Below, in pieces: positions 1 to 64,000 of a stretch of 64,000 bases of DNA (position 1 is the stretch's first letter; each line of letters starts with the position of its first letter). The stretch is from Haloglomus litoreum (GTDB lineage: Archaea; Halobacteriota; Halobacteria; Halobacteriales; Haloarculaceae), in NCBI RefSeq assembly GCF_029338515.1, contig NZ_CP119988.1:2046001-2110000 (forward strand), in the 5' to 3' direction. Below the pieces are notes generated by a model that worked only from the letters and a program-made list of their open reading frames with translations, did not search any database and had not been told where the DNA came from. The position numbers were made by a program, and so were the translations under genes.

Positions 1-1
1 C

Positions 2-1315
2 GCGCAGGCCTGCTCGTCGTGGCCGGGCTGTGCGGGCGCGGACCTCTCGAACCCGGCCGTCCTGGTCGCGCTGGGCCACCGCGTGGCCGCCACCGTCGTC
101 GGCGTGGTGGTCCTCGCGACGGCCGTCGTCGGACTGCGCTCGGGCGCCGACCGCCGCGTGCTGGCCACGGTGTTCCTCGCGCTCGCGCTGTTCCCGGTCC
201 AGGTGTCGGTCGGCGCGCTCGTCGCGACGGGTGGCAGCGGCGCCGGCGCGCTCGTCTCCAACGCCCACCTGCTCGTCGGGATGACCATCTTCGGGGCACT
301 CGTGCTGGCCCTGACGTGGCGCCTGGAGGCCGAGACCGGGACCGACGACGATCGGGCCGTCCGGGACCCCGCGCAACTGGAGCCGCCGGAACCGGTCGAT
401 GCCGCGACCGATACCTCCGCGCCCTCGCCCTCCGGGCTCGCACGCGTTCGGGCCGTCGCCGGCGCCTACATCCAGCTGATGAAGCCGCGGCTGATGTGGC
501 TGCTCTGCCTCGTCGCCTCCGCCGGGATGGCGCTGGCGGCGACGACGACCCCCGGCGGCCTCTCCGTGCCCGTCGTCGCGGCCACCCTCGGCGGCGGGGT
601 CCTCGCTATCGGCGCCTCCGGGACGTACAACCACGTCCTCGAACGGGACATCGACAAGCGGATGGAACGGACGGCCGACCGCCCCGTCGCCACCCACGAG
701 GTGCCGGTCCGGAACGCGTTCGCCTTCGGCGGCCTCCTGACGGTCGCCGCGCTGGGGGCCTTCCTCAGCGTGAACCTGCTGGCCGCCGCGCTCGGGCTGG
801 CGGCCATCGTGTTCTACTCGGTCATCTACACGCTCGTCCTGAAGCCCAACACCGTCCAGAACACGGTCATCGGCGGCGCGGCGGGCGCGCTGCCCGCACT
901 CATCGGCTGGGCCGCCGTCACCGGCGACATCGGCCTGCCGGGGCTCGCCCTCGCCGGCGTCATCTTCCTCTGGACGCCCGCGCACTTCTACAACCTGGCG
1001 CTGGCCTACCGTGACGACTACGAGCGCGGTGGCTTCCCGATGCTCCCGGTCGTCCGGGGGGAGACGGTGACGCGCAAGCACATCCTGCTGTACCTCGCGG
1101 CGACGCTGCTCGCCGCGACGGTCCTGGCCGAGTTGACGACGCTGGGCTGGCTCTACGCCGCCACGACGGTCGCGCTCGGCGCGGTCTTCCTGGTCGCGGT
1201 CGTCCGCCTCCACTACGAGCGCTCCGAGGGCGCCGCGTTCCGCGCGTTCCACGCCTCCAACGCCTACCTGGGCGCGCTGCTGCTTGCCATCGTCCTCGAC
1301 GCGCTGGTGGTGTGA
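2..1315 (+). CDS. ctaB: Protoheme IX prenyltransferase (heme o synthase) with CtaA-like N-terminus, 5' truncated by the window
   Basis: This membrane enzyme transfers a prenyl chain (geranylgeranyl or farnesyl) to protoheme IX to give heme o for terminal oxidases. The frame is open to the left edge, so the true start lies outside; 437 residues are visible. The first part, with HRVAA and SNAHLL histidines in hydrophobic helices, looks like half of a heme A synthase (CtaA) domain, a fusion common in haloarchaea. The UbiA-type part begins near base 460. It has the first prenyl-diphosphate motif at about bases 628-660 (NHVLERDID) and the second at about 1006-1035 (YRDDYERGG). A membrane protein gene follows in the same direction 103 bases later. 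Family assignment is firm; prenyl chain length is inferred. Confidence 0.93.
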   Translation, partial: AQACSSWPGCAGADLSNPAVLVALGHRVAATVVGVVVLATAVVGLRSGADRRVLATVFLALALFPVQVSVGALVATGGSGAGALVSNAHLLVGMTIFGALVLALTWRLEAETGTDDDRAVRDPAQLEPPEPVDAATDTSAPSPSGLARVRAVAGAYIQLMKPRLMWLLCLVASAGMALAATTTPGGLSVPVVAATLGGGVLAIGASGTYNHVLERDIDKRMERTADRPVATHEVPVRNAFAFGGLLTVAALGAFLSVNLLAAALGLAAIVFYSVIYTLVLKPNTVQNTVIGGAAGALPALIGWAAVTGDIGLPGLALAGVIFLWTPAHFYNLALAYRDDYERGGFPMLPVVRGETVTRKHILLYLAATLLAATVLAELTTLGWLYAATTVALGAVFLVAVVRLHYERSEGAAFRAFHASNAYLGALLLAIVLDALVV

Positions 1316-1418
1316 TGCGGGTCCGCCGCACCCGCCCCGTCGACGGGGCGACCGATGACGCGCCACCCCTGCGGCCGACTCGTACCGTTGAAGCCCCTCC
1401 GGCACCTGGCTCCTACCG

Positions 1419-2111
1419 ATGAGCACCATCGAGTCGCGGCTGGCGTCGCTGCGCCCGAGCCGCGAGACCGCCGTCTGGTGGGCGGTCGTCCTGAACACGG
1501 AGCTGCTGGTGCTGCTGGCGTACCTCGTCGTCGAGACGCCCATCATCACGCGCCCGCTGTTCTACCTCGTCCCGTTCGTCTGGATCAACGTGGCGCTCTG
1601 GGGCGTGTTTCGCGTCTCCCCGCGGGCCACCTCGACGCGACAGCGCCTGGCCGCACTCGCCATCGCGGGCGGCTACTTCCTCGTGCTGGGCTACTTCGGC
1701 GGCCTGTACGGCCCGAGCGCCGGCCCCGCAACGGGACTCCGCGTGGCGTTCGACTCCATCCCGCCCGGGTGGGGCCCGGCCGTCATCTACGGCGGGACGG
1801 TCGTCCAGTTCGCGCTCCTGCCGTTCAAGCTGGTCGGCTACGCGACGCTGGCGTACCTGGTGTACGCGACGGTCATCGACGCGGCGTCCTCCGTCGTCGG
1901 CGGCGTGCTGGGGCTGTTCTCCTGTGTCTCCTGTACGCTGCCGGTCATCGCGGGCGTGGTCTCGGGATTCGTCGGCAGCACGAGCGCCGTCGCGGCCGCG
2001 GCCTACAACCAGTCGTACCTGCTGTCGACGGTCGTGTTCGTGGTCACGGTGATCCTGCTGGTCTGGCGCCCGACGATGAGCGATGTCCGTGGCCTTCGGG
2101 AGGCGTTCTGA
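1419..2111 (+). CDS. Polytopic membrane protein next to ctaB (possibly DUF7546)
   Basis: This 230-residue protein has six or seven hydrophobic segments and no obvious catalytic motif. Residues near 165-185 form a distinctive stretch, FSCVSCTLPVIAGVV, with a C-x2-C pair inside a membrane helix; a metal, heme or redox role is possible. It follows ctaB in the same direction at a distance of 103 bases. This suggests a role in heme/copper oxidase assembly, but that is guilt by association only. I recall this as a haloarchaea-specific family often annotated DUF7546; the number is from memory. No function is claimed. Confidence 0.8.
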   Translation: MSTIESRLASLRPSRETAVWWAVVLNTELLVLLAYLVVETPIITRPLFYLVPFVWINVALWGVFRVSPRATSTRQRLAALAIAGGYFLVLGYFGGLYGPSAGPATGLRVAFDSIPPGWGPAVIYGGTVVQFALLPFKLVGYATLAYLVYATVIDAASSVVGGVLGLFSCVSCTLPVIAGVVSGFVGSTSAVAAAAYNQSYLLSTVVFVVTVILLVWRPTMSDVRGLREAF

Positions 2112-2140
2112 GAGTTCATCTCGCAACTCGCCACAGAACA

Positions 2141-2148
2141 TAAAAGTA
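2141..2148 (+). promoter_or_regulatory. TATA box of a leaderless promoter for the broken gene at 2168
   Basis: The octamer TAAAAGTA lies 20-27 bases before the GTG at 2168, in otherwise GC-rich DNA. This is the usual archaeal TATA distance for a transcript starting at or next to the start codon. It supports GTG 2168 as the ancestral start of the frameshifted gene. Confidence 0.6.
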
Positions 2149-2167
2149 TCACGACGGTCGTCACAGC

Positions 2168-2748
2168 GTGGGCGACCAGCAGGCCGACGAGAGTGCTCCC
2201 GGGGACGCGGTGGTGGACCCGGAGACGCGGTGGTGGACCCGGAGACGGACCAGGAGCGACGACGAGCCGCGATCCTCGTGCTCGTCGCGCTCGTGTTCAT
2301 GGCCGTACTCGTCGGGAGTGTCGGTCCGGTCGGCTACCTGGGGCCCGAGCCCACCGACGACCTGCGTGCGGGGTCAGGGGAGCTGACGGTCGAACTGACC
2401 GACCAGAACGGCGAGCCCGTCAGTGGCCAGACCGTCCAGATCGTCGACCCCGAGACCGAGGAGGTCGTCTTCGAGGGGTCCACCGACGAGGATGGGGAAC
2501 TGGAGGCGACACTCGACCAGGGGTCGTACGAGGTTCTGGTCGGCGACGAGACGAAATCCGTCAGTCTCGGTGACGATGCCGAGGTCGACCTCGGCATCGA
2601 CACCTCCCCCCCTGAAGCACGCAGGTTCTTCTCCGGGCCGGTCAGTGACGAACCGGTCAGCGGAACCGGGGCCCCCGCTACTTCGCTGGCCGGAACGTAT
2701 CGATCCCCAGCACCGAGTTCAGCGGGCAGGTCTGTGTTACCCCCGTGA
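2168..2748 (+). pseudogene. Membrane-anchored beta-sandwich protein, frameshifted by a 20-bp tandem duplication
   Basis: Reading from GTG 2168 gives MGDQQADESAPGDAVVDPET, then runs out of frame. Removing one copy of the 20-bp repeat at 2204-2243 restores one frame: the same start, a charged linker, a membrane helix (ILVLVALVFMAVLVGSV), then an extracellular domain of carboxypeptidase-regulatory/CNA-B type (ELTVELTDQNGEPVSGQTV and a later DEDGELEATL stretch). The duplication is not a multiple of three, so the present sequence cannot express the full protein without frameshifting. The last 71 bases overlap the convergent DUF2892 gene. A C7 tract at 2606-2612 precedes an out-of-frame TGA that one extra C would bring into frame, so the natural C-terminus is uncertain. 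Function is unknown; a cell-surface role is inferred from topology. Confidence 0.7.
2204..2243 (+). repeat. 20-bp perfect tandem duplication
   Basis: The unit GACGCGGTGGTGGACCCGGA occurs twice back to back (2204-2223 and 2224-2243), and the first four bases recur once more. It lies inside a reading frame and shifts it by two bases. Confidence 0.97.
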
Positions 2749-2914
2749 CGAGCAGGATGGCCCCGACGAGGGCCGCGACGACGCCGATGGCCACCGCCGT
2801 CGTGCCGCTGGCGACCGAGAGCAACCCTCCGAGGACCGCCACGCCCACGACGAGCAGTACCGGTCCGACGACGAGCCGCGCGATCCGGTCGTATCCGCCG
2901 ACGTTCTTCTCCAT
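2678..2914 (-). CDS. DUF2892 (YgaP-type) small membrane protein
   Basis: The 78-residue product begins MEKNVGGYDRIARLVVGPVL, the typical opening of DUF2892 proteins. It has two hydrophobic helices and the late C-P-L-N motif (TCPLNSVLGI) also seen in the membrane domain of YgaP. These are small inner-membrane proteins of unknown role, often linked to sulfur or rhodanese chemistry. ATG 2914 is chosen because the family starts there. A GTG at 2926 would add four residues and sits better with a possible TATA near 2953-2959. The gene is convergent with, and overlaps, the frameshifted gene at 2168. Confidence 0.82.
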   Translation of the reverse strand: MEKNVGGYDRIARLVVGPVLLVVGVAVLGGLLSVASGTTAVAIGVVAALVGAILLVTGVTQTCPLNSVLGIDTFRPAK

Positions 2915-3089
2915 GGTGTATTGCACCTACAACACACTACGTTTCGGGCGAGAGATAAGTGTGGGGCCGATTCCCGGCCCTCGAGAGTAGAGAGCCCCCT
3001 TCGAAAGCCGGTCGAAAGAAGTGCATGCAGATGAAGTCCAATACCAATCCTCCGATAGCCACAAACAGCACGGGGGCCAATCGCCGCGC

Positions 3090-3323
3090 ATGACGACCGT
3101 CGAGATCGAGTACTGCGTTCCCTGCGGGCACCTCGACCGCGCGGCCGACCTCCAGCATCTCCTGTTGCGCACGTTCCGCGAGCAACTGGACCGTGTCGCG
3201 CTCGTCACGGGTGACGACGGCGTGTTCGTCGTGCGTGTCGACGGCGAGCGCGTGTTCGACGTGGCCGAGGAGGAGTACGACCCGGACGAGGTCGTCCGGC
3301 GGGTGCGCGAGCGGGTTCGGTGA
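3090..3323 (+). CDS. Rdx/SelW-type thioredoxin-fold protein
   Basis: This 77-residue protein begins MTTVEIEYCVPCGHLDRA. The C-x2-C motif (CVPC) comes directly after the first beta strand, as in the SelT/SelW/SelH (Rdx) family; selenoproteins have Sec at the second position, and here both are Cys. The ending (VFDVAEEEYDPDEVVRRVRERV) fits the final helix of the family. A cytosolic thiol-redox role is known for relatives, but the partner is unknown. ATG 3090 is preferred over the in-frame start at 3021 because the fold begins there. Confidence 0.85.
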   Translation: MTTVEIEYCVPCGHLDRAADLQHLLLRTFREQLDRVALVTGDDGVFVVRVDGERVFDVAEEEYDPDEVVRRVRERVR

Positions 3324-3369
3324 GACCATCTGGGGAAGGTATGCTCGGTAGAAGGTTCTACTGGCGATA

Positions 3370-3645
3370 ATGGCAACGTCCGTGAAGATGGATGACGAGA
3401 CGAAATCACGTCTCGAACGACTTCAGGCCGAGATGGAGCTCAAGACCGGTGAGCAGGTGACCCAACAGGAGGTGCTCACGCGGCTCGTCGAACGTGCGTT
3501 CGAGTCCAAAGCCGACCTGATAGACTCCTTCCGCCCTGAACGGGTCCCGGTGTCCCAGGGCGAGCGCGAGGCACTCCACGAGGGGATGGTCGCATCCGGC
3601 GTCGAGACGACCGAGGAGGACATCGACGACATCCGCTACGGATGA
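3370..3645 (+). CDS. vapB: VapB-type antitoxin
   Basis: The 91-residue protein has an N-terminal ribbon-helix-helix-like segment (about residues 1-45: VKMDDETKSRLERLQAEMEL, then a helix ending LVERAF) and an acidic C-terminal tail that would wrap the toxin. It overlaps the PIN-domain gene by four bases (ATGA), the usual VapBC arrangement. Relatives bind and silence the cognate RNase and autoregulate the operon. Base composition is less GC-biased than in neighbouring genes, consistent with a mobile toxin-antitoxin module. The antitoxin is intact although its partner is frameshifted. Confidence 0.82.
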   Translation: MATSVKMDDETKSRLERLQAEMELKTGEQVTQQEVLTRLVERAFESKADLIDSFRPERVPVSQGEREALHEGMVASGVETTEEDIDDIRYG

Positions 3646-4069
3646 GCGTCTTCGTTGATACGGGCGTCTTCTACGCGCATCAGGACCCAGATGCCGAGCG
3701 CCACGACGCTGCCGTCGCTGCGTTCGATGACCTCCTCGACGGCCTGTTCGGACAGCCGTACACGAGCGACTACGTGCTCGACGAGGTCGTGACCCTTACA
3801 CGGGTACGAACGGGTTCGTTCGAGGCTGCGGACACCGTCGCACGCAGGATCCTCGGTGAGGGAGCGAATCCGGACGTGTTCGAACTGGTCGATATCCCCC
3901 CCGACCTCAGCGCCCGGACGCTGGAGACGTTCCGCCGCTACGACGACCGGAACCTCAATTTCACCGATGCGTCATAGGCTCCGTCTGCGACGCGAGAGGC
4001 ATCGGTACGGTGCTCAGCTCCGACGAGGATTTCGACGGACCCGTCGTCCGGACCGCCCCCGGTTCCTGA
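3642..4069 (+). pseudogene. vapC: VapC-type PIN-domain toxin, frameshifted near the C-terminus
   Basis: The intact part (111 residues, stop at 3975-3977) shows PIN acids D6 (VFVDTG), E48 (YVLDEVV) and D109 (NFTDAS). The expected continuation is present in another frame: from about 3985 the sequence encodes VCDARGIGTVLSSDEDFDG, ending at a TGA at 4067-4069, as in full-length VapC. Adding one base right after the TCA codon (3972-3974) gives a continuous S-I-G-S-V-C-D reading. The fourth active-site acid (in DEDFDG) is therefore lost in the present frame. PIN toxins are Mg-dependent RNases. This copy is probably inactive, unless the missing base is a sequencing or assembly error. Confidence 0.8.
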
Positions 4070-4097
4070 CGCCGACTCGGGTACCGGATTGTCGTTT

Positions 4098-4976
4098 CTA
4101 CTCGTACTCGTAGAACCCGCGCCCCGTCTTCTTCCCGAGGTCGCCGGCCTCTACCTTCCGTTTGAGGAGATATGCGGGTGTGTAGCGGTCGCCCAGCTCC
4201 TCGTGGAGCGTCTCGGTGGCGTGCAGGCAGACGTCCAGCCCGATGTGGTCGGCCAGTTCCAGCGGGCCCATCGGGACGTTCGTCCCGAGCTTCATCCCGC
4301 GGTCGATGTCTTCCTTGGTGGCGACACCCTCGTCGTAGGCACGGACGCCCTCGTTGATCCAGGGCATCAGGATGCGGTTGGAGACGAACCCCGGCTTGTC
4401 GTCGGCCTCCCAGGTCTCCTTGTCCAGCGACTCGGCGAACTCGTGCGCGAAGTCGACCACCGCCTCGTCCGTGCGCTCGCCCACGACCAGTTCGACCCCC
4501 TTCATCAGCGGGACGGGGTTCATGAAGTGCAGGCCCAGCACCAGCGAGGCGCGGTCGGTCGCGGCGGCGATGGTGGTCACCGAGAGCGTCGAGGTGTTGG
4601 TCGCGAGTACCACGTCCTCGTCGGTCACGGCCTCGAGGTCGGCGAACACGTCGCGCTTGAGGTCCATCTCCTCGGGTGCGGCCTCCACGACGAGGTCCGC
4701 CTCGGTGAGGTCCTCGAGGTCGGTGGTGCCCGTGATGCGGTCGCGTGCGGCGTCGGCCTCCTCCTCCGAGAGCGACTCCTTCCGGACGAGTCGCGACAGC
4801 GAGTCGTCGATGGCGTCGAGGCCGCGGTCGACGAACTCCCGTTGCACGTCGCGCATCACCACGTCGTAGCCGGCCGTGGCGCTCACCTGTGCGATCCCGT
4901 TGCCCATCGTGCCCGCGCCGACGACGCCGACCGTCTCGACGTCGTCCAGGCCGCGGAACTCGGTCCGGTCGCTCAT
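4098..4976 (-). CDS. 3-hydroxyacyl-CoA dehydrogenase
   Basis: This 292-residue protein catalyses NAD-dependent oxidation of 3-hydroxyacyl-CoA to 3-oxoacyl-CoA, the third step of beta-oxidation. The N-terminal Rossmann motif GAGTMGNGIAQ is at about residues 20-30. The catalytic His lies in LGLHFMNPVPLM (about 148-159), followed by the conserved N of SNRILMPWINEG. Length matches single-domain bacterial Hbd/PaaH enzymes, without a fused hydratase. It is just downstream of, and on the same strand as, the liv importer, separated by 82 bases. Substrate chain length cannot be told; 3-hydroxybutyryl-CoA is plausible. Confidence 0.93.
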   Translation of the reverse strand: MSDRTEFRGLDDVETVGVVGAGTMGNGIAQVSATAGYDVVMRDVQREFVDRGLDAIDDSLSRLVRKESLSEEEADAARDRITGTTDLEDLTEADLVVEAAPEEMDLKRDVFADLEAVTDEDVVLATNTSTLSVTTIAAATDRASLVLGLHFMNPVPLMKGVELVVGERTDEAVVDFAHEFAESLDKETWEADDKPGFVSNRILMPWINEGVRAYDEGVATKEDIDRGMKLGTNVPMGPLELADHIGLDVCLHATETLHEELGDRYTPAYLLKRKVEAGDLGKKTGRGFYEYE

Positions 4977-5058
4977 GTCCGGGGTCTCGACGGCCGGAGA
5001 TATAATGGTGGGTTGCCGAACCCGGGACCGCTGGAGAGGGGGGACCGGCGCGAGGGCC

Positions 5059-6468
5059 TCAGTTTTCGCCGCGGATGCGTCGGGCGACCTGCTTCGCGAT
5101 GGGGCCGCCGACTCGCGCGCGAACGTAGCCCAGGAGGCCGCCGGGGACGAACAGGACGAACGCGACGAACACCAGCCCGATGTAGAGGCTGGCGTGGCCG
5201 TTGAGGAACGTCTCGATGGCGCCCTGCACGGTCAGTCCGGCGATATCCGTCGCGAGGACGGACTCGGGGAGCGTATCCCGGAGGTACGGGAGGAGCCCCC
5301 CACCGGCACCCTCCTTCGAGAGGAACTCGCGGACGGTCTCGTCCAGCAACCGGCCGTACAGCGGGCCGGCGAGGGTCCCGAAGCCGCCGATGATGGAGGC
5401 CAGCAGCGCGTCACCGGTGACGAGGAAGAAGAACGAGTTGTCCGGTGAGGCCGAGCGCCGGAAGCCGGCGAACAGGCCGCCCGCCACCGCCGCGAAGAAC
5501 CCGCTGACCGCGAAGGCGGCCAGCTTGTACCGGAACGTGTCGTAGCCGATGGCGCGGGCGCGCTCCTCGTTCTCGCGGATGGCGACGAGGACGCGGCCGA
5601 ACGGCGAGTGGACGAGCCGCTGGAGCGCCAGGTAACACACCAGCACGACCAGCCCGACCATGTAGAACGACACCTCCGTCGAGCCCAGGGAGAGCGGCCC
5701 GAGCACGACGGAGTCGCCGGTCAGGACGCCGATATCGAGGTTGAGCGGGTCGACGAACGGGATGCCGACGCTGAAGACGGGAGCGGCCGCCCCCTCGGGG
5801 CCGACGACGAACGGGCCGTCGCGCGGGTTCGAGGCGAGGAAGCCCCAGTCCCGGACGAGGACGTAGGCCACCTGCGAGACGCCGAGGGTGATCATCGCGA
5901 AGTAGACACCGCTGAGCCGGAAGGAGACGACGCCGATGACCAGCGCGAGCACCGTCGCCAGCAGCCCGCCGAGCACGAGCAGCACCAGGAACGGCGTCGT
6001 GTGTGGGACGAGCGGGAGCTTCCCGTTCGCCGCCACGATGACGAAGTACGCGCCGGTGCCGTAGAAGACGGCGTGGCCGAACGAGAGGTAGCCGGTGTAC
6101 CCCGAGACGAAGTCGAAGCTCATCGCGAACAGGCCGAAGTACAGCACCGCCGTCATCGTCTCGATGTCCGGCAGGAGCATCGTCGCCTCGGCGCCGACCG
6201 GGGAGGCCACCAGCGCGCTGTGGAGCAGCGGGTAGGCCCCCAGCACGACGATGACGACGAGGTGTGCGACGTGCTCCTCGGCGTACCGACGCCACCAGGG
6301 CCGCGCCGGGCTGACGTCGATGGCCCCGGCCGACTCCGTCACGTCCTCCGCGTCCGGGTCCGCCTGCGCCGAGGCGCCGTCGACGGGTTCGCCGCCGTCG
6401 CCACGGGGTTCGGTCGGCGTGGGGTCGGTCGGGCCGTCCGGCGCGCGGTCGGGGTCGCTAATGGCCAC
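5059..6468 (-). CDS. livM: Branched-chain amino acid-type ABC transporter permease LivM
   Basis: This 469-residue membrane subunit of a Liv-type importer has a disordered acidic N-terminal extension (about residues 1-60, Pro/Asp/Gly rich) not found in bacterial LivM. The LivM core follows: MSFDFVSGYTGYLSFGHAVFYGTGAY, an LRLSGVYFAMITLG-like stretch, and the EAA-like ARAIGYDTFRYKLAAFAVS loop that contacts the ATPases. The start is a GTG overlapping the end of livH by 11 bases. It is the last gene of the livKGFHM operon. Substrate is not decided by the permease; Liv systems also carry other carboxylates, urea or aromatics. Confidence 0.93.
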   Translation of the reverse strand: MAISDPDRAPDGPTDPTPTEPRGDGGEPVDGASAQADPDAEDVTESAGAIDVSPARPWWRRYAEEHVAHLVVIVVLGAYPLLHSALVASPVGAEATMLLPDIETMTAVLYFGLFAMSFDFVSGYTGYLSFGHAVFYGTGAYFVIVAANGKLPLVPHTTPFLVLLVLGGLLATVLALVIGVVSFRLSGVYFAMITLGVSQVAYVLVRDWGFLASNPRDGPFVVGPEGAAAPVFSVGIPFVDPLNLDIGVLTGDSVVLGPLSLGSTEVSFYMVGLVVLVCYLALQRLVHSPFGRVLVAIRENEERARAIGYDTFRYKLAAFAVSGFFAAVAGGLFAGFRRSASPDNSFFFLVTGDALLASIIGGFGTLAGPLYGRLLDETVREFLSKEGAGGGLLPYLRDTLPESVLATDIAGLTVQGAIETFLNGHASLYIGLVFVAFVLFVPGGLLGYVRARVGGPIAKQVARRIRGEN

Positions 6469-7522
6469 CCACCTCCGCGACGCCGAACAGGCCCTGCGGA
6501 CGCACGATGAGCGTCACCACGAGGATGAGGAAGATGAACATCTCCGGGAGGCCGGTGAACTCGACGGCGTTGACGAACCACCACGTCGTCACAGCGTCGA
6601 CCATCCCAACGATGAGCGCCGCGACCACCGTCCCCCGGAAGGTGCCGAGGCCACCGACGATGACGACGACGAACGCCGGGAGCAGCGTCTCCGCGGCGAG
6701 CGGGACGCTGGCCCCCCAGACGGGGTCCCACATCAGCAGCGCGCCGGCGATGCCGGCGATGCCGGTCCCGAGTGCGAAGACGGTGGTGAACACCCGGCGG
6801 ACGTCGATACCGAGTGCCTCGGTCATCTCGCTGTCCTCGCTACCCGCGCGGACGACCAGCCCGTACCGCGTCCGGGTGAGGAACGCCCACACCGCGGCGA
6901 CGGTGAGGACGCCGAACAGGATCTCGAACAGCGCCAGGCCACTCACGGTGGTCGACCCCAGTTCGATGGTCGCCGTGAGGGGTTCGGGTTTGGTGCCGAG
7001 GGCCGCCTGCCACTCCGAGATGGGCTGGATGCCGTAGAACAGCGTGACGATGCGGACGAGCTCGTCGAGGACCAGCGTCACCCCGAAGGTGAGCAGGATC
7101 TGGTAGATGGGTGGACGGTCGTACAGCGGCCGGATGAGGCCGACCTCGACGACGCCACCCAGCGCCGACAGCGCGCCGAACACGACCAGCACGGCCACGA
7201 AGAAGACCGCGAACCGCTGGACGGTTCCCGAGGCGCCCGTCACGGCCAGTACCATGATGAGGCCGCCCAGATACGCACCGATCATCGTCAGCGAGCCGTG
7301 GGCGAAGTTGAGTACGCCCATCAGCCCGAAGACGAGCGTGAGGCCGCTGGCGATCATCACGTAGATGGCGGACTTCGAGAGCCCGCGGACGAACACGCCG
7401 ACCAGTGTCGACGGCCGGAGGAACTGCCCCAGCGTGTCGATGTACGAGACGAGCGGGAGCGTGACGAGCTCCCCCAGCAGGGCCGGGACCGCCGACAGCA
7501 CAGCGAGCAACGTCGCGCTCAT
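6458..7522 (-). CDS. livH: Branched-chain amino acid-type ABC transporter permease LivH
   Basis: This 354-residue permease subunit carries the LivH signature (SGLTLVFGLMGVLNFAHGSLTMIGAYLGG, about residues 58-86) and the coupling region MTEALGIDVRRVFTTVFALGTG near 230. The frame stays open far upstream, but ATG 7522 is the right start because it overlaps the livF stop by four bases. It ends inside livM (11-base overlap). Together with LivM it forms the membrane channel of the importer. Confidence 0.93.
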   Translation of the reverse strand: MSATLLAVLSAVPALLGELVTLPLVSYIDTLGQFLRPSTLVGVFVRGLSKSAIYVMIASGLTLVFGLMGVLNFAHGSLTMIGAYLGGLIMVLAVTGASGTVQRFAVFFVAVLVVFGALSALGGVVEVGLIRPLYDRPPIYQILLTFGVTLVLDELVRIVTLFYGIQPISEWQAALGTKPEPLTATIELGSTTVSGLALFEILFGVLTVAAVWAFLTRTRYGLVVRAGSEDSEMTEALGIDVRRVFTTVFALGTGIAGIAGALLMWDPVWGASVPLAAETLLPAFVVVIVGGLGTFRGTVVAALIVGMVDAVTTWWFVNAVEFTGLPEMFIFLILVVTLIVRPQGLFGVAEVGGH

Positions 7523-8217
7523 GCGCTGAGGTACCTCCGGATGCGTTCGTCGTCGGTGACACCGCTCACGGCCTCCCCGTCCTCGACGACCTGCCCGTTG
7601 TCGAGCAGGTAGAAGCGGTCGGCGAGGTCCATCGCGAGCGGGAGGTTCTGCTCGACCAGCAGGATCGTCGCCTCGCGGGCGGCGTTCTGCACGGCCTCGG
7701 CCACGTCGGCGACGATCTGCGGCGCCAGCCCCTCGCTGGGCTCGTCGATGAGCAGCAGGTCGTTGTCGCCGACGAGCCCGCGGGCGATGGCGAGCATCTG
7801 CTGCTGGCCGCCCGAGAGCGCGCCGGCGTTGGCCTCGCTGCGCTCGTCGAGCGCGGGGAAGGTGTCGAACGCGAGCTCGAGTGCCGCGTCCACGTCGCCG
7901 CCTTTCGGCACCGCCACGCGGATGTTCTCCGCGACCGAGAGCTGCGAGAAGACGCGGCGCTCCTCGGGGATCCAGCCCACACCGAGGTCGGCCACCTCGT
8001 GGGTACGCTTGCCGATCAGCTCCTCGCCACGGTAGGTGATGCTCCCGGACCGGGGTGCGGTCAGCTGGAGGACCGAACGCAGGGTCGTGGTCTTGCCGAC
8101 GCCGTTGCGTCCGATGAGGGCGACGACCTCGCCGTCCTCGACCTCCAGCGAGACGCCCTCGAGGATGTGGCTCTCGCCGTAGTAGGTGTGGATGTCCGCC
8201 ACGTCCAGGAGGCTCAC
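7519..8217 (-). CDS. livF: Liv-type ABC transporter ATP-binding protein LivF
   Basis: This 232-residue ATPase has Walker A GRNGVGKTT at about residues 36-44, signature LSGGQQQMLAIARGL near 133 and Walker B LLLIDEPSEGLAP, which is characteristic of LivF. It overlaps livG at its start by four bases and livH at its end by four bases, so translation is probably coupled. It powers import together with LivG. Confidence 0.95.
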   Translation of the reverse strand: MSLLDVADIHTYYGESHILEGVSLEVEDGEVVALIGRNGVGKTTTLRSVLQLTAPRSGSITYRGEELIGKRTHEVADLGVGWIPEERRVFSQLSVAENIRVAVPKGGDVDAALELAFDTFPALDERSEANAGALSGGQQQMLAIARGLVGDNDLLLIDEPSEGLAPQIVADVAEAVQNAAREATILLVEQNLPLAMDLADRFYLLDNGQVVEDGEAVSGVTDDERIRRYLSA

Positions 8218-9134
8218 CCGGTCTCACCCCCGTCGGGCTCGTCCGGGTCGGCCGCTCCCGTCGGATCGGCCTCCCCGGACGGTGCCCGGTCCGACTCGCC
8301 GCCCGAGTCGGCCCCGTCGCTCAGGTCGCCGGGTTCGTAGCCGCCGAGGTACGCCTCCTGCACGGCGGGGTCGTCCCGGACTGCCTCGGGTGGGCCGTCG
8401 GCGATGACCTCGCCGCGGTTGAGGACGACGATGCGGTCGGAGACGTTCATGACGATGTCCATGTTGTGCTCGACGAGCAACACCGCGTGGTCGTCGGCCA
8501 CGTCCTCGATGAGCGCGATGATCTCGTCGACGGACTCGCTGGAGACGCCGGCGTTGGGTTCGTCCAGCAGGAGGACGTCAGGGTCGCCCGCGAGCGCGAC
8601 ACCGACCTCCAGCTGGCGCTTCTCGCCGTGGCTCAGGGTCTCCGCCGGGAGGTCGGCCTTCGCCGCCAGCCCGACCCGGTCGAGGATGGCGTGGGCCTCC
8701 TCGAGGTACGGCTCGAAGCTGTTGACGTTGCGCCAGCCCCGGAACGAGTCCGACCCGTGTGCCTGAGCGGCCACGCGGACGTTCTCCAGTACCGTGCTCG
8801 TCGGGAAGACGTTGGTCACCTGGTAGGAGCGGTGGAGCCCGCGCTTGGCGGTCGCGTGCATCGGGTCGTCGGTCACGTCGACCCAGCCGACGCTGCCCGA
8901 GGGCTCGGCCCGCTCGGCGGTGCCATCGCCCCCCGAGTCGCGCTCGGCGAGTTCGACCGTCCCGGCGGTCGGCTCCAGCGCGCCCGTCAGCAGGTCGAAG
9001 AACGTGGTCTTGCCGGCGCCGTTCGGACCGATGAGCGAGCAGAGCTCGTCCTCGGCCAGCTCGAAGTCCACGTCGTCGACCGCCGTGAGGCCGCCGAAGC
9101 GCTTGGTGAGCCCCGCTGTCCGCAGGACGCTCAT
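8214..9134 (-). CDS. livG: Liv-type ABC transporter ATP-binding protein LivG
   Basis: This 306-residue ATPase has Walker A GPNGAGKTT at residues 36-44, signature LSHGEKRQLEVG and Walker B VLLLDEPNAGVS, followed by LVEHNMDIVM. Two features differ from bacterial LivG: an acidic insertion after the Walker A region (about residues 55-80, ERDSGGDGTAERAEPSG) and an acidic, Pro-rich C-terminal tail of about 40 residues. Both look like halophilic surface adaptations. The stop of livK (9136) is one base from the start. Confidence 0.94.
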   Translation of the reverse strand: MSVLRTAGLTKRFGGLTAVDDVDFELAEDELCSLIGPNGAGKTTFFDLLTGALEPTAGTVELAERDSGGDGTAERAEPSGSVGWVDVTDDPMHATAKRGLHRSYQVTNVFPTSTVLENVRVAAQAHGSDSFRGWRNVNSFEPYLEEAHAILDRVGLAAKADLPAETLSHGEKRQLEVGVALAGDPDVLLLDEPNAGVSSESVDEIIALIEDVADDHAVLLVEHNMDIVMNVSDRIVVLNRGEVIADGPPEAVRDDPAVQEAYLGGYEPGDLSDGADSGGESDRAPSGEADPTGAADPDEPDGGETG

Positions 9135-9135
9135 G

Positions 9136-10491
9136 CTACAGCGAGCAGCCCATCTCCGGGCTGTCCTTCGGGATGGTGGTCTCGTCCATGGGGATGGTCT
9201 CGACGGGCGCGCTCGGCTTGATCGCCGCGTCCCAGTTGTCGTTGTCGTTCGGCACGACGTCCGCGATGGTCATCGCCGAGCGGGCCTGGTTGTTGTACTC
9301 CTGGAAGGTGTAGGCGTCCTGGCCCTTGGGGGTGTCCGCGACGGTCATCCCGGTGAGCTCGGCCTGGATGTCGGCACCCGCCGTCGAGCCGCCGGCCTCG
9401 ACCGCCTGGACGATGGCCGAGGCCGCGGTGAAGGTCCCCGACGTGAACAGGTCCGGGACGATGTCGTACGCGCTCGTGTAGCTGTCGACGAAGGCGTTGT
9501 TGATCTCGTTGTCGTACTGGTTCCAGTGGTAGCGGGTCGTGAACGGGCCGAGATTGGCGCCCGACAGCTTCTCCTCGGTCAGCGGGTCGCCCAGCTCCTT
9601 CTGAAGCGTCTGCCCGACGATACCCGTCGTGATCTGTGTCGCGAAGCCGCCGAACACCTCGTACGAGTAGTCCCCGTTCAGGAAGGTCGTGAACAGGGCG
9701 GGCAGCGTCTGGACGGTGAAGCCGGCGACGATCCCCTCCGCACCCTCGCTCTCGGCGTTGTCGAGCGGGCCCTGCCACTCCTTGTAGCCGCGGGGGAAGA
9801 ACTTCTCGCCGACGATCTCGACGCCGTTGGCCTCCAGGACCGTCCGATAGTTGTTGACGACGGCCCGGCCGAAGGAGTAGTCCGCCCCGAACAGGTACAC
9901 CTTCGAGACGTCGGTGTTGTCGGCGACGTACTTGCCACCCGAGCGGGCGTCCATCGCGGTGTTCTCGCTGGCCCGGAACACCGGCGAGCCGCAGGTCTCG
10001 CTGTTGGACGTGATGTCGGCCGAGGCCGCGGGGCCGAGCAGCGTCGGGATGTTGGACTGCTTCGAGACGGTCGTCGCGACCCGCCCGGCCGATGCCGAGG
10101 AGGTGCAGCCGAACAGCAGGTCCACCCCCTCGTTCTTGACGAGGTCCTCCGCCGCTGACTGGGCGGTGTCGGCCTTCAGTTCCGTGTCGCGGACGATCAG
10201 CTCGTAGTCGACATCACCGACCGTGGTCGTCTTCGTCCCGGTCGACGCCTCGGGCGTGAAGTCGTCGTCGCCCTTGTAGTTGAACCCCTGGTAGAAGCCG
10301 TACATGGCCTGCTGGCCGTAGTACTTGAGGCTCCCCGACAGGGGCTGCAGCACACCGATGGTGACCGTGTCGCTCATCGATCCGCCTCCACCGCCGTCGC
10401 CACCGTCCCCGGTACAGCCGGCGAGACCGCCGATGCCTGCCGCAGCCAGTCCAGCCAGCGCCTTCCGCCGTGTGAGTCGTTGCCGTTCCAT
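9136..10491 (-). CDS. livK: Liv-type ABC transporter substrate-binding lipoprotein
   Basis: This 451-residue periplasmic-binding-protein-like lipoprotein captures the substrate outside the cell. The N-terminus MERQRLTRRKALAGLAAAGI has a twin-arginine motif and is followed by lipobox LAGC, then a Gly-rich linker. The body begins VTIGVLQPLSGSLKYYGQQAMYG, the classic Peripla_BP_6 opening. ATG 10491 is chosen because the frame upstream lacks sense. A TATA-like element inside the palindrome at 10534-10547 lies 43-56 bases upstream, so a short leader is likely. First gene of livKGFHM. The true ligand is unknown; the neighbours suggest a hydroxyacid or branched acid is as likely as an amino acid. 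Confidence 0.93.
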   Translation of the reverse strand: MERQRLTRRKALAGLAAAGIGGLAGCTGDGGDGGGGGSMSDTVTIGVLQPLSGSLKYYGQQAMYGFYQGFNYKGDDDFTPEASTGTKTTTVGDVDYELIVRDTELKADTAQSAAEDLVKNEGVDLLFGCTSSASAGRVATTVSKQSNIPTLLGPAASADITSNSETCGSPVFRASENTAMDARSGGKYVADNTDVSKVYLFGADYSFGRAVVNNYRTVLEANGVEIVGEKFFPRGYKEWQGPLDNAESEGAEGIVAGFTVQTLPALFTTFLNGDYSYEVFGGFATQITTGIVGQTLQKELGDPLTEEKLSGANLGPFTTRYHWNQYDNEINNAFVDSYTSAYDIVPDLFTSGTFTAASAIVQAVEAGGSTAGADIQAELTGMTVADTPKGQDAYTFQEYNNQARSAMTIADVVPNDNDNWDAAIKPSAPVETIPMDETTIPKDSPEMGCSL

Positions 10492-10533
10492 GGCACTACC
10501 TGAGACACCGGACGCACGGGCTTCGGTCCCCGG

Positions 10534-10547
10534 GTTAACATATGAAC
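10534..10547. promoter_or_regulatory. Palindromic operator-like site overlapping the livK promoter
   Basis: GTTAACATATGAAC is an imperfect palindrome matching GTTCACACGTGAAC at 10572-10585 at 11 of 14 positions; the centres are 38 bases apart. On the minus strand it contains the TATA-like ATATGTTAAC of livK. A regulator bound here would block livK transcription. Confidence 0.5.
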
Positions 10548-10568
10548 GCGCCGGCCAGAGACGGCTTC

Positions 10569-10588
10569 GGGGTTCACACGTGAACCCC
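10569..10588. promoter_or_regulatory. 20-bp inverted repeat upstream of the hydrolase gene
   Basis: Nine-base arms GGGGTTCAC and GTGAACCCC are separated by AC. It ends directly before a weak TATA-like GATACAG, about 25-33 bases before the ATG at 10623. Its core matches the palindrome in the livK promoter, so both divergent genes may share a regulator. Confidence 0.5.
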
Positions 10589-10622
10589 GAGATACAGGGT
10601 CGGGCCTCCGCTACCCGGCCCC

Positions 10623-11570
10623 ATGCAGCCGACACCGACGACAGTGACGGCGGCCGACGGCACCGACCTTCGGCTCTGGGAGCAGCCCGCCGAGGGCGGC
10701 GACACCGAGACGGCCGTGCTCCACGTCCACGGCTCGATCACGAACTCGCGGGCGCTGTTCGCCCCGCCCGTCGAGGGCGACGACTCCTACTCGTGGCTCG
10801 CGGCCACCGCGCGCGCCGGGCGGACGGCACTCGCGCTCGACATCCGGGGGTACGGTGACAGCGACCGGCCGCCCGAACTCGACGAGCCCCCCGAGGCCAA
10901 CGATCCGCCGGTGCGCGCCCCGACCGCCGCACGGGACATCGCCGCGGCGGTCGAGGCCGCCCGCGAGCGATTCGAGACGGTCCACCTGCTCGGTGTCTCC
11001 TGGGGGACGATGACCTGCGGGTACTACCTCGCGCACCACGCCGAGGGGTCGCCGGTCGCCTCGCTGACGCAGGTGGCACCCGTCCACCGGCCCACCTGGA
11101 CCTTCGAGGAGGTGACGACGGCGCTGGGCGTCGACGCCTCGCTCGATGCGTACTACCACCAGCACTACGAGGGCGTCCGCGAGCGCCAGGGCGTCTCCGA
11201 CGACGGCGAGGACCCGCTCTTCGAGGCGGTCTGGCGCGCGCAGGTGGAGTCGAACCAGGGCGTCGACGACGACACCTACGTCGCGCAGTCGGGGTCGCTC
11301 GCCGACACGGCGATGGCCTGCGACGGCGAGACGGTGTACGATGCCGACGCGGTCGCGGTGCCGGCGCTCGTCGTCCGCGGCAGCGACGACGCCATCTCCG
11401 TCCGCGAGGACGCGCTCGGTCTCTACGACGAACTCGGGGCCCGCGCCGACCGGAAGGAGTACGCCGAGCTGGCGGGTGCGGACCACTACGCGATGCACGG
11501 GGCCCGACGGCAGGCGCTCTACGAGACGGTCGCTGCGTACCACGACCGCGTGGAGCGGGACCGGACCTGA
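10623..11570 (+). CDS. Alpha/beta hydrolase
   Basis: This 315-residue cytosolic hydrolase has the oxyanion region VLHVHGS (about residues 32-38), an LDIRGYGDSD strand-loop, nucleophile elbow GVSWG with S126, an acid in VRGSDD and a C-terminal His in GADHYAMHG. An ester, thioester or amide substrate is expected, but the sequence does not say which. No signal peptide is present. The gene is divergent from livK and shares with it a 131-base intergenic region containing two matching palindromes. That suggests co-regulation with the importer and action on an imported compound. Confidence 0.88.
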   Translation: MQPTPTTVTAADGTDLRLWEQPAEGGDTETAVLHVHGSITNSRALFAPPVEGDDSYSWLAATARAGRTALALDIRGYGDSDRPPELDEPPEANDPPVRAPTAARDIAAAVEAARERFETVHLLGVSWGTMTCGYYLAHHAEGSPVASLTQVAPVHRPTWTFEEVTTALGVDASLDAYYHQHYEGVRERQGVSDDGEDPLFEAVWRAQVESNQGVDDDTYVAQSGSLADTAMACDGETVYDADAVAVPALVVRGSDDAISVREDALGLYDELGARADRKEYAELAGADHYAMHGARRQALYETVAAYHDRVERDRT

Positions 11571-11651
11571 GGGCTCCCCCGAGTCCTGTCGGCTGGTGGG
11601 CGTGTGACTGCTTTCTGGAGGGGATAATCGGAATACGGCCTGCTCACGGGC

Positions 11652-12368
11652 TCAATCGTCGAGCTCCTCCAGCGCCTCCACCATCCGGCCGACGGCCTTC
11701 TCCTGCCCGCGTCGCAGGCGCTTCGAGACGGCCGGTTTGGAGACGCCGAACTCCTCGGCCAGGTCACCCAGCGTGGCGCCCCGCGGCGACCGGAAGTAGC
11801 CCCGCTCGACGGCCGCCTCCAGGGTCTCGCGCTCGGTGTCGGTCAGGTCCTGGCACCCCTGGATGAGCGTCATGGCCGCGCCGACGTTCTCGACGAAGCC
11901 CGTCACCTCGGCCTCGTTGACGGGGTCCCGCGCGACCACCTCGAACTCGTTGTCGCGTTCGAGTCCGGCGAGTGCGCCCTCCGCGGTCGACTCGTGGTCG
12001 AAGCCGACGTGCCACAGCTCGCTCCCGGCCTCGATGTGGAACGGGCCGGTGATGTAGCCGTCGTGGTCGCGGATGGTCCGCATCGCGGCCGTCTCGTCGA
12101 TGACGGTCCGGATGTGGGCCACGTCGTCCTGCTTCGAGATGAGGCCGCACTCGCGCAGCCCGTCGTGGCTCCGCAGCACGTCCAGCCCGGCCTCGACGGC
12201 GCCCCGGTCGTCCCCTTCGACCAGCATCCGCGTCTCCAGCTGCCCCTCGTGACGGTCCCGACCCGACTCGAACTCCCAGTTGACCGCCGAGAACGACACC
12301 GGCTGCGCCTCGGTGGCAGCGATGAACGGGCAGTCGTACTGCTCCATGTCGAGGGTCAGGTCTATCAT
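11652..12368 (-). CDS. HTH-10 (bacterio-opsin activator-type) transcriptional regulator
   Basis: The 238-residue protein has an N-terminal sensor-like domain of the Bat/DmsR class. The C-terminal HTH_10 begins LTDTERETLEAAVERGYFRSP at about residue 180 and has recognition region ATLGDLAEEFGVSKPAVSKRL. No GAF or PAS domain is present. Such proteins usually regulate nearby genes. Here the gene is divergent from the exported hydrolase at 12546 (177-base spacer), so that gene and perhaps the hydrolase/liv genes are candidate targets. A TATA-like GTAATCGTTTT region on the minus strand lies about 35 bases upstream. Confidence 0.9.
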   Translation of the reverse strand: MIDLTLDMEQYDCPFIAATEAQPVSFSAVNWEFESGRDRHEGQLETRMLVEGDDRGAVEAGLDVLRSHDGLRECGLISKQDDVAHIRTVIDETAAMRTIRDHDGYITGPFHIEAGSELWHVGFDHESTAEGALAGLERDNEFEVVARDPVNEAEVTGFVENVGAAMTLIQGCQDLTDTERETLEAAVERGYFRSPRGATLGDLAEEFGVSKPAVSKRLRRGQEKAVGRMVEALEELDD

Positions 12369-12545
12369 GGTTCTTCCCCGATGCTTGCCCCAGTTGCGTC
12401 GTGCAGGGACAAAACGATTACCCTCGTCACCCTCTCACACAAGGACCGGGCCTGATACCACGTCACGGCGCGGAGAGCCTCCGAGGCCGGCTGTTTGGAC
12501 GGATTCGCCACAACCCGTTTTTGAACCCCCCCGCGAGGACACGGT

Positions 12546-14024
12546 ATGACCGAACGGACCGAACAGCGCGACCCTGGCTCCGTCCCGGACGGCGTGGACC
12601 GACGACGGTTCCTCCGCGCGGCCGCCGCGGCCGGAGGGCTGGCCACCGGCCTCGGGACCGCGAGTGCCGACCACGAGGAGGGCGGCCGCGGCAACCCGCT
12701 CGCCGGCTTCGGCGGGACGCCCTGTGACGTGCCCCGGACGAGCGACCGCTACCTGCCGTTCGAGACCGACGGCCGGTTCGGCGGCTGGGGCGGCCACGAG
12801 TACCACGTCACCGAGCCCGGCGTCCGGGACGGCCAGAACCCGGTCGTCTTCGTCCACGGCAACACACACGACGCCTGCGACTTCAGCGAGCACGCCGAGG
12901 CGTACCTCGACCGCGGGTATCGCGGCGACGAACTCTGGTCCATCACCTTCCGCGAGTCGACGAGTGTCCACGCCGAGATGGCCCGCCAGCTCGACGAGTT
13001 CGTGTTCCGCCTGCTGGAGCACGTCAACGGGACGGACGACGGGTACGACCGGTCCGGCACCCCCTGGCTGGACGCGGTCCCGGAGTGGGACGTGTCGACG
13101 GTGGATCTGGTGAGCCACTCGCTGGGCGTCACGGGTGTCCGCCTCTGGCTGGCCGACCGTCGGCGCTACGACTGGCCGAGCGTGTCACTGGACGCCGATC
13201 ACCCCGCCGCCCGCCCACGGTTCGACCGCGTCGACACGTTCGTCGGCCTCGCCGGAGCCAACCACGGCACCCCCACCTGCGGCCCCTGCCGGACGGGCAC
13301 CGGGAGCGGCGAGCCGTGCAACGTCATCTCGCCGCTGTGTGCCGACGAACCCGGGGAGCCCCTGTACGACCTGAACCACTACGGGGCCGACTGCACCGAC
13401 CCCGACGCCCCCTGCGAGACCAACGAGACGCCCCGGGGCGACCGCATCGACTACTACACCATCCGCGGGACCGCCGACTACTTCTACGCCGACGACCCGG
13501 ATAGCCCCGTGCTGGCGGGCGCGGAATCGAACGTCGTGGTCGACGGCGCGCACAACGCGACCCGCGCGAGCGATACCGCCATCGAACTCGTCTACCAGTG
13601 GGTGACCGACGACGGGGCCGAGGCGCGGAGCCGCCCCTCGCAGCCGGTGTCGGGGCTCTCGGGGACCCGGCAGGACGACGGGAGCGTCCTCCTCGCCGGC
13701 GGCGCGAACACCGTCGACCTGACCGCCGCGGCGGACCACCCGGTCCTGCTCCGGGACCGCGTCCCCTACTCCTGGACCGTCGCCCGCGAGTCGGGAGCGG
13801 TCGAGGCGGTCGCCCCACGCCCGCACGAGGGCGTCAAGGAGGTGTACTTCGGGACGGGCATCTCACGGGGGCACGACGTCCGGTACTTCGTCGAAGCGCC
13901 GGAGGGGGCCAGCAGCGGCGTGAGCTACTCGTTCGGGCCGGCACAGGTCCGGCGCTCCGGCAGCGCGACCTGGGTCGACGTGCCGGGCACGAGCGACCGC
14001 ACCGTGGTCGTCGGGCCGCGGTAG
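12546..14024 (+). CDS. Tat-exported PhaZ7-like depolymerase / class 2 lipase-like hydrolase
   Basis: This 492-residue protein has a twin-arginine signal (DRRRFLRAAAAAGGLATGLG, about residues 17-36) without a lipobox, so it is released. The fold is lipase-like: VVFVHGNTHD oxyanion region, then VSHSLGVTGV with nucleophile S192, then VGLAGANHGTPTCG and a likely catalytic His in VDGAHNATRAS. The SHSLG elbow and ANHGT stretch resemble Bacillus class 2 lipases and the extracellular polyhydroxybutyrate depolymerase PhaZ7. About 130 C-terminal residues form a separate beta-rich domain. Eight cysteines lie in the mature catalytic region, exceptional for a haloarchaeal protein, and suggest disulfides. 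Polymer versus lipid substrate is undecided. Confidence 0.85.
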   Translation: MTERTEQRDPGSVPDGVDRRRFLRAAAAAGGLATGLGTASADHEEGGRGNPLAGFGGTPCDVPRTSDRYLPFETDGRFGGWGGHEYHVTEPGVRDGQNPVVFVHGNTHDACDFSEHAEAYLDRGYRGDELWSITFRESTSVHAEMARQLDEFVFRLLEHVNGTDDGYDRSGTPWLDAVPEWDVSTVDLVSHSLGVTGVRLWLADRRRYDWPSVSLDADHPAARPRFDRVDTFVGLAGANHGTPTCGPCRTGTGSGEPCNVISPLCADEPGEPLYDLNHYGADCTDPDAPCETNETPRGDRIDYYTIRGTADYFYADDPDSPVLAGAESNVVVDGAHNATRASDTAIELVYQWVTDDGAEARSRPSQPVSGLSGTRQDDGSVLLAGGANTVDLTAAADHPVLLRDRVPYSWTVARESGAVEAVAPRPHEGVKEVYFGTGISRGHDVRYFVEAPEGASSGVSYSFGPAQVRRSGSATWVDVPGTSDRTVVVGPR

Positions 14025-14094
14025 ACCGATGGGAGCCAGCGGACGCGACCGGACGGAAACCCATATCGGTGGACCGGACGAACCGCGGTCCAAC

Positions 14095-15069
14095 ATGGTC
14101 ATCCTCGCGGAGGAGGTACGCCGACGGTACGGCGAGACGGTCGCGCTCGACGGCGTCTCGCTGTCCGTCGCCGAGGGCGAGGTGTTCGCGCTGGTCGGGC
14201 CGAACGGCGCCGGCAAGACGACGCTCGTGCGGGCGCTCACCGGCACCACCGTCGTCGACGGGCGAGTCGAGGTGCTCGGCAGAGCGCCCGACGAGGTCGA
14301 CCCCGAACGGGTGGGGCTGCTCCCCCAGGAGTTCGACCCCGCCGAACGGCTCACCGCGCGCGAACTCGTCGCCTACTACGCCGGCCTCTACGACGACGCC
14401 CGCGACGCCGACGACGTACTGGCGGACGTGGGGCTCGAGGGCGCCGACGCCCGGAAGCCGTACGGGGACCTCTCGGGCGGGCAGAAGCGCCGGACCTGCG
14501 TCGCGACGGCGCTGGTCAACGCCCCCGACGTCCTGTTCCTCGACGAGCCGACGACCGGCATCGACCCGACCGGTCGCCGACAGCTCTGGCAGCTCCTCTC
14601 GGACCTCGCGGACGGCGGCACGACCATCCTCCTCACGACCCACTACATGGAGGAGGCCGAGACACTGGCCGACCGCGTCGGCCTGCTCGCCGACGGCCAA
14701 CTCGTCGCGGTCGGGGCGCCGGCCGACCTCGTCGCGGCCCACGGCGGCGACAGCCGGCTCGAACTGGACGTGCCGGAGGACGCCGAGGGCCGTGCCGCGA
14801 GGGCGCTCGAGATGGCCGGCTACGGGCTCGTCCCGGACGAGGCCGCGCTCGCGGTCACGGGCATCGACCCCCGCGACATCGGCCAGGTGGTCGAGACCCT
14901 GGAGGCCGAGGACGTACCCTACGGCGCCATCACCTGGAAGCAGCCCGACCTGGAGGACGTCTACCTCTCGCTGACCGGAACCGAGGTCGCGGCCGGTGGC
15001 GACCCGGTGTCACGCCGTCGGGGGCGGGTCCCTGCCGGAGGACCGTCCCGGGACGGGGGTGAGCCCTGA
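14095..15069 (+). CDS. ABC-2 type exporter ATP-binding protein
   Basis: This 324-residue ATPase has Walker A GPNGAGKTT at residues 35-43, signature LSGGQKRR, Walker B VLFLDEPTTGID, and the exporter-type C-terminal region of the DrrA/CcmA class. ATG 14095 is chosen because an ATAT-containing element about 30 bases upstream (CCATATCGG) fits a leaderless promoter and the domain begins there; an in-frame ATG at 14029 is less likely. The stop overlaps the permease ATG by one base. Relatives export drugs, lipids or polysaccharides; the cargo here is unknown. Confidence 0.92.
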   Translation: MVILAEEVRRRYGETVALDGVSLSVAEGEVFALVGPNGAGKTTLVRALTGTTVVDGRVEVLGRAPDEVDPERVGLLPQEFDPAERLTARELVAYYAGLYDDARDADDVLADVGLEGADARKPYGDLSGGQKRRTCVATALVNAPDVLFLDEPTTGIDPTGRRQLWQLLSDLADGGTTILLTTHYMEEAETLADRVGLLADGQLVAVGAPADLVAAHGGDSRLELDVPEDAEGRAARALEMAGYGLVPDEAALAVTGIDPRDIGQVVETLEAEDVPYGAITWKQPDLEDVYLSLTGTEVAAGGDPVSRRRGRVPAGGPSRDGGEP

Positions 15070-15869
15070 TGGGCGCCGTCGGGCGCATCACCAGCGAGGC
15101 CAGCGCCGCCACGAAGGCGTTCCTCCGGCGTCGGACGGCCGTCTTCTTCACGTTCTTCTTCCCCGCCATCATCATCCTCATCTTCGGCGCGCTGGTCCAG
15201 ACCCAGCCCACGGGTGGCGGCCTGTTCACCGAGCCGGCGGGCTACTACGTCCCCGGTTACCTGGCGGTGGTCGTGCTGTTCACGCCCCTCTCGCGGGTCG
15301 GGAGCGAGGTCGCGCGCCACCGGGAGGGGAACCGCTTCGAGAAACTGGCGACGACACCGCTGTCGCGGGCCGAGTGGCTCCTCGCACAGACCATCGTCAA
15401 CGTCGGCATCATCGGCGCCGCCGCCGTCCTCATCCTCGTGCTGGTGGTCGTCGTGACGGGCGCGGCGGCGTCGCTGCGGCCGTCCCTCCTGCTGCTGCCG
15501 TTCATCGCCCTGGCCGTGGCGCTGTTCTGCGGGCTCGGGGCCGTCCTCGGCCGGGTCGCCGACTCGCAGGACGGCGTCGTCGCGGCCTCGAACGGTATCG
15601 CGCTGCCGCTGCTGTTCCTCTCCGAGACGTTCGTCCCGCCGGACCTGCTGCCGGCGTGGTTCGCTCCGCTGCGCTACCTCTCGCCACTCACCTACTTCGC
15701 CCGCGGCGTGCGGGAGGCCACGTACCGCCCGGCCGGACAGCTCGGCTCGTTCACGCCCAACCCGAACGTCTTCGAGGCGTCCGGGCCGCTCCTGGAGCTG
15801 GGTGTCCTGACCGCGCTGGCGGTCCTGTTCTTCGTCGCCGGCGCGTACGCCATCCCGAACACGGACTGA
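15069..15869 (+). CDS. ABC-2 type exporter permease
   Basis: This 266-residue membrane protein of the DrrB/NodJ class has about six helices. It starts with RRTAVFFTFFFPAIIILIFG and carries the conserved FEKLATTPLSRAEWLLAQT segment that couples to the ATPase, then PLLFLSETFVPPDLLPAWFAPLRYLSPLTYFARGVRE, typical of ABC2_membrane proteins. It starts on the last base of the ATPase gene. The pair forms a complete exporter. Confidence 0.92.
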   Translation: MGAVGRITSEASAATKAFLRRRTAVFFTFFFPAIIILIFGALVQTQPTGGGLFTEPAGYYVPGYLAVVVLFTPLSRVGSEVARHREGNRFEKLATTPLSRAEWLLAQTIVNVGIIGAAAVLILVLVVVVTGAAASLRPSLLLLPFIALAVALFCGLGAVLGRVADSQDGVVAASNGIALPLLFLSETFVPPDLLPAWFAPLRYLSPLTYFARGVREATYRPAGQLGSFTPNPNVFEASGPLLELGVLTALAVLFFVAGAYAIPNTD

Positions 15870-15942
15870 GCCGGTCGCCCCCGGTTCTCTCCGGTCCGGA
15901 ATCGGCCCCGCGGTATATCGCGGCCAGAGCCCTACGGATGGT

Positions 15943-16731
15943 ATGAGCGCCCGCTCCACGCCCGAACGGATCTCGCCCCAGCGACAGCTGACGGTGGACT
16001 ACATGCGGATGGCGGGTCGGCGGAGCAACGTCCACGGACTCGTCGAGGTGGACGTGACCGAGGCCCGCGAGCGCATCCGGCGCATCGAGGCCGAGACCGG
16101 CGAGGCACCGTCGTTCACCGCGTTCCTCGTGGCCTGTCTGGCGGCGACCGTCGCGGAACAGCCAGCGGTCCAGGCGTACCGCGACTGGCGGGGCCGCGTC
16201 CACCACTTCGACGACGTCGACGTGAACGTCCTGGTCGAGACGACCGTCGACGGGGAGCGGATCGCCGTCCCCCACGTCGTCCGGGCGGCGAACCGGCGGT
16301 CCATCCGCTCCATCCAGGAGGACTTCCGGAGGGTCAGGGAGTCCCCCCGCAGCGAGGAGCAATCGCGGGTCACGGCCCTCGCTCGGTACCTCCCCGACGT
16401 CCTTCGCCGGCAGCTGTGGCGGCTCCCGCAACTGTTCCCCCGTCGGTGGAAGGCCCTCGCCGGGACGGTCTCGGTCACCTCGGTCGGGATGTTCGGGTCG
16501 GGGAGCGGCTGGGCGATCACACCGACGAACTACAGTCTGCAGTTGACCGTCGGGGGCATCGGGACGAGGCCGATGCTCGTCGACGGCGAGGTAGAGGGCC
16601 GGGAGCTCCTCAGCCTCACCGTCACCTTCGACCACGACGTCGTCGACGGTGCCCCTGCGGCCAGGTTCGTCCAGCGGCTCTCCGAGCACGTGGAGGCGGC
16701 GCGCGGACTGGAGGCGGGGGCCGACGACTGA
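15943..16731 (+). CDS. Stand-alone 2-oxo acid dehydrogenase E2-type acyltransferase domain
   Basis: This 262-residue protein consists only of the catalytic domain of E2 acyltransferases, with the active-site motif H-x3-D-G (FDHDVVDGAPA, about residues 225-235). There is no lipoyl domain or E1/E3-binding domain, and no E1 or E3 genes are nearby. Between the two halves there is an unusual basic Arg-rich segment (RYLPDVLRRQLWRLPQLFPRRW, about 148-170). It might accept acyl groups from CoA or act like the related chloramphenicol acetyltransferase fold; neither is shown. Confidence 0.82.
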   Translation: MSARSTPERISPQRQLTVDYMRMAGRRSNVHGLVEVDVTEARERIRRIEAETGEAPSFTAFLVACLAATVAEQPAVQAYRDWRGRVHHFDDVDVNVLVETTVDGERIAVPHVVRAANRRSIRSIQEDFRRVRESPRSEEQSRVTALARYLPDVLRRQLWRLPQLFPRRWKALAGTVSVTSVGMFGSGSGWAITPTNYSLQLTVGGIGTRPMLVDGEVEGRELLSLTVTFDHDVVDGAPAARFVQRLSEHVEAARGLEAGADD

Positions 16732-16906
16732 ACCCATCCCCCGCTGGTCGAACAGCGGGCGGATGCGTCTCGAACCTCTGCGTTACTCATTTCAACGAAA
16801 GTTCCGAACTGTAATATTTCGATAATACGTCAAGGTTCGATTCTACACAGATATCCTCGCATCCCTCGTTCAGAACGCCTTTGCGGCCGCACGTGGACGG
16901 TCGGAT

Positions 16907-17290
16907 ATGGACCTCGCTTCGCTCCCGTCGCGCCCGCTGAGTCTGGAGGAGTGTCGCGACCTGGAGGACAGCGGCCGCTTCCGGACGCTCGTCCCGGCGG
17001 GCGTCTTCGACCTCGCCGAGAGCGACCGCCGACTCGTCCCCGCCGTCGTGTTCGTCACGGAGGCGACGGTGGTCGCGGCAGGGTACGTACTGGCGGCCGA
17101 CGCGGACCCGGACGCCGCGGATACCGACGCCGGCGGTTCGGGTGGCTGGACCGTGGTCACGGAACGCGAGGCACCGGCGGAGAAGGCGGCACTGGAGGAG
17201 CTGGTCCGGGAGGTGGGTGCGGAACTCCGCGACTGGGCCGAGGGACAGTCGTGGGCCGACGACCCGAGTGCCCTGCTCGACGCGCTGTAG
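16907..17290 (+). CDS. Conserved small acidic protein of unknown function
   Basis: This 127-residue protein has no signal peptide or membrane segment. It has a central beta-rich part (LVPAVVFVTEATVVAAGYVLAAD), an Asp/Gly-rich loop and a helical C-terminus. I do not recognise the family. Codon use and acidity look like a real haloarchaeal gene. It is preceded by an AT-rich stretch (16790-16860) that should hold its promoter. Confidence 0.7.
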   Translation: MDLASLPSRPLSLEECRDLEDSGRFRTLVPAGVFDLAESDRRLVPAVVFVTEATVVAAGYVLAADADPDAADTDAGGSGGWTVVTEREAPAEKAALEELVREVGAELRDWAEGQSWADDPSALLDAL

Positions 17291-17312
17291 TGGCGCCGCT
17301 CAAGCGGCCGTC

Positions 17313-18332
17313 TCAGCGCACGGGGATGGACCGCTGTGAGGGGTCGCCACCCCGCGCCGGCCGCGGGCGCTCGGCCAGCGTGACCTGCTCGGCCACCCGC
17401 TCACCGTTCCGGTACAGGTCGAGTGCGACCGCCTCGCCGGGTGCGGTCTCAAGCAGGAGGTGACGCATCAACTCCTCGTGGGAGTCGACCGACTCCCCGT
17501 CCACGGCGACGATGACGTCCCCACCGACGGGCACCTGCCGGCCATCGATACCGACGACGCCGTGACAGCCGACGAGCGCGCCGCTGGCCGGCCCCAGCGA
17601 GACGTCCGCGACGAGCACGCCCCGGGGCTCGTCGAGGTCGTTCGCCTCGGCGACGGCGGGTGAGACGTCGACCGTCCGGATACGGAGGTACGGGTGCCGG
17701 TAGGCGCCGTCGGCCACGAGCGCGGGCGCGACGCGCCGGACCACGCCCGCGGAGACGGCGAACCCGATGTTGTCGCCGGCCCTCGCGCGGTTCACCCCGA
17801 CGACGGTGCCGTCGGCCGTGACGAGCGGCCCACCGCTGTTCCCGGGGTTGATGGGCGCGTCCGTCTGCACCGTGTCCGGGATGGCGTAGCCGCCGCCGGT
17901 CGCCATCGAGCGACCCGCACCGCTGACGATGCCGGCCGTGATGGAGCCGTCCAGTCCCATCGGGTTCCCCAGTGCCGCGACCGGGGTTCCGGGTGCGGGT
18001 GCGGCCTCGGCGAGCGCGAGGGGTGCTGAATCGGTCGGGAGGTCCGGGACGGCCACGACGGCGAGGTCCGTGTACGGGTCGGTGCCCACGACCTCGCCGG
18101 TGCGCCAGGTGCCGTCGTGGAACCGGAGGTCGAGCGCGGTGCCGACGCCGTCGCCGGTGCCGTCCCCGACGACGTGCTCGTTCGTGACGACGTGGCCGTC
18201 GCCGTCGGCGCCGCGGTCGTAGACGAACCCGGAGCCGGCGCCGCCGCGCTCGGCCACCGGGAGGTAGATCGACACGACCGACGGGATGGTGTCGCGGTAC
18301 AGCCGTTCGTAGTCAGGTGGTCCTGCTCTCAT
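17313..18332 (-). CDS. HtrA/DegP-like trypsin-family serine protease
   Basis: This 339-residue protein has a trypsin-like domain with the full triad: H53 (TNEHVV), D89 (YTDLAVV) and S166 (GNSGGPL). One PDZ domain follows at about residues 220-320 (VLVADVSLGPASGALVG, then GGDVIVAVDGESV). No signal peptide or membrane anchor is visible, unlike bacterial DegP, so it may act in the cytoplasm or depend on an upstream start that I do not see. It is divergent from the membrane protein gene at 18542. Role in protein quality control is known for the family only. Confidence 0.9.
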   Translation of the reverse strand: MRAGPPDYERLYRDTIPSVVSIYLPVAERGGAGSGFVYDRGADGDGHVVTNEHVVGDGTGDGVGTALDLRFHDGTWRTGEVVGTDPYTDLAVVAVPDLPTDSAPLALAEAAPAPGTPVAALGNPMGLDGSITAGIVSGAGRSMATGGGYAIPDTVQTDAPINPGNSGGPLVTADGTVVGVNRARAGDNIGFAVSAGVVRRVAPALVADGAYRHPYLRIRTVDVSPAVAEANDLDEPRGVLVADVSLGPASGALVGCHGVVGIDGRQVPVGGDVIVAVDGESVDSHEELMRHLLLETAPGEAVALDLYRNGERVAEQVTLAERPRPARGGDPSQRSIPVR

Positions 18333-18513
18333 GGGTGCCTTCGGGCGGTGTGGTGCAGTGCCCGATAGGTTACCTTAAGTTAGTTGGTGAGGAGTATATA
18401 CGTATGGGGGTCGATGCCATACCGAATCGTCCATCGTCGGCCGCTCGCACGGCGCGCATCGACCTGCGCGTTCCGGGACGTGGTCCTCATCCGGGGTCGG
18501 TGACGCGGACAGC

Positions 18514-18519
18514 TATATA
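18514..18519 (+). promoter_or_regulatory. TATA box for the membrane protein gene at 18542
   Basis: TATATA lies 23-28 bases before ATG 18542 in GC-rich DNA, the spacing expected for a leaderless haloarchaeal transcript. It decides the start against the in-frame upstream ATG at 18317. A second TATATA at about 18395 could serve the HtrA-side or an alternative start. Confidence 0.6.
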
Positions 18520-18541
18520 CAGGGGGTCCGTAGCTGATGCA

Positions 18542-19147
18542 ATGACCCCAGACGCGGCCACGTCGGTGCCGAACGGGACGCTCTCGGAGTCCGATGCCGA
18601 CTCCTCGGACGTCCCCGCCCCGACGCTGCTGATGGGGATGCTGACGGCGGTTGCGGCGGGTGGGTTCGTCGGGTGGGCGCTGTTGCCGGTCCCGATGACC
18701 GTCGCGGGGCTGCCGCTGTACGCCGTGGCCGCGGTGGCGACGACCCTGTGGTCGGGCGTCTCGTTCCTCCGCCGGACCCTCCCCACGGGTGTTCTCGCCG
18801 AGGGGTTCTACCTGATGGGGGTGGCGGTGCTGGTCCGTCCCGTGGCGCTCGTGCTGGCCATCGACGGGCTCCCGGCGTTCCTGAAACAGCCCGGCGCCGT
18901 GCTGGTCTCGTTCCTCGTCGGCCTCGTCGTCGCCACGGTGCTGTTCGGCTTCGGCTGGCGACTGGACACACACGCCCGACGGACCCGCGTCAGGCGGATG
19001 CGACGGCGGGTCGGACGGCGGATGTCGCGCCGACGCGCCGAACGGGGCCCGATGGCCTCGGGGGATGCGGACGGCGAGCCGTCGACGCCCCCGAAGCCGC
19101 GCCCGGGCGCTCCCGACCCGTCGGTCAGAACGGAGCGGGAACCCTGA
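18542..19147 (+). CDS. Four-helix membrane protein with basic C-terminal tail
   Basis: This 201-residue protein has an acidic N-terminus, about four hydrophobic helices (LLMGMLTAVAAGGFVGWALL onward to VLVSFLVGLVVATVLFGFGW), and a strongly basic stretch immediately after (RRTRVRRMRRRVGRRMSRRR) that by the positive-inside rule should be cytosolic. A Pro/Asp-rich tail ends the protein. The family is not recognised. Its last 23 bases overlap the end of the convergent DUF420 gene. Confidence 0.75.
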   Translation: MTPDAATSVPNGTLSESDADSSDVPAPTLLMGMLTAVAAGGFVGWALLPVPMTVAGLPLYAVAAVATTLWSGVSFLRRTLPTGVLAEGFYLMGVAVLVRPVALVLAIDGLPAFLKQPGAVLVSFLVGLVVATVLFGFGWRLDTHARRTRVRRMRRRVGRRMSRRRAERGPMASGDADGEPSTPPKPRPGAPDPSVRTEREP

Positions 19148-19772
19148 CGAGCAGGCGGACGAACTCGAACGTGTAGACGTGGTTGAGCAGGACGTACGCC
19201 GCGACCCCCAGGGTGAGCGAGATCGACCAGACGGCGACCGCCCAGCGGCCGACGCGGGCGTGTGCCGTCTCGCGCATCTCCCGGGTCGTGTGGGTCAGCC
19301 CCACGACGATGTTGTAGAGGACCAGCGGGACCGCCAGCACCGAGAGCAGGATGTGGATGGCCAGCATCGCGAGGTAGGCGATGGTGGGGCCGTCGGGGGC
19401 CACGATCTCCTTCTGCCCGCCGCCGCCCGTCTTCAGGAGGTAGAGGACGAGGAAGACGAGGATGAGCGTGAACGCGCCCACCATCGCCGTGCGGTGCTTG
19501 CGCACGTCGCCGTCGCGGATGAACTTCCAGCCCGACAGCAGCAGGACGACCGTGGTGGTGTTGATGACGGCGATGGCGTGCGAGAGGAGGTTGACCGTCT
19601 CCAGGCTGATGGTCGGGTAGATGGGGAGCCCGACGTACAGCGTCCCGATGACCAGCGCGTACCCGACGACGGTGAGGACCGCGGTGAGTGCTCGGGGGTA
19701 CTCCTTCGCTGTCCGTGAGAGGGGCCCGGCGTCGGCTGTCGCCATACGCGTCGGGTCGGGCGCCTCCGGCAT
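19125..19772 (-). CDS. DUF420 family membrane protein
   Basis: This 215-residue protein has about five membrane helices and the DUF420 hallmarks: a His in NLLSHAIAVINTTTVVLLLSGW, RKHRTAMVGAFTLILVFLVLYL, and later LAMLAIHILLSVLAVPLVLYN with H-bearing helices that in relatives resemble heme or copper binding sites. DUF420 genes are often near terminal oxidase and copper genes. ATG 19772 is used; ATG 19745 is also possible. The upstream lipoprotein gene ends 23 bases earlier on the same strand, so they may be co-transcribed. Confidence 0.85.
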   Translation of the reverse strand: MPEAPDPTRMATADAGPLSRTAKEYPRALTAVLTVVGYALVIGTLYVGLPIYPTISLETVNLLSHAIAVINTTTVVLLLSGWKFIRDGDVRKHRTAMVGAFTLILVFLVLYLLKTGGGGQKEIVAPDGPTIAYLAMLAIHILLSVLAVPLVLYNIVVGLTHTTREMRETAHARVGRWAVAVWSISLTLGVAAYVLLNHVYTFEFVRLLVRVPAPF

Positions 19773-19795
19773 GTCGGTGTCGTTTCGCGCGGGCC

Positions 19796-20587
19796 TCAGG
19801 ACGGGGTGCGGGCGGTCACCGTCACGTCCACTGCGACGGGCCGATCGAACGGTTCCGCAGTCCGGAGCGGCGAGAGCCGGAACAGGTGGGACCGACTGGT
19901 CCCACCGCCGGTCCCGGTCGCGAGATCGAACGTGCGGGTCGCGTCCTCGTAGAACTGGATCCGGCCGTCGTCCCGTGACCGGCGGCGCCCGCCGGGGTAG
20001 CCGACGACCAACTTCTCGCCGTCGTCGAGTCCGGTGACCGACACCTCGACTGCCGAGATGCCCGGGCCGGCAGCGACCGACCGCGTCCGTTCGATCTCTC
20101 GGTCGAACACGACTCCCGTCCGCTCGGGGCGCACCTGCTCGTCGCCCGCCCGGACCGCGAGTTCGGCCGGCCCACCGTCGGCCCGGAGCGCGAGATACGC
20201 TGCGCCGCGTTCGCGGGCGACCAGTCTGGCCGTCCGCGGCTGGTAGACGTGTCTGCGGGCAACCGGTGCCTTCGCGACGAGTTCCGCGACCAGCGACCCC
20301 GGAACCGACTGCGTCTCGACCGTCACCGGCTGCCCGGGGAAGAACGGGCCCCGGACGTACTCCTGGCCGTCGACGGTGCCCTCGTACAGCGTCCCCGTCG
20401 GCGGCTCGTCGGGCCGGTAGTCGAAGGTCGTCGCCGGAGGTGATTCGGTCTCGATATCGGGTCGACGACCGTCGATGACCGTCGGTTCCGATGCATCGCT
20501 CCCACACCCTGCTAGCCCGACCAGTGTCCCCACCCCGAGGAGGAACCGCCGTCGTCGCACGACCGTCACCTTGCCCGCCGGGGTCAT
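19796..20587 (-). CDS. Tat-exported lipoprotein of unknown function
   Basis: This 263-residue protein has the signal [20 protein letters not shown], a twin-arginine motif with a lipobox Cys near residue 27. The mature part is beta-rich and acidic, with no catalytic motif I recognise. ATG 20587 is chosen over the GTG at 20599. It lies head-to-head with the metzincin-like gene (spacer about 70 bases) and upstream of DUF420. An extracellular binding role is inferred from lipidation only. Confidence 0.78.
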
Positions 20588-20658
20588 CAACGTTACCACG
20601 GCCTCGCAACGCGAGCGCCTCCCGAGCGCTTATGCCTCCCGCGCCGGTCCATCCGGCC

Positions 20659-22587
20659 GTGACAGAGGGGGGTGCGAGGACTGATCAGGGTGTCCGTGTC
20701 GAGACGGCCTTCGACGCCGACCGGTTCGGGATGCCGGCGATAGCGGTCCAGCTCGCGTCCGAGCGGGACGACCCGGTCGCGGTCGCGCTGGTGCAGCCAC
20801 TGCCAGACGGCGTATCGGCCGCGGATGTCTCGGTTCCGGACGCGTACGTGGACGACTGGACGCTGTCCGGGGACCGGCTGGTCCTCCGGACGCGAGTCGA
20901 ACCCGGTGAGACGGTGACCTCCGCGTTCGGGCTGGATGTCCCGGCAGCCATGGCCAGGGGGGCGCTGTCGCCGGGGACCCTGGATATCGAACCGGTAGCG
21001 GGGACTCCGAACAGTGTCGCGACGAGTGGGTCCAAGGCGGCCGGAGCGACCAGTTCGAGGCCGCCGTCTTCGAGCGGCGACAACGACGGTGGTGGCTCAC
21101 GCTTTATCGGGCGCCGTGGCGTGGCCATCCTGCTTCTCCTGCTGCTGGTCGCGGCGGCGACACCGGCGCTGGTCTCTGCTGACGGCGACGACCTGACCGT
21201 GCTGACCGAGCTCACGGGCCCGACCGACCCCTTCGACGCGGACACGGACGACGACGGGCTGCCCGACGGAACCGAGCGGCCGCTGGGTGGCGACCCGACC
21301 GACCCGGACACGGACGGCGACGGGGTGCCCGACGGACGGGAACGTGCGCTCCGGAGCGACATCGCCGACCCGGATTCGGACGACGATGGGCTCTCCGACG
21401 CCCGCGAGGACGAACTCGGCTTCCCCATCAACCGCGCCGACGAGGACAACGACGGACTCGCGGACCCCCGCGAACTGGCCCTGGGGAGCAGCCCGTACCG
21501 GGCCGACACGGACGGCGACGGGCTGGAAGACCCGGAGGAAGCCCGCCTCGGGACCGACCCCACGGACCCTGACACGGACGAGGACGGACTCAGTGACCTG
21601 AACGAGGTCGACTTCGTGAAGTCCGACCCCACTGTCGCCGACACGGACGGCGACGGCGCGGACGACCTGCAGGAGGCACGACTGGACCTCCCCGCCAGGG
21701 TCCCCGACGCGGACGAGGACGGGGTCCCCGACGGCCGCGAACTGGCCACCGGGGGGAACCCGTTCCTGCTCGACACGGACGGCGACGGCGCGCTCGACGT
21801 GCTGGAGGCCGAGCAGGGGACGGACCCGGCGACGGTCGACACGGACGGCGACGGACTCCCGCGTGACCGCGAACTCGCCATCGGCGCGGACCCGACCAAC
21901 CCCGACACGGACGGTGACAACCTCCCGGACGGGATGGAGGCGAACGACGGGTTCGCCGGCGACCCCCTCCGCTCGGACGTCTTCGTCGAGATCGACTACA
22001 TGCGCGACCTCCGCCTCTCGGCGTCGGCCCGGGCCGACCTCCGCGAGTCGTTCGCGAGCGCGCCCGTCGAGAACCCGGACGGTTCGACCGGCGTGACGCT
22101 CCACCTCGTGCGGAGCGAGCAGGTTCCGACCGACGACGAGTTCACGCCGGAGGACCTCGGCGGGTACAGTCGGAACTACGGTGACAACGAGTGCCGTGGC
22201 TACCACTATGCGGTCCTCTCCGCGACGGGTGTAGCGAAGGAGTCGGGCGGACTCCGTGGCGTCGCCACGGGCGGCGCACTCGCCAGCAACGAGGACCCGT
22301 TCGTCTTCATGCACGAACTCGGTCACAACTTCGGCCTCACGCCGAAGATCCCCGGTGTCGACTCCCGGAGCATCCCGTTCAGCACCTACGAGAGCGTGAT
22401 GAACTACAACTCGCCGGAGCGCTACCTCGACTACTCCGACGGCGACAACGGTGAGCGGGATCACGACGACTGGCAGTACATCGCCACCGACCCGTGGACC
22501 CCCGCGGTGGAGCGGCCTGGCGGGCCGGTGGACGGCGACGACTGCGAGCGGTGGCTCGAGGGGCGCGCCGTGGTCGGCACGCCGTGA
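20659..22587 (+). CDS. Membrane-anchored protein with eleven calcium-type repeats and a metzincin-like HExxH domain
   Basis: The 642-residue product has four parts. Residues 1-150 form a cytosolic beta-rich domain ([23 protein letters not shown]). One membrane helix follows at about 153-174. Residues about 190-435 contain eleven D-x-D-x-D-G thrombospondin-type-3-like repeats. The C-terminal domain has HELGHNFG (H552, E553, H556, G559) and a Met-turn SVMNY with M581. In metzincins the third zinc ligand should be residue 562, but that residue is Pro, so the site is non-canonical. GTG 20659 is preferred because a TATA-like GCTTATGC lies about 23-30 bases upstream; ATG 20632 would fall inside it. 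The topology predicts a calcium-stiffened stalk presenting a protease-like head outside the cell. Confidence 0.85.
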
Positions 22588-22609
22588 CCGTCCAGCGAGC
22601 GACGGCGAC

Positions 22610-22744
22610 TCAGAGCCCCAGCGACCGGGTCGCCAGCAGGTAGAACAGCAGCAGACCGACACCGGTGCTGACGAGCCCGAACAGCGACAGGATCAGCCCG
22701 AAGGCGGCGTTCTTCAGGGGTGTCCCCCCGCTGTCGTCCGACAC
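22610..22744 (-). CDS. Small membrane protein
   Basis: The 44-residue reading from GTG 22744 (MSDDSGGTPLKNAAFGLILS) has one long or two short hydrophobic helices (FGLILSLFGLVSTGVGLLLFYLLATRS). A GTG at 22816 would give 68 residues with an unlikely leader. The pattern of a short acidic head followed by helices is typical of haloarchaeal small membrane proteins. No family is recognised. Confidence 0.5.
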   Translation of the reverse strand: MSDDSGGTPLKNAAFGLILSLFGLVSTGVGLLLFYLLATRSLGL

Positions 22745-22816
22745 CGCGAAGCTGCCCGGACTCGTCGGGCCGTCGAGGACTGGCTCGATCGGCGGCTGTG
22801 ACCACGCCAGCGCCAC

Positions 22817-23238
22817 ACCTGCGCTCCACCGTCAGTCGCACCGGCGCGCGAGGGATGAGACGCGCAACGCAGTGAGCATCGCAGTCGGCTGGGGCGGTTC
22901 GAGGCCCATCGCACCGACTGACCCACGCGAGCATGTCCGTCGACGCGCGTAGCGCGTCGGCGGTGGTCACAACAGGTCGGCGGTCACGGCGGTACTGCTC
23001 GCAGCTGGGGCGTCACGACTGGCGACATAATACGATAAGTAGAGAATTAATTCCATTACACCGATTATTATAGATATATTACGCTCGAATCCACCGAGTC
23101 CATTCTCTCCGGATGTTCTCGCGGGCGGGGCGAACACACCCACCGACGGCACAACGAACGGCACCAACCTGCACCCCGAACGCCACTGCCCCCGTCACGC
23201 TCGCAACCCTCAAGTGAGGGCCAACCTACTCCCCGGGC
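22817..23238. other. Gene-free interval with AT-rich core
   Basis: No convincing gene is seen in these 420 bases. The first 150 bases are GC-rich and contain the hairpin at 22941-22959. Bases 23025-23095 are strikingly AT-rich (ACATAATACGATAAGTAGAG followed by more A/T). Bases 23100-23238 return to genome composition and carry the promoter region of the acyl-CoA dehydrogenase. Confidence 0.6.
22941..22959. repeat. Perfect hairpin with 8-bp stem
   Basis: CGACGCGC and GCGCGTCG flank the loop GTA. It lies in intergenic DNA and could act as a terminator-like or processing structure in RNA; there is no U tract on either side. Confidence 0.6.
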
Positions 23239-24381
23239 ATGGACCTCAGCCTCACGCCCGAGCAGAAACAGATCAAGGAGATGGTCGCCGACTTCGTGGA
23301 CGAAGAGGTCGTCCCGCGCGCGGCCGATATCGACCACGAGGACGAGTTCCCGTGGGACCTCGTCGAGGAGATGGGCGAGCTGGGCCTGATGGGCGCGCCG
23401 TTCCCCGAGGAGTACGGCGGCGCCGGCCTCGACTACCACGCCTACCCCATCGCGCTGGAGGAGATCGCGCGCGGCTCCGGTGGCCTCGGCACCATCATGG
23501 CCGCGCACGTCTCGCTCGCCGGCAACATGGTCTACGAGTTCGGCGACGACGAGCAGAAGGAGCGCTTCCTCACGCCGCTGGCCGAAGGGAGCGACATCGG
23601 CGCGTTCGCGCTCTCCGAGGCCGGCGCCGGCAGCGACGTCCCCGCCATGGAGACCACCGCCGAGCGCAACGGCGACGGCTACTACATCAACGGCGGCAAG
23701 CTCTGGATCTCGAACGGCTCCGTCGCGGACACCGTCACCGTCTTCGCGAAGACCGACCCCGAGGCCGGCCGGAAGGGCATCTCCGCGTTCATCGTCCGGC
23801 CCGACGAGGACGACGGCTTCATCGTCGAGGGCACGGAGGACAAGCTCGGCGACAAGGGCTGTCCGACCGCCGAACTCCGCTTCGACGACTGCTACGTCCC
23901 CGAGGAGCGCAGGCTCGGCGAGGAGGGCGAGGGGTTCGTCCAGGCGCTCAAGACGCTCAACGGCGGCCGCATCACCATCGCCGCGCGCTCGGTGGGCATC
24001 GCGCAGGCCGCGCTCGACGCTGCGGTCGACTACGCCGGCGAGCGCGAGCAGTTCGACCAGCCCATCGGCGACTTCCAGGCCATCCAGCACAAGCTCGCCG
24101 ACATGGACACCAAGACGCGCGCCGCGCGCCTGCTGATGCACGACGCCGCCGACAAGAAGATGCGCGGCGAACGGTTCCGCAAGGAGGCCGCCCAGGCCAA
24201 ACTGTACGCCTCCGAGGTCAGCCGTGAGGTCGCCAACGAGGGCATCCAGATCCACGGCGGCTACGGCTACACGAAGGACTTCCCCGCCGAGCGGTTCTAC
24301 CGCGACGCCAAGCTCAACGAGATCTACGAGGGGACCAGCGAGGTCCTGCGCAACACCATCGGCCAGGACCTGCTCGGCTGA
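23239..24381 (+). CDS. Acyl-CoA dehydrogenase
   Basis: This 380-residue FAD enzyme catalyses the first step of beta-oxidation. The FAD and substrate motifs are present: FALSEAGAGSDVPAMETTAE (about residues 127-146), LWISNGS, the REQFDQPIGDFQAIQHKLADM region, and the C-terminal IHGGYGYTKDFPAERFYRDAK. The catalytic base is probably E364 in NEIYEGTSEVLRNTIG, as in short- and medium-chain enzymes. Electrons would pass to an electron-transfer flavoprotein, not encoded here. Length is normal for the family. Chain-length preference is unknown. Confidence 0.95.
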   Translation: MDLSLTPEQKQIKEMVADFVDEEVVPRAADIDHEDEFPWDLVEEMGELGLMGAPFPEEYGGAGLDYHAYPIALEEIARGSGGLGTIMAAHVSLAGNMVYEFGDDEQKERFLTPLAEGSDIGAFALSEAGAGSDVPAMETTAERNGDGYYINGGKLWISNGSVADTVTVFAKTDPEAGRKGISAFIVRPDEDDGFIVEGTEDKLGDKGCPTAELRFDDCYVPEERRLGEEGEGFVQALKTLNGGRITIAARSVGIAQAALDAAVDYAGEREQFDQPIGDFQAIQHKLADMDTKTRAARLLMHDAADKKMRGERFRKEAAQAKLYASEVSREVANEGIQIHGGYGYTKDFPAERFYRDAKLNEIYEGTSEVLRNTIGQDLLG

Positions 24382-24558
24382 GCGCTCGGACCGTCTCGTC
24401 CTCGCGCCGGAAGCCGAGTCGCATCGACGAGCGTGCCAGCGTTCCGGACCCTCGGAGCGCCCGAACGTGGGGGCCGCCCCACCGTCAGTCGTCGTCCACG
24501 TGGACGACGAGGTCGAACCCACTGTCCGCGCCGACGTAGTCTATCTACCCGTGCCCTG

Positions 24559-25620
24559 CTACCGGCTCCCCCCTGGTGGGCCGTTCCCGTTCGGTCCAGG
24601 TGGGCCGTTTCCATTCAGTCCTGGCGGGCCGTTCCCGTCGGGGCCCGGTGGGCCGTTCCCATCAGGGCCCGGTGGGCCGTTTCCATCGGGTCCCGGTGGG
24701 CCGTCCCCGTCCGGTCCCCGTCGTTGGGCCCGTCCGTCATCATCGTCGTCGTCGTCCTCGCGGTCGTCATCATCGATGTCCCGCTCCGCGTCGTCGTCAT
24801 CATCACCGTCCCGCTCCGCGTCATCGGAATCGTCCGAGCCGTCGTCATCCCCGACCAGGGAGTCGCAGGTCCCGGCCAGGAGGAGTATCGGCCTGTCGAG
24901 ACGCAGGCTGTACCGCCTTACGCCCCCGTCCCGGGCGGAGAGTGCCTGCCAGTCCGTGACCGTCCCGGTGTAGTTGGTCGACAACCGCTCCGCGTCGTCG
25001 TTGAACGCGGGGTCGATGGTGAGTGCCGTCTCCTCGTCCAGGCCCCTGAACGCGCCACCGTCCGTCCCGGTGGCGGCCCAGGTCCAGGAGACCTGCGCGG
25101 TCGTCTCCCCCAGTCGCCACCGGTCGTAGTTCGACGACGCCCGCTCGCCCGTCTCCTGGTCGAAGTAGAGGTCGTCCCTGACGACCCACTCGCCGTCCGC
25201 CGGCAGCCCCTCGAACGTGAACGTCGCCGAGCCGCCGCCCCGATCCGACTCGTCGGCCTTGCCGTGGACGAGTACCAGGCTGAGCCCGTCCGGGCCCTCG
25301 TAGAGGAACAGCAGGCTCGTGTCGACCCGCTGGAGGGCGGTGGTCCCTCGGGAGGAGAAGTACGGCCCGCCGTCGTCGGAGGCACCGAACCCCTCGTACC
25401 TGTCCGAGGGCAGCTGGTAGTCGTAGAACGCCTCCACCGGCCGGTCCCCCCGCAACGGCCGGAGCGTTACACACCGGTCCCCCTGTGCGAGGACGAACGT
25501 CGGTCCCGCGGCCCCGGCGCCGACGATGCCGGTGCCGAGCGCGGCCCCGCCGACCATCCCGGGTATCGCGGTCAGGTAAGCGCGACGCGACAGCGCCATA
25601 CGGTCTCGCTGGGATGTCAT
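24559..25620 (-). CDS. Tat-exported protein with acidic tract and collagen-like GPPGPDGN repeats
   Basis: This 353-residue protein starts MTSQRDRMALSRRAYLTAIP, a twin-arginine signal, followed by a hydrophobic stretch without lipobox Cys. Residues about 30-250 form a globular domain I do not recognise. The next about 50 residues are almost all Asp, Glu, Ser and Arg. The last about 55 residues are repeats of GPPGPDGN (some units are GLNGN or GPNGN). It is not a strict Gly-X-Y collagen because every third triplet is short (GN). ATG 25620 is chosen because a TATA-like ATAACC region on the minus strand lies about 26-33 bases upstream. A surface or matrix role is plausible but inferred. Confidence 0.8.
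   Translation of the reverse strand: MTSQRDRMALSRRAYLTAIPGMVGGAALGTGIVGAGAAGPTFVLAQGDRCVTLRPLRGDRPVEAFYDYQLPSDRYEGFGASDDGGPYFSSRGTTALQRVDTSLLFLYEGPDGLSLVLVHGKADESDRGGGSATFTFEGLPADGEWVVRDDLYFDQETGERASSNYDRWRLGETTAQVSWTWAATGTDGGAFRGLDEETALTIDPAFNDDAERLSTNYTGTVTDWQALSARDGGVRRYSLRLDRPILLLAGTCDSLVGDDDGSDDSDDAERDGDDDDDAERDIDDDDREDDDDDDDGRAQRRGPDGDGPPGPDGNGPPGPDGNGPPGPDGNGPPGLNGNGPPGPNGNGPPGGSR
24571..24714 (-). repeat. 24-bp coding tandem repeat (GPPGPDGN units)
   Basis: About six near-identical 24-base units of the type GGGCCGTTCCCGTCGGGGCC (plus-strand view) encode the 8-residue repeat. Third-position differences between units (TTCCCGT, TTTCCAT, TTCCCAT) show they are not all recent copies. Unit number is a candidate for length variation between strains. 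Confidence 0.8.
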
Positions 25621-26085
25621 GGACCGGCGTACCATTCACTGCGGTTTGGTTATGTGCAGGGTATCGGATTCCCAACGTGACCCGGTGTCCCACCCCCCGG
25701 CGCTCCGGGCTGGTGGGGAGGTGCTAGGGCGGGCTTTCCGAGGTCGCCCGATGGGGCAGCCGCGCCGGATCCGCGTTGCAGTATGGAGACCCATGTTCGA
25801 TGCACAGGTACCATCCGTCCGATCCGGCCCGCGGACGCCCGGTAACGGCACGGTTCGTGGTGGTGTCGGCCGCGACGGCGCTCGTGGTGAGGCTGTCCAG
25901 GCCGGCAGTCCGCGGGTAACCGCCCCGTATCGACGGCCACGGCGCGTGAGGGGACCGAGGAATCCCCAAGGACCGACGGGATGCCCGAGAATCCCCCTGG
26001 GACCGTCCGGATACCGGGTGGATGCGGTCGTCGGACGGGTTCTGGGACCGATGAATTCCTACCCCCGTCGGCCCAACACCTGTCC
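25621..26085. other. Gene-poor interval
   Basis: Open frames here have Arg/Pro/His-rich products unlike haloarchaeal proteins and are rejected. One short frame, 25800-25919 (39 codons, begins MHRYHPSDPARGRP, with a hydrophobic run FVVVSAATALVV), could be a small protein but has no strong promoter. The left end contains the promoter of the collagen-like repeat protein. No RNA gene is recognised. Confidence 0.5.
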
Positions 26086-26358
26086 ATGAGCGAGACTCTC
26101 ACCGAGGGGGGCGTGACCGGCCGCTACGAGGAGACCGACGGCGAGCGCCGGCTGACGTTCGAACGCGACGGCCGGGTCGCCACCGTCGCACAGAACACGG
26201 AGGGGTACGCGATGCTGAAGGTGCGTGATGGGCCCGACGGGGACGAACTGGAGCGGTACTACGGCTTCGACATGGCGCTGGACCACGCGGCCGAGGTGCT
26301 CGGCGTCTCGCCGCACGACCTCCCGGTGCCGGAGCCGGCCACGGACATGGGGATGTGA
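26086..26358 (+). CDS. Conserved small haloarchaeal protein
   Basis: This 90-residue protein (MSETLTEGGVTGRYEETDGE) has a short beta-hairpin-like N-terminal half (RRLTFERDGRVATVAQNTEGYAMLKV) and a helical C-terminus ending VPEPATDMGM. No signal, membrane helix or catalytic motif is seen. The even acidic composition supports a real gene. ATG 26086 is preferred to the upstream in-frame ATG, whose extension has non-haloarchaeal composition. A 55-residue gene follows 42 bases later. Confidence 0.75.
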   Translation: MSETLTEGGVTGRYEETDGERRLTFERDGRVATVAQNTEGYAMLKVRDGPDGDELERYYGFDMALDHAAEVLGVSPHDLPVPEPATDMGM

Positions 26359-26400
26359 GGACGGCCGGGTTTCATCTGGCGTCCGCCCGAAGTCCAACGT

Positions 26401-26568
26401 ATGTCAGACGATGAGCTCAGAGATGCAGTCGAATCGTTCGTCGACGACGTGGACCTCGCGCTCCACGAGTACGAGGAGGGGTACGCCGACGCCGACGCCA
26501 CCCTCACGGTGGTCCAGTCGCATCTCGCGGCCCTCCGCGAGGTGGTCGAGGCCGACGGCTCCGAGTAG
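26401..26568 (+). CDS. 55-residue acidic helical protein
   Basis: The frame begins MSDDELRDAVESFVDDVDLA and ends REVVEADGSE. It is strongly acidic and predicted all-helical with a regular hydrophobic spacing (VESFV, LALHEY, TLTVVQSHLAALREVV), a likely coiled coil or helical hairpin. The stop TAG (26566-26568) abuts the end of the convergent cupin gene at 26569. It lies in tandem with the gene at 26086. Unknown function. Confidence 0.65.
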   Translation: MSDDELRDAVESFVDDVDLALHEYEEGYADADATLTVVQSHLAALREVVEADGSE

Positions 26569-26946
26569 CTAGCCCCCGTCGGGCTCGTACGGGTGGGCCA
26601 TGTCGAACTTCGGGGCGCCCATCCCGACCACTTGCACCTCTCCCTCCGCGTCGTCCGGATTGTACGCGCGGTGGGGGCTCTCAGGCTCGGCCACGAACAG
26701 CTCTCCCTCCTCGACGGTGTGCTCGCCCTGGGGCGTCTCGACGGCTAGGCGCCCCGAGACGACGTAGAACGCCTCCTCTCGCTGCTCGTGGTAGTGGTAG
26801 GTCGTGGGGAGCTGCTCGCCCGGCTGCATGGTGTAGACGGCCAGCGCGAGCTGAGCCAGTTCGGCTGCCTCCGAGACGGAACGGCGGTCGCAGGGGTGGT
26901 CCGGCGACCGGGGGAGGTCGTCGGGGTCGAGGACGTGGTAGCCCAT
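26569..26946 (-). CDS. Cupin domain protein
   Basis: This 125-residue single cupin has metal-site motif 1 YHYHEQREEAFYVVSGRLAVE (about residues 50-70), with two His and one Glu, and motif 2 with H in PESPHRAYNPDD (about 90-101). Single cupins range from sugar isomerases to dioxygenases and binding proteins, so the reaction cannot be named. It is divergent from the oxidoreductase at 27065 with about 120 bases between. Confidence 0.85.
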   Translation of the reverse strand: MGYHVLDPDDLPRSPDHPCDRRSVSEAAELAQLALAVYTMQPGEQLPTTYHYHEQREEAFYVVSGRLAVETPQGEHTVEEGELFVAEPESPHRAYNPDDAEGEVQVVGMGAPKFDMAHPYEPDGG

Positions 26947-27064
26947 GCGCTCCGCTGGTGCGCGAGCGGCGAAAGCGTGGCGACCCGTCGGGGACCGGGA
27001 GAACCGTGGGCTCGCGGCCTGCCGACGACGGAGGGGCTTTCAGGCTCCCATCCGTATCGCTGGT

Positions 27065-28501
27065 ATGCACGTTGCCGTACTCGGTGCGGGGTACGCCGGG
27101 CTGACCGTCGCGCGCCGGCTGGAGCGCCGACTCCCCGACGACGTCGACATCACCGTGGTCGACGAGTCGGACACCCATCTCGTCCAGCACGAGCTCCACC
27201 GGCTCATCCGCCGGCCGGATCTCGAGGAGGTCATCACGCTCCCGTTGACGGAGGTGCTCGCCCGTGCCGAGGTCCGGCAGGCCCGTGTCACCGATGTCGA
27301 CACGGACGCGAACGCCGCGACCATCGAGACCGAGGAGGGCGAGGAGGTCCTCGAGTACGACTACGCGGCGGTCTGTCTCGGCGCCGAGACGGCGTTCTAC
27401 GACCTCCCGGGCGTCGAGGAGCACGCGACGCCGCTCAAGCGAGTCGACCACGCCGCGACCATCCGCGAGGACGCCCTCGACGCGGCCGGCGGCGAGGCCA
27501 TCGTGGGTGGCGGCGGGCTGTCCGGCATCCAGATCGCCGGCGAGCTGGCCGCGCTCTCCGACGCCGAGGACCTCGACCTGGGCGTGACGGTCGTCGAGAT
27601 GGCCGACCGGGTCGCGCCGGGGTTCGACGCGGGGTTCGCCGACGCCGTCCGGAGGGAGCTGGAGGCCCGGGATGTCCGCGTCGAGACCGGGGCGACCGTC
27701 GAGTCCGCTGATGCCGACGCCATCCACCTCGCGGACGGGCGCGACCTGAGCCACGACGTCTTCGTCTGGGCGGGCGGCATCCAGGGCCCGGCGGCGACCG
27801 ACGGCGAGCGGGCCGAGGTCCGCGCGAACCTCCGCGTCGGCGATGGGACGTTCGTCGTCGGCGACGCCGGCCGCGTCGTGGACGAGACGGGCGCAGCTGT
27901 CCCCGCCGCGGCGCAGACGGCGCTGCGCGAGGCGAAGGTCGCGGCGGCCAACATCCGGCGGCTCGTCCGCGACGGCAAGGACGGCTTCGAGCCGCGCCTG
28001 GAGACCTACCGGTACGAGTCCCCGGGCTGGGTCGTCAGCGTCGGCGACGGCGCCGTCGCGCAGGTCGGGCCCGTCGTGATGAGCGGCGAACCCGCGAAGG
28101 CGGCGAAGGCGGTCATCGGTGCCGGCCACCTCGGTTCCGTCGGGGCCATCGGTCGCGCCTCGGACCTCGTCCGTCACGAGCTCGGGTGGCCGTCCGCCGA
28201 CGACGTGGACCTCCCCGCGCAGTTGCTGCTGGCGAGCCACGCCGGCCAGCTCGCAGCGCTCTCGGACCCGGCCTCGCCCGGCGAGGTCCAGTACCCGCTG
28301 GCCCGGACGGCGCTGGCGTTCACCGACGCCTTCGCGCCGGAGACGGTCGACGTGACCCCGTTCACCCGGCTCGCGGACAGGTCGTACCCGGACAGCCCGG
28401 CGAGCCACGTCGACGACGCCGTCTCGACGGGTCTGGGGCTGCTGGGGGCGATGGCCGGCGCTGCGAGCGGCGAGGAAAGTGCCGAGGACGACGAGGAGTA
28501 G
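27065..28501 (+). CDS. NDH-2-like FAD/NAD(P) oxidoreductase
   Basis: This 478-residue flavoprotein has the FAD motif GAGYAGLTVARRLE at residues 7-20, the NAD-site motif EAIVGGGGLSGIQIAGELA near 145-163 and FVVGDAGRV with the second FAD contact. It belongs with type-2 NADH dehydrogenase-like proteins and may pass electrons from NADH to menaquinone. A C-terminal extension of about 170 residues beyond the core ends in an amphipathic stretch and an acidic tail (SGEESAEDDEE), which could serve membrane association. ATG 27065 fits the Rossmann start MHVAVLGAGYAG. Sulfide:quinone oxidoreductase is a less likely alternative, since no catalytic Cys pair is evident. Confidence 0.88.
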   Translation: MHVAVLGAGYAGLTVARRLERRLPDDVDITVVDESDTHLVQHELHRLIRRPDLEEVITLPLTEVLARAEVRQARVTDVDTDANAATIETEEGEEVLEYDYAAVCLGAETAFYDLPGVEEHATPLKRVDHAATIREDALDAAGGEAIVGGGGLSGIQIAGELAALSDAEDLDLGVTVVEMADRVAPGFDAGFADAVRRELEARDVRVETGATVESADADAIHLADGRDLSHDVFVWAGGIQGPAATDGERAEVRANLRVGDGTFVVGDAGRVVDETGAAVPAAAQTALREAKVAAANIRRLVRDGKDGFEPRLETYRYESPGWVVSVGDGAVAQVGPVVMSGEPAKAAKAVIGAGHLGSVGAIGRASDLVRHELGWPSADDVDLPAQLLLASHAGQLAALSDPASPGEVQYPLARTALAFTDAFAPETVDVTPFTRLADRSYPDSPASHVDDAVSTGLGLLGAMAGAASGEESAEDDEE

Positions 28502-28510
28502 CCGCGCCCG

Positions 28511-28876
28511 TCAGACGCCCGGGACGCCGGGGATGTCGGTGACGAGGCCGGCGCCGAAGTCGGACAGGATCGCCAGGACGACCAGGACGGTCACGTAGGC
28601 GACGAGCGTGATGCCGGCCGCGGTGATCCAGCCGGTCCCGTAGCGCCACTTGATGACCGCGAGGTAGGCGAGGAACACGATGACCGGCCCCAGCACCGGG
28701 ACGCCCCCGATGAGGTAGCTCGTGACGGCCCACACCAGCGACCCCAGCGCCGCCGTCACGACGGCGTGGCCGTAGTCACGACTTCCTGCCAGCAGGCTCG
28801 CACCGACGTAGACCCCGAGCCCCCCGATGAGGAGGCTCACGACGAAGACGATCAGCGAGTTCTCGAGTGGTGGCAT
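28511..28876 (-). CDS. Four-helix membrane protein
   Basis: This 121-residue protein has four hydrophobic helices (SLIVFVVSLLIGGLGVYVGASLL, VVTAALGSLVWAVTSYLIGG, LGPVIVFLAYLAVIKW, ITLVAYVTVLVVLAILS) joined by short loops with few charges. ATG 28876 is used; a GTG one codon upstream is possible. It is convergent with the oxidoreductase gene, 9 bases apart. I recognise it only as a common haloarchaeal membrane protein. Confidence 0.78.
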   Translation of the reverse strand: MPPLENSLIVFVVSLLIGGLGVYVGASLLAGSRDYGHAVVTAALGSLVWAVTSYLIGGVPVLGPVIVFLAYLAVIKWRYGTGWITAAGITLVAYVTVLVVLAILSDFGAGLVTDIPGVPGV

Positions 28877-28974
28877 CACGAGGCATCTCAGCCGCCCGCG
28901 GTGTGAACGTTGTGGCCCGTGAGGAGCCCGCCACGTCCGCCGCCGTGCCGGGCTCGGCCGTCCGGGGGGCGGTG

Positions 28975-29778
28975 TCAGCCCTCACGGGCGGCCGCGACCA
29001 GCCGCTCGACCCGCGCCCGGTCCACGGGCGCGGTCACTTTGCCGGCCTGCTTCAGCGCGGTCCCGACGATAGCGGCGTCGGCCACACCGAGCAGGTCAGC
29101 GACCGTCGCCGGCGTCGTCCCGCTCCCGACGACCAGCGGGACCCCGGTCTCGTCCGCGACGGCCGCGACCCGCTCCAGGCGTTCGGTGTCGACCGGTTCG
29201 CCCGTCGCCGGCCCGGAGACGACGAGTCCGCCGGCCCCGCCGCGCTCGACGGTCTCGCGGGCGACCTCGTCGAGCGGCCGGTCGCCCAGCGCCGCCGAGT
29301 GCTTCACGTCCACGTCCGCGAGGACCCGCACGTCGTCGGCGTCGAGCCGGTCACGCAGCCGCAGGGTCTCGTGGGCAGACCCCTCCACGACGCCCTGGTC
29401 GGTCACCCGGGCGCCCGTGTGGACGTTCACCCGCACGAACGACGCGCCTGTCGCGGCCGCGACGGCCACCGCTCCGGAGCCGTCCGAACGGAGCACGTTC
29501 ACACCCACCGGTACGTCGACGGCCCGGCGGACGGCACCGACGAGCGCCGTCAGTTCCGTGAGCGTGTGCCGTGGCACCTCGCCCGGGTGGAACGGTGCGT
29601 CGCCGAAGTTCTCCACGAGGACGGCGTCCATCCCGCCCGCGACCAGGGCCTCGGCGTCCTCCACGGCCCGCTCGCGGAGTGTCGCCCGGTCACCGTCGAA
29701 CCCCGGCGCGCCCGGGAGCGCCGGGAGGTGGACCATCCCCACGAGTTCGGGGAACCCGTCGGGGCTGCCTTGACTCAT
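28975..29778 (-). CDS. BtpA/SgcQ family TIM-barrel protein
   Basis: This 267-residue protein matches the BtpA family: VGMVHLPALPGAPGF near the start, GGMDAVLVENFGDAPF (about 49-64), VGVNVLRSDG, FVRVNVHTGARVTDQG, ADVDVKHSA and a C-terminal phosphate-binding-like VVGSGTTPATVADLL/AIVGTALK. BtpA is needed for photosystem I stability in cyanobacteria, and SgcQ is a sugar-related protein; haloarchaea are not phototrophs of that kind, so the function is probably metabolic. ATG 29778 is the first start consistent with family length. Confidence 0.88.
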   Translation of the reverse strand: MSQGSPDGFPELVGMVHLPALPGAPGFDGDRATLRERAVEDAEALVAGGMDAVLVENFGDAPFHPGEVPRHTLTELTALVGAVRRAVDVPVGVNVLRSDGSGAVAVAAATGASFVRVNVHTGARVTDQGVVEGSAHETLRLRDRLDADDVRVLADVDVKHSAALGDRPLDEVARETVERGGAGGLVVSGPATGEPVDTERLERVAAVADETGVPLVVGSGTTPATVADLLGVADAAIVGTALKQAGKVTAPVDRARVERLVAAAREG

Positions 29779-29996
29779 GGGTGCCCGGTCGAACGCCGCC
29801 CGAATCAAGGTTCGCTCCCGGGGATGGTCGTCTGCCGCTGTCCCGGTGGCGCCTGGGGGTCCCACTGGTCGGACGGACCGATACCGGACAGCCCGACAAA
29901 CAGACACGATATCTGACGAAAGTACACAATCTATGAAATAATCTATGTTTTAGGAGCTAATTGGGTTGGTACTGATGATATTTGTCCACTCTATTT

Positions 29997-30335
29997 TCAA
30001 GATTCGAAACACTGCACTTCGACGGTCCGCCCTTCCGGGTCACGCGCGAACACCTGGTAGATGCCGTAGGTCTCGTTGAAACGGGGTCCCTCCACGACCG
30101 CGTCCCCCAGTCGCTCCGCGTACTCGTCCACGGCGTCCCGGTCCGGAACGACCAGCGTCAGGATACCCTCCGTCTCGGCGGGCGACCGCTCACAGAACCC
30201 GAACCGGAAGCCGTCGAAGTCGAGGATGGTGCAGTCGGGCTGCTCGCGCCAGGTCCCGCAGCCCAGGTCGCGGTAGAACGCGACCGTCTCGTCGAATGCC
30301 TCGCTCCGGAAGAAGACGATGCCGCCGTGGTCCAT
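29997..30335 (-). CDS. VOC (glyoxalase/bleomycin-resistance fold) protein
   Basis: This 112-residue single VOC domain begins MDHGGIVFFRSEAFDETVAF, with His3 and Glu in the last strand (EVQCFES) in metal-ligand positions. Members include glyoxalases, dioxygenases and resistance proteins; no specific reaction is indicated. ATG 30335 is selected because the upstream extension is Arg-rich and not part of the fold. An AT-rich block (29925-30000) lies just beyond its stop. Confidence 0.83.
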   Translation of the reverse strand: MDHGGIVFFRSEAFDETVAFYRDLGCGTWREQPDCTILDFDGFRFGFCERSPAETEGILTLVVPDRDAVDEYAERLGDAVVEGPRFNETYGIYQVFARDPEGRTVEVQCFES

Positions 30336-30401
30336 GCGTGCCACCACGCGTGGCGAGGCCTTCGGTGTTCGCCCGAGGCGGGTTCGTACGTCCCCGACCA
30401 C

Positions 30402-31118
30402 TCACACCAGCCCGAGCGCCCGCAACCCGCCGAGCCAGTCGAAGTCGAAGACGTAGAGGTAGATCTGTGCGAGGCCGGCGAACACCAGGAGCGCGCCGGC
30501 AAGACGCGAGACACGGCCGGTCTGTCCGGAGAGGCGACGGAGCAGGCCCGCACGCCCCACCGCCGCCAGGAGCGTCACCCCGACCATCATCACGGCCATC
30601 CCGAGCGCGTACGTCCCGAGGACGAGCACGGCGCCTGTCGGCCCGGACGCGAGCGCCACGAGCGCGAGCCCGACGAACACCGGGGCCGTGCAGCCGGCGG
30701 CCGCGACGGCGTAGACGACGCCGAACGCGACGTAGCTCCCCGCAGTCCGTCGCCGCTCGGGCAGCAGGACGTGCAGGTCCGGGAGGAGACCGACGAACAG
30801 CGCGCCGCCGAGTCCGACCAGCAGCGCGCCGACGACGGGCTCGAGGACCGCGATGTCGCGCAGCGCACGGGCCCCGAGGGCCGCCGCGATGCCCGCGAGG
30901 ACACCGTAGACGAGGAAGAACCCCAGGCTCGCGAGGAGACCGACCAGGGCCGCACGGCCGAGCTTCCCCGCCCGAGAGCTCGGTGCGTCGTCGCCCGGCC
31001 CCCGGCCGAGGTAGAACGCGACGTAGCCAGGCAGGAGCGGGAACGCGCATGGCGCGAAGAAGGTCGCCATCCCGGCAGAGAACGCGAACGCCAGCCGGCC
31101 CGTCGAGACGGGCTCCAT
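30402..31118 (-). CDS. ccdA: CcdA-type thiol-disulfide electron transporter
   Basis: This 238-residue membrane protein has six helices and the conserved Cys pair of the CcdA/DsbD-beta family: C24 (FFAPCAFPLLPGY) and C143 (AAAGCTAPVF). It carries reducing equivalents across the membrane to extracytoplasmic thioredoxin-like proteins for cytochrome c maturation or disulfide repair. Its start overlaps by one base the stop of the TlpA-like lipoprotein gene upstream, a natural partner pair. Confidence 0.9.
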   Translation of the reverse strand: MEPVSTGRLAFAFSAGMATFFAPCAFPLLPGYVAFYLGRGPGDDAPSSRAGKLGRAALVGLLASLGFFLVYGVLAGIAAALGARALRDIAVLEPVVGALLVGLGGALFVGLLPDLHVLLPERRRTAGSYVAFGVVYAVAAAGCTAPVFVGLALVALASGPTGAVLVLGTYALGMAVMMVGVTLLAAVGRAGLLRRLSGQTGRVSRLAGALLVFAGLAQIYLYVFDFDWLGGLRALGLV

Positions 31119-31639
31119 CAGGCCCCACCCGCGCCGGCCTCGCGGAGCTTCGCCTCGACGGTGTCGGCCGCGGCGAGGCCGACGTGGCGCCACACCTCGG
31201 TCCCGTCGGCGTCGAACACCAGCAGCGTCGGCATCCGTGTCACGCCGAACCGCTCGTTCGTGCGGAGTTCCGTGTCCTGCGCGACGGCCCAGGTCCCCTC
31301 GTACGCCGTCCAGAAGTCGCGAACGGCGGCCGTGTCGCTCTCGTTCGTGATGGACAGCATATGGACCGCGGGGAGGGCCTCCCGGACGGCCCGGAGTTCT
31401 CGCATCTGTGGCTTGCAGGGCGCACACCACGTCGCCCAGAAATCCAGCAGCGCCGGCTCGGCCGGCAGGACCGGCAGCTCCCCGCCCGGGGAGCCGGCCA
31501 CGGCCAGCGTCTCCAGGGTGGCCCGGTCGCTGCCGGCGTCACCGCCACCGGCGCCGGCCCCACCCGAGTCCGAGACACAGCCGGCGCTCCCCACCGCGAC
31601 GGTGGTCCCGACTGCGGCCAGGAAGCGGCGCCGTTGCAT
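31118..31639 (-). CDS. TlpA/ResA-like thioredoxin lipoprotein
   Basis: This 173-residue protein has the N-terminus MQRRRFLAAVGTTVAVGSAG, a twin-arginine signal with lipobox Cys21. The thioredoxin fold has WCAPC (C72, C75) and a cis-Pro in VTRMPTLLVFD. It would sit outside the membrane and receive electrons from CcdA, encoded directly downstream with a one-base overlap. It likely reduces apocytochrome c or other exported thiol proteins. Family and pairing are firm; the client is inferred. Confidence 0.92.
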   Translation of the reverse strand: MQRRRFLAAVGTTVAVGSAGCVSDSGGAGAGGGDAGSDRATLETLAVAGSPGGELPVLPAEPALLDFWATWCAPCKPQMRELRAVREALPAVHMLSITNESDTAAVRDFWTAYEGTWAVAQDTELRTNERFGVTRMPTLLVFDADGTEVWRHVGLAAADTVEAKLREAGAGGA

Positions 31640-31740
31640 GGGAGACGGGATGTCGGCACCGTCCTAAACCCCGCCGCGAGTGTGAGCCGGTCACACACGA
31701 ACCCGCCGCGGTCATACCCGGTTCGGCCCTCCGTCCGTCC

Positions 31741-32937
31741 ATGTCCACACGCCGACGGTACCTCGCCGGCCTCGGGGTCGCAGCGAGCGGTGCGCTCGCC
31801 GGCTGCACCTCCGGAAGCAGGTTCGGTCGGGATTCGGACGGTGGCGACGTCGACCAGGGTGGGGGCCAGTCCCCCGGCGGGGACAGAACCACCGTGGCCG
31901 GGCGCAGCCTCCCGATCCCGCGGTCGGACCTGCAGCGCGGCGCCGCGACGGACGCCATCCCGGCCATCATCGACCCCGTCTTCGGCGAGGACTGGTCGGG
32001 CTACTCGTCCGACCTGTACGGCGAGTCCCGGCTCTCGGCCGACGACACCGTCGTCGGGATCGAGCGTGGCGGCGAGGCGCGGGCCTACCCGTTGAAGGTA
32101 CTCAACTGGCACGAGATCGTCAACGATGCGTTCGATGGCCCGCTCCTGGTGACGTACTGCCCGCTCTGTGGCAGCGCGGTGACGGCCGTGCGGACGGTGA
32201 ACGGGGAGGAGACGACCTTCGGCGTCTCGGGGCTGCTCTTCCGGAACGACCTCGTGATGTACGACGAGGCCACCGACAGCCTGTGGAGCCAGATCGCCGC
32301 GACGGCGATCAACGGCCCGGCGACCGGCACCACGCTCCAGCTGGTGCCGTCGTCGCTGACGACGTGGGGGGAGTGGCAGGCGTCCCATCCGGATTCGGTC
32401 GTGCTTCGGCCACCGCCCGAATCGGGCACGGTCCGCGAGGACGGTGGCGTCCGCAACTACGCGAAGGACCCGTACGCGGGCTACGCGGTCTCCAGTGCTA
32501 TCGGCATCAGCGGTCGCCGGTTCCAGGACGACCGGCTCCACCCCAAGACGACGGTCGTCGGCGTCACGAACGGGCAGGAGGCGGTCGCCTACCCGCTACC
32601 CGCGGTCCAGCGGGCCGGCGTGGTGAACGACACCGTCGGAGACCTCCCGGTGGTGATGGCGGCGACGGAGGCGGGGACGCTGGTGGCGTACTCGCGGCGT
32701 GTCGAGGACGAGGCGCTGGTGTTCGGACGCGCCGACGCCGACCACCTCCGCGCCGGCGGCTCCCGCTGGCGACTCACCACCGGCGCGGCCGTCGACGGCC
32801 CCCACGAGGGGACGGTGCTGACGCAGGCGAACGACTCCTCGCCGATGTTCTTCTTCGCGTGGAGGGACTTCAACGACGAGACCACCGTCTACGGCGCCGA
32901 GGGCGTGGAGACGACGGAGAACTCGTCCGGGAGCTGA
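31741..32937 (+). CDS. DUF3179 Tat lipoprotein
   Basis: This 398-residue lipoprotein has the signal MSTRRRYLAGLGVAASGALAGC with lipobox C22. It contains the DUF3179 core: VVGIERGGEARAYPLKVLNWHEIVND, VTYCPLCGSA with a C-x2-C pair, then FGVSGLLFRNDLVMYD and an SLWSQ segment. The second half repeats parts of the theme (TTVVGVTNGQEAVAYPL). Members are widespread exported proteins of unknown function; the Cys pair and exposed His suggest redox or metal binding. It is divergent from the TlpA/CcdA genes (101-base spacer), a context that supports an extracytoplasmic thiol link. Confidence 0.88.
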   Translation: MSTRRRYLAGLGVAASGALAGCTSGSRFGRDSDGGDVDQGGGQSPGGDRTTVAGRSLPIPRSDLQRGAATDAIPAIIDPVFGEDWSGYSSDLYGESRLSADDTVVGIERGGEARAYPLKVLNWHEIVNDAFDGPLLVTYCPLCGSAVTAVRTVNGEETTFGVSGLLFRNDLVMYDEATDSLWSQIAATAINGPATGTTLQLVPSSLTTWGEWQASHPDSVVLRPPPESGTVREDGGVRNYAKDPYAGYAVSSAIGISGRRFQDDRLHPKTTVVGVTNGQEAVAYPLPAVQRAGVVNDTVGDLPVVMAATEAGTLVAYSRRVEDEALVFGRADADHLRAGGSRWRLTTGAAVDGPHEGTVLTQANDSSPMFFFAWRDFNDETTVYGAEGVETTENSSGS

Positions 32938-33088
32938 CCGAGACGCCCACCACGGGGTGGCCCGGCCCGGTGATATCGGGTCGCAGTCTGATACCGCCGG
33001 TCGCGGTCCGGTCATCCCGCACCCGGCACCGCATGGCCGCGCAATACCGAGCCACAGGACTTTACTCGGGACCCGTGGACGTGCGGCC

Positions 33089-33904
33089 ATGCGACGTCAG
33101 GCAGCGATTGTGGTGGTGGCTGCGCTGGTGCTCCTCTCGGGGTGTTCGCTCCTCGGGGGGCCGACACCGACGGGGACGGACGACCCGACATCGACGGCCA
33201 CGGCGACGCCGAGGGCGACGGCGTCACCGACACCTGCGCCGTATCCGTCGGGGTACGCGGCCAGCGGCGTGACGAACGCGACGGCCGCCCGCCAGGGCCA
33301 CGTCGAGGGGCTCCTCTCGGCCGCCAACTTCACGCTGGGGTACAACGCCACCGTTCGCACCGAGAACGGCACCTCCCGCATCACGCTCGTCCAGGCCGTC
33401 TCGCCGGCGGAGCCCCGTGCGGTCTCGGACACGCTCATCTCGGCGTCCGGGACCCGCGGGTCGGGCGCCGTCCGGCGGACCCGGTTCTACGCCAACGGCA
33501 CCCAGTACCTCCGGGTCCAGCGCGGCGGCAACACGACCTACGGAACCATCGACGGGACCGTCCCGCCGGCCACGTTCGTCGGCCGCCAGTACGTCGACGC
33601 GGCGCTGACCAACGTCACCTACGACCGTGCCTCGCGGGTCGAGCGGTCGGGCGGGGCGTTCTTCCGGTTCACCGCGGACGACATCGAGGACCCGGGGGCG
33701 CTGCTCTCCTCGCGGGTCGCACCGGAGAACGTCACTGGCGGGAACGTGACGCTGGTCGTGAACGGTGACGGGGTCGTCCAGTCCGTGCGGTACCGGGCGA
33801 CGGTCCAGCGGGACGGCCGGCCGGTCCGCTACGGCGTGGCCTTCGCCATCGCCGGCATCGACCGGACCCCCGTCCAGCGGCCGGAGTGGGCCCGGGAGGG
33901 ATAG
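33089..33904 (+). CDS. Haloarchaeal lipoprotein, first of a paralogous pair (possibly DUF7537)
   Basis: This 271-residue protein has a signal peptide with lipobox LLSGCSLLGG (Cys near residue 19), then a Thr/Pro-rich linker. The domain contains repeated N-x-S/T sequons (about ten, for example NATA, NATV, NGTS, NVTY), suggesting N-glycosylation. The fold recalls bacterial LolA/outer-membrane lipoprotein-sorting-like beta barrels. The next gene encodes a paralog. No twin-arginine is seen, so Sec export is likely. Function unknown. Confidence 0.85.
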   Translation: MRRQAAIVVVAALVLLSGCSLLGGPTPTGTDDPTSTATATPRATASPTPAPYPSGYAASGVTNATAARQGHVEGLLSAANFTLGYNATVRTENGTSRITLVQAVSPAEPRAVSDTLISASGTRGSGAVRRTRFYANGTQYLRVQRGGNTTYGTIDGTVPPATFVGRQYVDAALTNVTYDRASRVERSGGAFFRFTADDIEDPGALLSSRVAPENVTGGNVTLVVNGDGVVQSVRYRATVQRDGRPVRYGVAFAIAGIDRTPVQRPEWAREG

Positions 33905-33996
33905 TGGCCGCGCTCGTCGTCCTGAACGCTCCTGCAGCCGGTCCACGGGGAATCGGCCGAAAGCAATAGGGACCCCCCGTCCATGGTCGGCGACGT

Positions 33997-34845
33997 ATGA
34001 GACGCGCGCTGCCTGTGCTACTCCTCGCGGCACTCGTGCTGACAGCCGGCTGCTCGTTCCTCGGTGGTGGTGGGACCCCGACGGGAGCCGACACGCCGAC
34101 CCCGACCGCGTCACCGACGACGACGGACTCCCCCACACCGACGGCCACGCCGACCCCGGATACCTCGCAGTCCTTCCCCGCGGGGTACGGCGAGTCGGGT
34201 GTCACCGACGCCGAGACGGCGCTCTCGAACCACGTCGACGGGCTGGCCGGTCACCAGTCGTTCATCGTCGAGATCAACGGCAGCGTCGCCGCCTCGAACG
34301 GCACGCGCGCGCTGCGCCAGCTCCAGTCGGTCGACATCGCCGACGACCGGGCACTCATCGCCGTCAACGGGACGAGCGGCGTGGAGCGGACCTCCTACTT
34401 CGGCGACGGCAAGCGCTACGTCCGCCTCGACCCGCCGGGCGAGAACAACACCCGCTACAACGTCACCAACGCCACGCTCGAACCCCGTGGCTTCACCGGA
34501 AGCGGGTTCCTCGCCCCGGTCCTCACGAACGCCAGCTACGGCGAGGCGAACGTCACGGAGACGGCCAACGGCACCTTCTACAGCTACACCGCGACGTCGG
34601 TCGACCGGTCGGCGTTCCGGGCGCTGCTCGGCCCGTCGGTGGACCCGGAGAACGTGACCCGGTTCGACGCCGGCATCGTCGTCGACGAGGAGGGCATCGT
34701 CCGGCGGATGGGCTACCAGGCGGTCGTCGACCGCGGTGACGAGCAGGTGGTCGTGCGTATCGACCTGCGGACGTACGCCATCGACGAGGTCGACATCTCG
34801 CCGCCGCCGTGGCTCGACGAGGCACGGCAGACGGACTCGTCGTAG
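33997..34845 (+). CDS. Haloarchaeal lipoprotein, second of a paralogous pair (possibly DUF7537)
   Basis: This 282-residue paralog of the preceding product shares the lipobox (LTAGCSFLGG), a Thr/Pro linker, FPAGYGESGVTDAETALSNH against YPSGYAASGVTNATAARQGH, and the C-terminal GIVRRMGYQAVV region. Many N-x-S/T sequons are present. The gap between the two genes is 92 bases and both have their own upstream AT-rich element, so they may be independently regulated after duplication. Confidence 0.86.
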   Translation: MRRALPVLLLAALVLTAGCSFLGGGGTPTGADTPTPTASPTTTDSPTPTATPTPDTSQSFPAGYGESGVTDAETALSNHVDGLAGHQSFIVEINGSVAASNGTRALRQLQSVDIADDRALIAVNGTSGVERTSYFGDGKRYVRLDPPGENNTRYNVTNATLEPRGFTGSGFLAPVLTNASYGEANVTETANGTFYSYTATSVDRSAFRALLGPSVDPENVTRFDAGIVVDEEGIVRRMGYQAVVDRGDEQVVVRIDLRTYAIDEVDISPPPWLDEARQTDSS

Positions 34846-34867
34846 CCCCAACCCTCACGTCCGCCGA

Positions 34868-36622
34868 CTACGTGCTCTCGACGAGGTTGTTGAAGCGGTT
34901 GACGTCCTCGTCCGTCCCGGCGACGAAGAGGTCGTCGCCCGGCTCGACGACGAACTCCGGACCGATGTCCGAGTGGAACTCCGCGCCGCGCTCGACCGCG
35001 ATGACGGTCACACCCGTCCGGGCGCGGACGTCCGCCTCCCCCAGCGACCTGCCCGCGAGGTCGCCGCAGTCGACGCGGACGATCTCGACCTGCTGGTCGA
35101 AGGAGATGATGTCCTCCTCGAGGATGGTCGAGGCGAGCATCCGGCCCGCGACGGTGGCGACCGCGAGCACGTAGTCGGCGCCGGCCTGGTACAGCTTCCG
35201 CACCGACCCGGTCGCGTCGGCCCGGGCGATGATCTCCACGTCCGGGTACAGCTCACGGACGACCAGCGTGGCGAACACCGCCGTCGTGTCGCTGGAGACC
35301 GTGAGGATGACCGTGCCGGCGTTGCCGGCGTCGGCGGCCTCGAACGTCTCGGCCTCGGTCACGTCCCCGACGATATCGACGCCCGGCTTGTCCAGACGGT
35401 CGACGACCGTCACGGGGACATCGGCGTCGAGGCCGTCCAGGACGGTCGTTCCGACCTCGTCGAAGCCCGCCAGGACCACCCGGGAGCCGGCCGTCCCGAG
35501 GCCCCGGGCCTCCGACAGCGTGAGGCTCTTCAGGCGCTCGAGGGTCTCCTCGCGGCCGGCCGCGACGAGGATGGTCTGGCCGTCGATGCGGGCGTCCGGC
35601 GGCGGCGGCGAGACGAACTCGCCGCGGAACCACGCCCCGATGATGTTGGCGCCGGTCCGCTCGCGGATGGCGCTCTCGGCGACCGTGACGCCCGCGAGTT
35701 CGGAGCCGCTCTGCACCGGTAGCTCGACGATGTCGAAGTCCGCGCCCTCGTCGAGCTGGACGGAGCCGTCCAGCTCCGGTCGGACGCCGGCCGATACCTT
35801 CCGCGCGATGGACTCGCCGATGAGATGCCGGGGCGAGAACACGTCGTCCGCGCCCGCGTAGCGGTGGTAGTCGGCGAGGTCGTGGTCCTCGACGAACGTG
35901 ACGACCTGCGGCCGCCGGGACGCGTCGGCACGTGCGGGCTGGCCGTCCTCGGGGCCGTGGTCGTGACCGTCGAGGTCGCCGGCCGCCAGCGCGATGGAGG
36001 CGTTCGCCTCGTCGCCCACGTCCGCGACGACGGCGTGGGCCTCATCGGCGTTTGCGGCCCGGAGCGTCTGCGTCAGCTTCGGGTCGCCGTGGATGACCGG
36101 CACGTCCGTCTCGGTGTACAGCTCGTTGGCCGCGGCCCGGTCGGGCTCGATGACGACGTACGCGCGGTCCCGGGCGTCGAGCTCGTCGATGAGGGCCTCG
36201 CCGCGCGAGGAGAACCCCGCCAGCACCACGTGGTCGGAGATGTCGGTGACGGCGGTCGGTGCGGTCTGCGAGAGGCGCTCTTCGACCCAGGGGGCCAGGA
36301 AGACGGGGAGCGCGAGGAAGATGAGCGAGACGCCGGTGAGCTGCATCGAGATGACGAGCAGCTGGACCGGCGTCGTCGTCCAGAGCCGGGCGTCCTCGCC
36401 GTAGCCGGTCGTGGTGAACGACTCGACGACCGTCAGCATCGCCTTGGTGAACGAGACGGTCCGGCCCTCGAAGAACGAGAGCGCCGCCTGGTAGACCACC
36501 GCGTAGAGCACGGCGATGGCGACCAGCGCCGCCAGGTAGAGGACGATGCGGCGGCGATGGCGCTCGGCGTTCGAGTCCCCCCGGTCGCCGTAGGCGAACA
36601 TGGCCAGGTCCCGCGGGTCCAT
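34868..36622 (-). CDS. Potassium channel fused to two RCK (TrkA-N/TrkA-C) modules
   Basis: This 584-residue protein has two membrane helices around a pore loop with the K+ selectivity filter TTTGYG (residues 70-75). Two cytosolic RCK modules follow: one from DISDHVVLAGFSSRGEALID (about 130) with a TrkA-C part near 300, and a second from SRVVLAGFDEVGTTVLDGL (about 365) ending in another TrkA-C region. The second Rossmann motif is partly degenerate. Having two RCKs per chain means a tetramer would form an octameric gating ring without a separate RCK protein. Ligand (nucleotide, Ca2+) unknown. The start MDPRDLAMFAYGD fits; upstream sequence is Arg/Pro-rich. Confidence 0.92.
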   Translation of the reverse strand: MDPRDLAMFAYGDRGDSNAERHRRRIVLYLAALVAIAVLYAVVYQAALSFFEGRTVSFTKAMLTVVESFTTTGYGEDARLWTTTPVQLLVISMQLTGVSLIFLALPVFLAPWVEERLSQTAPTAVTDISDHVVLAGFSSRGEALIDELDARDRAYVVIEPDRAAANELYTETDVPVIHGDPKLTQTLRAANADEAHAVVADVGDEANASIALAAGDLDGHDHGPEDGQPARADASRRPQVVTFVEDHDLADYHRYAGADDVFSPRHLIGESIARKVSAGVRPELDGSVQLDEGADFDIVELPVQSGSELAGVTVAESAIRERTGANIIGAWFRGEFVSPPPPDARIDGQTILVAAGREETLERLKSLTLSEARGLGTAGSRVVLAGFDEVGTTVLDGLDADVPVTVVDRLDKPGVDIVGDVTEAETFEAADAGNAGTVILTVSSDTTAVFATLVVRELYPDVEIIARADATGSVRKLYQAGADYVLAVATVAGRMLASTILEEDIISFDQQVEIVRVDCGDLAGRSLGEADVRARTGVTVIAVERGAEFHSDIGPEFVVEPGDDLFVAGTDEDVNRFNNLVEST

Positions 36623-36756
36623 ATCCGACCGAACTCCGGGCGGCCGGATAACGATGTTCGTTCCCGGGCCGGGTGCGGGGCGCTCCGCTCCGGCCCCCCG
36701 CCGCATCCGGCGCCGGGGACGGCGGGTTGATGTCGTTCCCGCCACTCCGTTCGACC

Positions 36757-37182
36757 GTGACACGTCGGACCGAGACCCGCCTCGAACGGACCCCGGACGG
36801 CCGCCGGCTCGTGGTGGCGCGCCCGATGCGTGCCTCGCGTGACGCCGTCTGGCGAGCCTTCCGGGACACCCGCCGGTGGCCGGACTGGGGCCCCTCGGTC
36901 CGCGCGGTCGACTGCCGGGACCGCTACGTGCGCGCCGGATCAACCGGCCACGTCACGACGGTCGGCGGCCTCAGGGTCCCGTTCGCGGTCACGACCTGCA
37001 CGGATGGCCGGTGGACCTGGGACGTGGCCGGACTGCCGGCGACCGGGCACCGCGTCACCGGGACCGACCCGGCCGTGGCGGCGTTCGAGGTCCCGCTCGT
37101 GGCCGCGCCCTACGCCACCGTCTGCCGCCGGGCACTCCCGCGCCTCGACCGGGTCGCGCTGGCGGACGCGAGGGCGGATTGA
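36757..37182 (+). CDS. SRPBCC (START-like) family protein
   Basis: This 141-residue protein begins MTRRTETRLERTPDGRRLVV and has the SRPBCC/polyketide-cyclase start R-A-S-R-D-A-V-W-R-A-F-R-D-T-R-R-W-P-D-W-G-P with central beta sheet and C-terminal helix. It binds hydrophobic ligands in other members. GTG 36757 is preferred; an ATG at 36730 in frame would add nine residues. It is divergent from the potassium channel gene. Confidence 0.8.
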   Translation: MTRRTETRLERTPDGRRLVVARPMRASRDAVWRAFRDTRRWPDWGPSVRAVDCRDRYVRAGSTGHVTTVGGLRVPFAVTTCTDGRWTWDVAGLPATGHRVTGTDPAVAAFEVPLVAAPYATVCRRALPRLDRVALADARAD

Positions 37183-37359
37183 TGAGTCGTGGGGATCAGG
37201 ATTATCGCTTAATTGTCCAATTACGATAGATGTGTCGAATATAGTATGCGAAAGGTCGGAGTCCTATAGAAAGTTAGAATATTACTCGAAAACAAGCGAT
37301 TCAGGTCGCAGGGAGGGGTCTGCAGGAGCCGCGGCTGGCTGGTCGTCGTTCGGGACTGG

Positions 37360-37611
37360 TTATCGGGGGGAGGAAGCGGAGGTCACGGAGAAGTCGTCGG
37401 CGCGATAGAGGTCCTCGCCGAGGCCGGAGCCGTCGCAGTCGTCGTTCGGGCATCGATAGTGCCAGCCGTCCCGTGTGGCTCGCCGCTCGGATACCTTCTC
37501 GCCGCACTCCTGGCAGACCAGCTGCGAGGCGGCATCGCATGTGTCCTTGTGGAGCTCGAGTTCGAGTTCCGTGCTGAAGGTCCGCTTGCAGTTCCTGCAG
37601 ACGTGCGTCAT
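37360..37611 (-). CDS. Small two-zinc-site protein (C2HC finger plus zinc ribbon)
   Basis: The 83-residue protein begins MTHVCRNCKRTFSTELELEL. The first site is C-x2-C-x12-H-x4-C, a C2H2-like finger with a final Cys. The second is C-x2-C (CQECGEKV) and later C-x4-C (RCPNDDC). ATG 37611 is preferred because TAATATGTG (37635-37643) lies about 24-32 bases upstream on the coding strand; the start at 37656 would lie upstream of that promoter. DNA, RNA or protein binding is possible. The gene is convergent with the SRPBCC gene across an AT-rich spacer. Confidence 0.82.
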   Translation of the reverse strand: MTHVCRNCKRTFSTELELELHKDTCDAASQLVCQECGEKVSERRATRDGWHYRCPNDDCDGSGLGEDLYRADDFSVTSASSPR

Positions 37612-37817
37612 GGGAGAACCTCCAGATGCCTCCGTAATATGTGTGGTGCTTTCCATGTCCGGGGTTCAAGTACGCCAGGCGTCCGACGAAGCGGCGTGGA
37701 TGTCCGTGTTACGGTGTGTCAACGGGTTCTGGGCTCCGTCGGCACGACCGAGTGGGGGACGGAATCGGGCTCCCTCGCACGGTTCTCACGGGATATAATC
37801 AACTGTCCGACAGGATA

Positions 37818-38393
37818 TCAGTCGGGGCGCTCGAGGGTCAGCCGGTCGCGCGTGGTGCAGTAGCCGTCGGCCGCGAGCCGGCCGAGGGCGTCGAACTTCT
37901 CGGTGTTCATCTTCCCCTCGGTGAGGAGTGCCTCGTCGGCGTGGAAGCGAACGACCCGACCGAGCGTCGCAGTGTTCGAGCCCAGCTCCAGCGTCTCGTG
38001 GAGTCGACACTCGAACGAGACCGGCGCCTCGGCGACGCGCGGGGCGTCCACCTCGCTCGACGGGGTGGCCGTCACGCCACCGAGGTCGAACTCGTCCTCG
38101 TCGGTCGTCGCCGCCGTCGCCACCATCGCCTCCGCGAGGTCCATCGACACGAGGTTGACGACGAACGAGCCCGTCTCCCGCGCGTTCCGGAGCGTGTCCT
38201 TCTGGCTGCCGTCGCGCTGTTTCCCCGGCGCGAACGCGAGGATCGGGGGGGCGACGCACATCACGTTGAAGAAGGAGTACGGGGCGAGGTTCCGTCCGGC
38301 CGGGCCGTCGGTGGACACCCACGCGATGGGTCGCGGGACGACGGCGCCGCTCAGCCAGCGGTACATCGACTCCGTCTCGGGATCGAATTCCAT
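37818..38393 (-). CDS. Flavin reductase-like FMN-binding protein
   Basis: This 191-residue protein of the flavin_reduct family has SMYRWLSGAVVPRPIAWVSTDG near residue 10, APYSFFNVMCVAPPILAFAPG (about 36-56) and GSFVVNLVSMDLAEAM. This subtype (similar to HpaC/DIM6 relatives) binds FMN and reduces flavin or other substrates with NAD(P)H. The upstream DoxX gene is on the same strand with 59 bases between, so the two are likely one operon. Confidence 0.9.
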   Translation of the reverse strand: MEFDPETESMYRWLSGAVVPRPIAWVSTDGPAGRNLAPYSFFNVMCVAPPILAFAPGKQRDGSQKDTLRNARETGSFVVNLVSMDLAEAMVATAATTDEDEFDLGGVTATPSSEVDAPRVAEAPVSFECRLHETLELGSNTATLGRVVRFHADEALLTEGKMNTEKFDALGRLAADGYCTTRDRLTLERPD

Positions 38394-38452
38394 GCACTCG
38401 GCAGGGGTGACGGGCGGAAAACGCTGCGGGTCGGTCGCCGCGCGGGCCCCGT

Positions 38453-38905
38453 TCAGACGAGACCCAGGTCGACCGCGTACGGCCACGGGAGCGACGCCAG
38501 GCCGAGGAAGGCGAGGGCCGCACCGGCCAGCGAGACGTTCTTCAGGAACTGGGTCATCTCGGTCTGCTGTTGCTGGGGGTCCTCGACGCTCCAGAAGTCG
38601 TGCATCAGGACGGCGGACGCGAGCAGGAACAGCGCCAGTGCGCCGGCACCGAGTACGACGAACGCGCCCGTGATGATGGCGAGGCCGCCGAGGACCAGCA
38701 TCACGCCCGTCGCGACGACCGAGAGCTTCGGCGCGGGCGCGCCCTGCATCTCGGCGTACCCGGCCATGTCCTCGACGTTCGTGAAGTGGTTGAGTCCCAT
38801 GAACGCCAGGACGCCACCGAACAGGAGCCGCGCGAGGAGGAAGACCTCCCCGGAGCCGGGCGATCCGAACAGGGGCGGCCCGGCCTGCAGGAGGAGGCCG
38901 GTCAT
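38453..38905 (-). CDS. DoxX family membrane protein
   Basis: This 150-residue protein has four helices with the DoxX features LARLLFGGVLAFMGLNHF near residue 26 and ATGVMLVLGGLAIITGA. DoxX-like proteins are linked to quinone or thiosulfate redox chemistry and to oxidative or aromatic stress. It is the first gene of an operon with a flavin reductase. Two 16-base direct repeats lie in and upstream of its promoter, suggesting repressor control. Confidence 0.88.
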   Translation of the reverse strand: MTGLLLQAGPPLFGSPGSGEVFLLARLLFGGVLAFMGLNHFTNVEDMAGYAEMQGAPAPKLSVVATGVMLVLGGLAIITGAFVVLGAGALALFLLASAVLMHDFWSVEDPQQQQTEMTQFLKNVSLAGAALAFLGLASLPWPYAVDLGLV

Positions 38906-38928
38906 CGGTGGCCCCCCGTCGATTCCGG

Positions 38929-38980
38929 TTCCAATACGTTACCAACTTCCGGTTCGCGTGCAGCTTCCATTGCGTTACCA
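38929..38980. promoter_or_regulatory. Tandem operator-like repeats at the doxX promoter
   Basis: TTCCAATACGTTACCA (38929-38944) and TTCCATTGCGTTACCA (38965-38980) match at 14 of 16 bases, with starts 36 bases apart. The first covers the region where the doxX TATA should lie (24-39 bases before ATG 38905). Further GTTAC-type elements follow (GGTAACG 39028-39034, GGTTACG 39048-39054, GCGTTACC 39058-39065). Confidence 0.5.
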
Positions 38981-39173
38981 CGTTGACCGGACGGATACTT
39001 ATCTCCTCGCTGACATCGGTGTGACCGGGTAACGGGCACTGCTCCCGGGTTACGAATGCGTTACCGGACGCGGGCCGACGGGAATGGGGGCCCGCACCGG
39101 TGGTCTCCGGGCGGGCCGGTAGTCGGGCTGGACGCGGGAGACAGGAAGGGGGTTGCTCGACGGGCGGGCCGGT

Positions 39174-40232
39174 TCAGCCCCAGTGGTCGGGGTAGGCCTC
39201 GGCCAGCACCTCGGGTCGTTCGAGCAGGCGCTCCCGCACGGGTTCGACGACCTCGTCGATGTAGTGGGCGACGGCCGGTTTGAGGTCGGCCGGGTGGAGT
39301 TCGCCGGAGACGAAGTCGGCCTCCAGGTCGTCGTAGGAGCCGTACTCCAGGTCGCCGCCGTACTCCTCGGGGCGCTCGACGACCAGGTCCTCGCCGCGCA
39401 CGCCGAGGACGGGGAAGACGAGCCGGTGGAGGTACTCGAGGACGCCGTTGTCCTCGACCTCACCTGCCGGGCAGTAGGCGGCCTGGACCTTCTCCTCGAT
39501 GGCCTCGCGGTCGTCGGTGAGGAAGATGCCCGAGGAGCGGTCGCTGCTGGAGATCTTGTCGGCCTCGCCCTCGTCGTCCGAGCGGGTCAGTCCCGAGAGG
39601 AGCGGGGCGAACACGCAGCGGGGCTTGCTGAAGCCGTGCTGGGGGAGGACCTCGCGTGCGAGCATGTAGATGCCGCGCTGGTCGATGCCGCCGTAGGCGA
39701 TGTCGGCCTCCAGGGCGGCCACGTCCAGGCTCTGCATCAGCGTGTAGACCAGCCCCCCGAGCTTGGGGTTGTCGGACTGCCGGACGACCTCGCTGCCCGC
39801 GCGCTGGGCGCGCGAGATGGTCGTGTTCGCGAGCATCCGGTAGAGCTCCAGCGTGTACGGCTCCTCGAGCTGGTAGTCCGTGCCCCGCGTGAAGGTGATG
39901 GCGTCGGGGTCGGCGCCGGCCGACTCGACCATCCCCTCGATGGCGAGGCGGTAGTAGGTGGAGCGGGCGTCGAGCAGTTCGAACGGGGACTTCTCGTCGT
40001 CGAGGTGGGCGTGCAGGTCCGCGATGAGGACCGTCACGTCCAGCCCGGCCTCGATGAAGTCCGCGAGCTTGCGCATCGTCGTGAAGTGCCCGATGTGCAT
40101 CTCCCCGGTCGGCGCGTAGCCGATGTACGCCGTCGGTTCGTCCTGCTCCTCGAAGAGGTCGTGCAGCTCCTCCTCGGTCACCACCTCCTCGGTGTGGCGG
40201 GCCACCAGTTCGGCGCGTTCGGCCGTGTCCAT
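39174..40232 (-). CDS. tyrS: Tyrosyl-tRNA synthetase, archaeal type
   Basis: This 352-residue class I synthetase charges tRNA-Tyr. It has HIGH at residues 46-49 (EMHIGHFTTMRKLADFIEAG) and a KMSKS-like KISSS at about 228-232 (ADKISSSDRSSG). Tyrosine contacts are suggested by AYIGYAPTG. There is no C-terminal S4 domain, as expected for archaeal/eukaryal TyrRS. It is transcribed alone, divergent from the NTF2-like gene. Confidence 0.95.
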   Translation of the reverse strand: MDTAERAELVARHTEEVVTEEELHDLFEEQDEPTAYIGYAPTGEMHIGHFTTMRKLADFIEAGLDVTVLIADLHAHLDDEKSPFELLDARSTYYRLAIEGMVESAGADPDAITFTRGTDYQLEEPYTLELYRMLANTTISRAQRAGSEVVRQSDNPKLGGLVYTLMQSLDVAALEADIAYGGIDQRGIYMLAREVLPQHGFSKPRCVFAPLLSGLTRSDDEGEADKISSSDRSSGIFLTDDREAIEEKVQAAYCPAGEVEDNGVLEYLHRLVFPVLGVRGEDLVVERPEEYGGDLEYGSYDDLEADFVSGELHPADLKPAVAHYIDEVVEPVRERLLERPEVLAEAYPDHWG

Positions 40233-40341
40233 ACGCCACGGTCCGGGGGGCGGCGATTAAATGGTTCGAAGGCCCGGCAGAGGTTCGCTCCCGGTTGGAG
40301 CGTTCCAGTAACCGTAAGACCAAGCGGTTGCTCCTTCCGGT

Positions 40342-40803
40342 ATGGACGACGGGACCGCCACGGATGCCCCGGTCGCCCCCGCAGACCCGCCCGCGGGGAG
40401 CGCGGCCGGGACCGTCCGCGCGTACTACGAGACGCTCCGCGACGGCGAGCCCCTCTACCCGTACTTCGCCGACTCGCCCGCGACCGTGAAGTTCGGCGTC
40501 GGCGAGCGCCTGACCGGGTACGAGGCCGTCGTGGCCGGGCTCCGCGAGCAGACCCGCACCACGGACGACTGGCAGGTCGACTCCGAGTGCCTCGTCGTCG
40601 AGGGCCAGGACTGCCACGCCTGGTTCTCGGACGACGTGTTCATGGCGTGGACCGACACGGAGCAGCGTGTCCGCCACGAGTTCGACACGCGCTGGTCCGG
40701 GACGATGGAGCGGAACACGGATACGGGCGACTCGGACGGGACGGACGCCCCGGCGTGGCTGTTCACCGGGATGCACGTCAGCACGAGCGTGGAGGGTCGG
40801 TAG
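40342..40803 (+). CDS. NTF2-like (SnoaL/DUF3225-type) protein
   Basis: This 153-residue protein shows the fold's opening helix (AGTVRAYYETLRDGEPLYPYFADSPATVKFG), the GYEAVVAGLREQ helix and curved sheet strands (LVVEGQDCHAWFSDDVFMAW, RHEFDTRWSGTME). Such domains act as isomerases, hydrolases or binding modules; no catalytic residue stands out. The stop shares a base with the start of the small membrane protein gene, so the pair is translationally coupled. Confidence 0.8.
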   Translation: MDDGTATDAPVAPADPPAGSAAGTVRAYYETLRDGEPLYPYFADSPATVKFGVGERLTGYEAVVAGLREQTRTTDDWQVDSECLVVEGQDCHAWFSDDVFMAWTDTEQRVRHEFDTRWSGTMERNTDTGDSDGTDAPAWLFTGMHVSTSVEGR

Positions 40804-41030
40804 TGGTCGGTCCCGTCTCCGACGAGGAGCGCTCGGACGCCGCGTTCAAGATCAAGGTCGCCATCGTCGCCTTCGTCGGCCTGTCGGCGGGCCTCATCAC
40901 GCTCCAGGGCGACGGTCCGCTCTGGATGAGCGGGCTCGCCGTCCTCGCGGGTGTGCTCACGGGCCTGCTGCTCGTCTACATCGTCTTCCCCGGCGATGGC
41001 TCGGTCCGGTCCAGCCGGGACCGACGCTAG
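40803..41030 (+). CDS. Two-helix small membrane protein
   Basis: The 75-residue protein starts at GTG 40803, sharing one base with the TAG of the upstream gene (VVGPVSDEERSDAAFKIKVA). It has two helices (VAIVAFVGLSAGLITLQG and LWMSGLAVLAGVLTGLLLVYIVF) and a basic tail. The longer open frame upstream is a shadow. Coupling to the NTF2-like gene is notable but unexplained. Confidence 0.72.
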   Translation: MVGPVSDEERSDAAFKIKVAIVAFVGLSAGLITLQGDGPLWMSGLAVLAGVLTGLLLVYIVFPGDGSVRSSRDRR

Positions 41031-41119
41031 CCGGTCGCGGGGGCGGACGGGGGTCCGCGTCCCCCGGTGACATCGGTGTCAGCGCGCATTGAAGTCGCTC
41101 AGTCGCGTATCGACGGGCA

Positions 41120-42109
41120 ATGGCAGACACCACCCCGACACCGGGCATCCACCACGTGACCTGCATCGCCGGCGACCCGCAGCGCAACCTCGACTTCTGG
41201 GTCGAGACCCTCGGTCTCCGGCTGGTGAAGCGCTCCATCAACCAGGACGACCCCGGGACGTACCACTTCTTCTTCGCCGACGCGGAGGGGACCCCGGGCA
41301 CGAGCATGACGTTCTTCCCCTGGGAGGGGATGGGCCGCGGCAAGGTCGGCTCCGGGCAGGTCTCCCGGACGGCGTTCCGCGTCCCCGAGGGCAGCCTCGA
41401 CTACTGGGAGGAACGCTTCGACGAGTACGGCGTCGCGTACGACGAGCGGGTGGAACGGTTCGGTGAGACGGTCCTTCCCTTCGAGGACCCGGACGGCCTC
41501 CCCGTCGAACTCGTCGCGGTCGAGATCCCCGAGGACGACCCGACGGTCCCGTGGACCGAGTGGGTCCCGGCCGAGCACGCAATCCGGGGGTTCCACTCGG
41601 TGACGCTGTGGCTGGCCGACCCGGAGCCGACGGTCGAGGTGCTGGAGACGATGGGGCTGGAGCGCGTGGCAACCGAGCAGGCCCAGGGTGACACGCCGGG
41701 CGACGAGCGGATCCGCTTCGCCGCGAGCGGCCCCGTCGGGACGTACGTCGACGTCCTCCCGACGGTCCAGAGCGGCCGGCAGGGCCACGGCACCGTCCAC
41801 CACGTCGCGTTCCAGACGCCGACCGACGCCGACCAGCAGGCGATGCGCAAGGCCGTCCGGACGCTGGGACAGCGGCCGACCCGCCCCATCGACCGTCACT
41901 GGTTCCGGTCGGTCTACTTCCGCGAACCGGGTGGGGTGCTGTTCGAACTCGCGACGAAGGAGCCGGGGTACACCGCCGACGAACCGCTCGAGGACCTGGG
42001 GGGACGGCTCGTGCTCCCGGGAGAGTTCGAGGACCGGCGCGAGGAGATCGAGGCCGGCCTGACCGACATCCGGGTTCCGCGGGCGGAGCCCGCCGAGGCG
42101 GACGACTGA
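41120..42109 (+). CDS. Two-domain VOC ring-cleaving dioxygenase-like protein
   Basis: This 329-residue protein has two VOC modules: first IHHVTCIAGDPQRNLDFWVETLGL (about 10-33), second FHSVTLWLADPEPTVEVLETMGL (about 157-179). The putative metal ligands H11, H229 (VHHVAF) and E in GGVLFELATKEPG fit the MhqO/PcpA/LinE hydroquinone-dioxygenase-like group. It would open an aromatic or quinol ring using Fe(II) and O2. The thiolase/DUF35 pair follows 90 bases downstream on the same strand, so joint aromatic catabolism is a possibility only. Confidence 0.87.
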   Translation: MADTTPTPGIHHVTCIAGDPQRNLDFWVETLGLRLVKRSINQDDPGTYHFFFADAEGTPGTSMTFFPWEGMGRGKVGSGQVSRTAFRVPEGSLDYWEERFDEYGVAYDERVERFGETVLPFEDPDGLPVELVAVEIPEDDPTVPWTEWVPAEHAIRGFHSVTLWLADPEPTVEVLETMGLERVATEQAQGDTPGDERIRFAASGPVGTYVDVLPTVQSGRQGHGTVHHVAFQTPTDADQQAMRKAVRTLGQRPTRPIDRHWFRSVYFREPGGVLFELATKEPGYTADEPLEDLGGRLVLPGEFEDRREEIEAGLTDIRVPRAEPAEADD

Positions 42110-42199
42110 GCGCGGTCGGGCGGTCCCTCCGGAGCCGACCATCCGGGTCGTGAACGGACCGGGGTACTCTTCTGGCGTGCCACCCAGAGCCGTGCGTAG

Positions 42200-43366
42200 A
42201 TGGCACGAGCAAGCGTAGTCGGCGCCGGCATGACCAAGTTCGGCGTCCACGACACGCCGTTGCAGGAACTGTTCGGCGAGGCGGCCTTCGAGGCGTTCGA
42301 CGACGCCGGGGTCGGCCCTGACGAGGTCGAGGCGCTCTACTTCGGGAACGCGATGGGGGGCCAGACGGAGAACGTCACGCACCTGGGACCGCAGTGTGCG
42401 AGCCACGTGGGGCTGGCGGGCAAGCCCGTCCAGCGGTTCGAGGACGCGTGCGCCACCTCCGCGAACGCGTTCAAGAACGCCGTCGAGGCGGTCGAATCGG
42501 GTCGGCACGACGTGGTGCTGGCGGGTGGCGTCGAGCGATGTACGCCGGAGACCGGCAAGGACACCGACGAGATGACGCGTATCTTCGCGTCGGCCTCGCA
42601 CCGCCAGTACGAACAGCCCACGGGCCTGACGTTCCCCGGCGTGTTCGCGCTCCTGACGAAGCGACATATGCACGAGCACGGGACGACCGAGGAGCAGCTC
42701 GCCCACGTCGCGGTCAAGAACCACGGCCACGGGTCGCTCAACCCGAAGGCTCACTTCGGGAAGGAGACGACCGTCGAGGAGGCCCTCGACGGCCCCATCG
42801 TCGCGGACCCGTTCCGGCTGATGGACTGCTGTCCGTTCTCGGACGGCGCGAGCGCGGTCGTCGTCGTCAGCGACGACCTCGCGGACTCGTTCGATCGGCC
42901 CGTCGACGTGACCGGCGTCGGCCACGCCACGGACATCGTCCCGCTGGCTGACAAGGAGACGCCCCACGTCACGAAGGCGGCGCGCGACGCGGCCTCGGAA
43001 GCGTACGAGCAGGCGGGCGTCTCGGCCGACGACGTTGACTTCGCGGAGGTCCACGACTGCTTCACGGGTGCCGAGGTGCTCGCGAGCGAGGCGGTCGGCC
43101 TCGTCGAGGACGGCCAGGGCGGCGTCGCCGCGGCCGAGGGTCGCACCCGGCGCGACGGCGACATCCCCATCAACGCCTCGGGCGGCCTGAAGGCGAAGGG
43201 CCACCCCATCGGGGCGACCGGGGTCGCCCAGATCGTCGAGCTGGCCGAGCAGGTCCGCGGCGAGGCCGGCGAGCACCAGCTCGACGGCGTCTCCCGTGGC
43301 GTGGCGCACAACCTCGGCGGCGACGCCGCGACGACCGTCGTCTCGGTCATGGAGGCCCGGGCATGA
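42200..43366 (+). CDS. Thiolase (SCP2/acetyl-CoA acetyltransferase family)
   Basis: This 388-residue enzyme has nucleophile C84 in DACATSANAF and the C-terminal catalytic His in NASGGLKAKGHPIGATGVAQ, followed by a loop (SRGVAHNLGGDAATTVVSVM) in place of the usual CxG motif. That pattern is typical of archaeal SCP2-type thiolases. It overlaps the DUF35 gene by four bases (ATGA). In methanogens and others a thiolase, HMG-CoA synthase and DUF35 form a complex; here HMG-CoA synthase is absent from the neighbourhood. It could act in beta-oxidation or in acetoacetyl-CoA formation. Confidence 0.92.
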   Translation: MARASVVGAGMTKFGVHDTPLQELFGEAAFEAFDDAGVGPDEVEALYFGNAMGGQTENVTHLGPQCASHVGLAGKPVQRFEDACATSANAFKNAVEAVESGRHDVVLAGGVERCTPETGKDTDEMTRIFASASHRQYEQPTGLTFPGVFALLTKRHMHEHGTTEEQLAHVAVKNHGHGSLNPKAHFGKETTVEEALDGPIVADPFRLMDCCPFSDGASAVVVVSDDLADSFDRPVDVTGVGHATDIVPLADKETPHVTKAARDAASEAYEQAGVSADDVDFAEVHDCFTGAEVLASEAVGLVEDGQGGVAAAEGRTRRDGDIPINASGGLKAKGHPIGATGVAQIVELAEQVRGEAGEHQLDGVSRGVAHNLGGDAATTVVSVMEARA

Positions 43367-43764
43367 GCGCACAGGACACCGAGGACGTCGAACGCCCGGC
43401 GACGCTGGGCTACCACGACTGGGCCGCGGCCGTCCGCGAGGGGCGGCTCCTGGGCCAGGCGTGCGAGGAGTGCGGCCACGTGAGCGGCGTCCCGAGCGGC
43501 GCCTGCCAGGAGTGCGGTGCCCGCGACCTGACGACCGTCGAACTCCCGACCGAGGGGACCGTCTACTCGGAGACGACCATCAACGTCCCGCCGGAGCAGT
43601 TCGAGGAGCGCGGCTACCAGGTGGCGGTCGTCGACCTGGGTGACGCACGGGGGATGGTCCGCATCGAGGGCGACCACGTCGACATCGGTGACGAGGTGGC
43701 GCTCTCGGGGGTCATCGACACGGACGACGACCACCCGGCGCCGACCTTCGAGCCCGCCGAGTAG
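43363..43764 (+). CDS. DUF35 OB-fold, zinc-ribbon acyl-CoA-associated protein
   Basis: This 133-residue protein has an N-terminal helix, a zinc ribbon CEECGHVSGVPSGACQECGA (about residues 36-55) and a C-terminal OB-fold (GTVYSETTINVPPEQF onward). These proteins bind CoA and bridge thiolase to partner enzymes to pass the intermediate. It overlaps the thiolase stop by four bases. The gene ends 15 bases before the convergent MscS gene. Confidence 0.9.
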   Translation: MSAQDTEDVERPATLGYHDWAAAVREGRLLGQACEECGHVSGVPSGACQECGARDLTTVELPTEGTVYSETTINVPPEQFEERGYQVAVVDLGDARGMVRIEGDHVDIGDEVALSGVIDTDDDHPAPTFEPAE

Positions 43765-43779
43765 GCCATCGGGGGCGGC

Positions 43780-44649
43780 TCACTCCGGCCGCTCGACGGC
43801 GACCGATCCGGAGAGCTCGCGTCCGGCGGCGGGCGCGAGCGTGAGGTCCTCCTCGTCGAACCGAAGCTTCACCTCCCGCCGGAAGTCGGAGCGGATGTCG
43901 GCCACTTCCACACGGGCCGGTTCGTCGACCCACAGCTCGGCCCGGACGGTGATGCTGTCCGGGCCGAGGTCGACGATGCGAGCGTTCGGCGCGGGCTCCT
44001 CGACCACGCGGTCGAAGTTGGCGGCGATCTGCTGGAGCTCCATCAGCGCGTGCTCCGTGTCCTCCGCGTACGAGACGAACGCCCGCTCGGTGATGCGGTA
44101 GTTGTCGCGACCGAACGGCCGGGTGAGCGCGTTCGTCGTCAACTCCGTGTTCGGGACGGTGATGGTCTCGTTGTCGGGTGTCCGGATGCGGGTGACTCGG
44201 AAGTCGACGGCCTCGACGACACCCTCGCCGCCCGACCAGGAGATGAAGTCCCCGACGTTGAAGTCGGGGTCCGCGACCAGGAAGAAGCCGCTGATGAGCG
44301 AGCCGAACACCTCCTGGCCGGCGACGCTGAAGGCGAACGCCAGCGCGCCGATGATGATGGCCGAGTCGGTCCCCAGCAGGAACCGGAGCTGCCCGGCCGC
44401 CACCAGCCCTGCCAGGAGTGCGATGCCGATCAGCAGCACCTGCACGTAGGTCTCGGTGGCCGTGACGAGCGTGGGGTTGTTCCGGTTACGTCCTCGGACC
44501 ACCCGGAGGACGAACGGGACGACGAGCAGGCGGCCGAGCGCGTAGACGAGCGCCACGGCGACGAGGAACGCGAGGAGTTCCGAGAGGAACTGGCTGTACG
44601 GCGCGAGGGGGTCCGGGAACCCGCCCGGGGGCTGGAGCTGCGCGAACAT
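43780..44649 (-). CDS. MscS-type mechanosensitive ion channel
   Basis: This 289-residue protein has an N-terminal helix and two further membrane helices; the pore-lining TM3 is FLLGTDSAIIIGALAFAFSVAGQEVFGSLISGFFL. The beta domain carries FNVGDFISWSGGEGVVEAVDFRVTRIRTPDNETITVPNTELTT, the MscS signature. Archaeal homologues are smaller than bacterial MscK. It opens under membrane tension to release solutes upon hypo-osmotic shock, a central stress for halophiles. ATG 44649 fits the membrane topology; longer frames upstream are Pro-rich. Confidence 0.92.
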   Translation of the reverse strand: MFAQLQPPGGFPDPLAPYSQFLSELLAFLVAVALVYALGRLLVVPFVLRVVRGRNRNNPTLVTATETYVQVLLIGIALLAGLVAAGQLRFLLGTDSAIIIGALAFAFSVAGQEVFGSLISGFFLVADPDFNVGDFISWSGGEGVVEAVDFRVTRIRTPDNETITVPNTELTTNALTRPFGRDNYRITERAFVSYAEDTEHALMELQQIAANFDRVVEEPAPNARIVDLGPDSITVRAELWVDEPARVEVADIRSDFRREVKLRFDEEDLTLAPAAGRELSGSVAVERPE

Positions 44650-44788
44650 GGCCGGGCGCACTCGCGGCGTCGTGAAAACGTGGCTGGTCTGACCGGGGCC
44701 GGCACCCCCGACGATGCCCGCTCCAAGAGGGTTCGACGGGCCGACCGGTGCCGGACCGGTTTTGGTCCCACGCGGCGTGGGCAGGGCC

Positions 44789-45229
44789 ATGGCCCGCGAG
44801 GTCGAGCACGACGCCGACGGTCCGTACGTCCTCACGACCGGGGACATCGACCCGGACCACGGTGACATCGCCGTCTGCCGGTGTGGACTCTCCCCGGAGT
44901 TCCCGTTCTGCGACGGCTCGCATCGCGCGACGCTGGACGAGGACCCCGATACCGTCTACCGGTATCCCGAGGGCCCCGGTGGCGAACGCCGGATCATCAC
45001 CGGCACCGGGGACCGGGACGGCGGCGACGGGACCGACTGGGCGACGACCGAGGGGGAGGTCGTGGCCATCCACGAGGAACGCGGGCCCCGCATCGTCGAC
45101 ACGGAGGAACTCGCGGACGCGGGGGGCCGGCTGGAACTCGCGCTGTCGGACCTGGCGACCGAGGTGGTCGACGACACGGGTCAGGACGGGTGCAGGACGG
45201 ACGACGAGTGCGGGACGGACGACGGGTGA
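44789..45229 (+). CDS. CDGSH iron-sulfur domain protein
   Basis: This 146-residue protein has the CDGSH [2Fe-2S] site C30-x-C32-...-C41-D-G-S-H45 (CRCGLSPEFPFCDGSH), three Cys and one His ligating the cluster. A second acidic region of about 90 residues follows. Codons for the last 12 residues come from two 18-base near-repeats (45191-45226) giving CRTDDE and CGTDDG. Cluster transfer or redox sensing is known for the family, not shown here. Start ATG 44789 is 140 bases from the divergent MscS start. Confidence 0.9.
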   Translation: MAREVEHDADGPYVLTTGDIDPDHGDIAVCRCGLSPEFPFCDGSHRATLDEDPDTVYRYPEGPGGERRIITGTGDRDGGDGTDWATTEGEVVAIHEERGPRIVDTEELADAGGRLELALSDLATEVVDDTGQDGCRTDDECGTDDG

Positions 45230-45280
45230 CCGAGGGGCGGCGGCTGACCGGGAGCGAGCCGTGACGCCACGTGGGGGGCC

Positions 45281-45835
45281 CTACTCCGCGTCGGCGGGCG
45301 TGTCGAAGTCGTGGAAGTGCTCGCCCTTCTCCTTCGAGAGGATGTTGAGTGCGGCGGCGGCGCCGTCGCCGGCCGAGATGATCGCCTGCCACTCCTCCTC
45401 GCGGACCATCGCCCCCGTGGCGTACACGTCCGCGTGGCTCGTCTCCATCGTCACGTCCACGTCGACCACGTCGCCGTCGAAGTCGAGCCCGAGGTCCTCG
45501 GCGAGGCCGCGCTTCGTCCCGGTCGCCAGCACCACGTAGTCGACGTCGTGGTCGCCGTCCTCGGTCGAGAGCGTGAACCCGTCGTCGGTCGCCTCGACAC
45601 CGGTGACCTCCGTCCCCTGGTGCCGCTCGACGCCGAACCCGTCGACCTGGTCCCGGGCCGACTCCAGGAACTCGGTCCCGTCCTCGGACTCGATGCCGAG
45701 GTAGTTGAACAGGTGGGCCTTGTGCAGCCAGGTCCCGTCCGTGTCAAAGACGTGCGTCTCGAGTCCGTTCTTGGCCGTGAATAGTGCAGCACTCAGGCCG
45801 GCGGCACCGCCGCCGACGATTCCTACGGTCGTCAT
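45281..45835 (-). CDS. Short TrxR-like FAD-dependent oxidoreductase
   Basis: This 184-residue flavoprotein begins MTTVGIVGGGAAGLSAALFT (FAD-binding GxGxxG) and has YVVLATGTKRGLAEDLGLDFDG and an HADVYATGAMVREEEWQAIISAGDGAAAALNILS, matching the second FAD motif of thioredoxin reductases. It lacks the NADPH domain and the C-x2-C active site of TrxB, which is about 300 residues. Only FAD binding is supported. A TATA-like GATTTTTC region (45862-45870, minus strand) lies about 30 bases upstream. Confidence 0.83.
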   Translation of the reverse strand: MTTVGIVGGGAAGLSAALFTAKNGLETHVFDTDGTWLHKAHLFNYLGIESEDGTEFLESARDQVDGFGVERHQGTEVTGVEATDDGFTLSTEDGDHDVDYVVLATGTKRGLAEDLGLDFDGDVVDVDVTMETSHADVYATGAMVREEEWQAIISAGDGAAAALNILSKEKGEHFHDFDTPADAE

Positions 45836-45987
45836 CGGACCCGGATACGACCCTGACGCTGAAAAATCCACGCCGCGGAAGGGACCCAACTCACGAGTAT
45901 AGTCGGATAAGGTATGGTTCTTGTAGGATGTTGTCGAGATTATCTGGTAACTACCCATCTCAGACACGAAGCCACGCCGTTACCGCA

Positions 45988-46743
45988 TCACTCCCGTACC
46001 GCCACCAGCCGGAGTCGGCGGTAGTCCAGCGTCCACGCCTCGCCGTCGAACCGCTCGTCCCGGAGTCGGTCGGCGGTGGCCGCCGCGACCGTCTCGCGGT
46101 CCGGCAGGTCCCCGAACAGCGGGTCGCCGAACTGGGCGAGCCACGACGAGAGCCCGTCCGCGCCGTCCAGCTCGGTCGGCCGGTCGAACAGCGACGCACG
46201 GTGGACCTCGAACCCGGCCCGCTCCAGACGGGGCGTGTACTCGCCGACCGACGGGAAGTACCAGGGGTCGACGGGGTCGTGGCCGTGCTCGCGCCGGGCC
46301 AGGTTGGCGGCCCGGACGACGCCCGCGACGTTGCCCGTGCCGCCGAGCTCGGCGACGAACCGCCCGCCCGGGCGGAGCGCGCGGGCGACCGCTGCGAGGG
46401 TACGGTCCTGGTCGGACGCCGGGACCCAGTGCAGGGCCGCGTTCGAGAGCGCGCCGTCGGCCCCGGTCACCGGGAGCGAGCGGAGGTCCCCGCGGACGAA
46501 CCGCGGGTCGTCGTGGCGGGCACGTGCCCGGGCCACCATCGACGCCGAGCGGTCCACGCCGACAGCCCGGCCCCCGGCGCCGACCCGCTCGGCCAGCGTC
46601 GCGGTCAGGTCGCCCGTGCCACAGCCGAGGTCGAGGACGCGCTCCCCGGGTGCGGGGTCCAGCAGGTCGACGAGCGGCGTCCCGTATGCCGCCACGAACG
46701 ATTGATCGCTGTCGTACCGGCCGGCGTCCCAGTCGCTGGTCAC
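45988..46743 (-). CDS. SAM-dependent class I methyltransferase
   Basis: This 251-residue protein has SAM motif I VLDLGCGTGDLTATLAE (about 36-52), acid AVGVDRSASMVARA, motif LRSLPVTGADGALSNAALHWVPA and ALRPGGRFVAELGGTGNV. The sequence resembles trans-aconitate 2-methyltransferase (Tam-type) small-molecule methyltransferases; the substrate cannot be assigned. GTG 46743 is the start that fits, since the long frame upstream encodes non-haloarchaeal sequence. Confidence 0.88.
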   Translation of the reverse strand: MTSDWDAGRYDSDQSFVAAYGTPLVDLLDPAPGERVLDLGCGTGDLTATLAERVGAGGRAVGVDRSASMVARARARHDDPRFVRGDLRSLPVTGADGALSNAALHWVPASDQDRTLAAVARALRPGGRFVAELGGTGNVAGVVRAANLARREHGHDPVDPWYFPSVGEYTPRLERAGFEVHRASLFDRPTELDGADGLSSWLAQFGDPLFGDLPDRETVAAATADRLRDERFDGEAWTLDYRRLRLVAVRE

Positions 46744-46804
46744 GTGGGCGACGAGGGCCGGCGCCAGGTTGAGCCTGCCGGCTGCGTGTGGAGGACTCTC
46801 TGAG

Positions 46805-47068
46805 TCAGGCCGTGCCGCGGGCGTGGGCGTCCGCGACGAGTTTGTACAGCAGCCCGATGGTCCCGCCGTAGACGAGGACGGTCCCGACGGCGAGGAACAG
46901 GACCCGGAGGATGTCGGCCAGCAGGAACAGGTTGCTCCCGCGGCCGAACCGGAACGCCTGGACCCCGAGACCGAGACAGAGCGTGCCGACGATGACGACG
47001 GCGTAGAGGAGGGCCATCTCGCGACTGACGACGTACCGCAGCGCCTCTCGGGCGGTGACGACTGCCAT
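46805..47068 (-). CDS. Two- or three-helix membrane protein
   Basis: This 87-residue protein (MAVVTAREALRYVVSREMAL) has helices at about 17-38 (LLYAVVIVGTLCLGLGVQAFRF) and 46-80 (LFLLADILRVLFLAVGTVLVYGGTIGLLYKLV). It is probably co-directional with the methyltransferase, 61 bases apart. Divergent from the penicillin acylase gene. No family recognised. Confidence 0.75.
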   Translation of the reverse strand: MAVVTAREALRYVVSREMALLYAVVIVGTLCLGLGVQAFRFGRGSNLFLLADILRVLFLAVGTVLVYGGTIGLLYKLVADAHARGTA

Positions 47069-47156
47069 GCGCCACCTGCCGCGGCCGAGGTGTTAAATGC
47101 ACGCACAGCTCCGTGGGAGTTACGCCAGGTGGGTGTGGGAACCGGACACGCGAACA

Positions 47157-47164
47157 CTTATTCG
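47157..47164 (+). promoter_or_regulatory. TATA box for the penicillin acylase gene
   Basis: CTTATTCG lies 24-31 bases before ATG 47188, marking a leaderless promoter and supporting that start. Confidence 0.55.
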
Positions 47165-47187
47165 GGAGCCGACCGCCGTCCGGCAGT

Positions 47188-49689
47188 ATGGTATCCGATC
47201 TCGGGGGAGCGGTCGCCTCGGTTCTCGCGCTCGCCCTGCTGGTCTCCGCGGCGGTCGGTGGCGGCTCGTTCGTCACGCTGTCGGCCCCGGCGTCGGGCGA
47301 GGCGTGGGGGTCCTCCTACGGCGCGAACGGCGGCTCGCTCGCCTCGTCGGCCGCCGACCTCGGCGGCCCGCGGCAGGTGGAGAACCCGTACGGCGAGGCG
47401 ACGGTCCGGTTCGACTCGGACGGCGTCCCGCACATCTCGGCCTCGAACGAGCGGGCGCTCGCGTTCGCGGTGGGCTACGTGCAGGCGCGCGACCGACTGT
47501 TCCAGATGGACCTCCAGCGCCGGCTGATGGAGGGGAACCTCTCGGCGGCGTTCGGCGCTCGGGCGGTCGAGTCCGACCGGTTCCACCGCCAGATGGGCTT
47601 CGACGCAGCCGCGAACGCCTCCTGGCGGCGCATCCAGGACACCGAGACCGGCGAGGGCGTCCGGGCCTACACCGCCGGCGTCAACCGCTACATCGATACC
47701 CGGGAGCCGTCGTTCGAGTTCCGGGCGAACGGCTACGAGCCCACGCGCTGGACCCCACAGGACACCCTCATCGTCGGGAAGCTCATCGCCTGGCAGCTCA
47801 CCGGCGACTTCCGTGACCTGGAGGGGCGCAGCATCCGCCGGGCGTTCCCCGACCGTCGCGAGGCGGTCGCCGAGCTGTACCCGGACCAGCTCGCCCACGA
47901 CGACGCCATCGTCGACGGATCGGTGGGCGGCCAGCGCAACGACCTCGGCGAGCCGCGTCCGGACCTCGTCGAGGGCGTCGACACGGGTGGGATGCAGGGG
48001 CTCTACGAGGAGCTCCGGCCGTACCAGTCCTCGCCGGGACTGGGGTCGAACTCCTGGGTCGTCGGCGGGCAGTACACCGAGGACGGGAGTCCCATCGTCG
48101 CCAACGACCCGCACCTCGGGCTGAACGTCCCGCCCGTCTGGTACGAACAGCACCTCCGCGTGCGTGGCGAGGGCGGCGCGGACGCGATGGACGTTCGCGG
48201 CGTGGCGTTCCCCGGCGTCCCGACGGTCGTCATCGGGGCCAACGACGACATCGCGTGGGGCTTCACCAACGTCGGGGCCGACCAGGTCGACCTCTACCGC
48301 TACGAGCGCCCCTCCCCGACCACGTACCGCTACCAGGGCGAGGTCCGCGAGTTCGAGACCCACAACGAGACCATCCCCGTCATGGACGGGCGCGACCGGA
48401 CCGTGCGCATCCGCCGGACGGTCCACGGGCCCTTCCTCACCAGACAGACGGCCGGAGGCGAGGTCGGTGTGGCCGTCTCGTGGGTCGGGCTCGGTGACAC
48501 CCGGGAGTCCCAGGCCATCTTCCGCCTGAACAAGGCCGAGAGCCTCGACGAGGTCCGGGAGGTGATGCGGCGGTTCGACTCGCCGACCCAGAACTTCGTC
48601 GCGGCCGACATCCGTGACGGCGGGACGTACTTCCGCATCACCGGGCGCTACCCGGTCCGGACCGTGAACGGGCGGAGCGTCGAGGGCGACCGGGTCTTCA
48701 ACGGCACCGCTGCGCGGATGGAGTGGCCCGGCTTCGAGCCGTACGGCCGGACGAACTGGACGGCGTTCCACGATTACGACGAGGTGCCGGAGGTGCGGAA
48801 CCCGGGCTACCTCGCGACCGCGAACCAGCGGACCATGGACGACCCGCCGTTCTACATCGCCCACAGCCCGCGCTACGCGGACCCGTACCGCGGCGAGCGC
48901 ATCTACGAACTGCTGGAGCAGCGCGCCGAATCCGACCGGCCCATCACGCCGGCGTACATGCGGCGGGTCCAGCAGGACGTCCGCAGCGAGGCCGCCGAGG
49001 ACTTCGTGCCCATCATCCAGGACTCCACCGGACGGATGGACGCCAGCACCCGCGCCGCAGCCGATGAATTCGACGGCTGGGACTACAACATGACCGCGGA
49101 CTCGCGCCCGGCGCTGCTGTACGCGCTCTGGCTCGACCACTACCGGAACGCCACCTTCGGTGACGAGTTCCGCTCGCGTGGGCTCGACGAGTCGTACTTC
49201 CCGAAGGACTACACGCTGAGCCAGCTCCCGCCTAGCTCGCGCTGGTTCGACGACGTCCGAACGGACCGGCGCGAGCGTCGTGCCGACATCGCCGCCCGGG
49301 CGCTCCGGCAGGCCGTCGCCGAGGCCGAGCGCGAGGGCTGGGAGACCTACGGCGACTACAACCGACTCGACCAGGACCACCCGTTCCCGCTCGCGTTCCT
49401 GGACTACCCCGAACGCGAGATGGACGGTTCGCCGTACACGGTCAACAACTTCCGCTCGCAGCGGTCGACGCAGGCGGGCTCCTCGTGGCGGATGGTCGTC
49501 ACCGAGGGCGAGTCGTTCGGAATCATCCCCGGCGGCCAGTCGGCCAACCCGTTCTCACCGCACTACCACAGCCAGCTGGACGAGTGGGCGACGGGCGGGT
49601 ACAAGCCGATGCCGCGCGAGCCCTCGGGCGACCGGGAGCTCGTCTTCGTCCGGGGCGACGGCGCCGACCAGGGAGGTGATGGCTCGTGA
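47188..49689 (+). CDS. Exported penicillin acylase-family (Ntn) amidase
   Basis: This 833-residue precursor has an N-terminal hydrophobic segment (ASVLALALLVSAAVGGGSFV, about 10-29) acting as signal or anchor. Penicillin amidases self-cleave to expose an N-terminal Ser; the site here is G|SNSWVVGG with S287 (LGSNSW). The oxyanion Asn and the PTVVIGANDDIAWGFTNVGADQVDLY region match the beta subunit, and the C-terminal part ends with GGQSANPFSPHYHSQLDEWATG, another family hallmark. Substrates in the family include penicillins, acyl-homoserine lactones and other N-acyl compounds. The next gene begins inside its stop codon, so the two are co-translated. Confidence 0.93.
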   Translation: MVSDLGGAVASVLALALLVSAAVGGGSFVTLSAPASGEAWGSSYGANGGSLASSAADLGGPRQVENPYGEATVRFDSDGVPHISASNERALAFAVGYVQARDRLFQMDLQRRLMEGNLSAAFGARAVESDRFHRQMGFDAAANASWRRIQDTETGEGVRAYTAGVNRYIDTREPSFEFRANGYEPTRWTPQDTLIVGKLIAWQLTGDFRDLEGRSIRRAFPDRREAVAELYPDQLAHDDAIVDGSVGGQRNDLGEPRPDLVEGVDTGGMQGLYEELRPYQSSPGLGSNSWVVGGQYTEDGSPIVANDPHLGLNVPPVWYEQHLRVRGEGGADAMDVRGVAFPGVPTVVIGANDDIAWGFTNVGADQVDLYRYERPSPTTYRYQGEVREFETHNETIPVMDGRDRTVRIRRTVHGPFLTRQTAGGEVGVAVSWVGLGDTRESQAIFRLNKAESLDEVREVMRRFDSPTQNFVAADIRDGGTYFRITGRYPVRTVNGRSVEGDRVFNGTAARMEWPGFEPYGRTNWTAFHDYDEVPEVRNPGYLATANQRTMDDPPFYIAHSPRYADPYRGERIYELLEQRAESDRPITPAYMRRVQQDVRSEAAEDFVPIIQDSTGRMDASTRAAADEFDGWDYNMTADSRPALLYALWLDHYRNATFGDEFRSRGLDESYFPKDYTLSQLPPSSRWFDDVRTDRRERRADIAARALRQAVAEAEREGWETYGDYNRLDQDHPFPLAFLDYPEREMDGSPYTVNNFRSQRSTQAGSSWRMVVTEGESFGIIPGGQSANPFSPHYHSQLDEWATGGYKPMPREPSGDRELVFVRGDGADQGGDGS

Positions 49690-50051
49690 GCTACCTGACG
49701 CCCGCGGCGCTGACGGACCTCCGGCGGCGCCGAGAGGACGAACTCGCGCTGGGCGCGTTCACGCTGGGGCTCGTGGCGGTGCTGGTCGCGACGCTCGTCC
49801 CCGCCGTCCCGCCCGGAGCCGGCCTCGTCGTCGGCGGTCTGCTCGCCGGCCTCGCCGCTGACTCGCTCTGGCGGGCGCTCCAGTTCGGCTGCTACTTCGG
49901 TGGCCTCGTCCTCGTCGTCTGGGGGGTCGCACTCGTCCTGTTCGGCGTCCTCGGCGCGGTCGCGGCCGCGACACCCCTGTCGCTGCTGGCGCTCGTGCTG
50001 GGATTCGCACTCCCGGCGCTGGCGGCCGTCGCGGTTCGTGGGCTGGTCTGA
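49686..50051 (+). CDS. Membrane protein translationally coupled to the acylase
   Basis: This 121-residue protein begins at GTG 49686 (MSYLTPAALTDLRRRREDEL), overlapping the acylase stop by four bases. It has four hydrophobic helices (ALGAFTLGLVAVLVATLVPAV, GLVVGGLLAGLAADSLW, GCYFGGLVLVVWGVALVLFGVLG, PLSLLALVLGFALPALAAVAV). The tight coupling suggests an accessory role with the acylase, but nothing shows this directly. Confidence 0.8.
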   Translation: MSYLTPAALTDLRRRREDELALGAFTLGLVAVLVATLVPAVPPGAGLVVGGLLAGLAADSLWRALQFGCYFGGLVLVVWGVALVLFGVLGAVAAATPLSLLALVLGFALPALAAVAVRGLV

Positions 50052-50105
50052 GACCGGGGGTGGACCACGCGAACCTTCTTCCCAGTCGCTGTCGGAGACT
50101 CGGCG

Positions 50106-50252
50106 ATGACAGACGTCGACGGCGGATACGCGGCTGTGGGGGCAGCACTCGGCATCCTGTTCGGCCTCCTCCTGGGCGGGCCCGTCGGCGTCGTCCTCGG
50201 AGCGCTCCTCGGTGGGCTTATCGGGTGGTACGTCGAGCGGGAAGCCAGGTAG
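50106..50252 (+). CDS. 48-residue Gly-rich membrane protein
   Basis: The frame begins MTDVDGGYAAVGAALGILFG and ends GLIGWYVEREAR. Nearly all central residues are Gly, Ala, Leu or Val, with glycine-zipper spacing (GGPVGVVLGALLGGLIG) and a Tyr-x-Glu-Arg end. One long helix or a helical hairpin is likely, as in glycine-zipper membrane proteins. It follows the acylase-linked gene by 54 bases. Confidence 0.55.
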   Translation: MTDVDGGYAAVGAALGILFGLLLGGPVGVVLGALLGGLIGWYVEREAR

Positions 50253-50347
50253 TCGGGCGGCCCCAGCGCGGGACGGGCGCTTCCCGCCACGTCGGCGGCC
50301 CCTGCCGGAACCATCAGCTTCCTCCCACGTCGAGTCGAGGGCTCCGT

Positions 50348-51127
50348 ATGAACTTCGAGGGTGTCGTCCTCGACCTCGACGGAACGGTCTACCGCGGCGG
50401 CGAACCGACACCGGGCGCGCCGGAGGTCATCGGTCGGCTCCGCGAGCGGGGCTGCCAGCTCCTCTTCTGCTCGAACAATCCGACGAAGGGCCGCGCGGCG
50501 TACGTCGACCGGCTCGCCGGCATGGGCATCGAGGCCACCGTCGACGAGGTGCTGTCGGCCGGTACCGTCACCACGCAGTACCTCCGGGAGCACCACGGCG
50601 AGGACCTGCTGTACGTCATCGGTTCGTCGGGGCTCCGCGAGCAGTTCGCCGACGCCGACCTCCGGACGACCAACGATCCGGAGGCCGGCGAGGTGTTGGT
50701 CGTCTCGTTCTACCGCGGGTTCGATTACGACACCCTGACCGAGGCCTACTACGCGGGCCGGGACGGCGTCCCGTTCGTCGGGAGTGACCCGGACGTGGTC
50801 ATCCCCACCGAGGAGGGCATGGTCCCGGGCTCGGGGGCCATCATCGGGGCGGTCGCGGGCATCCTCGAACGCGACCCCGACCACGTGCTGGGCAAGCCCT
50901 CCCCCGAGGCCGTCGAGATGGCGACCGACGCGCTGGGCGTCCCGCCGAACCGCTGTCTGATGGTCGGCGACCGCCTCGACACCGACATCGCGTTCGGCGA
51001 GCGCGCCGGGATGACGACGGCGCTCGTCCGCACCGGCGTCAACGACGACGCCGACGTGGCCGAGAGCGACGTGACGCCGGACCACGTGCTGGACTCCATC
51101 GCCGACGTGGAGCGGCTGTTCGACTGA
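50348..51127 (+). CDS. HAD-superfamily IIA (NagD-type) phosphatase
   Basis: This 259-residue protein has HAD motif I DLDGTVYRGG (about residues 9-18), motif II SNNPTKGR (about 42-49), motif III K in VLGKPSPEAVEMA (about 180) and motif IV MVGDRLDTDIAFGERAG (about 204-220). The cap position fits class IIA: NagD, 4-nitrophenylphosphatase and sugar phosphatases. Substrate unknown. ATG 50348 starts directly at the core; upstream frame is Arg-rich. Confidence 0.92.
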   Translation: MNFEGVVLDLDGTVYRGGEPTPGAPEVIGRLRERGCQLLFCSNNPTKGRAAYVDRLAGMGIEATVDEVLSAGTVTTQYLREHHGEDLLYVIGSSGLREQFADADLRTTNDPEAGEVLVVSFYRGFDYDTLTEAYYAGRDGVPFVGSDPDVVIPTEEGMVPGSGAIIGAVAGILERDPDHVLGKPSPEAVEMATDALGVPPNRCLMVGDRLDTDIAFGERAGMTTALVRTGVNDDADVAESDVTPDHVLDSIADVERLFD

Positions 51128-51171
51128 CCGCGGAAACGCTTATCCCCGGGGGCGATGCACGGACAGGTGAT

Positions 51172-51318
51172 ATGAGCGAGACGCGCCCCCCCGACCACCG
51201 GGACGAGTCGATCGACGAGGCCCACGTTCGAGACGACGAGTGCATCCGGGGCTGCTGTGCCGGACTCCGGGACGGCTACGCCGAGGCGTGGACCGAGGCC
51301 GAACGGCGCCGCGACTGA
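51172..51318 (+). CDS. 48-residue protein with C-x3-CC motif
   Basis: The frame begins MSETRPPDHRDESIDEAHVR and contains DDECIRGCCAGLRDGYAEAW (Cys pattern C-x3-C-C) before ending EAERRRD. A TATA-like GCTTATCC region (51138-51145) lies 27-34 bases upstream, so it is probably transcribed on its own, leaderless. Three Cys in 48 residues is unusual for haloarchaea and suggests metal binding or an inter-chain role. Too short for most gene finders. Confidence 0.6.
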   Translation: MSETRPPDHRDESIDEAHVRDDECIRGCCAGLRDGYAEAWTEAERRRD

Positions 51319-51366
51319 ATCCAGCGCCGCCCTCGAATTCTCGATTCTATCCGCCACACTCGTATT

Positions 51367-51382
51367 ATCGAAGATATTCGAT
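51367..51382. repeat. Short inverted repeat in an AT-rich intergenic stretch
   Basis: ATCGAA and TTCGAT flank GATA. It lies about 115 bases upstream of the small membrane protein gene at 51496 and could be an operator half-site pair or a hairpin. Confidence 0.4.
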
Positions 51383-51495
51383 GTCTATGAGCCACGCTCG
51401 CGGAGGGAAATAGAGTAAGGGTAGGTATGCGGAGATTACACCAGTTGTTCGACTCCCGCACCAGGATTAATGGCTCGTGGGTCCTCGGACCAGCC

Positions 51496-51711
51496 GTGTC
51501 GGACCGCCCAGCGACGGACGCGCTGTCGCTCGCGCTCGCCGACCGGTGGCGCAACCTCTCGGCGCTCGTGGTCGCGGTCGCGGCCATCGCGTTCGCCGTC
51601 GCCATCGACACCCGCATCGCGTACTACGGGGCCGGCCTGACGGTCTTCGCGGTGTGGATGGCCTGGTTCGTGCTTGTCGCCATCGACTGGCTCCGGGTCG
51701 CGGACTTCTGA
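51496..51711 (+). CDS. Two-helix small membrane protein
   Basis: The 71-residue reading from GTG 51496 (MSDRPATDALSLALADRWRN) has helices LSALVVAVAAIAFAVAI and YYGAGLTVFAVWMAWFVLVAIDWL. A TATA-like GATTAATGG region (51464-51472) lies 24-32 bases upstream, supporting this start rather than the ATG at 51427. It ends 18 bases before the convergent HxlR gene. Family unknown. Confidence 0.62.
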   Translation: MSDRPATDALSLALADRWRNLSALVVAVAAIAFAVAIDTRIAYYGAGLTVFAVWMAWFVLVAIDWLRVADF

Positions 51712-51729
51712 GGCGACCCCGGATGTTGG

Positions 51730-52092
51730 TCAGGCCTCCCCCTCCCGCTCCTGCGCCCACTCCAGCAGCGGCTCCAGGAGCCGCTGTAGCTCCCGCCCCT
51801 CCGCCGTGAGCCGGTACTCGACGCGCGGGGGGATCTCGTCGTACTGCTCACGGTCGAGGAGGCCGGCCCCGGTCAGGTCGTCGAGGCGGGTCGACAGCGT
51901 GGAACTGCTGACCTCACCGAACGACTGCTCGATCTCCCCGTACCGGACCGGTTCGAGCGCCCCGACCACGCAGACCACCTCCATGGCGTATCTCCGGCTC
52001 AGGAGGTCCATCACGCCCCCGAGCGGGCAGTAGCAGCGGGCGTCCTCGGGCAGTTCGGGCGGCCCATCGGTCGCGGTGGTGTTCTCCGTCAT
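51730..52092 (-). CDS. HxlR-family winged-helix regulator
   Basis: This 120-residue DNA-binding protein starts MTENTTATDGPPELPEDARC with a C-x-C (CYCPLGGVMDLLSRRYAMEVV) before the winged helix, then GEIEQSFGEVSSSTLSTRLDDLTGAGLLDREQYDEIPPRVEYRLT. Haloarchaeal HxlR proteins often control the adjacent divergent gene, here the MerB-like gene (76-base spacer). The two N-terminal Cys could sense metals or oxidants. Confidence 0.88.
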   Translation of the reverse strand: MTENTTATDGPPELPEDARCYCPLGGVMDLLSRRYAMEVVCVVGALEPVRYGEIEQSFGEVSSSTLSTRLDDLTGAGLLDREQYDEIPPRVEYRLTAEGRELQRLLEPLLEWAQEREGEA

Positions 52093-52168
52093 GGGTTCGA
52101 ATCGTCGAAGCTGGTCCAACGCTTCGGACTCGACAGTACAAATGCTTCGGTTATCAAAGTTTGATCAG

Positions 52169-52852
52169 ATGTCGGACCAGACAACTGCCTGTTGCGACCA
52201 GTGTGGTACCGAGCCGACGAACACCGATACGGCGAACGCGGAGGGGGCGGCACCCACGGACGCGTCGACGGCGGAGCGCGACGCGCGCTGGCTCGACGGG
52301 GACGCCGTCCTGACCGGGCCGATTCCGGCGGACCTGGCCGCGACGGCGACGGGGTTCTACGACGCGGGGCCGGTCGAGACCCTCGGCGACTTCGCCGACG
52401 TGACGCGCGCGGCGGCCGGCGGCACGGTCGATGTCACCGACCTCTGCCACGTGGACGGCGAGACGCCCCATCGCGCCACCACCGGGAGCGGGACCTACCA
52501 CTTCCAGTGCTTCTACGACGGTATCGCGCTGGCGCGGCTCCGCTCCGAGGCCGTCGACCTGCGGACGGAGAGCCCATCCGGGCAGGCCATCGAGATGCAC
52601 GTGGCCAGCGATGGGACGGTCGACGTGACGCCCTCGACGGCCGTGATGTCGTTCGGTATCGCGCCCGATGCGGCCGCCACGGAGGGTGGCCCCACACCCG
52701 AGGACGTGTACGGGGCGGTCTGCCCGTGGGTGAAGGCCTTCCCGTCGCGGGACGCGTACGAGGGCTGGGCCGAGGCAACGGACGCGCCGACCGTCGGCCT
52801 CCCGCTGACCGAGGGGACGCCCATCGCGGCGGCGCTGGTCGCCGGGGAGTGA
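52169..52852 (+). CDS. MerB-like organomercurial lyase family protein
   Basis: This 227-residue protein matches MerB at its catalytic residues: C114 and D117 in FQCFYDGIAL (MerB C96 and D99 in the WCALD motif) and C185 in AVCPWVKAFPSRDAYEGW (MerB C159, followed by SRxAxxxW). MerB cleaves C-Hg bonds. An extra N-terminal C8-C9-x2-C12 could bind metal. No merA or mercury transporter is near, so the substrate may not be mercury. It is divergent from an HxlR regulator. Start ATG 52169 is set by the family. Confidence 0.82.
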   Translation: MSDQTTACCDQCGTEPTNTDTANAEGAAPTDASTAERDARWLDGDAVLTGPIPADLAATATGFYDAGPVETLGDFADVTRAAAGGTVDVTDLCHVDGETPHRATTGSGTYHFQCFYDGIALARLRSEAVDLRTESPSGQAIEMHVASDGTVDVTPSTAVMSFGIAPDAAATEGGPTPEDVYGAVCPWVKAFPSRDAYEGWAEATDAPTVGLPLTEGTPIAAALVAGE

Positions 52853-52909
52853 CGGCGCGATACTGCCCGGACGGCAACCCCTAAATCCGCCCCCGCCTCA
52901 CTGTCGCTC

Positions 52910-53554
52910 GTGCAGGTCACCATCATCGACTACGGGGTCGGCAACCTGCGGAGCCTCCAGCGCGGCCTGGAGCGGGCCGACGCGACGGTGACGATCTCGG
53001 ACGACCCGGACGAGATCGCCGCCAGCGACGCCCTCGTCCTCCCGGGCGTCGGCGCGTTCGGCGAGTGCGTCCGCAACCTGGAGCCGTTCGCCGACGTGGT
53101 CGTCGACGCCGCCGAGGACACGCCGGTTCTCGGCATCTGCGTCGGCTTCCAGCTCATGTTCACGGAGTCCACGGAGGGCGCGCCCGAGGGCGAGACCATC
53201 GACGGGCTCGACCTCATCCCCGGGCGCGTCGAGCGCCTCCCCAGCGACGAGGTGAAGGTCCCCCACATGGGGTGGAACGAACTCACCATCGAGCGCGACC
53301 ACCCCATCGTCGACGGAATCGACGACGGCGACTACGCCTACTTCGTCCACTCGTACGGCTCGGAGGTCGCCGACCACACCGTCGCCTCCTGTGACTACGG
53401 TTTCGACTTCGCCGCGGTCGCCGCCACCGAGGCGGGCAACGTCATGGGGACGCAGTTCCACCCCGAGAAGTCCGGCGACACCGGGCTGCGGATCCTGAAG
53501 AACTTCGTGAACTTCGCCGAGAACTGGAACGACGCGCAGGTCACCGCCGACTGA
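52910..53554 (+). CDS. hisH: Imidazole glycerol phosphate synthase, glutaminase subunit HisH
   Basis: This 214-residue amidotransferase supplies ammonia to HisF in histidine biosynthesis. The catalytic triad is C77 (GICVGFQ), H184 and E186 (GTQFHPEKSG). It begins MQVTIIDYGVGNLRSLQRGL from a GTG at 52910. Length matches the family. No other his genes are in the window, in keeping with the dispersed his genes of haloarchaea. Confidence 0.95.
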   Translation: MQVTIIDYGVGNLRSLQRGLERADATVTISDDPDEIAASDALVLPGVGAFGECVRNLEPFADVVVDAAEDTPVLGICVGFQLMFTESTEGAPEGETIDGLDLIPGRVERLPSDEVKVPHMGWNELTIERDHPIVDGIDDGDYAYFVHSYGSEVADHTVASCDYGFDFAAVAATEAGNVMGTQFHPEKSGDTGLRILKNFVNFAENWNDAQVTAD

Positions 53555-53632
53555 CACCCTTCTACCGACCTCCGTGGCCGATCCGCCTCGGCGACCTGAA
53601 CACTCAAGCCCCGGGCGACGGCAGACGGGGGC

Positions 53633-54463
53633 ATGGGAGAGCAGGCGGCCCTCGAACGCGTCGCGGAGCCGGTCACGGTCGATTCGCTCGTGGCGGAGCT
53701 TCGCGACCTGGGTGTCGAGGCCGGTGAGACGCTGCTGGTCCACTCCTCGCTGAGCGCGCTGGGGTGGGTCGCCGGGGACGCACAGGCCGTCGTCGACGCC
53801 CTCCGCCGGGCGGTCACCGAGGAGGGAACGCTGGTGATGCCGACCCACACGCCACAGTACACCGACCCCGCCGACTGGTCGAATCCCCCGGTACCGGACG
53901 ACTGGATCGAGACCATCCGCCGCGAGCGACCGGCCTACCACCCCCGGCGGACCCCGACGCGCGGGATGGGCGCCATCCCGGAGTGCTTCCGTGCGTACCC
54001 CGACGTCCGCAGGAGTGCCCACCCCATCTTCTCGTTCGCCGCCTGGGGGGCAGGCGCCGCGGCCGTCGTCGGCGACCACGGGTTCGCGTACGGCATGGGC
54101 GAGGGGTCGCCACTCGCCCGGGTCTACGAGCGCGACGGGGACGTGCTCCTGCTCGGGGTGGGCCACGACGTGAACACGTCGCTCCACCTCGCGGAGTACC
54201 GCGCCGACATCGGCGCGGCCGGGGTGACCCGCGAGGCTCCGGTCCTGCGCGACGGCGAGCGCGTGGTCGAGACCTTCGAGGACATCGAGACCTCCACAGG
54301 GGACTTCGCCACCGTCGGCGGGGCCTTCGAGGACCAGCGGCCCGAGGCGGTCACCCGGGACACGGTGGGGGCGGCCGGCGCGCGACTGGTCGACCAGCCG
54401 TCGCTCGTCGACTTCGCGGTGGACTGGTTCGAGCGGCACCGAACGGGCGACGGCGGGAACTGA
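53633..54463 (+). CDS. AAC(3)-family (YokD-like) N-acetyltransferase
   Basis: This 276-residue protein has the AAC(3) landmarks LLVHSSLSALGWVAGDAQAVVDAL (about 34-57), VMPTHTPQYTDP, RTPTRGMGAIPECFRAYPDVRRSAHPIFSFAAWG (about 100-135) and GEGSPLARVYERDGDVLLLGVGHDVNTSLHLAEY. Characterised members acetylate aminoglycosides or a bacillithiol-related compound. Archaeal ribosomes are mostly insensitive to such antibiotics, so the natural substrate is likely different. Confidence 0.9.
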   Translation: MGEQAALERVAEPVTVDSLVAELRDLGVEAGETLLVHSSLSALGWVAGDAQAVVDALRRAVTEEGTLVMPTHTPQYTDPADWSNPPVPDDWIETIRRERPAYHPRRTPTRGMGAIPECFRAYPDVRRSAHPIFSFAAWGAGAAAVVGDHGFAYGMGEGSPLARVYERDGDVLLLGVGHDVNTSLHLAEYRADIGAAGVTREAPVLRDGERVVETFEDIETSTGDFATVGGAFEDQRPEAVTRDTVGAAGARLVDQPSLVDFAVDWFERHRTGDGGN

Positions 54464-54487
54464 GGGTGCTGCCCGAGCGGGCGACGG

Positions 54488-55597
54488 TCAGCGGAAGTGG
54501 TCGAGCCGCAACTGGTCGCGGTGGATGCCACCCTCCTCCTCCTCGGGGGTGGCACCCAGCAACCGCGGGAGCGCGGTGTCGGCGAACGTGAGCGCCACGA
54601 CCAGGACGATGGGTGCGAAGAACAGCCCGTAGAACCCGAGCACGACGGGTCCGAGGGTGTACGCCAGCATCAGCAGTCCGACGTGGGTGGTCTCGCCGCT
54701 GAGCAGCGGACGGAGGATGATGTCCGGGACGGTGTCCACGACGACCACGGTGAGGATCAGGAAGATGACGATGTAGATGAGGAAGGCGTTGTTCGCCCCG
54801 AGGACGATGCCGGCCGCGGCGATGGCGGTGAGCGGCAGATAGACGATCTTCATGCCGACGACGGGGATGAGGCTCGCGATACCCGTGAGCGCACCCGCGA
54901 GCGCCGGGTACGGGATGTTCGCGGGGGCCGGCGCCCAGGCGTTGTAGCCGTGGTAGACGGCGATGGCGATGAGCGAGGTGGCGATGACGTTCAGCAGGTT
55001 GCCGAACAGCACCGCCTCCAGCTCCGCGTCGACGGCCTCCAGGTACTCCCGGATGATGGCATCGTCGTCGAACCGGAGCAGCCACTCCCGGATGCGGTGG
55101 CCGTCGACGAGCAGGTAGTAGAGGACGATGACGACGATGAACAGGTTGAGGAAGAAGCTGGAGACGAGTTCGGTGAGGAACGTGGCGTTGCTCTCCGCGA
55201 AGGTGATGAACCCGTCGAGCTGCCCGGACTGGTAGGCACGGTAGAGCCCCTGGATGGATAGTTCCGGCAGCTGGTCGACGCCGCCGAACCAGTCGAACCG
55301 ATCCGATACCACGTCGATGATGCCGTACTCCTCGATGAACCGCCGCGCCTCCACGATGAGCAGGACCATCGTGTAGCTGATGAGCAGGATGAGGGGGATG
55401 GCCAGCGAGGCGAGCACCACCACCGCCCGCACCCGGGCGGGGAGCCGGAGTCGGCCGAGGAACTTGTAGTACCGCCGCGTCGAGTAGTAGAGGAACACCG
55501 ACACGGTCAGCGCCGCCACGAACCTGACGGCGAGGTACCCCACGATGACGGCGACTGCGAGACCGAAGAGGGCGACCGCGAACCGCTTCTCGTTCAT
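54488..55597 (-). CDS. AI-2E family (PF01594-type) permease
   Basis: This 369-residue membrane protein has about eight helices, a large loop after TM3 (residues about 95-140) and the family marks LFIVVIVLYYLLVDGHRIREWLLRF, NLLNVIATSLIAIAVYHGYNAWA and LRPLLSGETTHVGLLMLAYTLGPVVLGFYGLFFAPIVLVV. Members export autoinducer-2, sodium/protons or other solutes; archaeal members are uncharacterised. Opposite strand to the beta carbonic anhydrase gene (137-base spacer). Confidence 0.92.
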   Translation of the reverse strand: MNEKRFAVALFGLAVAVIVGYLAVRFVAALTVSVFLYYSTRRYYKFLGRLRLPARVRAVVVLASLAIPLILLISYTMVLLIVEARRFIEEYGIIDVVSDRFDWFGGVDQLPELSIQGLYRAYQSGQLDGFITFAESNATFLTELVSSFFLNLFIVVIVLYYLLVDGHRIREWLLRFDDDAIIREYLEAVDAELEAVLFGNLLNVIATSLIAIAVYHGYNAWAPAPANIPYPALAGALTGIASLIPVVGMKIVYLPLTAIAAAGIVLGANNAFLIYIVIFLILTVVVVDTVPDIILRPLLSGETTHVGLLMLAYTLGPVVLGFYGLFFAPIVLVVALTFADTALPRLLGATPEEEEGGIHRDQLRLDHFR

Positions 55598-55702
55598 ACC
55601 GGCACGTATCTCGACCCCGGAATAAGCTATCCGGTCACCGGGAATCCGTGCGGCCCATGCCCTCACGACCGCACCGTGTGTGTGGGCCGTTCCCGACCGA
55701 TG

Positions 55703-55709
55703 GATATAC
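55703..55709 (+). promoter_or_regulatory. TATA box for the carbonic anhydrase gene
   Basis: GATATAC lies 26-32 bases before ATG 55735, fitting a leaderless transcript and supporting that start. Confidence 0.55.
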
Positions 55710-55734
55710 CCGGGCGTCACGCACCCACTTCCGC

Positions 55735-56409
55735 ATGGAGACTCTGGTCGAACTCCTTCGGCGTAACGCCGACCACGCCGACGCCTTCGCCTCCCGGTTC
55801 GACGAGGTCCAGGACGGCCAGCGGCCGGACGCCGTCACGGTCTGCTGTTCGGACTCACGGGTCCTCCAGGACCGGATGTGGGAGAACGACGAGCCCGGCC
55901 ACCTGTTCACCGTCGGCAACATCGGCAACCGCGTCGTCCAGCGCGTGGACGACCAGATCGTCTCCGGCGACGTCCTCTACCCGCTCGCGCACACCGGCAC
56001 GAACACGGCCGTCGTCGTCGGGCACACCGGCTGTGGTGCGGTCACGGCGACCTACGACGCCCTCACGGGGGAGGTGTCCGACGCGCCCGGCATCGAGCAC
56101 TGCCTCGCGATGCTCAGCCCGCACCTGGCGCCGGGCGTCCAGGCGCTCCCCGACGACCTCTCACGGGCCGACGCCGTCAACCACCTCGTCGAGTACAACG
56201 TCGACCGGCAGGTCGAGTTCCTCCGCGAGAGCGACGACGTCGACGACGACGTGGACATCGCCGGCGTCGTCTACGACTTCCAGGACGTCTACGGCGGCCA
56301 ACGGGGACAGGTCCACGTCGTCAACGTCGATGGCGAGCACGACGTGACCGCGCTGCGGGAGGCACATCCCGAGTTCGCCGACCGCATCCGGCGGCTGTGG
56401 GAGTACTGA
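55735..56409 (+). CDS. Beta-class carbonic anhydrase
   Basis: This 224-residue zinc enzyme converts CO2 and bicarbonate. Ligands are C38 (VCCSDSR: C38, D40, R42 dyad), H97 and C100 (GHTGCGAV). FTVGNIGNRV and an ALAHTGTNTAVVVGH-type core (here PLAHTGTNTA) complete the fold. The preceding start candidates are not part of the protein. Cytosolic; likely supplies bicarbonate for carboxylases or pH control. Confidence 0.94.
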   Translation: METLVELLRRNADHADAFASRFDEVQDGQRPDAVTVCCSDSRVLQDRMWENDEPGHLFTVGNIGNRVVQRVDDQIVSGDVLYPLAHTGTNTAVVVGHTGCGAVTATYDALTGEVSDAPGIEHCLAMLSPHLAPGVQALPDDLSRADAVNHLVEYNVDRQVEFLRESDDVDDDVDIAGVVYDFQDVYGGQRGQVHVVNVDGEHDVTALREAHPEFADRIRRLWEY

Positions 56410-56613
56410 ACCGTGGGCGGCCGGACTCCCGGCAGACGAGGTGTTGGACCCCGAGATCCCGCCACCATTGGAATCTGCGACAGTTGACCGGAACCGCGTG
56501 GTCCATCCAGCGGGTGGATGCGGCACGTCCACCACGTTCAGTTCGATTCGACTGGAACACCAATCAGGGACACGGACGGGTGTGTCGTGTGAGGAACAGA
56601 GTGAATGGGGGGG

Positions 56614-56620
56614 GTTATCC
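56614..56620 (+). promoter_or_regulatory. TATA box for the winged-helix gene
   Basis: GTTATCC lies 23-29 bases before ATG 56643, following a run of G. The region 56410-56613 before it holds no gene that I can see. Confidence 0.5.
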
Positions 56621-56642
56621 GTCCCTGTGACCACCTCCGTGT

Positions 56643-57098
56643 ATGAGTGACGAGGACGGCGCCGCACGGAATAGAGAGGAGGAGCCGTTCGCGACCGATG
56701 CTTCCACGCGGGGGTCGCTCCCACCAGACATCCTCGACGCCGACCACGTGTACTCGGCGTTGAACCATCCCCGCCGACGCTACCTCTGCTACACCCTGCT
56801 CGAGGACACCGAGTGGTCGTTGGCGGACCTGGCGACGAAGATCGCCGCATGGGAGAGCGACGTGCCCGAACACGAAGTACGAGAGGACAAGCGCGATGCG
56901 GTGTACGTCTCGCTCTACCACGCTCACGTCCCGAAGCTCGTCGAAGAGGACATCATCACCTTCGATGCGGCGACGGAGACGATCACGGTCGCCGAGCACG
57001 CCGAACAGGTCCTGGCCGCGCTCGAAGGCATCGGTGGCAGTCTCGACTTCAGTCAGGAGACGCACGCACGGAGTGAGATGGATGACCGGGAAGAGTGA
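56643..57098 (+). CDS. Winged-helix protein (DUF7344-type)
   Basis: This 151-residue protein has a winged-helix domain from ADHVYSALNHPRRRYLCYTLLEDTEWSLADLATKIAAWES to the wing around VSLYHAHVPKLVEEDIITFDAATETITVAE. The RRR-YLCYTLLE opening is typical of haloarchaeal DUF7344 regulators (name from memory). It overlaps the HalOD1 gene by 17 bases; such pairs recur in haloarchaea. Composition is less GC-biased than that of neighbours. Confidence 0.85.
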   Translation: MSDEDGAARNREEEPFATDASTRGSLPPDILDADHVYSALNHPRRRYLCYTLLEDTEWSLADLATKIAAWESDVPEHEVREDKRDAVYVSLYHAHVPKLVEEDIITFDAATETITVAEHAEQVLAALEGIGGSLDFSQETHARSEMDDREE

Positions 57099-57444
57099 CA
57101 GCGGAACGAGGAGCGACGACGACCCAGCCAGTGGTGCCGACACACACTGGTCGCAGGTGGCACAGCGTCACTACGAACCCGACGGTCGGGGGGGACTCAC
57201 GACCACCATCGTCTCCGCCATCGCGGAGGTCGAGGGGGTCTCCCCGACTGACCTGAAATCGCCACCGCTGTACGAATCCGTAGATGTTTCAGCCATCGAG
57301 GATGCGTTCTTCGGGCGGGACGTGGAGGAAGCGTCTCGACAAGGTGTCGGGACGGTCGAGTTCCAGTACACCCGGTACCTCGTGAAGGTCAGGAGTGACG
57401 GCTGGATCCAGGTCTACGAGCCCTCCGAAGCCGAGGAGGTGTGA
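57082..57444 (+). CDS. HalOD1 output-domain protein
   Basis: This 120-residue protein starts MTGKSDSGTRSDDDPASGAD and carries the HalOD1 domain: LTTTIVSAIAEVEGVSPTDLKSPPLYESVDVSAIEDAFFGR and VEFQYTRYLVKVRSDGWIQVY. HalOD1 is a haloarchaea-restricted output domain of unknown action in signalling. The gene starts inside the end of the winged-helix gene. Short start-region spacing suggests the two proteins work together. Confidence 0.86.
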   Translation: MTGKSDSGTRSDDDPASGADTHWSQVAQRHYEPDGRGGLTTTIVSAIAEVEGVSPTDLKSPPLYESVDVSAIEDAFFGRDVEEASRQGVGTVEFQYTRYLVKVRSDGWIQVYEPSEAEEV

Positions 57445-57596
57445 CCGACCCCCTGTCGGTCGTGGTCTCGGACCGTCCCCAGCCACTGACACCCGTGACG
57501 ATGCCGCCCGGAACGACGCGAGCGTCCGTCCGATGTCGTGAACGGCGCACCTGCTGACGAGTTCTCGATATGGTCCCGGAGGCCGATTCGGCCAGG

Positions 57597-58007
57597 TTAC
57601 TCGTCGGCGTCCGTGTACCAGTACGCCCACAGCACCAGGACCGCCTGGAGCGGGAGTCGCGCGTACAGCAGCGCGTCGGAGTCGGCCCAGTCGGGCGCGC
57701 CCGGCAGTTCGAGGTCCCCGACGGCCATGTAGATGTTCGCGGGGAACACCGCTGCGAGCAGGAGCATGATGCCGACCGCGGCGCGGTGGCGCGTCCGCTC
57801 GAACAGGACGCCGACCCCGAGCGCGATCTCGGCCGCCCCAGAGAGGTAGACCAGCGCCTTCGGCGCGGGCAACTGCGGGGGCACGATGTACTCGAACGGC
57901 TTCGGCGACAGGAAATGCAACACCCCCACGAGGGCGTACGTGACCCCCATGACGTACCGGAGTGGCCGCTTGTACTGTGCGAGTCCGCCCTCGGCAGCGT
58001 CGGTCAT
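57597..58007 (-). CDS. DoxX family membrane protein
   Basis: This 136-residue protein has four helices, with LRYVMGVTYALVGVLHFLSP near residue 16, ALVYLSGAAEIALGVGVLFERTRHRAAVGIMLLLAAVFPANIYMAVGDL, and a C-terminal LPLQAVLVLWAYWYTDADE. It belongs to the DoxX/MauE-like membrane family (four-helix). Redox partner unknown; start ATG 58007 places a short acidic head before helix 1. Confidence 0.87.
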   Translation of the reverse strand: MTDAAEGGLAQYKRPLRYVMGVTYALVGVLHFLSPKPFEYIVPPQLPAPKALVYLSGAAEIALGVGVLFERTRHRAAVGIMLLLAAVFPANIYMAVGDLELPGAPDWADSDALLYARLPLQAVLVLWAYWYTDADE

Positions 58008-58086
58008 CGAGTCTGGAGTCGGAACCCCGGGACAAGAGGGTTGCCACACTGGGTGCGGACCGCCCCCAGCCGCCTGCCGGTACCGT

Positions 58087-58410
58087 TCAGCGTGACTCCC
58101 GCTGCTCGACCTTGTTCAGCTCGATGAGCAGTCGGAACACCGCCTTGACGAGGTTCGAGTCGACGTCGAACCGTTCGGCGTTCTCGCCGGCCCGGTCCAT
58201 CACGGCCTGCTCCTGGTCCTCGTCGGTCGTCGGCCGGCCCTCCTCGCGCTTGACGGCGGCGATGGATTCGGCGACGTACGTCCGCTGGGCGATGAGCTCG
58301 ACGATCTCCCGGTCGATGTCCCGTATCTCCCGGCGGAGTTCGTCCAGGTCCATCTCCTCGACCGCTATCTCCCCGTCCTGTGCCTCGTCGTCCGTGTCGG
58401 CGTCACTCAT
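58087..58410 (-). CDS. Chorismate mutase, AroQ class
   Basis: This 107-residue all-helical enzyme converts chorismate to prephenate for phenylalanine and tyrosine synthesis. The AroQ motif LRREIRDIDREIVELIAQRTYVAESIAAVKREEG (about residues 25-58) holds the conserved Arg and Lys, and IELNKVEQRE ends helix 3. The N-terminal about 18 acidic residues are an extension. It lies 22 bases downstream of the shikimate kinase gene on the same strand, one aromatic amino-acid operon. Confidence 0.93.
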   Translation of the reverse strand: MSDADTDDEAQDGEIAVEEMDLDELRREIRDIDREIVELIAQRTYVAESIAAVKREEGRPTTDEDQEQAVMDRAGENAERFDVDSNLVKAVFRLLIELNKVEQRESR

Positions 58411-58432
58411 GAGTTGGTGTCCTCCGCTGCAG

Positions 58433-59353
58433 TTATCGCTCTACCGTCCCGCCCGCAGTGTCCAGCGTCAGTCGGCGCGTCGTTCCCTCTCGCTCCTGCC
58501 AGCGTGCCTCGACCGGGTCCAGCCCGGCGTCGGTCCCGACCGCGACGAACGAGGGTCCGGTCCCCGAGAGCGAAGCCCCCGCAGCGTCCGGGAGCGCCTC
58601 GACCGCCGGGTCGGCCGTGAAGCCCAGCGCCGCACAGAAGGCGAAGCCGTTGACCGTCATCGCGCGGGCGTACTCGCCGTCGAGCGCGAGTTCGCGCACG
58701 AGGTCGGCGACGGGCGCGATGCGCTCGCAGCGCCCCACGTCCGCATCGGCCGAGAACGCGCGCTCGTCGGGCGTCCAGACGAGTGCCCGCCACGCGGTCG
58801 GGAGCGTCTCCCGCGAGAGCAGCGCGTCCTCGGTGTTGTCCGTCACCGTCACCCCGCCAAGCATCGAGGCCGAGGCGTCGTCGAACGCGCCCGTCACCGT
58901 GACACCGGCGTCGCGCGCGGCCTGGACGCCGAGGCGGCAGGCGGCCGCACGAGTGGGGGCGTCCGGGGCCGCGCGCTCGTCGTCCGGGAGCGCGTCCGCG
59001 GGTGCCCGGTCGAGTGCGTCGAGCGTCGCCAGCACGGTCGCGTTCGCCGCGGCGGACGAGGACTTGAGCCCGGCCGCCATCGGCACCTCGCTCTCGGTGC
59101 GGACGTGTCCGCCGCTCGGCCCGTCGTCCGTCGGCTGCCCGCCCCCGTGTCGCTCCAGAACCAGTTCCACGCACCGCTCGACGAGTCGCGTGTCCGCGTC
59201 CGGCGCGCCCGCGATCTCGGCGGTCACGCGCCCCGAGTCATCGAGTTCGACCGACGCCCGCGTCCGGGCGTCGATGGCGAAGGCACTCCCGGACCCGTTG
59301 GCGAGCGCGTTCAGGACCGTCCCCGCGCCGGGCGCGGCTGCGCGACCCTCCAT
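58433..59353 (-). CDS. aroK: Archaeal GHMP-type shikimate kinase
   Basis: This 306-residue kinase phosphorylates shikimate. Archaea use a GHMP-family enzyme unrelated to bacterial AroK. Motif 2 is PMAAGLKSSSAAANATVLAT (about residues 99-118); motif 3 is SLSGTGPSFVAVG near 275. The start MEGRAAAPGAGTVLNALANG is the usual archaeal opening. Immediately upstream of chorismate mutase in the operon. Confidence 0.94.
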   Translation of the reverse strand: MEGRAAAPGAGTVLNALANGSGSAFAIDARTRASVELDDSGRVTAEIAGAPDADTRLVERCVELVLERHGGGQPTDDGPSGGHVRTESEVPMAAGLKSSSAAANATVLATLDALDRAPADALPDDERAAPDAPTRAAACRLGVQAARDAGVTVTGAFDDASASMLGGVTVTDNTEDALLSRETLPTAWRALVWTPDERAFSADADVGRCERIAPVADLVRELALDGEYARAMTVNGFAFCAALGFTADPAVEALPDAAGASLSGTGPSFVAVGTDAGLDPVEARWQEREGTTRRLTLDTAGGTVER

Positions 59354-59561
59354 CGGCCGTCGGTCGGTGGGGGGCACACTAAGCCATGGCGGTCGGGGCG
59401 GTTGCTGCGGATGCGCGCTCGCGGGGGTCGGCCGCTCCTCGCCCCGGGTGTGTGATCGCTTGCCACACGTCCACTCCTGTACATGGAAGTGGATGAACGT
59501 CGTTCGTTCCCCGGCTCTCGATCGTGAACGCGAGTGCAGTGGGGGCGAGTCTCACACAACG

Positions 59562-59569
59562 TTTAGTAC
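59562..59569 (+). promoter_or_regulatory. TATA-like element for the small gene at 59592
   Basis: TTTAGTAC lies 23-30 bases before ATG 59592. It is the main reason for calling that small gene. Confidence 0.45.
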
Positions 59570-59591
59570 CCAGCAAGTATTGCCTTCCCAC

Positions 59592-59810
59592 ATGGACTTC
59601 GCCAGTCCCGTCGCATCGCGTATCGCCGGGGAGCCGACCGACTCCTTCAGCACCGGCAAGACATTCGCGACGTGGACATTCAATACGGCGAAGAACCCCT
59701 TCGCGGCCAAGCGACAGTTCAACGCGTCCATGCACTCGGGCATGGCCCCTGTCGTGAGGTATCGCGAGGAACATCACCCATCGGCCTCGGGTGAGGGCCT
59801 GTCGTCGTGA
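59592..59810 (+). CDS. 72-residue protein of unknown function (candidate)
   Basis: The reading begins MDFASPVASRIAGEPTDSFS and continues STGKTFATWTFNTAKNPFAAKRQF, with more Lys, Asn, Thr and Phe than neighbours and less acidic. The TATA-like element at 59562-59569 has the right distance. The stop overlaps no other gene, and the DUF5794 gene begins right after. It may be a real accessory gene or a chance frame with a promoter belonging to the next gene. The preceding interval 59354-59591 has no other gene. Confidence 0.42.
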   Translation: MDFASPVASRIAGEPTDSFSTGKTFATWTFNTAKNPFAAKRQFNASMHSGMAPVVRYREEHHPSASGEGLSS

Positions 59811-59811
59811 G

Positions 59812-60774
59812 ATGAGCGTCTCTCGCCACCCGGTCGCCCTCCGCCTCGAACAGCACGTCGGCCGCGGAACGCGGCTGCTCGCGACCGTCATGCTGCTGCC
59901 GCTCATCGACGGGATCTTCCCCGCCCTCGTACTGGCGGGTGGGGTCGACGACCTGACCGGCATCCTCGAGGTCGGCCTGCTCGTGTTCGGTGGCTCGGCC
60001 ACCGTCGCGGTCATCCTCGCCGAGATGGACGGCAGCCGCCGCGAACAGGTCTCGTCCGTCCTCCTGGTGGGGGTCGGCGTCGTCTCGCTGGCCGCAGTCG
60101 AGGCCGCACTCGCGCCGACCATCGAGACGCTCCTGAACCTGACCATCTTCAGCCGGTTCGCCGCGCTGGTCATCCTCGCGGTCGCCGCGAAGACCGCCTC
60201 GGCCACCGTGGGCGAGTACCTTCCCAGCCCGGCGGTCATCATCGGGCTCGGGCTCGTCGCCAGCGCCGACCCCTCCGGTGCGAGTCTCGAGATCGTCACC
60301 GACCCGTGGCTCGTCGCCCGAGGGGCAGCGGCCGGCGGGGTCGGCGTCGCGTTCGCGCTCGGCGTCGCCCTGTTCGGCCCCTGGCTCCGCGGGGTCGTCG
60401 ACCTCGACCGCTTCCGCTTCGGCAGCGCCGTCGCGCTCGGCGTCCTCCCGCTGTCCATCCTCGAGCTCATCCCGGCGAACGCGCCGCTCGCACTCGCGGT
60501 GCTGGGCATCACGTCCCTGCTGGCGTTCGACCCCGACGGCCGCGGCGGGCCGCTCCCGGCCGATGAGGCCGAGGGCCCCGTCGCGGAGGACGAGCCGCTC
60601 GGGCCCATCGTGGCCGCGGACGGCGAGGGCGGCGCCGGTGACGCGGAGGTGGCCATCGAGAACGTCGACCCCGACGCGACGCCGCGTGTCGACGCGGTCG
60701 CCCCGGACGAGGCCGACGACGAGGTCGACCACACCCCCGGTATCTCCGACGGCGACCGGGCGCCGTGGCTGTGA
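59812..60774 (+). CDS. DUF5794 family membrane protein
   Basis: This 320-residue protein begins MSVSRHPVALRLEQHVGRGT and has about six helices (LLATVMLLPLIDGIFPALVLAGG; GLLVFGGSATVAVILAEM; SSVLLVGVGVVSLAAVEAALA; FAALVILAVAAKTASATVGEYLP; GGVGVAFALGVALFGPWLRG; FGSAVALGVLPLSILELIP), then an acidic C-terminal tail of about 90 residues. I recognise it as the haloarchaea-wide DUF5794 family. Function unknown. Confidence 0.86.
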   Translation: MSVSRHPVALRLEQHVGRGTRLLATVMLLPLIDGIFPALVLAGGVDDLTGILEVGLLVFGGSATVAVILAEMDGSRREQVSSVLLVGVGVVSLAAVEAALAPTIETLLNLTIFSRFAALVILAVAAKTASATVGEYLPSPAVIIGLGLVASADPSGASLEIVTDPWLVARGAAAGGVGVAFALGVALFGPWLRGVVDLDRFRFGSAVALGVLPLSILELIPANAPLALAVLGITSLLAFDPDGRGGPLPADEAEGPVAEDEPLGPIVAADGEGGAGDAEVAIENVDPDATPRVDAVAPDEADDEVDHTPGISDGDRAPWL

Positions 60775-60813
60775 GGACCGCAGCTACTTGCCCGTCGGTC
60801 ACCTGGCACGGGC

Positions 60814-61266
60814 ATGGGGACGCACGAGACGGTCACCTTCCGGACCGACATGACGGCCCACGAGGTGGCCGCGAACTGGCCCGCGGACGACCTGACCTGG
60901 ATGCGGAACGCCCGTCACCACGACGGCGCCTTCTCCTGCCTGCTGACCTCGCACGTCGGGCGAGAGCCGGAAGCGCTGGCGGCCGCGCTGCTCGATGGCT
61001 TCCCGTCGGTCGAACGCGTCGCATGGACCCAGCTCCAGAACACGGAGGACGCCTGCCTGGCCGTCGTCTACGAGCGGCCGCCCCCTCACGAGGCGGATGC
61101 GGTCGACGCCTGGCGGGTTCTCCGGGTGGCCTCGGGGCCGTTCTACTGGGACCTCGCCCGCGACGCCGTCCGCGAGCAGACTGGCATCCCGGTCCAGACG
61201 TGGTACGAGATCACGGACGGCGACTCGGACATCCGGACGATGCCCCGCGAGGAGACGCCGTACTGA
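60814..61266 (+). CDS. Uncharacterised soluble protein
   Basis: This 150-residue protein (MGTHETVTFRTDMTAHEVAA) has no signal, membrane segment or known motif. Aromatic-rich stretches (WPADDLTWMRN, GPFYWDLARDAV, WYEITDG) suggest a folded domain. It ends 26 bases before the convergent uracil-DNA glycosylase gene. The family is not recognised. Confidence 0.7.
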   Translation: MGTHETVTFRTDMTAHEVAANWPADDLTWMRNARHHDGAFSCLLTSHVGREPEALAAALLDGFPSVERVAWTQLQNTEDACLAVVYERPPPHEADAVDAWRVLRVASGPFYWDLARDAVREQTGIPVQTWYEITDGDSDIRTMPREETPY

Positions 61267-61291
61267 GTCGGCCCGTCGTGCCTCCACGGAC

Positions 61292-61921
61292 TCACCCGAC
61301 CGTCGTCGCGACGCCCTTCGTCTGCCGGTAGTCCCGGTCGAGAATGGTCTCCAGCCGCTCCACGAGCGCCCGCTCGTCCGCGGGTGTCCACCCCGAGGGC
61401 TCGGCCACGGGGACCAGCAGGAACCCCCTCCCCGTCACCTCCTGGGCGTGCAGCGCGGCCGCCTCGGTCGGCAGCCGGTCGGCGAGCGCGGTGTGCTCGC
61501 GGAGTCCGTACCCGAGCGCCCGGTCGCCCACGAGGACGAGGATGTGGGCGTTCACGGCCCGGAGCTCCGCGTCGAGGTAGCGCTCGGCGTCGGCGTACGC
61601 CGCCTCGTCGGGGTCGAGGGAACCGTCGGCTCGCTCCCCGATCCGCCACACCTCCGGGTGTGCGTACGAGCAGAAGCAGTTCCAGCAGTCGGGACGGTCC
61701 GCGTACGGTTCGGCCAGCAGCCCGACCGCGTGCAGGACCCGCTGCAGTCGGACGCCGGCGACGGACTCCGTGAACGGGACGCCCGTCCCCTCCCCACCGT
61801 GTCGGCCGGGATGGTCGCCGACGACGTGGACGTCGGCGTTGGCGTCCCCGTACCCGGGGACCGCGCGACCGTAGTAGCGGATGCCGAACGGGTTCGACAC
61901 CTCCGACGTGACGTTCTCCAC
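61292..61921 (-). CDS. Uracil-DNA glycosylase superfamily protein
   Basis: This 209-residue protein begins MENVTSEVSNPFGIRYYGRA from GTG 61921. It has VVGDHPGRHGGEGTGVPFTESVAGVRLQRVLHAVGLL, comparable to the GEAPG-E-GxPF-GxxGxxL motif of UDG families, and DCWNCFCSYAHPEV with Cys residues that may hold an Fe-S cluster. VNAHILVLVGDRALGYGL and a C-terminal WTPADERALVERLETIL follow. Base-excision repair of uracil is the likely role. A TATA-like GATATGAG (61944-61951, minus strand) lies 23-30 bases upstream. Confidence 0.8.
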   Translation of the reverse strand: MENVTSEVSNPFGIRYYGRAVPGYGDANADVHVVGDHPGRHGGEGTGVPFTESVAGVRLQRVLHAVGLLAEPYADRPDCWNCFCSYAHPEVWRIGERADGSLDPDEAAYADAERYLDAELRAVNAHILVLVGDRALGYGLREHTALADRLPTEAAALHAQEVTGRGFLLVPVAEPSGWTPADERALVERLETILDRDYRQTKGVATTVG

Positions 61922-61943
61922 GGGCCCCTGTAGACGTGCCCGG

Positions 61944-61951
61944 GATATGAG
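61944..61951 (-). promoter_or_regulatory. TATA box for the uracil-DNA glycosylase-like gene
   Basis: On the minus strand this reads CTCATATC, 23-30 bases before GTG 61921, supporting a leaderless GTG start. Confidence 0.45.
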
Positions 61952-62018
61952 CGTCGCGACGACGGCAGGCCACGCCAGCGGCGCAAGGGGCAAGCCCCCG
62001 GCCCCCGAGGCGGTTCCC

Positions 62019-62846
62019 ATGACGGACGCATCCGGCGCTGCGGCCGACCGTGCACCCGACAGCGACGTGCTGGACGTCGAGTACACCCACGAACACGTCG
62101 CGCGGGTGATGTTGGCGCGCCCCGACTCGCTGAACGCGTACAACGAGGCGCTCCTGCACGACCTCGTCCCGACGCTCGACGCACTGGACGACGCCCGCGA
62201 GATCAGGGCCATCGTCCTCACCGGCGAAGGGGACGGGTTCTGTGCGGGCGTCGACCTCGACGAGATGCCGCTCTCGGCGGAGCAGGACCTCGCCGAGTAC
62301 GAGGCCGGCCTCGGGATGTTCCAGAACGTGGTGGTCACACTGCGCGGGATGGGCACGCCGGTCGTCGCCGCGGTCAACGGCTACGCGATGGGCGCGGGAT
62401 GCGACACGGCGCTGGCCTGCGACTTCCGCATCGCCGGGGAGTCCGCGACCATGGCCGAGACGTTCGTCGATGTCGGGTTCGTCCCGGGCGACGGGGGGGC
62501 CTACCTCCTGCCGCGCATCGTCGGTGAGGCGAAGGCGAAGGAGCTCATCATGACCGGCAAGCACGTCTCCGGCGCGGACCTCGTCGAGTGGGGCCTGGCC
62601 CGCGAGTGCGTTCCCGACGACGAGTTGCAAGAGACCGCAACCGAGTTCGCCGCGGAACTGGCCTCGGGGCCGCCCGTCGCCCTCGCGGAGTCGAAGGCGC
62701 TGGTCAACGAGGCGTTCGACGTGGACCTGGAGACGGCCCACCAGCACGCCACCCGTGCCCAGCGCATCTGCTCGCAGACCGACGACCACGAGGAGGCGGT
62801 GCAGGCGTTCGCGGAGGACCGCGAGCCGGAGTTCGAGGGGCGGTGA
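62019..62846 (+). CDS. Enoyl-CoA hydratase/isomerase family protein
   Basis: This 275-residue crotonase has NAYNEALLHDLVPTLDAL, oxyanion-hole GDGFCAGVDL and AAVNGYAMGAGCDTALACDFRIAGESA. One catalytic Glu of classical hydratases (in GEAKAKELIMTG) is present. The other position, usually Glu in a QPE motif, is Phe, and an Asp sits in FVPGDGGAY instead. That pattern is seen in isomerase- or other-function crotonases, so strict hydratase activity is not certain. A variable C-terminal helix follows. Confidence 0.9.
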   Translation: MTDASGAAADRAPDSDVLDVEYTHEHVARVMLARPDSLNAYNEALLHDLVPTLDALDDAREIRAIVLTGEGDGFCAGVDLDEMPLSAEQDLAEYEAGLGMFQNVVVTLRGMGTPVVAAVNGYAMGAGCDTALACDFRIAGESATMAETFVDVGFVPGDGGAYLLPRIVGEAKAKELIMTGKHVSGADLVEWGLARECVPDDELQETATEFAAELASGPPVALAESKALVNEAFDVDLETAHQHATRAQRICSQTDDHEEAVQAFAEDREPEFEGR

Positions 62847-62852
62847 ACGAGG

Positions 62853-63386
62853 TCAGCGGGGCTCCGAGCGCTCGAACGGCTCGTCGTCGGGCTCGTCGAC
62901 CCCACCAGCGGGGGACGCGGTGACCGGAGTCTGCCGCTCGACGCGGAGTGCCTCGACATCGAGCGTGTACTCCACGCCGGGGAGGACGGTCTCGCCGCGG
63001 TACGTCCGGACCGCCGCGACGACGGCCAGGAAGAGGAGCACCGTGGAGAGGGGATCGAACAGCGTGCCGAGACCGACGCTGAACCCGTAGACGAGGTCGA
63101 AGAGGACGCTCTGGACGAGACCGACCCCGTACAGGGCGATGCTCCCCCATTTGACGACGGTCATGGTGGTCCCGACGGTGATGACCGCGAGGAGGACCGC
63201 GATGAGCGTCGCCTCGCCGAGGACGCCGACGACCTGCCCGCCGACGGTACGGAACGGGGTCAGGGGCGTGCCGTTCAGGAGTCGGCTCACGACGTTCACC
63301 AGTAGCTGCAGCGCGGCCAGCAGGACGGCGAGCGCCAGGGCGGGTCGTACCAGCGATTCGACGGATGGCATGTCTTCTGTGGACAT
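62853..63386 (-). CDS. Membrane protein of unknown function
   Basis: This 177-residue protein begins MSTEDMPSVESLVRPALALA and has about four helices (LALAVLLAALQLLVNVVSRLL; VLGEATLIAVLLAVITVGTTMTVV; ALYGVGLVQSVLFDLVYGFSVGLG; LSTVLLFLAVVAAVRTYRG) and a polar C-terminal tail. A TATA-like GCTTATCA on the minus strand (63410-63417) lies 24-31 bases upstream of ATG 63386. It ends six bases after the convergent enoyl-CoA hydratase. Confidence 0.75.
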   Translation of the reverse strand: MSTEDMPSVESLVRPALALAVLLAALQLLVNVVSRLLNGTPLTPFRTVGGQVVGVLGEATLIAVLLAVITVGTTMTVVKWGSIALYGVGLVQSVLFDLVYGFSVGLGTLFDPLSTVLLFLAVVAAVRTYRGETVLPGVEYTLDVEALRVERQTPVTASPAGGVDEPDDEPFERSEPR

Positions 63387-63551
63387 GTGTCCATGATTCG
63401 CTCTGAGAATGATAAGCAAGGCCACCGTACCGCCGGTGCAACGGGACGATGAGTCCGAACGCCGGTCATCGGTGGGCCTCCGTGGCCGCAGGTGGTCCGG
63501 AGACCGTGGTGGCCCGGTCCTCACCCTGGGGTCTGCGTGCCGTGGCTGGCC

Positions 63552-63743
63552 TCAATCGTCGCCCGGCCGGCCGCGCGAGGCGACCACGACCATGGCGACG
63601 ACCGCCATGACGGCGGCGACCGCGGGGTAGCTGACGACCGCCATCGCGGCGAAGGGGGCGACCGTGAAGGCGACCACGTATCGGACGGGCGGGGCCCGTC
63701 GGTGCTGTGCGCGTGCTGCTTCGTAGTGTGCGTCTGCTTGCAT
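63552..63743 (-). CDS. Small two-helix membrane protein
   Basis: This 63-residue protein (MQADAHYEAARAQHRRAPPV) has helices YVVAFTVAPFAAMAVVSYPAVAAVMAVVAMVVVAS and a short polar end. It lies downstream of, and on the same strand as, the truncated gene at 63783. No family is recognised. Confidence 0.62.
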   Translation of the reverse strand: MQADAHYEAARAQHRRAPPVRYVVAFTVAPFAAMAVVSYPAVAAVMAVVAMVVVASRGRPGDD

Positions 63744-63782
63744 CGGTGGAGGGTGTCAGCGGGGACTGGACTCCCGGGCCAG

Positions 63783-64000
63783 TCAGCCGTGGTCTCGGGG
63801 TGGGTCGGTGCCCTCGTCCGCCGTCTCGGTATCGCGCTTCTCGTCGTCGCGCTCGCGTTCGTACTCGACGGCGACGGCGTGGACCGCCTCGACGCCGAAG
63901 GCGTCGGCGACGTGGGCGGTCATGGCGTCGGCGTCGCGGGCGCCGAACGCGCCCTCGATGCGGGCGGTCACGTCGACGTAGATGTCGAGCGAGCCCGGGC
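63783..64000 (-). CDS. Partial gene of unknown function, 5' end outside the window
   Basis: The minus-strand frame is open to the right edge; the last about 72 codons are visible. The readable part is LDIYVDVTARIEGAFGARDA, then AMTAHVADAFGVEAVHAVAVEYERERDDEKRD, and it ends TDPPRDHG. An internal GTG at 63971 is not the natural start because the frame upstream (LDIYVDV) reads smoothly as protein. Too little is present to assign a family. Confidence 0.55.
   Translation of the reverse strand, partial: PGSLDIYVDVTARIEGAFGARDADAMTAHVADAFGVEAVHAVAVEYERERDDEKRDTETADEGTDPPRDHG

Follow-up and report, generated by a model that had tools for sequence, protein, structure and literature searches.

Gene and Protein Organization

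What does a haloarchaeal protein do with a C-terminus composed of an acidic tract and a collagen-like octapeptide repeat, and is this tail the defining part of the protein? The gene that raises the question lies in a stretch of 64,000 nucleotides of Haloglomus litoreum, referred to below as the window; it is part of a 4.70-Mb single-contig genome with approximately 70% G+C (65–73% in 2-kb blocks). The minus-strand open reading frame (24559–25620) encodes 353 aa, with the start codon ATG at 25620, further in-frame ATGs at 25635 and 25599, and the stop at 24559; a homologue, L061, is 65% identical over the core described below.

Residues 1–39 (25504–25620, minus strand) constitute a putative RR (Tat-type) signal region, in which a twin-arginine motif, SRRAYLTAI, at residues 11–19 is followed by a hydrophobic stretch, as recognized by eye and by pattern; this is consistent with the exported protein of the preliminary description. 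The core domain of about 212 residues (41–252; 24865–25500), delimited by family comparison and a core model, contains the only two cysteines of the protein, Cys50 and Cys252. The tail comprises 101 aa (253–353) and is divided into an acidic tract of 49 residues (253–301; 24718–24864), 59% of which are Asp or Glu (26 Asp and 3 Glu) with Arg and Ser in addition, and a Pro/Gly/Asp/Asn repeat region (302–353; 24562–24717) that includes five full 8-residue units (24580–24699). The combination of a poly-acid tract and an 8-residue repeat at the C-terminus, on which the preliminary description had centered, is thereby confirmed; what that description overlooked is the conserved core domain and the lack of a C-terminal anchor, since the D/G/P/N-rich tail has no hydrophobic segment and shows no PGF-CTERM features.

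An Uncatalogued Core Domain Family

By sequence comparison, the core represents an uncatalogued domain family and appears to be the constant part among the relatives. Of 392 genomes sampled from the order, 195 carry the core, as do 51 of 146 genomes of the window's own taxonomic family; among 294 genomes of the phylum, the make-up of which by order is unstated, the 21 carriers all belong to the window's order, and the named relatives from a protein search are haloarchaea. Scans of the window protein against Pfam and NCBIfam gave no match at E ≤ 1. Among 36 family members scanned at E ≤ 0.01, none matched NCBIfam and one matched a Pfam family (SBP56, E 0.0043), which is probably a stray hit. 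No description of the core family, the tail or the upstream element was found among the listed titles and abstract openings of open-licence papers.

We extracted 94 distinct core matches from fetched loci, a non-random sample of the family that combines the best matches with a set chosen for long open reading frames; dropping three incomplete matches leaves the 91 members counted below, and L107 was also dropped from the 90 members used for the tree and the cysteine counts. The window protein fits the conserved features of the alignment (QGD..C, HG/HD, W..DD, W.W, DGG, P.FN, W, and a terminal C) and matches the family profile, which contains the window sequence itself, at E 1.4e-81. Both core cysteines are present in 78 of the 90 members, both are absent from 10, and a single one occurs in 2, so that 88 of 90 have either both or neither; this covariation reads as a disulfide pattern and suggests a Cys50–Cys252 bond between the first and last strands.

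The core is predicted to be all-beta: a core-only model based on an alignment of 5 sequences is nearly all beta (pTM 0.76; mean pLDDT 73.8, with 45 of 216 residues below 50). Two models were compared by two Foldseek and two VIA searches, which returned weak beta-sandwich neighbors throughout: the closest Foldseek match has E 3.4e-3, none reaching E ≤ 0.001, and the best VIA match has Z 6.2 (rmsd 3.1, 104 aligned residues). When the PDB sequences were searched with a profile, no match went below E 0.055. Surface adhesins, pilins, and cohesins make up much of the weak fold-match list, with identities of 3–15% in the listed rows, and we claim no relationship to them.

Signal and Anchor Architectures

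The relatives fall into two architectures. A crude hydropathy test found a C-terminal hydrophobic segment in 22 of the 91 members, 13 of which also carry a PGF motif, and none in the other 69. In the members with a hydrophobic end the core mostly precedes long PKD/CARDB-like regions; some of these proteins are named by NCBI as PKD, CARDB or PGF-pre-PGF domain proteins, and others as hypothetical. An RRxx[LF] motif before the core was detected in 55 of 91 members, split into 54 of 69 anchorless members vs. 1 of the 22 with a hydrophobic end, and an acidic tail (at least 30 aa with at least 25% D+E) in 48 of the 69 anchorless ones; these counts include kin-related members and do not represent independent events. 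The window protein is assigned by its sequence to the anchorless RR-signal group. Several members, including L019, L032, L041, L029, and L047, have a second domain (V.PG..NPRS.G..PV...) between the core and the tail.

Octapeptide Array and Tail Exchange

The five full units of the array (GPPGPDGN three times, GPPGLNGN, and GPPGPNGN) share the consensus GPPG(P/L)(D/N)GN and are flanked by a degenerate GPDGD before and GPPGGSR after. The repeat is real: at an offset of eight, 29 of 32 positions match, whereas the last 50 residues, shuffled 10,000 times, never gave more than 19. TRF reports a 24-bp period with 6.0 copies (24575–24718); the preliminary description had counted about six near-identical units. 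All pairwise comparisons of the five units give 31 synonymous vs. 10 non-synonymous codon differences, and third positions account for 6 of the 8 variable sites. Thus, the DNA has drifted whereas the peptide was conserved, and the array is not a fresh expansion, which rules out a recent slippage product. The sister of the window protein on the core tree is L061 from genome G437, of the same family and another genus (65% core identity, support 100). The start of its tail, RGPDGDGPPGPDGNGPPGPDG, is identical to that of the window protein, and it has three units (GPPGPDGN, GPPGPDGD, and GPPGLSGD) vs. five; the repeat number therefore differs between lineages, in line with the variability that had been predicted from the DNA repeat.

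In other relatives the place of the octapeptide is taken by GPPDDA, GPPDHA, GPPDHAGEE, KGKGHE, GRGN, DDDHDD, poly-D, or a CHRPPGNPDNAHTIHVG module. Seven tail classes, defined by simple rules of our own and mapped on a quick tree of the 90 cores, change 25 times compared to 57 for shuffled labels, so that descent, too, groups the tails; for the GPP class 6 changes are required, at least 4 of which are forced by well-supported branches. The tail is reduced to 1–5 residues in L010, L013, L042, and L044, is missing in L052 and L054, and does not exceed 15 residues in seven complete anchorless members, so that it is dispensable for the domain in general. From these comparisons, the tail appears to be a variable, exchangeable module on a constant core.

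The repeat pattern was also sought outside the family. The spacing GPPG..G.GPPG occurs in 7 of 392 genomes, with scattered matches in the reversed control as well, and overlapping repeats of it (5 matches) are found, among the 392, only in the window's genome. The pattern GPPD[DH]AGPP occurs in 14 of 146 genomes and gives no match in the control; the core domain is absent from 14 distinct proteins carrying it, 10 of which have a hydrophobic segment within the first 90 residues of the open frame. DGDGPPGPDGDGPPG is present in L220, a protein whose hydrophobic segment lies close to the start. With comparable repeats found in proteins unrelated to the family, the tail seems to be a local instance of what acidic linkers in haloarchaea do more generally, and the repeat resembles a rapidly changing spacer more than a collagen.

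Some of the replacement tails have features of their own. In L007, L015, L016, and L018 the C-terminus is formed by a CHRPPGNPDNAHTIHVG...HGDSRGPC module, which we take to resemble one from bacterial secreted proteins. In one relative (L071 and L050; G247:C1:2666443), long KKRKK runs follow the GPPDHA repeats, and the tail contains 42% Lys+Arg, of a charge opposite to that of the other relatives' tails. In L066 (genome G435) the core is followed by DGNVEAGG-type repeats, which are presumably bactofilin-like.

How far does this turnover allow a function for the tail as such? A possible, though doubtful, answer is that it has none: low-complexity GC-rich acidic sequence would accrue by slippage at exported C-termini and linkers and be tolerated because it stays soluble, only the core being of consequence. 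The 25 class changes, the similar repeats in L220 and the 14 core-less proteins, and the members with no or almost no tail are as expected from such an account; the excess of synonymous differences in a preserved unit peptide, the RGPDGDGPPGPDGNGPPGPDG start in common with L061 despite a core identity of only 65%, and the recurrence of acidity in 48 of 69 anchorless members speak against it. We consider it quite unlikely that the tail is, instead of a passive spacer, a specific Ca2+/Mg2+-binding device cross-linking the protein to acidic polysaccharide or the S-layer, a role for which 26 Asp and 3 Glu in 49 residues and the poly-D or D/H tails of the relatives L045 and L059 could be adduced, but which sits poorly with the Lys/Arg-rich tails of L026 and L071. 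Finally, a kinked collagen-like triple helix trimerizing the protein is highly improbable and was rejected as the main explanation: GPPGPD does amount to two collagen-type triplets, and short Gly-X-Gly interruptions are tolerated in some collagens, but the Gly-X-Y run of each unit ends after at most two triplets in a Gly-Asn dyad (an irregularity already pointed out in the preliminary description), the full units of L061 cover only about 24 residues, no Pfam family, including any collagen-repeat model, matched at E ≤ 1, and the repeats of the relatives (GPPDDA, GPPDHA, and KGKGHE) lose the register of Gly at every third residue.

Genomic Context

The gene is accessory. A full-length query had no match in three congeneric genomes (two 99% and one 81% complete), and a core query recovered a weak relative in G392 (E 1.3e-10). 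The flanking genes, an acyl-CoA-dehydrogenase-like gene and a small hypothetical gene, are neighbors in the three congeners and in G437, the L061 gene of which lies on a contig other than that of the flanking pair, and the intergenic slot that holds the gene differs between the congeners. A search for exact repeats of 9–14 bases between the slot edges yielded one direct and one inverted 9-mer only; in the absence of marked flanking repeats, the insertion mechanism is not apparent. Phage cargo was considered and discarded, as there was no match in 50,697 phage records and none of four pattern stretches in viral contigs was confirmed. Relatives occur in 30 plasmid records, with identities below 60% among the 20 matches listed.

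Three further loci were observed. Beside the homologue in G437, a short RR-signal open reading frame (L213:4566–4898, minus strand) starts like the core (FSIVQDGQCLPLVPISGNE) and then meets a stop, and is perhaps a truncated core copy. Elsewhere in the genome of the window, a series of genes with RR signals (L197; C1:3692000–3702000) includes L005 (C1:3697519), which contains a diverged core copy; we presume both the series and L005 to be SipW/TasA-like. Within the window, a long plus-strand open reading frame (20491–22587) shows by eye many DxDxDG calcium-type repeats and a HELGH metalloprotease-like motif near its end.

An Upstream Element Shared by Family Members

A copy of an ATAACMAA element, ATAACAAA, precedes the gene. 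The window copy, ATAACCAA (25653–25646, minus strand), is located 33 nt before ATG 25620 and 18 nt before ATG 25635, with TA at 25663–25662, and is the only ATAACMAA in the window, where 0.03 are expected and 3 of 100 shuffles contained one. Of the 91 members, 30 have an exact ATAACAAA in the 330 nt before the core, and 53 have it when up to one mismatch is allowed; base shuffles average approximately 0.1 and 2.7, respectively, and the reverse strand, again with up to one mismatch, gives 10 of 91. A wider pattern places the element in 55 of 94 loci, in 29 of these 55 at 32–37 nt before the nearest in-frame ATG or GTG; counting from the element, position −10 is T in 67% and position −9 is A in 78%. 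The element differs from the standard haloarchaeal promoter motifs (TTWT, CGAAA, and WW) as quoted in an excerpt from PMC4983044.

To place the element genome-wide, we counted ATAACAAA followed by ATG at 20–34 nt against a reversed control. The four g33 genomes gave 27, 22, 26, and 23 vs. 4, 7, 3, and 3, respectively, and G078 gave 20 vs. 3; there is perhaps an excess in G158 as well (3 vs. 0). The window's own genome shows no clear excess by this count (3 vs. 2) or by an element search (7 vs. 9), so that a general signal in this genome is unsupported, and five other genomes of the window's family show none that is clear (37 vs. 27). Twenty hand-chosen downstream open reading frames, 19 from 50 loci and one from L139 (ATAACCAA, 80 nt), were scanned with Pfam; the set is non-random, and orthologues recur in it among related genomes. 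It includes three glycosyltransferases, an ATP-grasp type protein, two GNAT proteins, two phosphodiesterases, and an arylsulfotransferase, as well as FG-GAP, PKD, and DUF4397 proteins, two DUF7344 proteins, a TatD homologue, and a DUF378 protein, while four of the 20 have no Pfam family. In one element set, 7 of 30 loci have no open reading frame of 60 aa at the expected place. In the g33 genomes, the element was seen before glycosyltransferase, GNAT, phosphodiesterase, arylsulfotransferase, DUF7344, and surface-protein genes.

These patterns suggest shared control of envelope and polysaccharide genes by the element. A bolder proposal, which we consider unlikely as it stands, is an extracellular-matrix regulon in which ATAACAAA, about 33–37 nt before the start and with TA ten bases further 5′, would control both polysaccharide-assembly genes and secreted core-domain proteins, the exchangeable low-complexity tails placing the cores in the polysaccharide layer and evolving as interchangeable, convergent adapters.

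Proposed Function of the Protein

The account that we tentatively favor is that of a Tat-exported, unanchored surface or matrix protein of an uncatalogued family, with a beta-sandwich core, a disulfide, and a disordered polyanionic tail serving as a hydrated spacer; its surface or matrix role is the least certain part. Judging by the Tat-type signal and the model, the core would fold to a beta-sandwich in the cytoplasm and be exported in the folded state via Tat; the covarying cysteines suggest that it is closed by a disulfide from the first to the last strand. The exported protein would have no membrane anchor. The polyanionic stretch of the disordered tail would hold water and cations, the Pro/Gly/Asp/Asn repeat would act as an extended, non-sticky spacer, and the two together may maintain the solubility of the domain and retain it loosely in the cell-surface or polysaccharide layer. 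In the full-length model, which was built from five sequences and has an overall pLDDT of 59.7, and therefore gives weak support, the C-terminal ~100 residues may be disordered: no strand or helix is seen past residue 255, and pLDDT stays close to 50 over the acidic tract and is lower than 50 for most of the repeat.

This reading is favored by the occurrence of the same core at the front of long PKD/CARDB-type proteins with C-terminal anchors, and by an element that is common to glycan and surface genes in other genomes. Counted against it are the 15 of 69 anchorless members without RRxx[LF], the near-tailless members, the weak fold matches, and the lack of a clear element excess in the window's own genome and in five genomes of its family. 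We propose that the core family occurs in both secreted and surface proteins.

Comparison with Known Systems

In our judgment, the unnamed core domain, its exchangeable tails, and the upstream element are of more interest than the collagen angle. An odd repeat becomes a defined object, namely a domain family that roughly half of the genomes sampled from the order possess and for which Pfam and NCBIfam have no model; with its core constant and its tails exchanged, the family amounts to a natural experiment. Were the element a shared control signal, it would also give access to the switching of the extracellular matrix in haloarchaea.

Among known systems, the homologous ones are the haloarchaeal PKD/CARDB surface proteins with a C-terminal hydrophobic, often PGF-type, anchor, which have the same N-terminal core; they carry long repeat regions and the anchor, and 21 of 22 have no RRxx[LF], whereas the window protein combines an RR signal with a low-complexity tail and is anchorless. 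The SipW-type/TasA-like L005 (presumably camelysin-like) likewise holds a diverged copy of the window protein's core family; however, its signal and carrier differ, and Pfam detects no such domain in the window protein. The weak core-model matches to the beta-sandwiches of Ig-like/MSCRAMM-type adhesins, pilins, and cohesins (Z ≤ 6.2; identity 3–15% in the listed rows) carry no claim of relationship. Prokaryotic collagen-like proteins have a Gly/Pro-rich short-period repeat in common with the tail, but the window repeat differs in its 8-residue period, its Gly-Asn dyad, its runs of at most two triplets, and the lack of a Pfam match. The GPPD(D/H)AG-type linkers and tails of other haloarchaeal proteins combine a Pro/Gly/Asp repeat with adjacent acidic stretches, as is the case here; their units are mostly of 6 residues, and the 14 distinct carriers that were checked have no core domain.
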